NCBI GenBank assembly: GCA_024762935.1
Contig: JANTGK010000012.1
Coordinates: 1-35,981 of the forward strand
Source: Candidatus Peregrinibacteria bacterium
GTDB lineage: Bacteria; Patescibacteriota; Gracilibacteria; CAIRYL01; GCA-016699755
DNA: 35,981 bases
Direction of reading: 5' to 3'
In this document: piece by piece, positions 1 through 35,981 of the stretch
Layout of the letters: each line of letters opens with the position of its first letter
How positions within the stretch are numbered: the stretch's first letter is position 1
Made by a program: the position numbers and the translations under genes
The notes under the pieces: generated by a model
What the model saw: the letters and a program-made list of their open reading frames with translations, nothing else
What the model was told of the DNA's origin: nothing
Database searches by the model: none

Positions 1-237
1 AGTTAAACTCAGGGAAATCTTTGTTCCATATTTTTTTTTAATCTCATCAAAAAACCGACACCAATCTCCAAGGGATAATTCATCTGCGCATTGTTTTTGT
101 TGTGCACTCATATAACAATGTCGACAAGAGAGATTACACTTTTTGGTAATCTCCACAGTAATACTCTTCAAGCAATGTGCCTGCTTCTGCATACGGACAT
201 GCTCATCGAATGTTTTTGAAATAAGAGAGCCTAGCAT
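1..237 (-). CDS. Radical SAM protein, N-terminal part (cut by window edge)
   Basis: The first 79 codons of a gene that runs off the left edge. Residues 34-41 read CNLSCRHC, the CxxxCxxC triad that binds the 4Fe-4S cluster in radical SAM enzymes, followed by Y and M as is common in the family. The preceding segment (SITVEITKK) is the usual first beta strand of the barrel. The ATG at 237-235 lies over the TAG stop of the upstream small membrane protein gene (233-231), so translation is probably coupled. The gene is last in the visible part of a minus-strand operon with DUF389 and two small membrane proteins. The substrate cannot be told, because any C-terminal SPASM/Twitch or peptide-binding domain lies outside the window. 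The placement after small peptide-like membrane proteins resembles peptide-maturase arrangements, but that is inference. Confidence 0.85.
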   Translation of the reverse strand, partial: MLGSLISKTFDEHVRMQKQAHCLKSITVEITKKCNLSCRHCYMSAQQKQCADELSLGDWCRFFDEIKKKYGTKISLSLT

Positions 238-557
238 TCTTTATCCGAAATATTTTTTTTGATTTCTTGACCTCTTTGTTCAGCAATTTTCATTTTTTTT
301 CTTTTTATCCGGCTATAAATAAAGTATCCGACTGTTGGCAAGATAATAAGAAGAAAAACAAAGACAAGAAAAATTCTGTTTGAAAAAAAATAGACCCAGC
401 CGGGATATGGATCATACGCGGCTCCTCCTGATACTTGTATATCCCAATCCTCATCAGGAGGAAGGGAAAACGAAGCAAATGTCTTTTCTATAAAAACAAG
501 AACTGTCAAAAAGGAAAAAGTCATGTAGGTCTTGATTCTGAGGAATATTTGTTTCAT
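231..557 (-). CDS. Small membrane protein, paralogue B
   Basis: A 108-residue protein with no family I recognise. It has a basic N-terminus and a hydrophobic signal-like segment (about residues 12-30, containing SFLTVL), a short acidic and aromatic outer region (about 31-58), a strong membrane segment (about 60-80), and a lysine/arginine-rich cytoplasmic tail ending in KKNISDKEC. The topology is probably a cleaved or retained signal sequence, an outside loop, one membrane helix and a basic inner tail. It resembles the neighbouring 566-880 product in order and motifs: SFLTVL near the N-terminus, a GY-(F/L)-(I/F)-Y sequence at the end of the helix, and KKN-x-SD in the tail, so the two look like a tandem duplication. 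It starts 8 nt after that gene's stop, and its own stop overlaps the radical SAM start. Confidence 0.7.
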   Translation of the reverse strand: MKQIFLRIKTYMTFSFLTVLVFIEKTFASFSLPPDEDWDIQVSGGAAYDPYPGWVYFFSNRIFLVFVFLLIILPTVGYFIYSRIKRKKMKIAEQRGQEIKKNISDKEC

Positions 558-565
558 TTTTAATA

Positions 566-880
566 TTATACATTTTCTTTCTGATTCTCGTCAGAAGCAT
601 TCTTTTTCAATTGCTTTAATTCTCTTTTTTTTAAGGATTTTCTATAAAAAAGATATCCAATAATAGGAATGGCAAGAAAAAGAAATATTATTATATATCT
701 TGTATTTCTTAAAATTATCTGCGAAATACTCAGTGTTTCCTCCTCAGAAGGAAACATCATGCCACCATTTTCCAAAAAATCTGCTGAAACTTTATTTGTA
801 AATCCTTTTCCAAAGAAAAGAAGAACTGTGAGAAAACTTAATAGTACTTCTTGCCGTATCTTACCAAAAAAATTCTTCAT
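566..880 (-). CDS. Small membrane protein, paralogue A
   Basis: A 104-residue protein of unknown function. I chose the ATG at 880-878 because it overlaps the TGA of the DUF389 gene as ATGA and places a signal-like segment (SFLTVLLFF) right after the basic N-terminus; the open frame extends further upstream only across the DUF389 gene. The order is: N-terminal hydrophobic segment (about residues 11-26), short polar outer region with an acidic EEE patch, membrane segment (about 62-78, ending GYLFYRK), and a basic tail finishing with KKNASDENQKE. It shares this plan and several motifs with the 231-557 product. The ATGA junction and short spacing say it is co-translated with DUF389 and the downstream genes. 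Confidence 0.7.
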   Translation of the reverse strand: MKNFFGKIRQEVLLSFLTVLLFFGKGFTNKVSADFLENGGMMFPSEEETLSISQIILRNTRYIIIFLFLAIPIIGYLFYRKSLKKRELKQLKKNASDENQKENV

Positions 881-1617
881 TTCTTCACGGTAAAATTCTG
901 CTCTGTAATTTCTTTTTTTACCCGATGAAATCCAAGTCCTAAAAAGGCCAACACAGATCCAAGAATAATAAGAAGAAGATTCAGAGTAAAAGACATCGCA
1001 TATTCCTGCAAATCTAAGTACAGCCCCATCCCCAATAGAATTCCAAAAAAGCTCACAAAAGGAATGAGAGAAACAGCAATAGCCACTCCTATTAAATGAA
1101 GCTGTCCACCCATAGGACGGAGCCATGCGTATACACCTGAAAATCCTGATACAAATGCGGCGATAAGAAGAAAAGGATTATATTGTCTGAATTTTTCAGA
1201 GAACATAAGAATATCTATACTATGACCCGCTACGAGAAGAAGTTTTACAAATACTGCAGAAACAAAAATAACACAAAGGACACCTCCAAAAAAACTCTTC
1301 AAAGCATAAAAAATAAGTCTCCTATGAAAAAGTGAAACTCCTGCTGCAAGGGCTAGAACAGGATTTAAGATTGGTGCGAGTACCATAGCGGCAATAAGAA
1401 TAGCTGTATCGTTTAAAATAATCCCAAGTGTTGCCAAAAGGCTCGATAAACCACACATAACAAAGTATTCACCTCTCAGTCGTGAATTCTGAATAAGACT
1501 GTCTGCTGCCTCTTGGGCAGATTTATCACGTTCAAGATTCTCCCTCCAAACACGAATATTTGGTATTTTGATAAACCCTTTTAGGCTCCAATCTTTGGTA
1601 AAAAATGGGATTTTCAT
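877..1617 (-). CDS. DUF389 family membrane protein
   Basis: A 246-residue polytopic membrane protein of the DUF389 family. Visible hallmarks are the segment YFVMCGLSSLLATLGIIL followed by AAMVLAPILNPVLALAAG (about residues 51-94), which matches the family's LSA...IATLGL...GAMLIAPLMxPI signature, and a later SLIPFVSFFGILLG helix (about 184-197). About six membrane helices can be picked out, with a short soluble N-terminus rich in basic residues. The function of DUF389 proteins is not established. This is the first gene of the minus-strand operon and ends in an ATGA overlap with small membrane protein A. Length is on the short side because DUF389 proteins often carry an extra soluble domain, which is missing here. 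Confidence 0.85.
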   Translation of the reverse strand: MKIPFFTKDWSLKGFIKIPNIRVWRENLERDKSAQEAADSLIQNSRLRGEYFVMCGLSSLLATLGIILNDTAILIAAMVLAPILNPVLALAAGVSLFHRRLIFYALKSFFGGVLCVIFVSAVFVKLLLVAGHSIDILMFSEKFRQYNPFLLIAAFVSGFSGVYAWLRPMGGQLHLIGVAIAVSLIPFVSFFGILLGMGLYLDLQEYAMSFTLNLLLIILGSVLAFLGLGFHRVKKEITEQNFTVKK

Positions 1618-1670
1618 TCATTACATTTTACAATAATATAATGTATTTTGCAATTGTTCCTTGTTCCTTC

Positions 1671-1757
1671 ATCGTAATTTTTAATTCTTAATTCTTAATT
1701 TTTCTACGTTTCTTCTTTCTTCATCTTTAATTCTAATTCGTAATTGTTTATTGTTCC
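1671..1757. repeat. Degenerate heptanucleotide repeat array
   Basis: TTAATTC occurs at 1681-1687 and 1688-1694, followed by TTAATTT, then after a short pyrimidine stretch a second run with the same 7-nt period (TAATTCT, AATTCGT, AATTGTT, TATTGTT). It sits directly before copy 1 of the 36-bp hairpin repeat. No gene is visible between 1618 and 1847. Confidence 0.7.
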
Positions 1758-1758
1758 C

Positions 1759-1794
1759 TGCCTGCCCTTCGTAGCCTTGGCGAAGAAGGGTTCC
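1759..1794. repeat. 36-bp interspersed hairpin repeat, copy 1
   Basis: Identical over 36 bp to 18772-18807 and 19096-19131. It contains the inverted arms CCCTTC and GAAGGG (and, nested, CTTCG and CGAAG), so it can fold into a hairpin. On the minus strand it can be read as the peptide FFAKATKGRQG, which creates false open frames. It lies upstream of the thioredoxin-fold gene and downstream of a heptad array. Confidence 0.9.
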
Positions 1795-1847
1795 TTGAAT
1801 ATCTATACACAATAATATATAATTGTATAATACATTAAGATATATAC

Positions 1848-2906
1848 ATGCCTAAAAAACATAAAAAATTTCTTGAAACACCTCTTCCACAGTGGAGTGA
1901 AGTGCTTTTGATTGGGACACTGCTCATAATCAGCGTCAGTATCAACGTCTTAAACTTCATTAATCTCGAGAAGAATGTAAATACAAAAGGAGTAATGACA
2001 CCATCGTATGTCGAATCTCAGCTCCGTGCATCACTCAAAGAGAAAGAATTTATAAACAACAGGGTGTGGATAAAATTGCCAGATCCTCCCTTCGAAATAA
2101 TATCCATAACAGATCGTTCCTGTTCATCTTGTGCAGATCTATCCCTTACCCTTTCATACCTCGCAAAACGATTTCCAACAGCAACTCTAAGAAACGTAGA
2201 TATCTCTTCAAAAACAGGAAAAAAACTCGTCGAAAAAGGTATTCAGGAAGTACCTGTTATTTTATTTTCAGAACCTTTTCAGTATGTAGAAGGTGCAAAA
2301 GAAATGATGAAAACAGATGGAATAACAGCTCTTTCTCAAACATTTTTTCAAATGAAGGGAAATGGAAACAAAAAACTTCTCGACAGTGAAAATCTTCCCA
2401 CAACATATGAAATAAACAAAAAAGTGTCAGTAGTCATCTATGATCGTTTTTTGTCAGGAGATACAAAAAACTCATCCCTTATCGCATCAACACTCAACGA
2501 AAGCGTTAATAAAAATCTTATCTATGTTGAAAAGAGACCGATTATCCAAAATCCGATAGATTCCCTTCTTGCAGAAGCTATGGAATGCGGCGTAGAGCCC
2601 TCAAAAATAGTAAATATTCGTACACAACTCCAACAACAAATACGTGCATTTGTGGAAAATCCAGAAAAGCTCACCGAGTCCGAAATCAAAAAATCATCAA
2701 ATCTACTAAAAAAACTTCTTTCAATGGATAAAACACAGTCAGAGTGTTATACGAATCATACTTTTCAGAATAAAGTGCAAAGAACTGCTGCAGAAGCAGT
2801 TCGTATCGGGCTTACTACATTTCCATCATACGTGATTGGGCATGAACTCCTGATAGGAGATCAAAATATTGAAGATATACTCGATGCCATCAAGGAGCAG
2901 CAATAA
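1848..2906 (+). CDS. Membrane-anchored double thioredoxin-fold protein (CSSC)
   Basis: A 352-residue protein with an N-terminal membrane anchor (about residues 19-37) and an outward-facing body. Residues about 82-140 look like a thioredoxin/glutaredoxin fold: a beta strand leads into C92-S-S-C95, and EVPVILF (about 134-140) supplies the cis-proline. A second, DsbA-like segment at the C-terminus (about 323-350, FPSYVIGHELLIGD) has the usual end strands of a thioredoxin fold but no visible CxxC next to it. The likely role is thiol-disulfide exchange or disulfide isomerisation outside the membrane. A TATAAT box at 1826-1831 is a plausible -10 element but has no good -35. The gene converges on tyrS, with only 1 nt between their stops. 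Confidence 0.7.
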   Translation: MPKKHKKFLETPLPQWSEVLLIGTLLIISVSINVLNFINLEKNVNTKGVMTPSYVESQLRASLKEKEFINNRVWIKLPDPPFEIISITDRSCSSCADLSLTLSYLAKRFPTATLRNVDISSKTGKKLVEKGIQEVPVILFSEPFQYVEGAKEMMKTDGITALSQTFFQMKGNGNKKLLDSENLPTTYEINKKVSVVIYDRFLSGDTKNSSLIASTLNESVNKNLIYVEKRPIIQNPIDSLLAEAMECGVEPSKIVNIRTQLQQQIRAFVENPEKLTESEIKKSSNLLKKLLSMDKTQSECYTNHTFQNKVQRTAAEAVRIGLTTFPSYVIGHELLIGDQNIEDILDAIKEQQ

Positions 2907-2907
2907 C

Positions 2908-4086
2908 TCACTCCCCTTTAATCTTTGCAAACTTACGCTTACCCACTTGTAATACCTTTTCTTCTGAAGATACCTGAACAATATCTTCGATACCTGATAC
3001 TTTTTTATCCTCCCACTTTACTGCACCTTGGTTAATCATGCGGCGAGCATCCGAATTAGAATCACAGAGTTTCGTAGCAATAACCACATCAAGAATTTGA
3101 TAATCTCCGATGGGCAGTACTCTTTCTGGCATGTCATCTGGGACACCTTTTTCTGTAAACATCCGATGAAATTCTTCTCGTGCATTTTTTGCTGCCTCAC
3201 TACCGTGGAGGAGTATTACTAATTCTTCTGCGAGTTTAATTTTTGCATCCCTCGGGTGTTTATCTGTAATCCAATGAGTAATATCAACTCGTGGTACATC
3301 CGTCAGGAGTTCAAGATATTTCCAGATGAGGTGGTCAGGAATAGACATTGTTTTTCCAAAAATCTCCCGTGGAGTCTCTAAAACAGCAATATAATTATCG
3401 AGGGATTTACTCATCTTTTCTGTTCCAGCTGTACCCTCCAGAATCGGAACAGTGAGGATATCCTGTGGCTCCATCCCAAACTTTTCTTGAATTCTGCGCC
3501 CTGCCATCAAATTAAAGAGTTGATCAGTACCACCGATTTCAACATCAGCCTTTATCGCAACAGAATCATACCCCTGCATAAGCGGATAAAAGAATTCCAC
3601 AAGATTAATATCCTGCTGATTCTCAAGCCTTTTCTGAAACATATCTCGCTGCATCATCTGTGAAGCAGTAAAGGTTCCAGCCAGTTCCAGAACCTCAGGG
3701 AATGTCATTTTTGAAAGCCAATCACCGTTTTGAACGATTTCAACATTTTTAATATCAAGAACTTTTCCCGCCTGATTGAGAAATGTTTTCATATTTTCCT
3801 GTACTTGCTCATCTGTAAGAGGAACTCTCATTTTATCTTTTCCTGTTGGGTCTCCAATCTTTCCAGTAAAAGTTCCAAACAATAGAACAACTTGATGTCC
3901 GAGCCTCTGAAACTCGGCAAGTTTCCGCAATGGCACCATATGACCTAAATGAAGGTCAGAACCTGTCGGATCAATACCAAATTTTACTCGAAGTTTTTTT
4001 CCGCTGAGAAGTTTTTTTTCTAAATTTTCTTTTATAACAACATCAACTACTCCCCGATGTAAAAGTCTCTCGATTTTTGAATCCAT
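2908..4086 (-). CDS. tyrS: Tyrosyl-tRNA synthetase
   Basis: Class I aminoacyl-tRNA synthetase of 392 residues that charges tRNA-Tyr with tyrosine in the cytoplasm. HLGH (residues 46-49, the HIGH motif) and KMSKS (224-228) are both intact, as is the tyrosine-binding region GGTDQLFNLMAGRR. The C-terminal 60 or so residues form an S4 RNA-binding domain (DARRMINQGAVKW). I chose the ATG at 4086-4084 (MDSKIERL); the open frame extends upstream to 4155, but that extension would overlap the divergent pseudouridine synthase gene and lacks family similarity. The length fits the bacterial TyrRS subtype of about 390-420 residues. It runs tail-to-tail with the thioredoxin-fold gene. Confidence 0.95.
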   Translation of the reverse strand: MDSKIERLLHRGVVDVVIKENLEKKLLSGKKLRVKFGIDPTGSDLHLGHMVPLRKLAEFQRLGHQVVLLFGTFTGKIGDPTGKDKMRVPLTDEQVQENMKTFLNQAGKVLDIKNVEIVQNGDWLSKMTFPEVLELAGTFTASQMMQRDMFQKRLENQQDINLVEFFYPLMQGYDSVAIKADVEIGGTDQLFNLMAGRRIQEKFGMEPQDILTVPILEGTAGTEKMSKSLDNYIAVLETPREIFGKTMSIPDHLIWKYLELLTDVPRVDITHWITDKHPRDAKIKLAEELVILLHGSEAAKNAREEFHRMFTEKGVPDDMPERVLPIGDYQILDVVIATKLCDSNSDARRMINQGAVKWEDKKVSGIEDIVQVSSEEKVLQVGKRKFAKIKGE

Positions 4087-4122
4087 TTCTGACAAAATAT
4101 CCTTTGTATCATACCATTTTTT

Positions 4123-5046
4123 ATGACTGAAGAAAAGCTCGTTCCAACAGAGCAAAGCGGAAAACGTATTGATGACTTTTTATCCAAAAATTTTGACCTC
4201 ACGAGGTCTCAAGCAAAGAAATACATCACAAAAGGACTCGTCACCCGCAATACTGCAAGTGTAAGAAAAGCGGGAGAAGTCATAAAAGAAGGGGAAATCA
4301 TTACTCTTCATATTCCTGAAGAAATTTCTGCACCTTCATCAACAAAACCAGTAACAATCATCTTCGAAAATGATGAGTATGTAGTGGTAAATAAACCCGC
4401 TGGAATCGCAACACATCCCGATGAGACCTATCGCCATGATACACTCGTTCAAAGAGTGTTGAGACATTGCCGACTCTCCAGCATAGGGCTTCCTAATCGC
4501 CCAGGAGTAGTTCATCGAATCGATAAAGATACTTCTGGACTCCTTATATTTGCCAAAACAAATGCTGCACATTTGTATTTCACAGGTCTCTTCGCTTCAC
4601 GAAAAATAGAAAAAAATTATATTACCCTTGTACACGGCACTTCTCTTCCTGACTCAGGAACAATCGACTCGCCCATTGAAAGAGACCCAAAAAATCGAAA
4701 GAAGATGTCCGTTTCAGCAAGGAAAAACGCAAAACATGCCGTTAGCCATTTTCAAATCCTGCAGCGTTTTGCACATACATCTCTCCTCAACGTACATATT
4801 GAAACAGGTCGCACACATCAAATCCGTGTACATCTATCAGCTATTGGGAGCCCTATCGTTGGAGATCCAGTGTATGGAAATGTAAAACTGGATACCATAC
4901 TCGAAAAAAAATACGGGAAAATACCACGACTTTTTCTTCATGCTCAATCTCTCAAATTCATTCCTCCACATAAAAAGAAGGAGCAAGAATTCCATGCGGA
5001 AATTCCCCCTGAACTGAACATATTTCTGGAATCCCTCTCCAAATAG
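4123..5046 (+). CDS. RluD-type 23S rRNA/tRNA pseudouridine synthase
   Basis: A 307-residue RluA/RluD-family enzyme that isomerises uridine to pseudouridine in structured RNA. An N-terminal S4 domain (about residues 10-60, KRIDDFLSKNFDLTRSQAKK) is followed by the catalytic domain. VVHRIDKDTSGLLIFAKT contains the catalytic Asp134 in HRID, and ETGRTHQIRVHLSAIGSPI is the second conserved family motif. The S4 plus catalytic arrangement and length match RluD/RluC rather than the S4-less RluA, but the target site cannot be assigned from sequence. It is divergent from tyrS with 36 nt between start codons, and convergent with the DUF937 gene. Confidence 0.9.
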   Translation: MTEEKLVPTEQSGKRIDDFLSKNFDLTRSQAKKYITKGLVTRNTASVRKAGEVIKEGEIITLHIPEEISAPSSTKPVTIIFENDEYVVVNKPAGIATHPDETYRHDTLVQRVLRHCRLSSIGLPNRPGVVHRIDKDTSGLLIFAKTNAAHLYFTGLFASRKIEKNYITLVHGTSLPDSGTIDSPIERDPKNRKKMSVSARKNAKHAVSHFQILQRFAHTSLLNVHIETGRTHQIRVHLSAIGSPIVGDPVYGNVKLDTILEKKYGKIPRLFLHAQSLKFIPPHKKKEQEFHAEIPPELNIFLESLSK

Positions 5047-5066
5047 AAATCATTCTCAAAGGAGTG

Positions 5067-5654
5067 TTACTTCCTTTTTGTAAAGAATTTCCAAATCATA
5101 CTCAAAATATCATCACTCACTTTTCCATCTCTGTCTTGATCGAGAAAACTCATAAGAAGACTTGAATTTCCACTTCCGGAAAACTGTTTTGCAGAAAGCT
5201 GAAGGAGGCTTGAAAGACCACCGGCATCGAGACCTTTTGAACCTTTTTCTTTTCCCAGTGCCCCCATAACAACTGGAGCAAGCATCTGCATCAGTGATCC
5301 CGCCGATGAAGAATCTATTCCAACCTTTTGAGAAAGTTCTTGCACAACATCTCCTTGTTTGTTCCCAAAAATATGGTTGAGAATTTTTGCCCCATCTTGT
5401 TTTCCAGCATCAGAAGTAATATCTCCCAATTGACTCAGGAGTGAGCCATCATGTTTTTTCTGGAGTGCCTTCTCTAAACTGGCAGCCCCTTCAGGTTTTG
5501 ACGTATTTTTTGCAAGGGCTCCCAAAAAAAATGGAATGGCCATTTCAACCGCTGATCTTGATTGTTCTGGGCTTGCATGAGCTGCTTGCCCTGCTGCGCT
5601 ATAAAAACTATCCCCCATTTGAGATTTCAAAATATCTGTTAAAAGATTTTGCAT
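5067..5654 (-). CDS. DUF937 (YidB-like) protein with C-terminal EF-hand-like loop
   Basis: A 195-residue soluble protein of the DUF937 family. The alanine/glycine-rich repeats with AIPFFLGALAKN and the later APVVMGALGKEKG are the typical DUF937 helices. Near the C-terminus, DQDRDGKVSDDI has the spacing of an EF-hand calcium-binding loop (D-x-D-x-D-G-x-x-x-D), an uncommon ending that could be a dockerin-like or calcium site. No signal peptide is visible. DUF937 function is not known. It follows the 5717-6016 gene on the same strand after 62 nt and may share its transcript with tsaD. Confidence 0.8.
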   Translation of the reverse strand: MQNLLTDILKSQMGDSFYSAAGQAAHASPEQSRSAVEMAIPFFLGALAKNTSKPEGAASLEKALQKKHDGSLLSQLGDITSDAGKQDGAKILNHIFGNKQGDVVQELSQKVGIDSSSAGSLMQMLAPVVMGALGKEKGSKGLDAGGLSSLLQLSAKQFSGSGNSSLLMSFLDQDRDGKVSDDILSMIWKFFTKRK

Positions 5655-5716
5655 GTATGTTTAGAAAGATAATAAAAATTTACCCTTTCCAAACAAAAGA
5701 GGCAAATAATGGAGAA

Positions 5717-6016
5717 TTATTCAGGGGGATTAAGCCAATACTCCAAATGTGACTTAAGTTCTGATGTACCAAGCACAGCGGCGGCAAAGTCTCGGGAAAT
5801 TGGTGACCCATTCAGCATCTTTCGGATTTCCGCACATGACTGCTCCAGCCCATCAACAACAACTTTCTTTTCAGGGTTTTGATCCAAGTAGAGTAAAAAG
5901 GCAGTATGCTCAGAACGATCATATGGTATGCCAGATGTTGTTTGTGAACGTATCCATTCACCCCTTCCGGCTTGCTGTAAATACTCATATCCTTGTTTTG
6001 GTTCCATTTCAGCCAT
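5717..6016 (-). CDS. Hypothetical protein downstream of tsaD
   Basis: A 99-residue soluble protein that I do not recognise. It has no signal peptide or membrane segment and is of mixed charge, with a predicted helical C-terminal half (ISRDFAAAVLGTSELKSHLEYWL). It starts 5 nt after the tsaD stop, so it is very likely co-transcribed with tsaD. A second in-frame ATG at 6007 (MEPKQGYE) is an alternative start; no clear Shine-Dalgarno favours either. The long open frames on the opposite strand across this interval lack protein character. Confidence 0.6.
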   Translation of the reverse strand: MAEMEPKQGYEYLQQAGRGEWIRSQTTSGIPYDRSEHTAFLLYLDQNPEKKVVVDGLEQSCAEIRKMLNGSPISRDFAAAVLGTSELKSHLEYWLNPPE

Positions 6017-6021
6017 TATAC

Positions 6022-7050
6022 TTAAAAGAAATCATGACCCATCATGGGCTGCACATCTTGCCATTTCCAATCTTTTTCCGGAAATTTTTTATACTTCCAA
6101 TATCCTGCCCCAGCAATCATCGCAGCATTATCCGTACAAAATTCGAGCTTCTCGGGAAAATGAAATTCAAGTTGTAATTTTTCTGACCAGAGAAAAATTT
6201 TTTCTCTGAGTTTCTGATTTGCTGAAACCCCTCCGCTGAGGTGAATTTCTCGAACACTGCGATATTTTTCTACGGCCTGCAGGAGCTTCCTTGAAAGTGT
6301 TTCTGTGACTGCTTCCTGAAAACTCGCTGCGACATCTGCTCGAGTAGTATGATTCATATTTTCTAACCCCCCAAGATCTCGAATCTGATACAAAACAGCT
6401 GTCTTTAATCCAGAAAAAGAAAAATCAAAATCTTTTGATTGAAGCATTGGCTTTGGGAATTGAAAGGCTTTCTCATACCCATCTTTTGCCAACTCAGCAA
6501 TGGCAGGACCACCAGGGAATCCAAGCCCCAACAAACGAGCAACTTTATCAAATGCCTCACCGGCAGAGTCATCAAGCGTATGTCCTAGTTTTTTGAAGTC
6601 AAAATCATTTTCCCAAAGGATAATTTCGTTATGTCCACCAGAAACAGTCAGAACAAGCACCGGAAAGTCAGGAGGCTCTTTTCGCAAAAGTCGATTCGCA
6701 CAAATATGTCCAGAAATATGATGTATGGGTATCAGTGGTTTGTTGTGAATATATGCGAGGGAACGTGCCGTCTCAATACCAACAAGGAGACTTCCCATAA
6801 GCCCAGGCCCAGCAGTTACCGCGATGGCATCAATATCGGCCATATCTCCCTGGAACCCATTCATTGCTTTAGTAATAGCGGGAAGAATCTGTTCAGCTGA
6901 ATCTCGAGCAGCTACTTCCGGAACAATACCTCCCGTTTGATTGTGCTTCTCCACTGAGGATTGAATGACATGTGAAAGTACAGAGGTTCCATCTTCAACA
7001 ATAGCAACAGAAGTATCATCGCACGATGTTTCTATTCCAAGAATTTTCAG
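6022..7050 (-). CDS. tsaD: tRNA N6-threonylcarbamoyladenosine transferase TsaD (apparent CTG start)
   Basis: TsaD (Kae1/Gcp family) transfers threonylcarbamoyl to A37 of ANN-decoding tRNAs together with TsaB, TsaC and TsaE. The N-terminal motif KILGIETSCDDTS is present upstream of any ATG, GTG or TTG that could serve as start. In this frame a TAA lies two codons before CTG at 7050-7048, and CTG aligns with the usual first Met. With CTG the protein is 342 residues, the normal family length. Metal-binding H111 and H115 lie in HHISGH, and the conserved SGGHNEII and DDSAGEAFDK motifs are intact. No Shine-Dalgarno is evident. A GTG at 6954 would remove 32 conserved residues, including the nucleotide-binding start, and is unlikely. 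The alternative is a base-call error for ATG. Confidence 0.92.
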   Translation of the reverse strand: MKILGIETSCDDTSVAIVEDGTSVLSHVIQSSVEKHNQTGGIVPEVAARDSAEQILPAITKAMNGFQGDMADIDAIAVTAGPGLMGSLLVGIETARSLAYIHNKPLIPIHHISGHICANRLLRKEPPDFPVLVLTVSGGHNEIILWENDFDFKKLGHTLDDSAGEAFDKVARLLGLGFPGGPAIAELAKDGYEKAFQFPKPMLQSKDFDFSFSGLKTAVLYQIRDLGGLENMNHTTRADVAASFQEAVTETLSRKLLQAVEKYRSVREIHLSGGVSANQKLREKIFLWSEKLQLEFHFPEKLEFCTDNAAMIAGAGYWKYKKFPEKDWKWQDVQPMMGHDFF

Positions 7051-7104
7051 TTTTTAAAAAAATCAGAGTCAGTTTGCCAAAAACAATGTTCTTCTACAAA
7101 TGCA

Positions 7105-7151
7105 TTGACAGAATTATATAAAAACCATAACGTGTTAATACATTAATACAC
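7105..7151. promoter_or_regulatory. Divergent tsaD/yerC control region with imperfect palindrome
   Basis: TTGACA at 7105-7110 is a perfect -35 sequence for yerC, but the -10 at 17 bp spacing is poor. On the opposite strand a TATAAT lies upstream of tsaD. Between them, 7132-7151 holds an imperfect inverted repeat (GTG-TTAAT-AC-ATTAA-TACAC) just 3 bp before the yerC start, well placed for an operator. A TrpR-like product binding its own promoter is plausible but inferred. Confidence 0.35.
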
Positions 7152-7154
7152 TTC

Positions 7155-7466
7155 ATGTCAAACAATTGGAAATCTCCGGAAATGAAAGTCCTTTTTAAGG
7201 CAATCCTTCTCCTGAAAAATGAAGATGAAGTATCATCATTTCTTCGTGACCTATGTACTATCAGCGAACTGAACGAAATGGCCAAACGCTTTACAGCGGT
7301 GCAAATGATTAATAATGGAGAATCCATTCGTGAAATCTCCAAAAAAACCGGGCTATCGACCACAACAGTATCAAGAGTATCACAATGGAAAAAATCCATT
7401 GGTGAAGGCGGGTACAATCTTGTTTTAGATCGACTCGAGAAGAAAGCAAAAACTTTACAACATTAA
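7155..7466 (+). CDS. TrpR-like YerC/YecD family DNA-binding protein
   Basis: A 103-residue member of the YerC/YecD branch of the TrpR superfamily. The helix-turn-helix is visible near residues 50-80 as GESIREISKKTGLSTTTVSRV, which has the helix pattern of TrpR-type repressors. The N-terminal helices (VSSFLRDLCTISELNEMAKR) match the family. In Bacillus and relatives these proteins are transcription regulators with no firmly fixed effector. It lies 47 nt before the HisG-like gene on the same strand and is divergent from tsaD. The palindrome just before its start may be its own binding site. It could control the HisG-like gene, or tsaD, or both. Confidence 0.85.
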   Translation: MSNNWKSPEMKVLFKAILLLKNEDEVSSFLRDLCTISELNEMAKRFTAVQMINNGESIREISKKTGLSTTTVSRVSQWKKSIGEGGYNLVLDRLEKKAKTLQH

Positions 7467-7513
7467 TTGCAACTGTTATAAAGCTATACTTAATATTCTT
7501 TCTCTTCTTCAAC

Positions 7514-8530
7514 ATGACTGATATTTATATTCCAAGTGATAAAACAAAAGTCATTATTCCAAAAACAGGCTTTAAGACAGATAGTCGCAATCCTCTTGCC
7601 AATATTTTTCGCAGTGCTGGTTATGACAAGGTTGCAGATGGTGATTTTAATGACAGCGATAGAATCGTTGAGCAGGGTGATTTTGAGTTTATCGGCATAA
7701 AAGGGTCTTCAGCTCTTGCGTATCAAATGAATCGGCCCTTAGCAAATGAAGGACTGCCAATTGTTATGGGGTCTGACATTCTCCTCGATGCTGAAATGCT
7801 TCTCTTAGAGAGAGGTATTCAGGTGCAATTACAAAAAATACTAGACATGAATGTTGGGCCTTGCTCTCTTCAATTTCTCTCACCAAATGAAGATCCACTT
7901 CAATCAAGAGAAGATCTTATTGGAAGAAGAATATTTACAAAATATGCAGCACTCCTCAGAAAAGTACTTCAAGAATGGAATACTGGCGCATCCGATATCT
8001 GGGAGCTCAATGGAGCAGACACAAGAGTTGCAGAAGCACGAGATGATGGAGATACAAACACAGCTGCCTTTGAAATTGTAGGGAGTGGAAAAACGGCGAG
8101 AGGAAATAGACTCACTATATCAGAATTTTTTCCGAATACAGTTGATGTTGAAAATATATCGACAGATCTTTATCTCCAAAACCCAAACAATCTTACTACG
8201 GCATCTCGGCAAAAAATTATAGAATTCGGACTCTCTCTTGAAGGAGCACTGGGAAGAAATATAAAAACTATTATCAAGTTCAATGTTCCAGGAAACATGC
8301 TCAGTGAATTCCAACAGTATGGTACTAAAGGACCAACAGTCTCACCAATACTCTCTATTAATAAAGTTGATAAATGGTATGCTCTTGAGATTGCTGTCCA
8401 GACTGCCGATGCGAATAGGATTGTTTCAGAACTCCTCAAGAAAGGAGCTGAAGATGCAATCATCGAAAGGGAAATGCCAATGGGAATATCTTCAAAAAAC
8501 TCGCAGATTATGCAAGCTCTCAGTAGCTAG
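7514..8530 (+). CDS. HisG-like ATP phosphoribosyltransferase, divergent
   Basis: A 338-residue protein that resembles long-form HisG, the first enzyme of histidine synthesis (ATP + PRPP to phosphoribosyl-ATP). Residues 86-121 (GSDILLD ... CSLQF) and 140-168 (IFTKYAALLRKVL ... IWELNG) follow the HisG core. Residues 186-200 (FEIVGSGKTARGNRL) match the family's phosphate-binding loop in place of the more usual DLVETGxT. The C-terminal part (about 272-322, ending KKGAEDAIIERE) matches the HisG_C regulatory ACT-like domain. The loop after ELNG is longer than usual and the expected acidic residues are changed (residues 169-186), so activity or substrate may differ. No other his gene is in the window. 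It follows the TrpR-like gene and is probably co-transcribed. Confidence 0.7.
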   Translation: MTDIYIPSDKTKVIIPKTGFKTDSRNPLANIFRSAGYDKVADGDFNDSDRIVEQGDFEFIGIKGSSALAYQMNRPLANEGLPIVMGSDILLDAEMLLLERGIQVQLQKILDMNVGPCSLQFLSPNEDPLQSREDLIGRRIFTKYAALLRKVLQEWNTGASDIWELNGADTRVAEARDDGDTNTAAFEIVGSGKTARGNRLTISEFFPNTVDVENISTDLYLQNPNNLTTASRQKIIEFGLSLEGALGRNIKTIIKFNVPGNMLSEFQQYGTKGPTVSPILSINKVDKWYALEIAVQTADANRIVSELLKKGAEDAIIEREMPMGISSKNSQIMQALSS

Positions 8531-8560
8531 TTGATAGAGTTCAATAGCAATGTACATACA

Positions 8561-8590
8561 AAAAAACCCCCCAACTCAAAGCCGGGGGCA
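8561..8590 (-). terminator. Rho-independent terminator after the DUF1439-like gene
   Basis: On the minus strand GGGGG/CCCCC arms (8568-8572 and 8584-8588) enclose an 11-nt loop and are followed by a run of seven T (8561-8567). It lies 21 nt downstream of the stop at 8611 and also separates the convergent HisG-like gene. Confidence 0.8.
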
Positions 8591-8610
8591 TTAATAATCA
8601 AACTGAGGGC

Positions 8611-9369
8611 CTAGTCTATTGCCGAACCGACAATAACAAGTCCCCACAGTGTGGCGCTGCCTGAAGATATCAGGACAATGGTTACAACAATACTTATAAC
8701 CAGAGCTACAAGCATCAAAAGCACCCATTTGGTAAGGGCCCAAAAGGAGACCTCAATATAAACGGTGTCGCCAATAACCCTCACTTCACTCAGAGCTATT
8801 CCAACGACCTTCCATTTGAATTCATCGTCCGGAATTTTATACACTGGCAAATTGTTCAAATACCAAGTGATGGCTTTTTCGGCGAACTCCTGAGTCTTTC
8901 TCTCGTTCACTAGAATATTTTTTATCCCTCCTTTTACTATACTTTTGACGACACCATCACTAGTAATAGCGTCTTTTATAATGGACCCTAACTTCTTTTT
9001 GAGTTTCAGTTTCTGGAACTCAAACGCTGTTCCCTCTTTAGGTGTGAAATAGAAGGCTTTTCGGACATTATCGTAATAAGGCGCACCTACGACTTTTGTT
9101 TGAATATCAGCTTTGTAACCATATCCATCAATCTTAAGGGCGATATCAAAGCTAATTTCATTATTGACATACACATTCGCCGATTCAATTTTCCAGTCGA
9201 TTCCGTATTCTACTCCTTGAGCCGGGACTCGTTTTGCGAGTTCTTTTTGGAAAAGAGCCTCATTCAACTCTGGAAGGGACTGAATCTTTTTAGAGGCAAT
9301 GGATAAACCGCCAAGCATAAGAGTAATAATTATGCTCAGTACGATTAGGACTGCTTTTTTTGTAAACAT
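8611..9369 (-). CDS. DUF1439-like envelope protein with C-terminal membrane segments
   Basis: A 252-residue protein with an N-terminal signal or anchor (about residues 6-25), a beta-rich soluble body (about 30-205) and one or two strongly hydrophobic C-terminal helices (about 212-250). The body starts with ELNEALFQKELAKRVPAQG and alternating strands (INVYVNNEISFDIAL-like pattern), which recalls DUF1439/YceB lipoproteins and related LEA-like or lipid-binding beta barrels; this assignment is tentative. There is no lipobox Cys. It stands alone between its own terminator and murG. Its sequence looks less AT-rich than the flanking genes. Confidence 0.55.
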   Translation of the reverse strand: MFTKKAVLIVLSIIITLMLGGLSIASKKIQSLPELNEALFQKELAKRVPAQGVEYGIDWKIESANVYVNNEISFDIALKIDGYGYKADIQTKVVGAPYYDNVRKAFYFTPKEGTAFEFQKLKLKKKLGSIIKDAITSDGVVKSIVKGGIKNILVNERKTQEFAEKAITWYLNNLPVYKIPDDEFKWKVVGIALSEVRVIGDTVYIEVSFWALTKWVLLMLVALVISIVVTIVLISSGSATLWGLVIVGSAID

Positions 9370-9499
9370 ATGGAACTCCTGCCTGTTTCAGGCGGCTATT
9401 GATATTAAAGGTCTGTGATATTTTAGTGAATTAATTATATAAGTCAATAACTGAACAGACAATAGCATCCTTCTCTCATATTTCAAAGAACTGGATTCC

Positions 9500-10558
9500 C
9501 TATTTTTTATGTATAGTAGCTCGTATCTCCTCAGCAATCTTTTCTGCTGCATCTCGTTTTACCAGTCTTTTCGCTGCAGCACTCATAGTTTTTTGCTCTT
9601 CTGGGTTTTGTATGAGCCCGAGTATCTCTTCTTTCAAATTTTCTGGAGTAAGATTTTTTTCATAAAGAACGAGAGCAGCCTTAGCATCAGAAAATAATTT
9701 GGCATTTTTTTCTTGGTGATTCCCAGCCGCTGTTGCAAGAGGAATGAGTATCATTGGTTTCTCGAGAGCTGCTACTTCAAAAAGTGAACTACTCCCTGCC
9801 CGAGAAACCACAATGTCAGAAGCCGCCAAAACATGAGGGAAATCATCGTGTAAATATTCAAATACTTTAAAACCTTCCTTTTCTGGAAATACTTCACTTT
9901 TTTCTGGACCAGAGACCCATACAATATTTGCAACAGGAAGAAGATCATCCAATACTTGAACAATATTTTTATTCATATCTTCGGCCCCTTGTGAACCGCC
10001 AAATCCAAAAAGAATCGGTTTTGAAAAATCAGAAAATGAGAGCATCTTCTTGCCCTTTTCTTTATCTCCTTCAAAAATTTCTTTTCGAATTGGTGTTCCA
10101 ACACATTCTCCGAAATGAACCGGAAAACTCGTCAGTACCTTCTTGGCAAATCTCTGTACATATCGGTTCGCCACTCCGGGAACCGCATCTGACTCATGTA
10201 CAACAAGAGGTATTCTCAGAAAAAAAGCAGCTGTTGCAGCAGGTACGGCAGAAAACCCTCCTTTCGAAAAAATGACATCTGGCCGTAAACGAATAAGAAG
10301 AAAAAGAGACTGAAAAAACCCAATTCCAATAAGAAAAATATCTGAAAAATTTTTCCACGAAAAATATCTTCTCCATTTTCCAGAAAAGATTCGATACACC
10401 TGTTCATCTGTTCCAGTGTATATATGACGGTCTATTATATTTCGTGAAGAGAAAAATATACATTCACTTTTATGATTTTTCCGTCTGAGCTCAGTAGCTA
10501 CGGCGAGTGCCGGTGAAATGTGTCCGCCGGATCCGCCGGCGAGAAGAATGACCCTCAT
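9500..10558 (-). CDS. murG: UDP-GlcNAc transferase MurG
   Basis: MurG (352 residues) adds GlcNAc to lipid I to make lipid II at the inner face of the membrane. The start at 10558 gives MRVILLAGGSGGHISPALAV, with the GGSGGH glycine-rich loop in its usual place (about residues 8-13). The acceptor and UDP-GlcNAc sites are visible as KGGFSAVPA, FGGSQGA (about 170) and SRAGSSSLFE (about 255), then PLATAAGNHQ. An upstream ATG at 10603 would add 15 residues not seen in the family. The first 68 nt overlap the end of ftsW in another frame, so the two are translated from one message. Confidence 0.95.
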   Translation of the reverse strand: MRVILLAGGSGGHISPALAVATELRRKNHKSECIFFSSRNIIDRHIYTGTDEQVYRIFSGKWRRYFSWKNFSDIFLIGIGFFQSLFLLIRLRPDVIFSKGGFSAVPAATAAFFLRIPLVVHESDAVPGVANRYVQRFAKKVLTSFPVHFGECVGTPIRKEIFEGDKEKGKKMLSFSDFSKPILFGFGGSQGAEDMNKNIVQVLDDLLPVANIVWVSGPEKSEVFPEKEGFKVFEYLHDDFPHVLAASDIVVSRAGSSSLFEVAALEKPMILIPLATAAGNHQEKNAKLFSDAKAALVLYEKNLTPENLKEEILGLIQNPEEQKTMSAAAKRLVKRDAAEKIAEEIRATIHKK

Positions 10559-11717
10559 GGGAAAAAGAAGATTGAGAAATATGCAGTAAAACTCCAGAAG
10601 CAAACAGGAGTGTCAGCAGCGAACTGCCTCCATAGGAAACATAGGGCAATGTAATTCCTGTTACAGGAAAAAGCTTGAGTACGACTGCCATATTGACAAA
10701 AGCCTGAAAGGTAATCCATGCCGTAATACCGGAGGCAACAAGCATCTCAAAACGGCTCCGTGCATTTTTTGCAATTTGATAACCAAGAATAGAGATAAGT
10801 GCAAAAGCACCCACAAGAAATATTATACGAAAAAACCCAAGTTCTTCTGCAGTCGCTGCAAAAATAGTATCGGATTGTATTTCTGGTAGCCATCCATATC
10901 GTTGAAGAGACCCTCCAATTCCAAGCCCAAAGATTTGCCCACTCCCAACAGCAATAAGAGATTGTTTTACTTGGTAATTTTCATTTGCTTCATCACTTTT
11001 ATCTAAAAAACCAACAATCCGTTCTTCAATATAGCAGAATTTATCCGGCTTATCACCATCACAATTTGCCATAATAATTGGCATCGAGATGAGAACCATT
11101 GCAATCGCTCCTCCCAATATTATGTGCCACAAATTTCCACCTGCTGCAAAAAACATAACCGCAGCAATAGAGGCCACAACAAGAAGGCTTCCGAAATCTG
11201 GCTGCAACGCCAAAAGAAGAACAGGTGGAATCATAAGCATGACAAAAGGCATAAATCCGTTTTCCCATGTCCGAATATCGCGTTCTTTTTTATCCATCCA
11301 CACTGCCAAATAAAAGATCATAGCAATCTTCATCATTTCACTGGGTTGAACACTGGGAAGAAAAGAAATATTAATCCAGCTCTTTGCTGTTCCCCAGTCT
11401 CCACCAATACTTGTTGCCAAGAGAACTATCAAAATTCCAACAGAAACAAGAAAAATGGGGAGGGCAAATTTTTTCCATACCTTTATTGGTGTGTAGAGTG
11501 CTAATAGAAATACGGGAATTCCTAAAATAACATGTTTCAGATGTCTCCAGAGGTAAAAATCATTACAATTATGCACTTCACAATATGCCGCACCATTAAT
11601 CTTTACCATAAGCTTATATGACTCATACACACTCACACTTGATATTTCCCAGAGACCTAAAATAACAAGACCCCAAATAAGACACATAAGCCAATAATAT
11701 GAAGTTTTATTCTGCAT
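10491..11717 (-). CDS. ftsW: Lipid II polymerase FtsW
   Basis: A 408-residue SEDS-family protein with about nine to ten membrane helices that polymerises septal peptidoglycan with a class B PBP. The family signatures are clear: SWINISFLPSVQPSEMMKI in the second extracellular-loop/TM region, ALQPDFGSLLV, and the C-terminal PVTGITLPYVSYGGSSLL. Pairing with murG supports FtsW over RodA. The sequence continues past the last helix in a basic tail (SSRRRIRRTHF) encoded inside the murG start region. There is a Cys-containing outer loop near residues 46-51, and another near 218-227 (NCDGDKPDKFC), which could form a disulfide. Confidence 0.93.
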   Translation of the reverse strand: MQNKTSYYWLMCLIWGLVILGLWEISSVSVYESYKLMVKINGAAYCEVHNCNDFYLWRHLKHVILGIPVFLLALYTPIKVWKKFALPIFLVSVGILIVLLATSIGGDWGTAKSWINISFLPSVQPSEMMKIAMIFYLAVWMDKKERDIRTWENGFMPFVMLMIPPVLLLALQPDFGSLLVVASIAAVMFFAAGGNLWHIILGGAIAMVLISMPIIMANCDGDKPDKFCYIEERIVGFLDKSDEANENYQVKQSLIAVGSGQIFGLGIGGSLQRYGWLPEIQSDTIFAATAEELGFFRIIFLVGAFALISILGYQIAKNARSRFEMLVASGITAWITFQAFVNMAVVLKLFPVTGITLPYVSYGGSSLLTLLFASGVLLHISQSSFSHEGHSSRRRIRRTHFTGTRRSY

Positions 11718-11818
11718 ACTGGAAAAGAGTATAGCGGAAAAAAATATTTTTGAGATATTTTCTTCTTCATTTTATTTTTTTTCAGGAGATACATATAATT
11801 TATGCTTTTTGGAAGAAG

Positions 11819-12376
11819 TCAACTCTGTATATTCTCTTTCTGAAAAACATAAATATTCTTAAAAGTTCCAGCATTTTTCAGCACTCGATTTGGTGTAAAT
11901 CCTTTTGGGGTAAATGCATGAGAAACTACTTTTGCCCCAGGCCTCATATGTGGCCATATTTCTTCAAAGACCTTATCCATGATAACCGGAAGGAGAAAAA
12001 CAAAAATAACATCAGCTTCTCGTACATCATGAAAATTAAAAAAATTTCCATGCCGTATCTCCGTTCTCTCACTCCCATAAAAAAAATTTCGAATACGGGC
12101 AAGAAGATACACAAGATATGATATTTCTATCCCCACTGTCTTATGTGCCCCCGCTCTATCAGCTGCAAAAACAAGTCTCCCATCACCACACCCGAGATCA
12201 AAAACGGTATCTGTTGGCTGAATATCTGCCGCTTTTATCATGTGATGCAGAGCTTTTTTCCCCGAAGGAATAAAAGGAGCTCCTCGAGCAGCCCCAAGCA
12301 TTCCCAGTGACATCACAATGTATACAACGAGAATGACAAGTACAATACAAAGAAGAATCCATTGAATAATCATCAT
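11819..12376 (-). CDS. Membrane-anchored class I SAM-dependent methyltransferase
   Basis: A 185-residue protein. An N-terminal membrane helix (about residues 4-24) precedes a short methyltransferase domain. VFDLGCGDGRLVFAADRAG is motif I, VGIEI the motif II acidic end, and EIRHGNFFNF followed by ADVIFVFLLP the motif III-IV region. The ATG at 12376 overlaps the purL stop as ATGA; a second ATG follows at 12373. The fold is small and its substrate is unknown. Similar short anchored methyltransferases are found scattered in CPR and archaeal genomes, but their targets are not established. It lies 102 nt upstream of ftsW on the same strand, so it may belong to that transcript. Confidence 0.8.
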   Translation of the reverse strand: MMIIQWILLCIVLVILVVYIVMSLGMLGAARGAPFIPSGKKALHHMIKAADIQPTDTVFDLGCGDGRLVFAADRAGAHKTVGIEISYLVYLLARIRNFFYGSERTEIRHGNFFNFHDVREADVIFVFLLPVIMDKVFEEIWPHMRPGAKVVSHAFTPKGFTPNRVLKNAGTFKNIYVFQKENIQS

Positions 12377-14667
12377 TTTTTCTTTCGAAGAGAATTCCAA
12401 AATATATCAGCTAATTGAGATGGTTCAAAGGATCCAATGCCTTCTATGCTGAGCATTTCATCAGTAATCGTTCCCAATTTTGTCACGGGCAGGGAGAGAG
12501 ATTTTGCCTTTTTTAAAAAATGATCTTGTTGTTCAGGGGTAATTTCAACGACTAGTCCTGGATTTTCTGATACCCATTGTCGCGGAGACAACGAAATTGA
12601 GATTTGTGCTCCATACCCAGATCGGGCAGACATTTTTAGGAGTATTGCTGCTACACCACCTTCAGAAATAAGAGCAGCCGACTCAATAGTACAGGTGGGG
12701 TCAGTAAGAAGATCAATACTCTTTTTTATTTCCGAAAGTTCGATTTTTGGCGGAGTATTTCCAAGATCATCAAAGAGTATCCTCATCACCTCTGATCCAC
12801 CAAGATTTTCCGAACGATTCCCAATAAGAAATAAAATATTTCCTTTCTTCTGAAAGGCATTTTTCCGGGGAATTATTTCTGAAGAAATCTTTCCAAAACA
12901 AGCAATGACCGTAGATGGGCTGACTGATCCTGTTTCACTACAATTATAGAGAGAGACATTTCCAGAGACAAAAGGAATATCAAGTTTAAGGGCGGCATTC
13001 TTAATGCCTTCAATCCCTTGTGCAAACTGCCACATCTGTTCAGGAATTTCTGGATTTCCATAGTTCAGACAATCACTCATCCCCAGTGTCTCTCCACCAA
13101 CAGCAGCAACTTTTAAAACAGATTGTGATACTGCCATTTCAGCTTGAGTTTTTGGACAGAGTCGTCCCACTCGGGCAGGACCAGCGACTGCTACTGTTGA
13201 ACATAATTTTTGTTCAAGTTCATCAAGCTCAGAAAAGTCTCGTAATGGTGTAAAAACAGCCCCCTCCGCCTCATCACGAGTGAGAACAGTATTTCCTTGC
13301 ACCGTCTGATCATATGTTTCGGTGTATGGCCTTTCACTACAAATATTTTCTGAAGCAAGCAAATCAAGAAAAGCTTTTTTGAGATTAATGGTTTCAGGAA
13401 ATTCTTGTGTAGAAAGCGGTATTTTTGGTTCTTTTACTGGTCGATGAACAACAATCCCTTTGGTAATATCAAGAGCTTTTGCATCACAAACCTTCTCCCC
13501 CTGATATGTAGCCGTGTACACACCAGTATCAGTGACTCGTCCAATTTTAGAGGCACGAGACCCTGCAGATACATTTGGAAAATCCCATCGGCTATTAAAA
13601 TGATTGAGTACAAATTCAGTAAGATCTGGTGGAACCGCAAAACAAAATCGCTCTTGTGTCTCAGCACAAAGAATCACTGCTGCGGGAAGATTTTTTTCGG
13701 ATACATGAATAGACTCAACATCGATTTCTGCCCCAAAACCTTGCTCTGCAACAAGCTCGATAGTGGCACACAAAACTCCTCCAGCTCCCAAATCCTTTAG
13801 AGCAATACGATTCAGCTCTCCCCTCTTCTCAAGCCGAAAAAAGAGATCATTAAATGCTGCAAAAATATGCCGTTCTAAAAATGGATTTGGCTCCTGGACT
13901 GCTCCTTTATTCTTTTCTCGATCATCCTCACTCAGCGTCGAACTGGCGAATGATGAACCTCCAAAACCACTTCTGTCTGTTGGTTTTCCGACAAGAATAT
14001 ATTCATATCCATCCTTGGCGGCATTATCCGAAACATAAGAATGGAGCAGGTTCTTCCAATTAATAACTCCAAGAGCAACAACATTTACGAGGCAATTATC
14101 ATCAAAGGTTTCATCAAAACGAATATCTCCACCAAGATTTGCTACTCCAAGCGGATTTCCATATCCTCCGACACCATCCGTAACCCCTGCAAAAATCCTT
14201 TTTGTCAGGCTCGTTTCGAGTCTTCCAAACCGAAGAGCATCAAGTGCTCCTATGACTCGAGCCCCCATACATGAAATATCTCGACATATACCTCCTACTC
14301 CAGTGGCAGCACCTTCATATGGTACCACCTGACTTGGATGATTATGGGATTCATGAGCAATGACCAACCCATATACTTCTCCATTTTTTGATTCATGAAA
14401 TTTCAACACTCCAGAGTCCTCTCCAGGTCCCAAAAGAACGTGCTTTCCTGCTGTCGGAAGCTTTTTGAGATATTCCCGCGAAGATTTATAGGAACTATGC
14501 TCACTCCCCTGAATCCCCCATACAGTCGCTTCTGTGAGTGTCGGATTTCTTCCCAATAACTGTACAATCTGTCGACCCTCATCTGGCGTAAGAGCAACGT
14601 CATATTCAGAAAAAAGTTCTGAAATCTGCTCATCTGCCTTCCCTGTAATATCTAGTATAGGCTCCAT
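12373..14667 (-). CDS. purL: Phosphoribosylformylglycinamidine synthase subunit PurL
   Basis: The 764-residue small-type PurL makes FGAM from FGAR, ATP and ammonia supplied by PurQ, in complex with PurS. The catalytic region AHESHNHPSQVVPYEG and ATGVGGICRD are conserved, as are LGAGGV (FGAR/ATP site) and the later GNVSLYN. The start MEPILDITG at 14667 gives a family-length protein; the frame is open upstream to 14781, but that part overlaps the divergent gene's leader and has no similarity. No purS, purQ or other pur gene lies nearby, so it is a lone locus here. It ends in a 4-nt overlap with the methyltransferase. Confidence 0.95.
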   Translation of the reverse strand: MEPILDITGKADEQISELFSEYDVALTPDEGRQIVQLLGRNPTLTEATVWGIQGSEHSSYKSSREYLKKLPTAGKHVLLGPGEDSGVLKFHESKNGEVYGLVIAHESHNHPSQVVPYEGAATGVGGICRDISCMGARVIGALDALRFGRLETSLTKRIFAGVTDGVGGYGNPLGVANLGGDIRFDETFDDNCLVNVVALGVINWKNLLHSYVSDNAAKDGYEYILVGKPTDRSGFGGSSFASSTLSEDDREKNKGAVQEPNPFLERHIFAAFNDLFFRLEKRGELNRIALKDLGAGGVLCATIELVAEQGFGAEIDVESIHVSEKNLPAAVILCAETQERFCFAVPPDLTEFVLNHFNSRWDFPNVSAGSRASKIGRVTDTGVYTATYQGEKVCDAKALDITKGIVVHRPVKEPKIPLSTQEFPETINLKKAFLDLLASENICSERPYTETYDQTVQGNTVLTRDEAEGAVFTPLRDFSELDELEQKLCSTVAVAGPARVGRLCPKTQAEMAVSQSVLKVAAVGGETLGMSDCLNYGNPEIPEQMWQFAQGIEGIKNAALKLDIPFVSGNVSLYNCSETGSVSPSTVIACFGKISSEIIPRKNAFQKKGNILFLIGNRSENLGGSEVMRILFDDLGNTPPKIELSEIKKSIDLLTDPTCTIESAALISEGGVAAILLKMSARSGYGAQISISLSPRQWVSENPGLVVEITPEQQDHFLKKAKSLSLPVTKLGTITDEMLSIEGIGSFEPSQLADIFWNSLRKKK

Positions 14668-14781
14668 ATTCTTTTGAAAAAAGATATCTCGATTGTGCCA
14701 GATTTTTTCCACAAGAGAAATAAACTTATTGCAGAAACAATAATATTTGTGGATAAATATAATACTCCCCTTCCCATACAA

Positions 14782-16410
14782 ATGAAAAAAATCTTTTTTT
14801 CTTGTATCACCATCTTCTCTCTGTCATTTCCAGTATCTGTAAATGCAAATAGTTTTATTGATGTTTCTCAAAAGAGTCCCTATTACACTTCTATTGAGTA
14901 TTTTAAAAATGGAGGACGTATTCATGGTTATCAGGATGGACGCTTTCTTCCCCATAAAACAATCAGTCGTGCAGCATTTATAAAACTCATCATTGAGACT
15001 TCTTCTTCAGTAAAAAATATCTCCGACTGTAATTTTTTGAAAAATGTAAAATTTCGAGATGTTCAAAAACAGCATTGGTTTGCTCCATATATCTGCACAG
15101 CAAACGAAAATGGAATTATACATGGGTATTCCGATAATACTTTTCGCCCATCAAATGAGATATCTCTTGCAGGAGCTGCAAAAATCCTTACTGAGGCATT
15201 TCACATCCCTCTAAAAACGAAAAAAATACATGATCCTTGGTACGCTCCTCATATTGCAGCACTGCAAGCATATGATATTATTCCAAATGGTCTAAAAATA
15301 CCTTCCCAAAAACTCACTCGTGGTGAAACAGTTGAAATGCTCTATAAAATCATATTCACAGACGTTCAAACAGCAGATACTCAGGTTCTACAAAAACAAT
15401 CAATCCACCCAGTACATGCAAAAATCCCAACGCAACAAAAAAAATCAATTGAAACAGCCAATACGATTGGCAATAAAAAACAATACCAAACAGGTACAGC
15501 TCTTTCACCAGCGAGTTCCTGTGAAAAATACAATACAAAAAAATGTTTCTACGGAGAGAAGTATGACAAAAACAAGAACCAATGTATTTTTCAATGTGGA
15601 AACATAAGAGAGTGCCAGTCACTTTCAAAAAAAATTGAAAAACGAATGAGTAAGCTCTTCTCTCCCCCTCCAACTGATCATAAAAAATATGGAGGCTACA
15701 CTGCGAATGTGCCAACCAAAATTACGACCTATGCCATAGATAATGGAACAATTTCTAAAAAAGAAGATGAGAATAATATAGATTATCGCCTTCTTCCTCT
15801 TGAGAATGATGTGCAACTTCAAAAAAAGATTTGGAGAGACATTGTGCAGGTATTTCCAAAACAATACTTGGAACTTCTTACAGAATTTCAAATTTTTAGC
15901 GATGGTGCAGGTTTGATGACAGGGGAAGTCTACAAGGTTATACAAAATGATCAACAAACGGGTTGGGGAATTGCCATAGACCCAGCAGATATAGATGATA
16001 TCGCCTACACTCTTCTCCATGAACTCGCACACACCATTGATATATATCAGTCACGTCCACAATGCGAAAGTGAAGGAATATTTACTAATGAAAATCGATA
16101 TCTACAACACTTTACCAAACAGTTTTGGGAACCATATGGTGATACGTTTACAAATCTACAAGGTATGAATAAGACAAATCGTGAAAAAGAAATAGAAACA
16201 CTCTCAAAAAAATATAAAGACTTTTTTCTCACAGACTATGCCCTCAAAAATTCAGAAGAAGATTTTTCTGAAAGTTTTGCTCACTTTGTCCTTTTGAATA
16301 AGCCAAGTACAAAAACTATCGCAGATCAAAAAATACAATTCTTTTATGACTATCCCGAATTGGTTCATCTTCGCAGTTCTCTCAGATGGGTTTTATTTTC
16401 ACGATGGTGA
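14782..16410 (+). CDS. S-layer-homology (SLH) protein with C-terminal zinc metallopeptidase domain
   Basis: A 542-residue secreted protein. The start at 14782 gives a signal peptide (MKKIFFSCITIFSLSFPVSV, cleavage likely after NA near residue 23). It carries two good SLH repeats (about 24-65, ending ISRAAFIKLI; about 86-135 with GIIHGYSDNTFRP) and a weaker third (about 150-195), which would bind it to cell-wall polymer. A Lys/Gln/Thr-rich linker with five Cys (about 250-285) follows. The C-terminal part has the zinc-binding HELAH motif at 413-417, with a downstream EEDFSESFAHF (about 491-501) that could give the third Glu ligand, as in gluzincins. The peptidase subfamily is uncertain. It is divergent from purL. 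Confidence 0.85.
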   Translation: MKKIFFSCITIFSLSFPVSVNANSFIDVSQKSPYYTSIEYFKNGGRIHGYQDGRFLPHKTISRAAFIKLIIETSSSVKNISDCNFLKNVKFRDVQKQHWFAPYICTANENGIIHGYSDNTFRPSNEISLAGAAKILTEAFHIPLKTKKIHDPWYAPHIAALQAYDIIPNGLKIPSQKLTRGETVEMLYKIIFTDVQTADTQVLQKQSIHPVHAKIPTQQKKSIETANTIGNKKQYQTGTALSPASSCEKYNTKKCFYGEKYDKNKNQCIFQCGNIRECQSLSKKIEKRMSKLFSPPPTDHKKYGGYTANVPTKITTYAIDNGTISKKEDENNIDYRLLPLENDVQLQKKIWRDIVQVFPKQYLELLTEFQIFSDGAGLMTGEVYKVIQNDQQTGWGIAIDPADIDDIAYTLLHELAHTIDIYQSRPQCESEGIFTNENRYLQHFTKQFWEPYGDTFTNLQGMNKTNREKEIETLSKKYKDFFLTDYALKNSEEDFSESFAHFVLLNKPSTKTIADQKIQFFYDYPELVHLRSSLRWVLFSRW

Positions 16411-16469
16411 AACAGAAATTTGACTTTTTAATATTTAATAATCATAATATATTTACTTTTTTATTCTCT

Positions 16470-16763
16470 ATGACGAATATTACTGAATTTTATCCTGGTG
16501 CTGACAAGAATGCGCCCGATGGAAAAAACCTTCTTGCAGCGCATGATGCATATAATGAAAATCGAAGAAATGATTCCTATCCAGCAGGAGCATGTGGAAA
16601 CCCAAAACAAGGGGGAGATGTCCAGATTGGAACACAACAAAATCCTGGAAATCTCAATTTTGATAATCCTGCATTAAAAATGTTTGGAGCAGATGATATT
16701 AAAGAAGATACACGTAGTTATGTTCTTGCAGTACTTCCAGATGAAGAAGAACAGACATCATGA
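16470..16763 (+). CDS. Small hypothetical soluble protein
   Basis: A 97-residue acidic, Asn/Pro/Gly-rich protein that I do not recognise. The ATG at 16470 (MTNITEFYPGADKN) is preferred; an upstream ATG at 16386 would overlap the SLH gene and add a hydrophobic stretch with no protein character. There is one Cys (GACGNP, about residue 42), no signal peptide and no membrane segment; the middle looks disordered. It starts 60 nt after the SLH protein stop and may be co-transcribed. The ending is a clear TGA before an AT-rich hairpin. Confidence 0.55.
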   Translation: MTNITEFYPGADKNAPDGKNLLAAHDAYNENRRNDSYPAGACGNPKQGGDVQIGTQQNPGNLNFDNPALKMFGADDIKEDTRSYVLAVLPDEEEQTS

Positions 16764-16805
16764 TTGAACAATAGGAACTACTCCTTCGTGTAAACAAGGG
16801 GCATT

Positions 16806-16834
16806 TTTATTGAATAAAATAATTATTCAATAAA
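16806..16834. terminator. AT-rich perfect inverted repeat between convergent genes
   Basis: Twelve base pairs pair perfectly (TTTATTGAATAA-type arms at 16806-16817 and 16823-16834) around a 5-nt loop, in the gap between the converging 16470-16763 gene and the thioredoxin-CcdA gene. There is no strong T-run, so use as a two-way terminator is inferred. Confidence 0.5.
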
Positions 16835-16917
16835 GAGTTCTCCTCATCGCATCATATACCTATACAGCAATATTCATTGTACACATGAAGTTTTCCTATA
16901 GCTCAGAGTGTCAGAAC

Positions 16918-18087
16918 TCAATCGAAGACGAACGAACTAAACGCCAAGAGTTCCATATTCGTCATCAAGAGAATTCCAAGTATTAAGAGAACAATTCCTC
17001 CAACGAGATGGGAAATCCTGATCATTTTTGGAGAAACTGTTGCAAATGAAAGGGTAAACATCGCAATAAGAAAAACGATGATATCATCGAGCATGTATGC
17101 AAAATCATAAATTCCTACAGCACTGAGCTGAGTAGGAAGGTTGAGATCCATCTGTAACAGAGTTGCCACAAAAGCAGTGGGAATGGCAAAACTACAGAGT
17201 AGCTCAATCGCATTTACAGAAAATGCAAGAGCGATGACTCCAGGCAAGATGATAAATAAATCCTCTTTCTTCAGAAGATTTGAAAGTTTTTTATGGAATT
17301 TCTGTTTTTCTCCTACATCACGCATCTCGCACTCAACTTTATTTTTGTAATAGGCATAAAAAGACATAAAAGCAGAAGCAATAGCCATAACTCCAACGAG
17401 GCGAAAGAGCCATATCATAACACCTCCACCCAAATATATGGTAATTTCTTGAAACCCAAAAAGGTATGCTAAAAGTGCCCCACCGTACAAAATACCACTT
17501 GAGGCCAAAAAAATACCACCAATAAGCCACCTCCTCCGCTTATCCTCCATGGTCATTAAGAATCCTAAAAGAACCAAAAGCGACCACATGGCACATGGAT
17601 TAAATCCATCAATGAGACCGAGAATAAAAGCCATAATTGGCCAAGAATAGCTCTTCAAATATTTTTTCCAAAATACTTCTTCTTCGCCAGAAAAAGATGT
17701 ATCTGAACTGCTATCACCACTGATAGACTGCACTGCTGCGAGAATATCAGCTTTTTTAAATCCAACAATGACGGACTCACCAATAATATTTGTTGGTACT
17801 CCTGTGGGAACCATATCAAATGCAGCCATTCGTTCTTTCCAAATATCTGCATTTTCAGTATTTTCCCACACCTCATGCTCCTGAATAATGAGATTCGGAA
17901 ACTGCTCTTTTAATTCAGGAAACCATTCTTTTTCTTTATGACAATGAGGGCAACTCGACCCATAAAAAAATTCAAGAATAGGTTTTTGAGTATCAAGATT
18001 CTCAGCAAAAACAGATTGTATTCCAAAAAATTGGAAGACAAAGAAAAAAGAGAAAAGTGTCGAAACGGTTACATATTTAATCCTCAT
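16918..18087 (-). CDS. Thioredoxin-CcdA/DsbD-like fusion, transmembrane thiol oxidoreductase
   Basis: A 389-residue fusion. A signal peptide (about residues 1-28) is followed by a glutaredoxin-like domain with CPHC at 46-49 and the cis-proline motif TGVPTN (about 95-100). The second half has about six membrane helices with the paired redox cysteines of CcdA/DsbD-type proteins: C165 in GFNPCAMW and C298 in NAIELLCSF. It probably carries electrons from cytoplasmic thioredoxin across the membrane to the outside CPHC domain. This is a one-polypeptide layout, with the sensor domain at the N-terminus. It converges on the 16470-16763 gene and could work with the CSSC protein at 1848-2906. Confidence 0.85.
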   Translation of the reverse strand: MRIKYVTVSTLFSFFFVFQFFGIQSVFAENLDTQKPILEFFYGSSCPHCHKEKEWFPELKEQFPNLIIQEHEVWENTENADIWKERMAAFDMVPTGVPTNIIGESVIVGFKKADILAAVQSISGDSSSDTSFSGEEEVFWKKYLKSYSWPIMAFILGLIDGFNPCAMWSLLVLLGFLMTMEDKRRRWLIGGIFLASSGILYGGALLAYLFGFQEITIYLGGGVMIWLFRLVGVMAIASAFMSFYAYYKNKVECEMRDVGEKQKFHKKLSNLLKKEDLFIILPGVIALAFSVNAIELLCSFAIPTAFVATLLQMDLNLPTQLSAVGIYDFAYMLDDIIVFLIAMFTLSFATVSPKMIRISHLVGGIVLLILGILLMTNMELLAFSSFVFD

Positions 18088-18277
18088 TCATACAAAAAAT
18101 CTGAATAACTATGCCAAAAGTACCCATATATTATCAAGTCATCTTTCTGCACTCATCGCCTTCACTTTTCCCAAAGAGACACTTAATTGTCTTTATATAT
18201 TTCATACTTTTTTAAAAGTAAGAATTTAAACTTTCTCTAGCTCTGCAGCGATTTTGCAAATCTGACATGAATGATGA

Positions 18278-18733
18278 CTATCTCTTCCCCGAAGCCCAAT
18301 AAGCGACGGCAACAGCATCGGCGGCATCATCGGGGCGAGGAATACTCTTGAGTTGAAAGATTTGTTGAACAGCACGTTGCACCTGATCTTTGGGGGCATT
18401 CCCATATCCACACACAGCAATTTTTACATCTTTTGGTGAAACTTCAAAAATAGGTATTCCCTCTTCAGCGAGTATCTGCAAAACAACTCCGCGAGCATGT
18501 GCAACAGCAATTCCATTGGTCACGTTTTGCACAAAAAAGAGCTGTTCAACAGCAGCAATATCAGGGCGCTGAGAAGCAAGAAGTTCACGAAAATCCTGAG
18601 AAATTTGAAACAGACGATTTGGAAGCTCCGAACCAGACTCGGTTGATATGACCCCAAAATCGACAAGCTTGTTGCTTTCAAGAAACGCAAAACCAATAGT
18701 CGCAAGGCCGGGGTCAATTCCAAGAATTTTCAT
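18278..18733 (-). CDS. ruvC: Holliday junction resolvase RuvC
   Basis: RuvC (151 residues) cuts Holliday junctions during homologous recombination. The start at 18733 gives MKILGIDPGLATIGFA. The four catalytic acids are present: D7, E63 (AAVEQLFF), and D136 and D139 in RPDDAADAVAVA. The central motif HARGVVLQ and the APKDQV segment also fit. A longer open frame to 18772 would add 13 residues of repeat-derived sequence. It is alone here, with no ruvA or ruvB alongside. The gap 18088-18277 holds no gene that I can see. Confidence 0.95.
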   Translation of the reverse strand: MKILGIDPGLATIGFAFLESNKLVDFGVISTESGSELPNRLFQISQDFRELLASQRPDIAAVEQLFFVQNVTNGIAVAHARGVVLQILAEEGIPIFEVSPKDVKIAVCGYGNAPKDQVQRAVQQIFQLKSIPRPDDAADAVAVAYWASGKR

Positions 18734-18750
18734 ACTACAAAGAGCATACA

Positions 18751-18807
18751 TGTTCTGTGCTCTGTGTTCCATGCCTGCCCTTCGTAGCCTTGGCGAAGAA
18801 GGGTTCC
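18751..18807. repeat. Heptad run plus 36-bp hairpin repeat, copy 2
   Basis: Three 7-nt units (TGTTCTG, TGCTCTG, TGTTCCA at 18751-18771) lead straight into a copy of the 36-bp repeat at 18772-18807, identical to copies 1 and 3. The sequence after it (TTTTCTTGATATTTG) also resembles that after copy 3. It lies between the ruvC start and tRNA-Arg. Confidence 0.85.
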
Positions 18808-18870
18808 CTGCTCTCCTCCTCTATTTTCTTGATATTTGATTTTCAATACTGAATAATGAGGACCACATTT

Positions 18871-18946
18871 GCCTCGGTAGCTCAGTGGATAGAGCAGCAG
18901 CCTTCTAAGCTGACGGTCGCAGGTTCGATTCCTGCCCGAGGCGCCA
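18871..18946 (+). tRNA. tRNA-Arg (anticodon UCU)
   Basis: Seventy-six nt with CCA encoded. The acceptor arms GCCTCGG and CCGAGGC pair perfectly; the T-arm GGTTCGATTCC is intact, and the anticodon loop CTTCTAA gives TCT, reading AGA. The D-arm GCTC...GAGC pairs. It is flanked 60-150 bp away on each side by copies 2 and 3 of the hairpin repeat. Confidence 0.97.
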
Positions 18947-19052
18947 CTAGCAATAACAGCTTCAAGCTCCGAGCTTTGAGCCGAAAGTTCGTCAAACCCC
19001 TTTCTCTGGAGAGTATCGTTTTCTTTGGTGATTGAGATTTGTTGGTTTTTTA

Positions 19053-19131
19053 TCATTTGTCATTTGTCATTTGTAATTTGTAATGTATCTTTCCCTGCCT
19101 GCCCTTCGTAGCCTTGGCGAAGAAGGGTTCC
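19053..19131. repeat. Heptad array plus 36-bp hairpin repeat, copy 3
   Basis: TCATTTG occurs three times in tandem from 19053, followed by TAATTTG and TAATGTA (to 19087), then the identical 36-bp hairpin repeat at 19096-19131. The order array-then-hairpin is the same as at copy 1. The stretch from 18947 to 19223 has no credible gene; open frames on the minus strand are made of this repeat. Confidence 0.9.
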
Positions 19132-19223
19132 CTGTTCCCTTTTTGTGGCTCTCTTTTCTTGTATTTCATAGAAAAATACTGTATACTCTTTTGAATAGTT
19201 TTTCTCTTCAGAAACAAAAATAA

Positions 19224-21407
19224 ATGCCAGAAGACGCAAATCCTCAAACTCCGGCTCAACCAATAGTAAACACTCCCCCAAAAGCACCAAATCCTGAAGA
19301 CCCAATTGCAACACTTTTTAACGGAAAAAAGAAAAAAATTGATCCTGAAAAAGAGCTCATACCGAGTGAAGAAAATACGACACCAAAAACAGAGACACCC
19401 ACCCCTCTCGTACCCCCTTCTGCAATATCTCCTCAAGCACCACAACCCGCCAGTCAACCGATACCTAAAGCTCCACTAGAGCAACAGCCTGTAAAAAAGA
19501 AAAAAGGTCTTCTCTCTTTTTTGTCTTCACCAAAGAAAAGAAAGAAAAAACCTGAGGAGCAAAAAGGTGCTCACACAAAAGGGAAAGAAGGGAAACAATC
19601 CAAAAAAAAAGAGAGTAAAGAGGAAGCAATACGTCTTAAAAAAGCAGAAAAACGATACCGTGAAGGTATGGCGACGATTCGTGATCTCATTGCGCCAAGC
19701 TCAATGGAGATAAATTTTCAATGGGTCCGACTCGGTGATATGTATGCCAAAACATTTTTTGTGTATTCTTACCCACGATATATCGAAGCAAATTGGCTTT
19801 CTCCCATAGTAAATTTTGATGTCACTATGGATATATCCATGTTCATCTATCCGAGTGAATCAGCAGCAATAATGAAAGTTCTCCGAAACAAAGTAGCACA
19901 AATGCAATCATCAATGCATATGAACAGGGAAAAGGGAATGGTTCGTGACCCAGCAATCGAGGCTGCTCTTGAGGATGCAGAAGAACTCCGGGATCAACTG
20001 CAAAGGGGTCAAGAAAAATTCTTCCATTTTGGACTCTATTTTACGGTCTACTCAGATGATCCCGAAAAAATAAAAAAAATTCAGGCAAATCTTGAATCTA
20101 TTCTTGGAGGAAAACTTGTTCTCACTCGTCCTGCAGACCTACAGCAAGAACATGGTTTTAAGTCCGTACTTCCTACATGTTCAGATGAACTCGAGATATT
20201 CCGAAACATGAATACCTCTCCTCTCTCAACGAGCTTTCCCTTTACCAGTTCCGAACTAACGAGTAACGAGGGAATCCTCTACGGGCTTAATAGGCATAAT
20301 GATTCTCTGGTTATTTTTGATCGATTTAGCCTCGAAAATGCAAACTCTGTCATTTTCGCAAAATCTGGTGCTGGTAAATCATACACGGTAAAACTCGAAA
20401 TCCTTCGATCGATGATGATGGAAACCGACGTCATCGTAATCGATCCAGAAAATGAATACGAAGAACTCGCAGGAGTTGTTGGCGGTTCTATTCTCAAAGT
20501 ATCTTTGAACTCTGATCGACGAATCAACCCCTTTGACCTCCCAAAACCACTAAAAGATGAAATCACCAAACCAGGTGATCTCCTGAGAACAAACATCATT
20601 ACCCTTCACGGACTTTTTAATCTCATGCTCGGTAAGCTCAGTCCTACAGAAGAAGGACTTATGGACCGTGCACTTATCAACACCTATAGTCTCCGTGGAA
20701 TACGAATGGACACCGAAGATCCTGGTAAAATTGATCCACCGACAATGCAAGACCTTCAAGAGGTTCTTGATGGAATGGCTGGTGCAGAATCATTAAGTGA
20801 AAGACTTCAAAAATATACGACCGGTACTTTTGGAGGACTTTTTAATCAAAAAACAAATATTGATATGGATAATGGGCTCATGATTTTTCAAATCAGAGAT
20901 CTCGAAGATTCTCTTCGTCCAATCGCTATTTTTGTAATTCTCAACTATATTTGGAACCGAGTTCGGAGTTCACTTAAAAGACGTATTCTTGTTATTGATG
21001 AGGCATGGAGTCTTATCCAACATGAGGATTCTGCAAAATTTCTCTATGGACTCGTAAAACGTGCTCGAAAGTATTATTTAGGTGTCACAACCATTACTCA
21101 GGACGTAGAAGATTTTCTTCGATCTGATTTTGGAAAGCCGATTATTAGTAACTCATCAATGCAGCTCCTTCTCAAACAAGCACCGAGCTCAATCGATGCC
21201 CTTCAGAAAGTTTTTAATCTCACCGAAGGAGAAAAATATCTCCTCCTCAACTCAGGTGTAGGACAAGGAATTTTCTTCGCAGGAATGAAACATGTAGCCA
21301 TTCAGGTCATTGCAAGCTACACCGAAGATAAGATTATCACAACGGATCCTGAGGCACTTTTAAAGGGAAAAGAAGAGGCAGCCAGTAAAATACAAGAGCA
21401 AAAATAA
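19224..21407 (+). CDS. VirB4/TraC-type ATPase
   Basis: A 727-residue AAA-like ATPase of the VirB4/TraE-TrsE group, which powers type IV secretion, conjugation or pilus-type machines. The first 150 residues are a Pro- and Lys-rich disordered extension. A VirB4 N-terminal domain (about 160-340) follows. Walker A is AKSGAGKSYTVK (about 378-389), DVIVIDPENEYEEL is the strand after it, Walker B is RILVIDEAWSLI (about 587-598), and TITQDVEDFL carries the conserved Gln. No signal or membrane helix is seen. It is followed 44 nt later by a VirD4-like ATPase. This pair is common in CPR genomes; whether it serves pili, DNA uptake or secretion is not settled. Confidence 0.9.
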   Translation: MPEDANPQTPAQPIVNTPPKAPNPEDPIATLFNGKKKKIDPEKELIPSEENTTPKTETPTPLVPPSAISPQAPQPASQPIPKAPLEQQPVKKKKGLLSFLSSPKKRKKKPEEQKGAHTKGKEGKQSKKKESKEEAIRLKKAEKRYREGMATIRDLIAPSSMEINFQWVRLGDMYAKTFFVYSYPRYIEANWLSPIVNFDVTMDISMFIYPSESAAIMKVLRNKVAQMQSSMHMNREKGMVRDPAIEAALEDAEELRDQLQRGQEKFFHFGLYFTVYSDDPEKIKKIQANLESILGGKLVLTRPADLQQEHGFKSVLPTCSDELEIFRNMNTSPLSTSFPFTSSELTSNEGILYGLNRHNDSLVIFDRFSLENANSVIFAKSGAGKSYTVKLEILRSMMMETDVIVIDPENEYEELAGVVGGSILKVSLNSDRRINPFDLPKPLKDEITKPGDLLRTNIITLHGLFNLMLGKLSPTEEGLMDRALINTYSLRGIRMDTEDPGKIDPPTMQDLQEVLDGMAGAESLSERLQKYTTGTFGGLFNQKTNIDMDNGLMIFQIRDLEDSLRPIAIFVILNYIWNRVRSSLKRRILVIDEAWSLIQHEDSAKFLYGLVKRARKYYLGVTTITQDVEDFLRSDFGKPIISNSSMQLLLKQAPSSIDALQKVFNLTEGEKYLLLNSGVGQGIFFAGMKHVAIQVIASYTEDKIITTDPEALLKGKEEAASKIQEQK

Positions 21408-21451
21408 AGAAGAATATTCTCTTTTTTTGTAGTTTTTGAGATACTAAAAAT

Positions 21452-23959
21452 ATGACCCTCGACCTCATTATTTCCTCGGCACTCATTCTCACTGGAATCA
21501 TCACTGGTGCTATTCTCATGCGATTTTTTCTTTTCTATACAAAAGAACGAATGAGGGCGTTAAACCTCATTTTTTTTCGAATCCTTATTCCAAAAAAAGA
21601 TACCCGTGAAGATAAAGATACTGAGGGAGAGCAATTTGGAAGTGCAAAAGATTTTACAAAAGTAATCGGTGTCATGTCTCAATTGTTTTCCAGTATTCAA
21701 GCCATTCGCCCTTCAGGAGTTTTATATGAAAAAATCTTCAAATCAGATTACTTTACATGTGAATATTCTGCTATCAATGGAGAACTCTTCTTTCATATGG
21801 GAGTCCCCCGTGATACACGCGACCTCATCGAGAAACAAATCACAAGTTACTACCCAGATGCTGTTATAGAAGAAACACCAGCACCAAATATTTTTACTGC
21901 GGGAAATAAGGTCGCCAGCAATTACTTTCAGCTGACGAAACAAAGTTTTCTCCCCATAAAAACAATCGATCGACTCGAATCTGACTCATTAAACAATATT
22001 ACCAATGCCCTTTCAAAAATGCGAATGGGAGAAGGGGCAGCCATTCAATTCATTTGCCGACCCATACCAGATTCTTGGCAAAATAAAGGTCAAACAAAAG
22101 CTTCAGAGATTTACAATTCCAAACAGCACTCATCAATTCTTAGTTATCTAAATCCTTTTATTTGGATTCGAAATATCCTTTCTCTCTTTATTCATGGTCC
22201 ATCAGAAAATCTAATGGAGAGTCAGAAATCTGAACAAGTAACCCCTATTGTTCAAGAAAAAGTAAAGGCAATAGAAGAGAAGGCCGGAAAGAGTGGCTTC
22301 GACACCATCATCCGCGTCGTTACAGCGGCAAAAACAAAACGTGAAGCTGAACTACAACTTACGAATCTCAATGGATCATTCGAACAATTTAACGATCCGA
22401 CCATGAATGCTTTTTCAAAAACAACCTATCATTCAAAGACAAAGCTTGTACGAGACTATATTTATCGTCGATTTTCACGAGGAAAGATAATAGCCATTCT
22501 TCATTTTTTAAAGACATGGGAATGGCAACAAATTCTTAGCACAGATGAAATGGCTGCTCTCTATCATTTTCCGAACGCACAATATAATAAATCTCAAGCA
22601 ATTGCGTGGCAAGAATTCAAAATAGCTCCTGCTCCTCACAACCTTCCTGAAGAAGGTCTTCTCTTGGGATATAATATTTCACGAGGTGAAAAACGAGAAG
22701 TTCGGATTAAACGTGATGATCGAAGACGACATTTTTATGCCATTGGAAAATCTGGAACTGGAAAATCAACCATACTAGAAAATATGATTCGACAAGATGT
22801 ACAAAATGGAGAAGGAGTATGCGTTGTGGACCCTCACGGAGACCTCGTAGAAGCAATACTACCGTATATCCCTCGTGAACGCGCAGATGATGTTATCCTC
22901 TTTGATCCAGGAGATCTAGATCGCCCTATGGGACTCAATCTTCTTGAGGCAAATTCCGAAGAACAGAAGGAATTTGTTGCTCAAGAAGCACTATCAATCT
23001 TTATTAAGCTCTTCGGAGAAGAGATTATGGGTCCAAGATTACAGCATTACTTCCGAAATGGAACCCTCACTCTTATGGCAGATGAACAAGAAGGAGCCAC
23101 TCTTCTTGACCTTCCAAAGCTCTTCACCGATGCCAACTACGAAAAAATGAAAAGGGGAAAGGTTAAAAATCCTGTTGTGAGAAGTTTTTGGGATAAAGAA
23201 ATGGCCAAAACAGGTCAAAGAGAGCGAGAAGAAATGATTCCATATTTCTCCAGTAAATTTGGCCCCTTTGTTACCAATGCACAAATCAGAAATATTCTTG
23301 GTCAGACAAAAAGCGGATTTGATTTCCGTGATGTTATGGACAATAGGAAAATTCTTCTCGTAAATCTCTCAAAGGGAAAACTAGGAGATATCAACAGTAA
23401 ACTCCTGGGGATGATTATGGTATCAAAAATTCAGATGGCCGCTATGAGCCGAGTTGACACTCCTGAAAATGAACGAAATGACTTTTACCTCTATGTCGAT
23501 GAGTTCCAGAATTTTGTCACAGACTCATTTGCTAGCATTCTTTCAGAAGCTCGAAAGTATCGTCTCAATCTTATTGTTGCCCATCAGTACATTTCACAAA
23601 TTACACAAAGTTCTGAAGGAGGAAAAGGGAAGCGTGAAGACAGCGCTCTTAAAGATGCTGTTTTTGGAAATGTAGGATCAATGATGTGTTTTAAAATTGG
23701 TGCCCAAGATGCAGAGGCCATGGAAAAAGAGTTTGCACCAGTATTTTCTCAAAATGACCTCATCAATATTGCGAACTACCAAGCATATATTAAGCTCAAT
23801 ATTGATAATGCGACGAGTCGCGGCTTCAGCATGCAAACCATTTATGACCCAACAGGGAAAGATATGGAAGCCGCTGAAGCATATCGCCAGCTCTCACGAT
23901 TAAAATTTGGACGAGACAAAGAATTTGTCGGCCGCGAAATCGCCAGAAGAGTAATGTAA
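21452..23959 (+). CDS. VirD4/TraG-like membrane-anchored ATPase
   Basis: An 835-residue protein with an N-terminal membrane helix (about residues 5-28) and a large cytoplasmic body. The N-terminal 400 residues are poorly conserved and include an amphipathic stretch near 225-255. Walker A is AIGKSGTGKSTILE (about 430-443), followed by VVDPHGDLVEAIL. The Walker B region is FYLYVDEFQNFVTDSF (about 679-694), and LIVAHQYISQI follows. This architecture matches type IV coupling proteins with a TraG/TraD-like ATPase core. It is probably translated with the upstream VirB4-like ATPase. No relaxase, pilin or VirB6/8/9/10 gene is in the window, so a complete conjugation system cannot be claimed. Confidence 0.87.
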   Translation: MTLDLIISSALILTGIITGAILMRFFLFYTKERMRALNLIFFRILIPKKDTREDKDTEGEQFGSAKDFTKVIGVMSQLFSSIQAIRPSGVLYEKIFKSDYFTCEYSAINGELFFHMGVPRDTRDLIEKQITSYYPDAVIEETPAPNIFTAGNKVASNYFQLTKQSFLPIKTIDRLESDSLNNITNALSKMRMGEGAAIQFICRPIPDSWQNKGQTKASEIYNSKQHSSILSYLNPFIWIRNILSLFIHGPSENLMESQKSEQVTPIVQEKVKAIEEKAGKSGFDTIIRVVTAAKTKREAELQLTNLNGSFEQFNDPTMNAFSKTTYHSKTKLVRDYIYRRFSRGKIIAILHFLKTWEWQQILSTDEMAALYHFPNAQYNKSQAIAWQEFKIAPAPHNLPEEGLLLGYNISRGEKREVRIKRDDRRRHFYAIGKSGTGKSTILENMIRQDVQNGEGVCVVDPHGDLVEAILPYIPRERADDVILFDPGDLDRPMGLNLLEANSEEQKEFVAQEALSIFIKLFGEEIMGPRLQHYFRNGTLTLMADEQEGATLLDLPKLFTDANYEKMKRGKVKNPVVRSFWDKEMAKTGQREREEMIPYFSSKFGPFVTNAQIRNILGQTKSGFDFRDVMDNRKILLVNLSKGKLGDINSKLLGMIMVSKIQMAAMSRVDTPENERNDFYLYVDEFQNFVTDSFASILSEARKYRLNLIVAHQYISQITQSSEGGKGKREDSALKDAVFGNVGSMMCFKIGAQDAEAMEKEFAPVFSQNDLINIANYQAYIKLNIDNATSRGFSMQTIYDPTGKDMEAAEAYRQLSRLKFGRDKEFVGREIARRVM

Positions 23960-23961
23960 AG

Positions 23962-24060
23962 CTGAATTCGAGCTAAGCTCAAGCCCAAAGGGCGATGAGC
24001 GAAGCCGAAGATGCTTTACCCCGCCTGCGAACGGAGTGAGTACGAGCGCGGGGTATTGAG
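23962..24060. repeat. GC-richer intergenic element with several inverted repeats
   Basis: A patch of unusual composition between convergent genes. It holds GAGCTAAGCTC (23970-23980), GCCC-AAA-GGGC (23983-23993) and an 8-bp perfect pair TACCCCGC/GCGGGGTA (24017-24024 and 24048-24055). The last may act as a terminator, but no T-run follows. It looks like an inserted repeat unit; only one copy is seen here. Confidence 0.55.
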
Positions 24061-24098
24061 AGAAGAGTTTGAATGGCATCATTCCTCCAAAAACTTCC

Positions 24099-25298
24099 CT
24101 ACTCCTTACACTGCAAAAATTGTTCCTGAGCTTGATATGGTGCCCCTAATTGAAATATGACATCTGTACTTTCGAGTACCTGACCGTATATATCTGTGAC
24201 ACGAAAATCAAATGGACCGACGCCCATACCATCCTCTTCTACAAAGAAATTATATGAGACCCTCGGAACAGCAACATATGACCCCGATACATCTTTATAC
24301 TCAAATTTTTTAATAGGATGTGGAGTATTTTTTACCTGCACAGCAGCCCAGTCTGCATTGCTCCCTGGTTTAAAATAATATTGAATATTTCCCGTTACAT
24401 CACAAGGGATATACTCCCATGTAATTGGCATAGATCCCCTATTTAAATCATCGCCAAGACGTAAAAAAGCTTCTGGATTCAAATCGAGATGCCCTCGTAT
24501 ACAAAGAGGATTTGATGCTGTCGGACAGTGATCTACAATCTGTAGATCAATAGTCCGTGATGACCCCTTTACCCGTGCGCATGCCCCACATGCAAGGGAA
24601 CCCTCATATTGCTCCGTGCCTATTGCGGCATAATACTCTGGTAATTCACTTGGATTAAAACTACAGCTATTGGGACCATTATTTGACTCATAATATGTTG
24701 CCCTTTCCTGAAAGATTTCTTTTTTACAAGCAACTCCATTCCCTCCTTCCCCATCGTCATCTCCATTTCCATCTCCACCTGTTCCACCCGAAATATCAGA
24801 GGTAAATTTTTGAAGAGTCCACAGTCCATTCCCAGTGCAAGAAGCACTATCACGGCACCCGCACCTCCAGCCATCATTCGTATTCGTACAGTTATATGTC
24901 GCTATATAATTCATTTTTTGAAACTGCTCATCAGAAAAGATATCTTTTCCCTGAGCACTCGCTCGATACCATTTTTGTGAACCATCAGCCAAAGTTCCTG
25001 TTAATTCTAGAGGAGACCAAGTCTTCCCATCTTTTGAGATATAAGCCTCATGCCATATAACATGATTATCGAGACCTGTTCCAAATGAAAAAGTGGCCAA
25101 ATCTTTCTGACAATCTACCCGAACGAAAGATATATAATCATTCGAAAAAACGTCCCATGGAACAGCAAAATTTCCTGGAACCTCAGCAACATTTTTGGTG
25201 GTAATTTTTTGACAGATTTCCGCTTGTACAACAGGTTCATTCCAAAAAAAACTCATAAAACAGAGTGAGATGCCAAAGAGAAAAGATATATTTTTCAT
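24099..25298 (-). CDS. Secreted expansin-like protein (DPBB + CBM63-like)
   Basis: A 399-residue secreted protein. A signal peptide (about residues 1-26, ending VVQA) is followed by an unassigned Cys-containing domain (about 27-168), a Gly/Asp linker (GGTGGDGNGDDDGEGG) and an expansin module. Residues about 197-299 form the double-psi beta-barrel (CSFNPSELPEYYAAIG, LACGACARVKG), with D256 in QIVDHCP and D272 in HLDLNPEAF at the positions of the two Asp conserved in bacterial EXLX proteins. Residues about 303-385 match the CBM63 domain (DWAAVQVKNTPHPI, VSYNFFVEEDGMGVGPFDFRVTDIYG). Known expansins loosen cellulose or peptidoglycan contacts without hydrolysis. It stands alone, convergent with the VirD4-like gene. 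Confidence 0.85.
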   Translation of the reverse strand: MKNISFLFGISLCFMSFFWNEPVVQAEICQKITTKNVAEVPGNFAVPWDVFSNDYISFVRVDCQKDLATFSFGTGLDNHVIWHEAYISKDGKTWSPLELTGTLADGSQKWYRASAQGKDIFSDEQFQKMNYIATYNCTNTNDGWRCGCRDSASCTGNGLWTLQKFTSDISGGTGGDGNGDDDGEGGNGVACKKEIFQERATYYESNNGPNSCSFNPSELPEYYAAIGTEQYEGSLACGACARVKGSSRTIDLQIVDHCPTASNPLCIRGHLDLNPEAFLRLGDDLNRGSMPITWEYIPCDVTGNIQYYFKPGSNADWAAVQVKNTPHPIKKFEYKDVSGSYVAVPRVSYNFFVEEDGMGVGPFDFRVTDIYGQVLESTDVIFQLGAPYQAQEQFLQCKE

Positions 25299-25392
25299 AT
25301 GATTCCACTGTAAAATATATCTTGTTCCCTCAAAAACCGCAAAAATTACATTTTTTTCTCATTCGAATTCATAAAAAAACATATACATAATG

Positions 25393-25560
25393 CTACTCCT
25401 GGAGCACTATGCTTATCCATGAAGAGATAACACGCTTTGGAATAAAATCTTCTCTTGTAATAGAATTGATTTTACAAAGATCTTCTGGAAAAATATCATT
25501 GCACAGTTTTCTGCACTCATCTCGAAGGCCTGATTTTTGAGGTTTTAAACGCTTAAAGTT
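25393..25560 (-). other. Unexplained 55-codon open frame without a start
   Basis: Between the expansin-like gene and pnp, this minus-strand frame is open from just after a TGA at 25563-25561 to a TAG at 25395-25393. The reading (LRDECRKLCNDIFPEDLC near its middle) looks protein-like but has no ATG, GTG or TTG near its beginning. It may be a gene remnant or chance. The rest of 25299-25629 shows nothing else. Confidence 0.2.
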
Positions 25561-25629
25561 TCAAATGATCTCGCTTTCATAAGAGAGAAGACAGAAATGT
25601 GCACAGCATATTTCTTTTTTATTTCTACA

Positions 25630-27726
25630 ATGTCTGATCAACAGACTTTCACCCTCCAGCTCGGGGATACAGAGCTCATGATCCACACCGGAAAACTTGC
25701 CCAAATGGCAAATGGATCTGTTGTCGCCCAAATGGGTGGAACAACTGTTCTTGGAACAGCCACTATTAGTGCCTCTGCACGAGATATCGATTTTCTCCCC
25801 GTCATGGTGAACTACCAGGAGAAATATTATGCTGCAGGAATGATTAAAGGCAGCCGCTTCATCAAGCGTGAAGGACGACCAGCTGATGATAAAGTCCTTA
25901 TGGGTCGTGTTATTGATCGCCAAATTCGTCCGATGTTTCCAAAGCATATCAGAAGGGATATGCAAGTAATGCTTACTACTCTTTCGTATGACCGAGTAAA
26001 TGAACATGATATTCTTGCTGGAATAGCTGCCAGTGCATCTCTGGCTATCTCAGACATTCCATGGAATGGGCCTACAGCAAATGTACGAGTAGGAATGATT
26101 GATGGAGAATTTATTCTAAATCCAACACATGATGAGCGTAAAAAATCTGACCTTAACCTTATTGTCGCTACATCTGAAACGGAAATTATCATGATTGATG
26201 CTGATGCCAATGAAGTATCAGAAGAAAAAATGCTCGAAGCGATGGAATTCGGGCGACAAGCAGGAGTGAAGATTGCAAAATTTATCGGAGAGATTGCTCA
26301 GAAAATCGGTAAAGAAAAAATTGTTATTCCAGCTCCAGAAAAAGATACTGACATTGAGGCTTTTATTGACGCAAACTACACAGAACAAATGCGAGATTGC
26401 ATCTTTAACATGCCCGGAAAGCTTAAACGATTCGAGAAAAAAGCCGAGATAATGGAAGAAGCAAAAGAAGCTGCTATTGAAAAATTTGGTGAAGACTATG
26501 ATCTTTCAGATTTTGGAAATATTTTTAACACGCTCTTCTCGGGAATTATCAGAAAATCTATTCTCAATGATGGAGTTCGTATTAATGGTCGAAAGCTCGA
26601 TGAAGTACGACCACTAAGTGTGGAAGTGGGACTCCTTCCTCAAGTTCATGGATCAGGTCTTTTCAATCGAGGAGAAACACAAGGGCTCTCAGTTCTTACA
26701 TTGGCCTCCCCTGGGAATGAACAGATTCTTGAAGGAATCGAAGGAGAAACCAAAAAACGATACATGCATCATTATAATTTCCCTCCATTTTCAGTAGGAG
26801 AATGTAGTAATCGACTCATGACAGGAAATCGAGAAATCGGACATGGTGCTCTTGCAGAGAAGGCTCTCGAAAAAGTACTTCCCTCTCAAAGTGAATTTCC
26901 ATATGTCATTCGTGTTGTAACGGAGATTCTCCAATCAAATGGAAGTAGCTCAATGGCAGCCACATGTGGAAGCACCCTCGCCCTCATGGACGGAGGTGTT
27001 CCCATTAAGGCTCCCGTTTCAGGAATTGCTATGGGTCTGATGACCGACAAAGAAACAGGAAAATTTGAGGTTCTCAGTGATATTCAGGATGAAGAAGATG
27101 CAGGTGGTGATATGGACTTCAAAGTTGCTGGTACTGCAAAAGGAATCGTCGCCATTCAAATGGATATCAAACTCACCGGTATTGATATGGAGGTCTTTAA
27201 AAAAGCACTTCAACAAGCAAAAAAAGGTCGAATGGATATTATGGATGCCATGCTCGCCGCTATTCCAGAATACAGAAAAGAGCTCTCCAGTTTTGCCCCA
27301 CGACTGATTACCATGAAAGTAAAACAGGATAAAATCCGAGAAGTGATTGGGAAAGGAGGTGAAACCATCAATGGCATTATTGATAGCACTGGTGTTGAAA
27401 TGAACATCGATGATGATGGAACCATTATCATTGCTTCTACTGATGCAGAAGCTGGAGCAAAAGCAAAAGCAATGGTCGAAGCAATTGTTGAAGAAGCTGA
27501 AGTTGGAAAAATTTATGATGGAACCGTTACGCGAGTAGAAGAGTATGGAGCTTTTGTAGAAATTCTCCCCGGAACACAAGGGCTTGTTCATGTCTCCCTC
27601 ATCAGCAATGAGAGAGTTGAAAAAGTCTCTGACTATTTAAAAGTTGGACAAAAAATAAAAGTAAAGGTCCTTGAGAGTGACAAAATGGGAAGACTCCGCC
27701 TTTCTATGAAAGACGCACAACAATAA
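25630..27726 (+). CDS. pnp: Polyribonucleotide nucleotidyltransferase (PNPase)
   Basis: The 698-residue 3'-5' phosphorolytic exoribonuclease that degrades RNA to nucleoside diphosphates, often in a degradosome. Two RNase PH domains are visible (about 1-220 and 310-540), joined by the usual helical linker. MAATCGSTLALMDGG and the DxxxDxxGDMDFK region (EEDAGGDMDFKVAG) carry the second-domain catalytic residues. A KH domain follows (IREVIGKGGETINGI, about 560-615), then an S1 domain to the end (GTVTRVEEYGAFVEI). The start MSDQQTFTLQ at 25630 gives family length; an upstream ATG at 25597 adds 11 residues with no similarity. The gene ends at a strong terminator. Confidence 0.96.
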   Translation: MSDQQTFTLQLGDTELMIHTGKLAQMANGSVVAQMGGTTVLGTATISASARDIDFLPVMVNYQEKYYAAGMIKGSRFIKREGRPADDKVLMGRVIDRQIRPMFPKHIRRDMQVMLTTLSYDRVNEHDILAGIAASASLAISDIPWNGPTANVRVGMIDGEFILNPTHDERKKSDLNLIVATSETEIIMIDADANEVSEEKMLEAMEFGRQAGVKIAKFIGEIAQKIGKEKIVIPAPEKDTDIEAFIDANYTEQMRDCIFNMPGKLKRFEKKAEIMEEAKEAAIEKFGEDYDLSDFGNIFNTLFSGIIRKSILNDGVRINGRKLDEVRPLSVEVGLLPQVHGSGLFNRGETQGLSVLTLASPGNEQILEGIEGETKKRYMHHYNFPPFSVGECSNRLMTGNREIGHGALAEKALEKVLPSQSEFPYVIRVVTEILQSNGSSSMAATCGSTLALMDGGVPIKAPVSGIAMGLMTDKETGKFEVLSDIQDEEDAGGDMDFKVAGTAKGIVAIQMDIKLTGIDMEVFKKALQQAKKGRMDIMDAMLAAIPEYRKELSSFAPRLITMKVKQDKIREVIGKGGETINGIIDSTGVEMNIDDDGTIIIASTDAEAGAKAKAMVEAIVEEAEVGKIYDGTVTRVEEYGAFVEILPGTQGLVHVSLISNERVEKVSDYLKVGQKIKVKVLESDKMGRLRLSMKDAQQ

Positions 27727-27752
27727 GAGTACTTCTGAAACTATTCTCATAT

Positions 27753-27785
27753 AAAAAAACAGGAGATACGTCTCCTGTTTTTTTA
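27753..27785 (+). terminator. Rho-independent terminator of pnp
   Basis: Perfect hairpin: ACAGGAGA and TCTCCTGT around a TACG tetraloop, flanked by A-run and followed by seven T. It lies about 27 nt after the pnp stop. The symmetric A-run means it can also work on the other strand. Confidence 0.95.
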
Positions 27786-27803
27786 TGTATGACTATCAGA
27801 TAA

Positions 27804-27832
27804 TTTACATGCTTTGTATAATAGTGTATAAT
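27804..27832 (+). promoter_or_regulatory. Sigma-70-type promoter of the lipoprotein gene
   Basis: TTTACA (27804-27809), a 17-bp spacer and a perfect TATAAT (27827-27832). A second TATAAT lies 10 bp upstream (27817-27822). Transcription would begin about 12 nt before the ATG at 27852, giving a very short leader. Confidence 0.6.
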
Positions 27833-27851
27833 ATAATTAATAATATATCTC

Positions 27852-28499
27852 ATGATAGAAAACAAAATCATAAAATATAGTTTCTTTTTAGGAGTTTTAC
27901 TGACACTTCAATCGTGTAGTTACTCGTTTTTCCCCGAAGAGATAAAACAAGAGCAGAGTCACCAATTTCAGAATGATGCAGAAGAACACTCGTCACAGAA
28001 AAGAGAAGAAAAGGTAAAAAATTCAGACCCTCTTGATGAACTCCCAACAGAAACTGCTGAAATTGCAAAATCTATTGATTCTCTCTGGGGAGAAGAAGAA
28101 GAGCTTATTATTACAGAAATACGTTTTCTAAAAAAAACACCAGCAGTGGCTATAGACACCTTTCAATATCCTCCTCAAGCAGACATTCCTCAAACAGGAG
28201 GAGCAAGTAGTAAAACTTTTTATCAACAGAGGGCAAAAAATCTCCTCAATGAATCCAATAAAACACCAGAAAAAAAGACACTCAGTCAGGCAGAAGAAAT
28301 AGCAGCCCGAATAAATGAAAAAGGAGGGAAAATAATGAAAGAAGCCCAACTCAGTGGTGAATTACGAAAACTTTCAAATAGTGCCTCAAACATTATTATT
28401 CTTAAACAGTTAAAAGAATTAACGCCCCAATATCTAAATGCAGACATAGATAAAAAAATTGCCGATATACTCCAAAAACAAAGAGAAAGATCTCGGTAA
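27852..28499 (+). CDS. Putative lipoprotein, unknown function
   Basis: A 215-residue exported protein. The N-terminus has a basic start, a hydrophobic segment and a lipobox (LQSC, Cys at about residue 22), so it is likely a lipoprotein. The mature part is highly charged and Glu/Lys/Gln/Ser-rich with mostly helical character and no recognised domain; residues about 40-70 are very acidic and basic mixed. It has a good promoter and starts a new transcription unit after the pnp terminator. It converges on the DUF11 gene, with only 7 nt between their ends. Confidence 0.7.
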   Translation: MIENKIIKYSFFLGVLLTLQSCSYSFFPEEIKQEQSHQFQNDAEEHSSQKREEKVKNSDPLDELPTETAEIAKSIDSLWGEEEELIITEIRFLKKTPAVAIDTFQYPPQADIPQTGGASSKTFYQQRAKNLLNESNKTPEKKTLSQAEEIAARINEKGGKIMKEAQLSGELRKLSNSASNIIILKQLKELTPQYLNADIDKKIADILQKQRERSR

Positions 28500-28506
28500 A
28501 ATATTT

Positions 28507-29358
28507 TTATTGAACTACTTTTTTATTCAGAAGTCGAAGTCCTCCTGCAAAGACAATCGAAAATACAACAAGCATCCAGACCTCTGGTCCAGTCCCACTG
28601 TTTTCACTTGGCTCTGGACCATAGAGATACTCAGAATCAGTCTCGAGAGACTCCTTTTGAGCAAAAGGATTCACAGTAATGGTCATTGCATCAGGGGCCT
28701 CTGATGATGAATCAGCTTCTGAAGAGATATTTGTATCTTTGTTCTCTTCTGAATACTCAGGTCCATATGTCATGTTTTCTATATGAATTGTTTGAGGATC
28801 AACAATAAAAGCATCTGGCTGTGTACTCTCTTTGGCGAGACTTCCCTCCACAAGAGAAATGACGTGTTTCCTCTCTACCCTATTACGATTTCTGCTTTTC
28901 TCTTTTACAGGAAAGCGAATGGTCGAAATATTGTCCCTCTCATCATAATCCTCTTGATCACTGTAAACAGTTATTGAAGAATGAAAAGAAACAAGATCAG
29001 CCCCATAAGAAAGTTTTGCTGAGTATGAAAACGACTGATCTATCCCAGCAGGAAGAGAAGCAATAACACATGTGATGACCTCACCACTATCACTGCAGAA
29101 ATCTGGAAGTGTAAATTCTATGAGCCCCTGATCTTGAGCTTCCCCGTAAAAATCTTGAAAAGTAACATTCGTGGCATCGTCTGGTCCATTATTTCTATAT
29201 TTGATGGTGTACACAACAGTATCCCCTCGAAAAAAACCATCTTCGGGTATTTCTACTTCCTTTTTTACATAAAGATCAGAAACCTGCACATATGCATTCA
29301 CCCATGTGAATGAAACCAAACAAGTAAGGAAAATAAGAATCAGAGATATTTTTTTCAC
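28507..29358 (-). CDS. DUF11-like surface protein with C-terminal anchor
   Basis: A 283-residue exported protein. A signal peptide (about residues 1-22, ending WVNA) is followed by one DUF11-like immunoglobulin-type domain (about 30-145) with the family's VVYTIKYRNNGPDDATNVTF strand pattern and a Cys pair (FCSDSGEVITC). A Ser/Glu/Asp-rich spacer (about 150-250) follows, then TGPEVWMLVVFSIVFAGG and a final LLNKK. This tripartite end (short polar motif, helix, positive tail) resembles sortase-type or other C-terminal anchoring, but the TGP motif is not LPXTG and no sortase is in the window. A TTGACA promoter lies upstream. Confidence 0.72.
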   Translation of the reverse strand: MKKISLILIFLTCLVSFTWVNAYVQVSDLYVKKEVEIPEDGFFRGDTVVYTIKYRNNGPDDATNVTFQDFYGEAQDQGLIEFTLPDFCSDSGEVITCVIASLPAGIDQSFSYSAKLSYGADLVSFHSSITVYSDQEDYDERDNISTIRFPVKEKSRNRNRVERKHVISLVEGSLAKESTQPDAFIVDPQTIHIENMTYGPEYSEENKDTNISSEADSSSEAPDAMTITVNPFAQKESLETDSEYLYGPEPSENSGTGPEVWMLVVFSIVFAGGLRLLNKKVVQ

Positions 29359-29381
29359 AAATATATGAAATAGTATATTTT

Positions 29382-29408
29382 TTTATACAATTTATATATA
29401 GTTGTCAA
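29382..29408 (-). promoter_or_regulatory. Promoter of the DUF11 gene
   Basis: On the minus strand a perfect TTGACA (29408-29403) and TATAAA (29387-29382) are 15 bp apart, a short but usable spacing, about 25 nt before the ATG at 29358. The divergent VOC gene starts at 29514. Confidence 0.4.
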
Positions 29409-29513
29409 GCTCAATCAGACATTATCCTTTTTTTCTCTGTAAAATATAGGAGTTAGACCTTGTTTCATCCTGAAAATATTTGCAGACTATAATTGAATAT
29501 ATATTTTATTTCT

Positions 29514-29888
29514 ATGAAAGATACAAACTTTGTTGGGTGGTTTGAAATATATGTCTCAAATATGGATCGGGCGAAAAAATTCTACGAAACTGTTTTTCAA
29601 ACAGAACTGACAGAGCTTCCAAAAAATAACGATATAGAATATTTTATGTTTCCCTTTGATCCAGAAAAAAAGGATATATCTGGGGCACTCGCAAAAAGTC
29701 CTATGATTCAGCCAGGAAAAGGAGGAACTGTTGTTTACTTTCCTGTAGAAGATATTGATTCTACTGCCAAAGTAATCAAAGAAAGTGGTGGAAAAATACT
29801 CCGAGAAAAAATGAGTATCGGAGAATATGGCTTCATTGCTTTTTTTCAAGACACAGAAGAAAATACTGTTGCTCTTCACAGCAAATAA
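29514..29888 (+). CDS. VOC-superfamily protein 1 (glyoxalase/dioxygenase fold)
   Basis: A 124-residue single VOC domain. The start at 29514 (MKDTNFVGWFEIYVSN) gives the typical first strand, followed by DRAKKFYETVF, the family's helix. Later GGTVVYFPVEDIDSTAKVIKESGGKIL and GEYGFIAFFQDTEENTVALHS match the second betaalphabetabetabeta unit. Such proteins bind a metal or small molecule and include glyoxalase-like and bleomycin-binding members; the specific reaction cannot be read. It is followed 14 nt later by a second VOC gene on the same strand. Confidence 0.8.
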   Translation: MKDTNFVGWFEIYVSNMDRAKKFYETVFQTELTELPKNNDIEYFMFPFDPEKKDISGALAKSPMIQPGKGGTVVYFPVEDIDSTAKVIKESGGKILREKMSIGEYGFIAFFQDTEENTVALHSK

Positions 29889-29902
29889 TTTTTATAAAAA
29901 AT

Positions 29903-30367
29903 ATGTCCTCCATACAGACTTTCGTTCCAAATCTTATGGTATCAGATGTCCGAAAAAGTGTCGTTTACTACCAAAATATTCTTGGGTTTGATCTTACCTT
30001 TGCTGTATCGACAGAAGGAAAAAGAACCGTTACAGATCTCTCAAAAGATGACTCCACCCTTATATACGCCCAAATGAAATGTGGAGATGCTGAGGTAATG
30101 TTCCAAGAAAAAGAGAGCTTCACAGAGGATATTCCAGGAGTACAAACAAAAATAATAGGAGGGTCAGTATCATTTTACTGCCTCGTAGAAGGGATAGAAG
30201 AATTATTTAAAAAAATTAAAAACCAGGTAACCGTTACAAAAAAACCAGAAACAAGTTGGTATGGCATGAGAGAGTTTTTTATTCTCGATTGTAATGGATA
30301 TAGCCTTGGATTTGCCGAGAAAGATGAAAATTTTAATGCATCTTCTCTTAAGAATGAAGAATCATAA
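29903..30367 (+). CDS. VOC-superfamily protein 2 (bleomycin-resistance/glyoxalase-like)
   Basis: A 154-residue VOC protein. The N-terminus (FVPNLMVSDVRKSVVYYQN) is the standard start of the fold, the middle has GDAEVMFQEKESF, and the C-terminus (MREFFILDCNGYSLGFAE) matches the last strands with the typical DxxGYxxxF ending. It is a better match to bleomycin-resistance/PhnB-like members than VOC 1. The substrate is unknown. Its 3' end overlaps the next gene's start by 14 nt, so all three are likely one transcript. Confidence 0.8.
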   Translation: MSSIQTFVPNLMVSDVRKSVVYYQNILGFDLTFAVSTEGKRTVTDLSKDDSTLIYAQMKCGDAEVMFQEKESFTEDIPGVQTKIIGGSVSFYCLVEGIEELFKKIKNQVTVTKKPETSWYGMREFFILDCNGYSLGFAEKDENFNASSLKNEES

Positions 30368-30656
30368 AAGTGATAAACAGATACAACAACTCACCAATCA
30401 ACTCCGAAACGTTGGCCCAATAATGGCAAAAAAGCTCATTCAAGCGAATATCAATACTCCGAAACAATTACGAGAAATGGGAGCCAAAAAAGCATATCTG
30501 CATATCCATGGTTCTGGTGGGTTTTGCGGCAAATTTCATGCAGCATATTTATATGCACTTGAAGGTGCTATTTGCAATTGTGACTGGCGTGATATTTCCC
30601 AAGAGAAGAAGGAAGACTTTAAGGCATTTACAGAGGTGAAGAAGTATTTATTTTAG
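30354..30656 (+). CDS. TfoX C-terminal-domain protein (HhH-like)
   Basis: A 100-residue protein that is the isolated TfoX_C domain. The helix-hairpin-helix-like LRNVGPIMAKKLIQANI and the later AYLYALEGAI and CNCDWRDI segments are typical of this domain; the N-terminal TfoX domain is absent. I chose the ATG at 30354 (MKNHKSDKQI), which overlaps the VOC 2 end; an upstream ATG at 30294 lies deep inside that gene. In Proteobacteria TfoX/Sxy controls competence, but stand-alone C-terminal domains occur in many bacteria with no proven role. Confidence 0.75.
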   Translation: MKNHKSDKQIQQLTNQLRNVGPIMAKKLIQANINTPKQLREMGAKKAYLHIHGSGGFCGKFHAAYLYALEGAICNCDWRDISQEKKEDFKAFTEVKKYLF

Positions 30657-30853
30657 GGTCATACAAGGGGATTCGACAAAAGGAAATCTCACTTTTAAGA
30701 GTAGTGCTAAAAATGTATCTGCAGCTATGAGTGGAGATTTCTCTGGATCATTTACAGAGACAGGTAGTGATATTTATTACACCCCCTGTTGTTGATGCTG
30801 ATGATTTTGAGGGAGCAGAAGAAGCACATTTTATTCTAACAAAGCAGGAATAG
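30655..30853 (+). pseudogene. Frameshifted C-terminal gene remnant
   Basis: A protein-like stretch starts without any start codon and reads QGDSTKGNLTFKSSAKNV, then SGDFSGSFTETGSDIYYTP up to a run of five C (30782-30786). Changing frame by one base there continues PVVDADDFEGAEEAHF and ends at TAG (30851-30853). The join (TP|PV) is smooth, so a 1-nt indel in the C-run is likely, as a mutation or a sequencing slip. The Ser/Thr/Gly composition suggests the end of an exported protein. The N-terminal part is absent upstream. Confidence 0.5.
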
Positions 30854-30882
30854 CACAGGAGCCAACTCTTAATTAATAAAGC

Positions 30883-30913
30883 AAATACTTATCTCATTCG
30901 TAGATAAGTATTT
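30883..30913. terminator. 12-bp perfect hairpin
   Basis: AAATACTTATCT and AGATAAGTATTT pair around a 7-nt loop, about 30 nt after the stop of the frameshifted remnant. There is no T-run longer than three, so it is a weak terminator candidate. Confidence 0.45.
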
Positions 30914-31005
30914 GTGGTTGTTGTAAACCTTCTACAGGAGAGAAGACTACTGCGTATCGCTTACATACACCACCTCAAGAAATGAGAGAAAAGACTCAAA
31001 TAGAT

Positions 31006-31046
31006 TCCCTCCCTTTTTAAAAGAGAGGGGTAGGGAGGGATTTTTT
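31006..31046 (+). terminator. GC-rich hairpin with T-run
   Basis: TCCCTCCC and GGGAGGGA (31006-31013 and 31033-31040) pair around 19 nt, part of which can pair internally, and six T follow. It ends the plus-strand segment that carries the remnant. The rest of 30914-31005 has no feature that I can support. Confidence 0.6.
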
Positions 31047-31109
31047 GCAATGGAAAGATACTATTACTTCGCTACTCTTTTTATGCAATCACATTAGTTT
31101 TCCTGTAGA

Positions 31110-31362
31110 GAGGGATACTTCGCTACGCTCCGTGTCGTCAGCTCTCGCTAACAAGGCTTCGCCTCTCGCTCGACTGGCTGCTCGAACCCTTTTTTTCCTT
31201 TCCCACAGAGAGAGGGATATTCTCACTGCACATCTCCACTTCGTTCCAATATTTGCTCCGAGTTCTCGAATAGTCGTCGCACGATTTTTTTCAAAAATCG
31301 GTTTCTCCTTTCTCGAGACGAACCCTCCTTACCAGGTTCTCATCCCCTCTCTCCTCTGTCAC
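31110..31362. repeat. Non-coding GC-richer tract with repeated motifs
   Basis: An interval with unusual composition (many TCG/CTCG words) and no convincing gene. It includes a hairpin CGATTTTT/AAAAATCG near 31282-31301 and, at 31305-31323, 19 bp identical to 32182-32200. The similarity to the second copy continues imperfectly for about 35 bp. Open frames here are short and broken on both strands. Confidence 0.45.
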
Positions 31363-31388
31363 AAAAAAAATAGCCATGAATGGCTATT
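31363..31388 (-). terminator. Rho-independent terminator of tRNA-Ser(UGA)
   Basis: On the minus strand AATAGCCAT and ATGGCTATT form a hairpin with a very tight loop and are followed by eight T. It starts 9 nt after the tRNA 3' CCA end. Confidence 0.85.
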
Positions 31389-31396
31389 TATTTTAG

Positions 31397-31486
31397 TGGC
31401 GGAGAGAGAGGGATTCGAACCCTCGGAGGTGTTGCCACCTCAATAGTTTTCAAGACTATCGCATTCAACCGCTCTGCCATCTCTCC
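31397..31486 (-). tRNA. tRNA-Ser (anticodon UGA)
   Basis: Ninety nt with encoded CCA. Acceptor arms GGAGAGA/TCTCTCC pair, the T-arm GGTTCGAATCC is intact, the long variable arm typical of type II tRNA is present, and the anticodon loop CTTGAAA gives TGA, reading UCA. Its last 31 nt are identical to those of the tRNA-Ser(CGA) gene at 34862-34950. Confidence 0.97.
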
Positions 31487-31615
31487 ATTTTCGACCGGCA
31501 CAGTATACCGATATTTTTTCTGAAAGAGCAATCTTTTTTCAGTATCATCCAAAAGACCGCGAAATATAGAAAAATTTTTTAGCAAAGTATATAATTGCAA
31601 ACATATTTCCATACA

Positions 31616-32155
31616 ATGAACATAGTACGAGGCAATGAAGAACTCTTTCGAACATATGAAAAAGAGATTATGGATATCTATATAGATTCCGGATCAACCG
31701 GATACATGGAACAACACCTCGATCGAAAAACAGAAACAGATTACTGTTACGATTTATTCCAATCTGGAGGGTATGGATATTTCACTTTTGTAGATAATCA
31801 TCCAATCTCTCTTATGCTCATCACCCCACTGCATTATAATGAACTCCTTCCTCAGGAGATACAACAATCATATCCAATAGAGAAATGTATTTATATTGAT
31901 GAAATGGAGGTTCACAGGGATTTTAGAGGTCAAGGAGTCGGAACACAGATGATGCACAAATGTATGAAAGAAATCGATCGGTCGAAATATGACTGGCTCT
32001 TTATCCGCTCCTGGAAAAACAATGTACCAGCCATCCGATTCTATGAAAAAATGGGTTTTACACTTTCTGATTTTATTATCGATCAGAACAAAATCAAAAA
32101 AGACGGTGTCACTCCGTTTGTAATCCAAAAACAGTATTTAGTGCAAAAACTGTAG
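31616..32155 (+). CDS. GNAT-family N-acetyltransferase
   Basis: A 179-residue acetyltransferase that would move an acetyl group from acetyl-CoA to an amine. The start at 31616 (MNIVRGNEELF) removes a leader that runs back towards tRNA-Ser. Motif A is clear: IYIDEMEVHRDFRGQGVGTQMM with the R/Q-x-x-G-x-G CoA-binding loop (about residues 97-118). NVPAIRFYEKMGFT is motif B. The substrate is unknown; possible roles are protein, antibiotic or polyamine acetylation. It is a single gene between two copies of a GC-richer repeat tract and divergent from tRNA-Ser. Confidence 0.88.
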   Translation: MNIVRGNEELFRTYEKEIMDIYIDSGSTGYMEQHLDRKTETDYCYDLFQSGGYGYFTFVDNHPISLMLITPLHYNELLPQEIQQSYPIEKCIYIDEMEVHRDFRGQGVGTQMMHKCMKEIDRSKYDWLFIRSWKNNVPAIRFYEKMGFTLSDFIIDQNKIKKDGVTPFVIQKQYLVQKL

Positions 32156-32181
32156 TTAATAAGCATATCAAAAAACAGCTC

Positions 32182-32360
32182 CTCCTTTCTCGAGACGAAC
32201 TCTTCTTGCCGAGTTCTTTTCCCTCTCGCCTCTATGCGTTGAATTTCTTCAGCTTTGTAATTGTTCATCGGCTCATTCTCATCAACCGATTCCGATTCCT
32301 TCGCCTTGGGAGAACTAATCTCGGATCAGAGGGGAGCAACTCGCGGTTGCTTCTAGAACA
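32182..32360. repeat. Second GC-richer tract, partly repeated from 31305
   Basis: Begins with 19 bp identical to 31305-31323 (32182-32200) and continues with weaker similarity. It also holds a small hairpin, AGCAAC/GTTGCT, near 32335-32352. A short minus-strand open frame runs across it but is made of Arg/Glu-rich repeat-type residues with no family resemblance. No gene is called between 32156 and 32364. Confidence 0.45.
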
Positions 32361-32364
32361 TTTT

Positions 32365-33114
32365 TTACTGATAAAACTCAACAGTTTTTAAAAGCATTTC
32401 AATAATACTGTCTATTCTTTTCACTTCATTTTCTCTGGAGGTGTGATCCGCTACAATCCTATATGTATGAGCAGAATAACCGCTTAGAAAATCAATAAAT
32501 ATTTCAAAATGCGCATTATAGCCAGAAAGATCCACCATAAATCCATCGCGTTCACCAAAGTCCATTTCTTTGTAGTCAGCATCAGGGTGATTTTTGTAAT
32601 ATTCTTCTAATCCAAAAAAATCATCTGGAGTATTTTGAACCTTTTGTCCGGGCCACAGCAGGTGTGCTTCTGATCGGAAATTATAAGGAAAAGTCATAGT
32701 TACGCCTGTTGGCATGTACTGCCCATGCTCATCGTCCCAGTATATAAACGTCACTCTTTTTTGAAGCATCGGCCCCAAGGGGATATTCAATAATATCTTT
32801 ACATCGTTTGGACACTGAAAAGAAATAAATTCGTCTTTGTAGAAGCATGGTTGATTTTTTTTGGATGCCAATCTGCCTTTCACATCGGCTTCATTCGTTT
32901 CCTCAGGCAGACTTTCCATCACATCAATATCTTCTTCATTTGCGAGCACTTCTTTCTTTGGGGGCTGAATTTCCATAGAGCCATCACTGCCACTTATTTT
33001 GTCTTTGTGCTCAGATACTACGGTGTTATCCCCAAGGTCTTTTGAAGAAATCGAACAAGCAGAAAAAAAGAGGACTGCAACAAAAAGGATAGGAAGTGCT
33101 TTCAGAAAGGGCAT
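32365..33114 (-). CDS. Putative lipoprotein, unknown function
   Basis: A 249-residue exported protein. The ATG at 33114 gives a clean lipoprotein signal (MPFLKALPILFVAVLFFSAC, lipobox FSAC); an earlier start at 33216 would read through the terminator hairpin of the M23 gene. The mature part has an acidic linker (about 25-85) and a beta-rich domain (about 90-245) with a Cys pair (CFYKDEFISFQC) and several aromatic residues. I recognise no family. It is the gene after the M23 peptidase and both are less AT-rich than the surrounding core genes, so they may have arrived together. Confidence 0.75.
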   Translation of the reverse strand: MPFLKALPILFVAVLFFSACSISSKDLGDNTVVSEHKDKISGSDGSMEIQPPKKEVLANEEDIDVMESLPEETNEADVKGRLASKKNQPCFYKDEFISFQCPNDVKILLNIPLGPMLQKRVTFIYWDDEHGQYMPTGVTMTFPYNFRSEAHLLWPGQKVQNTPDDFFGLEEYYKNHPDADYKEMDFGERDGFMVDLSGYNAHFEIFIDFLSGYSAHTYRIVADHTSRENEVKRIDSIIEMLLKTVEFYQ

Positions 33115-33170
33115 TGCATAAGAAAAAATCAAATGTAAAATAAATCTTTGTCCCCTATAATGCAACCGAT

Positions 33171-33198
33171 AAAAAAAAGGCCCCACTTGGGGGCCTTT
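33171..33198 (-). terminator. Rho-independent terminator of the M23 peptidase gene
   Basis: On the minus strand GGGGCC and GGCCCC arms, extended by AAA/TTT, pair around 5 nt and are followed by eight T. It lies 26 nt after the stop at 33225 and separates this gene from the lipoprotein gene. Confidence 0.92.
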
Positions 33199-33224
33199 CA
33201 ATTCGTGCATTTTCAATTTCAGAG

Positions 33225-34793
33225 TTATTCAGTCCAGGACCGATATTGAGTATTCTCCAAAAATGGTACTGGATCTACAAAGCTCCGATCAGCTCCATAT
33301 CCGAGAGCACTCGCTGGGAAGTTGCTTTCTGCATCCCATATTCCTAAATGGAGATGAGGCCAGGACTTAGTACCAAATTGATAATCTTCAACGATGCCAA
33401 TAATCTGATTAGCTCGTACAAAGTCACCTTCTGAAATCATCCCATACACATGGCCATATAAGGCAAAAAAGATTGTTCCATCTTTCTTCTTGTGCCGTAT
33501 TACAACAGCAGGCCCTTTGCGACTAGGATTCGATCCACCGAATCCTCCCACATCATACCTCACGCTATGCACCTGCCCATCTGCAATTGCCCTGACACTA
33601 TCTCCAACAAATGCAGGGTAATCTTGTGCCAAATGATTTGTATTATCCCCATGCCATCCTCTGTCATAGGCACCTGAGTATCCACATGATGAGCACGGTT
33701 CCCAAAGGTGGATAACCACATACACCTTAAATGACGACTCTTCTACTCCATGTACCGCAAGGAAATATGGACCATTTTGAGTTGAAGATATCTCGATGCA
33801 ATCATCCATATTCCCAGGATTACGGGATTCGTACTGATGAGATAATTTCGACACTTCCATTTGATAGTTCCCGTACAAATCGACACTTCCATATATGGCT
33901 GCGTTGTAGTCCTCGTCGGTGTATACGCATACAAGATAATCAAGCCCGGCGACCTTCTCAAAGCGATAGAGCTTGTAATCTCCTTTGGACACATAGTCAT
34001 GAAACGACATTTGCGGATCCACCTGTAGAACAAGATGCTCTTCACTAACCGATAAGTCAAAATAACCTAAGGTACCCTGTAGACCGATATACACTGGTGT
34101 TTGCGAAGTCAAAATAGCTGAACAGTATTCTGACTCTGCTTCTCCCCTCCGTGATCGACAGTCGTAGTCATCCTCAGTGGGCAATGCACCCTCTCGCACA
34201 TATAGATCAATATTTTCGCCTAAACCGTCAAGAACAATGGACAATTGTTTTTTTCCGGCTTCATCGTTGGTAACTTGGTAATAGAACCATCTCCGTTCTT
34301 TTAGATTGCTTCCGAACCAACCATGAATCTTTTTACCTATATCAACTGGCGAAATATAACAAGAATCAACGCTGCTCGGTGCAATAGCCGCACTATGAAG
34401 TCCTGACGAAGTATTCGTACTCGGTTGACAGCCTTGTCCTTCTGCAACAGCAAGAAGACGGTAGTCTCCCGCGTACCCCCGCACTCCAACATACACGCTT
34501 TCGGATGAACTCACATCGAGAACACATTCCTCGGGCGCTGTTCCACTCTCGGTAGACCGACAGTCATACTCTTCCTTCGTCGGTAAAGATCCCTTTTTCA
34601 CGTACAGGTTGACGTTTTTGGCAAAGCCATCGAGGCGAATAGCCAGTGATGACGCTTCCACAGTGTTGTCAACACGGTAGTATTGGAAATTCCATGAAGA
34701 ACTGACAATAGTTCCCGTTTTGGCTTCACCAATCAGAAGCGGCATCGCCATCCCTTCAGGAGTATCAATACTAAGGCTGCCCAAAAACACCAT
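33225..34793 (-). CDS. M23 peptidase with N-terminal PPC domains, no signal peptide visible
   Basis: A 522-residue protein. Two repeats of about 110 residues (about 25-120 and 155-250) resemble the bacterial pre-peptidase C-terminal (PPC) domain, with matching LDGxxxNVxLYVxxG and YDCRS motifs. A third beta domain (about 255-355) follows, then an M23 lysostaphin-type endopeptidase domain: HLAQDYP (metal ligands His and Asp), GDSVRAIADGQV and SWPHLHLGIWD (His ligands). These cut peptidoglycan cross-links or peptide substrates outside the cell. The visible start MVFLGSLSIDTPEGM is not a signal peptide, and the frame upstream is repeat-like sequence running back to a TGA beside tRNA-Ser, so the 5' end may have been lost. 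Base use is less AT-rich than the housekeeping genes. Confidence 0.82.
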   Translation of the reverse strand: MVFLGSLSIDTPEGMAMPLLIGEAKTGTIVSSSWNFQYYRVDNTVEASSLAIRLDGFAKNVNLYVKKGSLPTKEEYDCRSTESGTAPEECVLDVSSSESVYVGVRGYAGDYRLLAVAEGQGCQPSTNTSSGLHSAAIAPSSVDSCYISPVDIGKKIHGWFGSNLKERRWFYYQVTNDEAGKKQLSIVLDGLGENIDLYVREGALPTEDDYDCRSRRGEAESEYCSAILTSQTPVYIGLQGTLGYFDLSVSEEHLVLQVDPQMSFHDYVSKGDYKLYRFEKVAGLDYLVCVYTDEDYNAAIYGSVDLYGNYQMEVSKLSHQYESRNPGNMDDCIEISSTQNGPYFLAVHGVEESSFKVYVVIHLWEPCSSCGYSGAYDRGWHGDNTNHLAQDYPAFVGDSVRAIADGQVHSVRYDVGGFGGSNPSRKGPAVVIRHKKKDGTIFFALYGHVYGMISEGDFVRANQIIGIVEDYQFGTKSWPHLHLGIWDAESNFPASALGYGADRSFVDPVPFLENTQYRSWTE

Positions 34794-34794
34794 C

Positions 34795-34857
34795 TGGGCT
34801 GCGCTCCGCGCCGCCCTCCTATCGGCTCGGGAGGAGCCGTCTAAGCCGATCAGTCAA
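34795..34857. repeat. GC-rich inverted-repeat element next to tRNA-Ser
   Basis: A 60-bp GC-rich patch between tRNA-Ser(CGA) and the M23 gene. It holds ATCGGCT (34821-34827) and AGCCGAT (34844-34850) as perfect inverted arms, with a nested pair (CGGCTC/GAGCCG on the minus strand). No T-run follows. It differs sharply in composition from its flanks. Confidence 0.55.
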
Positions 34858-34861
34858 ATTC

Positions 34862-34950
34862 TGGCGGAGAGAGAGGGATTCGAACCCTCGGAAGCTTGCG
34901 CCTCACACGATTTCGAGTCGTGCGCATTCGACCAGCTCTGCCATCTCTCC
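34862..34950 (-). tRNA. tRNA-Ser (anticodon CGA)
   Basis: Eighty-nine nt with encoded CCA. Acceptor GGAGAGA/TCTCTCC, T-arm and long variable arm are all present, and the anticodon loop CTCGAAA gives CGA, reading UCG. Its last 31 nt are identical to tRNA-Ser(UGA) at 31397-31486. Confidence 0.97.
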
Positions 34951-35001
34951 GTATGTGTAAAGAGTACACGAAAGATACTTTCCTTCTCAAGAATTCACGT
35001 T

Positions 35002-35478
35002 TTACCTCCTCTTTTCCTCACTGGTATGTTTTCGGATTACCTCATAAATATCCTTCCTTCTCTGAAAAGGGTCTGAAACACGTGGCATAATAATCTCAAA
35101 TCCGATAGACCCCGAAGTATTCACTTTTATGGTTCCCATATTCAAAAAAAATCGCTGAAAAACTCCTTGCACCACAGCGATATCCGTGACTTCACGATGC
35201 CGTGCTGAAAGAACTTTTCGCCAGGGAAAACCAGAACGTTTATATATTTTTTTTTCTGTAATGAGATACAGAACAGAATAATAGTAAATAAGAAGACTCA
35301 CAATCATCACTCCTAAAAAGAGAAGCATCCCAATAAAAAGAATGGGAATGCCACGAAAAAGAAAGGCAAGCCCTCCAAACAGAATAACTACAAGTAAAAG
35401 AGCAAGCACAAGCCATCGGAGCGACATCCGAAATCGAGAAAGAATCGTCTCCGATAAATCAATATAGCTGTATGACAT
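35002..35478 (-). CDS. bPH2 (DUF304/YdbS-like) membrane protein
   Basis: A 158-residue protein with two adjacent membrane helices (about residues 20-65) followed by a pleckstrin-homology-like bPH2 domain. YYYSVLYLITEKKIYKRSGF leads into the domain, and the later strands (HREVTDIAVVQG, LNMGTIKVNTSG) match the family. bPH2 proteins sit in the membrane, and their role is not settled. It is on the minus strand just upstream of tRNA-Ser(CGA) and probably a single-gene unit. Confidence 0.82.
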   Translation of the reverse strand: MSYSYIDLSETILSRFRMSLRWLVLALLLVVILFGGLAFLFRGIPILFIGMLLFLGVMIVSLLIYYYSVLYLITEKKIYKRSGFPWRKVLSARHREVTDIAVVQGVFQRFFLNMGTIKVNTSGSIGFEIIMPRVSDPFQRRKDIYEVIRKHTSEEKRR

Positions 35479-35540
35479 ATGGTTCTAAAACCATACCATG
35501 AAAAAGGCCTTTTTCAGAAAGAGAATTGAACTTTATTTTT

Positions 35541-35981
35541 TTATGTATGGTAACGAGCCAGAAATGACGCCCCCATTGAGCCAGCATTATCAAGCTTTGC
35601 TATTCGAAGATCTATATGAATCGGATATTCCTTATGAACTAAATATTTATTCACATTAATGGTCAGAGCTGATAACATATCCGGAAGAACATGCTCTCCT
35701 ATACCGCCACCAAAAACAATAATTTCTGGATTAAATGCGAGTAGCAAATTTGTAGTAAATTTTGAAAGATCGGTAAGCCATTCTTCAAATATTTCATATC
35801 CCACCCCCTCTTTTGCTTTCCAGGAATAAATATGATCCTGAAGCACATCTGAGAGACCTTTATCACGAAATCTTTTCTGAAGAACTGGTCCACAAAGAAA
35901 ATGCTCATCATCTGAATCCCCCTGGAAAGATGAGAACATATGTCCGACTTCTCCAGCAAAACCCTGACTCCCCTTGTATAG
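35541..35981 (-). CDS. ROK-family sugar kinase, C-terminal part (cut by window edge)
   Basis: The last 146 residues of a gene that enters from the right edge. GFAGEVGHMF at its start is the ROK-family motif near the sugar site, and IIVFGGGIGEHVLPDML plus NAGSMGASFLA are the usual end motifs. The Cys-rich zinc motif (CxCGxxGCxE) expected just after GHM is not present; the sequence reads SSFQGDSDDEHFLCGP instead, with one Cys. This resembles the zinc-less ROK subgroup. The likely role is phosphorylation of glucose or a related sugar. The N-terminal ATP-binding part is outside the window. Confidence 0.85.
   Translation of the reverse strand, partial: LYKGSQGFAGEVGHMFSSFQGDSDDEHFLCGPVLQKRFRDKGLSDVLQDHIYSWKAKEGVGYEIFEEWLTDLSKFTTNLLLAFNPEIIVFGGGIGEHVLPDMLSALTINVNKYLVHKEYPIHIDLRIAKLDNAGSMGASFLARYHT

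Follow-up and report, generated by a model that had tools for sequence, protein, structure and literature searches.

Radical SAM enzymes with a SPASM domain mostly target peptides or proteins, and some of them, such as SkfB and CteB, carry N-terminal RRE domains. The closest described relative of the locus reported here is a gene pair of Bacteroidota and some Spirochaetota and Bacillota, in which an enzyme of the NCBIfam family TIGR04133 ('rSAM_w_lipo') is preceded directly by an exported, lipid-anchored small protein of family TIGR04134, without other modification genes. The pair has so far been only a hypothetical model. A 2011 paper reportedly proposed such radical SAM/peptide systems; in our literature search no paper naming TIGR04133 or TIGR04134 was found.

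We analyzed a stretch of 35,981 nucleotides (the window) from Candidatus Peregrinibacteria bacterium, which constitutes the entire contig C12 of a genome of 82 contigs and 1.38 Mb. Its left end carries a four-gene operon on the minus strand, comprising, in order, DUF389, small membrane protein 1, small membrane protein 2 and a radical SAM gene:

877..1617, minus strand: DUF389 multi-pass membrane protein of 246 aa, opening the operon (PF04087, E 3e-18)
566..880, minus strand: small membrane protein 1, 104 aa (ORF and hydropathy; paralogue of small protein 2)
231..557, minus strand: small membrane protein 2, 108 aa (ORF and hydropathy; AF2 helices)
1..237, minus strand: start of the radical SAM/SPASM gene, encoding the first 79 of 331 aa including CxxxCxxC (remainder on contig C28, L003:10076-10894, minus strand)
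1618..1847, no strand: intergenic region up to a divergent thioredoxin-like gene, putative site of the operon promoter (gene layout)

DUF389 and small protein 1 are joined by an ATGA overlap (877-880), the two small proteins are separated by an 8-nt gap (558-565), and small protein 2 shares an ATGCTAG start/stop overlap with the radical SAM gene (231-237). A first-pass annotation of the sequence had described these four joined genes and their junctions, and the ORF coordinates reproduced them; its CxxxCxxC triad in the last gene is present as CNLSCRHC, and hydropathy agreed with the signal-plus-helix plan it had given for both small proteins. The RarA/MgsA ATPase gene downstream of the enzyme is convergent, so the operon terminates with the enzyme. 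The promoter is probably located in the intergenic region 1618..1847; promoter and terminator scans returned matches at chance level, the promoter-like ones in this region included. The divergent gene beside the operon (1848-2906, plus strand) encodes a Thioredoxin_4-domain protein that is membrane-anchored and carries a CSSC motif, and a further protein with a CPHC motif is encoded at 16918-18087 on the minus strand.

The first-pass annotation had proposed extending the assembly to the left and searching the full enzyme for SPASM and RRE domains. Positions 1-62 of the window are identical over 62 nt to the last bases of another contig of this genome, C28 (G000:C28:15834-15895), and matched nowhere else in the genome. 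Because this exact overlap joins two contigs, the left edge of the window is an assembly break and not the end of the gene. After joining, the enzyme has 331 aa and aligns with its homologues across the junction; Pfam models identified a radical SAM domain (PF04055, E 1.1e-18) and a SPASM domain (PF13186, E 1.1e-7). The radical SAM core starts at residue 26, and the roughly 25 aa that precede it leave no space for an RRE, unlike in SkfB and CteB. A scan of the enzyme, of the operon as a whole and of neighboring genes likewise gave no RRE or PqqD hit. Contig C28 also carries, close to its end (L003:7142-8771), a tandem pair of YbjQ_1 genes followed by an M48 peptidase gene.

The cysteines C34, C38 and C41 of the CxxxCxxC motif and the TGGE motif (T79-E82) were invariant in the alignment of the enzyme with its homologues. 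Of the seven SPASM-region cysteines of the TIGR04133 family, the enzyme keeps three (C259, C277 and C315), the other four columns being lost, and it has extra cysteines near this region (C247 and C251). Judged from this pattern, it seems likely that the enzyme holds at most one auxiliary cluster. By sequence profile the enzyme shares a fold family with SkfB, CteB, PqqE and anSME, although identity is low; a single-sequence search of the PDB gave SkfB as top match. The same kind of search in a collection of genome contigs returned no matches for the enzyme.

Among the NCBIfam models, TIGR04133 gave the best score for the full enzyme (173.8 bits, next best 128 bits), which is far below the curated cut-off of 425 bits. 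With a profile built without the window's protein, the enzyme reached 241 bits, compared to 424-557 bits for core members of the clade and at most 225 bits for all others. In a first tree it adjoined the TIGR04133 core clade (support 93/93). In a second tree, made with other long branches removed, the core clade plus the window's enzyme was supported at 98/95, with the window's enzyme sister to all core members (93/82). As it sits on a long branch, we call it sister to the clade rather than a member. The models for NirJ2, AhbD, viperin and MoaA all scored below TIGR04133, those of the heme type coming next. A heme or cofactor enzyme (NirJ, AhbD, MoaA) was rejected on the lower scores and the different clade. 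Bacterial viperins (pVip) resemble the enzyme in their radical SAM core (99 bits), but the NCBIfam viperin model scored only 84.5 bits against a cut-off of 180, below TIGR04133, and the enzyme has a SPASM remnant; a role in viperin defence was thus also rejected. With TIGR04133 as best model and a sister position to its clade, the enzyme does not belong to a known housekeeping radical SAM family; membership in such a family is what the first-pass annotation had named as speaking against its proposal.

The genes next to enzymes of the core clade follow a recurrent pattern. Of 24 core-clade loci, 17 had an ORF of up to 340 aa with the motif Y[GA].P upstream of the enzyme, compared to 2 of 121 radical SAM loci outside the clade (Fisher test, p 9e-15, a value that is descriptive only because the motif was defined after part of the loci had been seen). 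Among three plasmid matches seen later, L198 and L199, which also belong to the 24, have the motif, and L200 is without such an ORF. A small exported protein is usually encoded immediately upstream of the enzyme in homologous loci. In Bacteroidota, Spirochaetota and Bacillota these partners are lipoproteins with CYGTP, YGPP, YGMPP, YGSP and similar motifs, and in a Clostridium-like genome the partner is a two-TM protein with YGVP. Compared with TIGR04134, the partner lipoprotein of L099 scored above the cut-off and that of L092 just below it. Annotated plasmid records of Parabacteroides and Treponema name a 'radical SAM-associated putative lipoprotein' and 'TIGR04133', with the motifs YGSP and YGMP. 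Two or three YGxP copies occur in the partner lipoproteins L102:3582-3905, L089:3510-3962 and L087:3614-3856, as expected if the motif were a repeated modification site. Homologues of the enzyme thus adjoin small anchored proteins, and the earlier suggestion that the enzyme has its substrates or partners in the small proteins gained support from this recurrent adjacency and from the enzyme tree.

The plan found in the window (a signal or N-terminal helix, a short segment, one TM helix, a basic tail, then the enzyme) was found in three further candidate-phylum genomes, G516, G104 and G461. In G516, a 90-aa protein with VHA/MIIYAPPEV, a TM helix and a basic tail is followed by the enzyme. G104 belongs to the window's class, which includes genomes reading TGA as a residue and is therefore probably GTDB Gracilibacteria; with TGA read as glycine, G104 encodes a 99-aa protein with FYGCEGG, a TM helix and a basic tail, whose gene shares 59 nt with that of the enzyme. 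In G461, an open stretch PPEIGSIIF...TM...RKKQNVKRSAKKR overlaps the enzyme start with its end by 29 nt. A transposase gene lies directly before this remnant, just ahead of the PPE motif (L074:4595-5817), and the small gene of G461 therefore appears to be IS-interrupted; its radical SAM gene is left without a complete partner. As in the window, a single-TM, basic-tailed small protein thus lies directly upstream of a TIGR04133-type enzyme, and in G104 and G461 the two genes likewise overlap. In contrast to the window, these loci have one small protein and not two, the motifs YAPPE, PPE or YGCE, and no DUF389. The SPASM cysteine set is full in G461 and full but for the last in G516, unlike in the window's enzyme. 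In the tree, G104 and G461 fell inside the core clade and G516 formed a sister lineage with moderate support (90/80). For the small protein of G104, the resemblance to those of the window was seen in the plan, and the similarity of the window's small proteins to that of G516 was not significant, so what connects the window to the other loci is the enzyme tree, the order of the genes and the plan they have in common, and not partner homology. Larger searches around G516 and G461 yielded no further close members, and no close relative of the window's operon was found in 353 genomes of the class.

A point absent from the first-pass annotation is that the two small membrane proteins are paralogous: they share 30% identity by BLASTP (E 7e-10), and their Smith-Waterman score of 100 was not reached in any of 2000 segment-preserving shuffles, the highest of which scored 83. 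Both have a hydrophobic N-terminus, a short loop, a TM helix near residues 62-80 and a basic tail with KKNxSD. Small protein 1 combines a signal-like N-terminus with an acidic segment (GGMMFPSEEE), one TM helix and a tail ending in ...KKNASDEN. Small protein 2 has the segment FSLPPDEDWD just past a plausible signal cleavage site (TFA/SFS), a TM helix at about 62-82 and a tail ending in ...KKNISDKEC; AF2 placed helices at 2-31 and 53-107 around a disordered loop (32-49), in a model of low confidence (mean pLDDT only 64) that we used for helix boundaries only. FSLPP in small protein 2 is an aromatic-xx-Pro motif that may be due to chance, as we estimate that any such motif would occur in a protein of this length with a chance of about 8%; small protein 1 lacks such a motif, having no aromatic residue there. 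Small protein 1 matched no family at a curated cut-off, neither protein matched TIGR04134, and neither has a cysteine after the signal segment that could form a lipobox. A profile of the small proteins searched against the 353 class genomes returned only the window's own pair above noise, and a phage search with small protein 2 gave no match.

The closest homologues of the DUF389 protein (57% and 52%, in the class genomes G327 and G034) stand with unrelated genes, without a radical SAM gene or small protein beside them, and DUF389 was not seen adjoining the enzyme in the other loci inspected. DUF389 is therefore outside the conserved unit, and these neighborhoods rule it out as part of a conserved module. 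Probably co-transcribed with the operon, it is best read as a bystander or a lineage-specific addition. The first-pass annotation had asked whether DUF389, the small proteins and the enzyme stay together in relatives: the enzyme and a small anchored protein do, DUF389 does not. The idea that DUF389 could transport something for the system found no support, given that its closest homologues stand alone.

The link between the enzyme and the small membrane proteins is real, as supported by the clade-wide pairing, the candidate-phylum loci and the common plan of the paralogues. On balance, we favor the reading that the operon is a divergent, transmembrane and duplicated candidate-phylum variant of the TIGR04133/TIGR04134 pair of enzyme and anchored small protein. 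It differs from that pair in the low score and reduced SPASM domain of its enzyme, in having two paralogous, TM-anchored partners instead of a lipid-anchored one, in lacking canonical YGxP and in the presence of DUF389. That no described system has this layout, as had been stated earlier, therefore holds for the four genes together and not for the core of enzyme and small protein, which resembles TIGR04133/TIGR04134. The enzyme probably modifies both sister proteins as its putative substrates. Both would be produced just before the enzyme, which would carry out its SAM-radical modification in the cytosol, ahead of Sec export or while it proceeds. The modification may fall in the short post-signal segment, at Y[G/A]xP in relatives and at FSLPP in small protein 2. 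The modified segment would then be shown outside the membrane, anchored by the C-terminal TM helix, or by lipid in Bacteroidota, and the membrane protein DUF389 would be transcribed along with the pair but play no conserved part in it.

The small proteins might instead hold the enzyme at the membrane as its partners, docking or anchoring it by their basic cytosolic tails, its target lying elsewhere, for example in a membrane lipid or another exported protein. The KKNxSD tail is kept in both paralogues while the external segment diverges, and basic tails also occur in G516, G461 and G104; in the core clade, however, it is YGxP that stays constant, at times in several copies, and the proteins bearing it have neither TM helix nor basic tail, and the preference of SPASM enzymes for peptides and proteins also makes such a role rather unlikely. 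We give still less credit to a secreted RiPP system, in which the small proteins would be precursors that are first modified and then cleaved to release a bioactive peptide, DUF389 serving in export or immunity. A SPASM radical SAM enzyme does adjoin duplicated short hydrophobic proteins, but the operon has no RRE, peptidase or ABC exporter before the convergent RarA/MgsA gene, DUF389 is unlinked in relatives, and TM anchor and basic tail favor a retained membrane protein. It is equally improbable that a radical SAM enzyme with some other role, such as cofactor metabolism, came to lie behind unrelated small membrane proteins by chance. The lack of a close operon relative in the 353 class genomes and the second rank of the heme-type models would fit. 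Against it stand the start/stop overlap of small protein 2 with the enzyme, the three other candidate-phylum genomes with this arrangement and the pairing seen across the clade.

The recurrent Y[G/A]xP beside the enzyme in Bacteroidota, Bacillota, Spirochaetota and candidate phyla provides a concrete candidate target site. The window extends the idea to membrane-spanning partners and a reduced-SPASM enzyme, in bacteria with reduced genomes for which surface proteins are considered important in host attachment. More tentatively, the loci might reflect a widespread maturation of surface proteins by radical SAM modification at aromatic-x-x-Pro of membrane-anchored proteins. In candidate phyla its targets would then have shifted from lipoproteins to proteins with one TM helix, and in the window's lineage the auxiliary cluster site would have been largely lost and the substrate duplicated, which would imply a changed chemistry.

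Further radical SAM loci were noted in two other genomes. About ten different radical SAM genes lie within 15 kb in the candidate-phylum genome G669 (G669:C7:83000-98000, L078). In G603 (L076:1503-3068), a His/Ser/Cys-rich protein with a long HSQHSSCH repeat is encoded beside two radical SAM genes and looks like a RiPP-type or metal-binding substrate.
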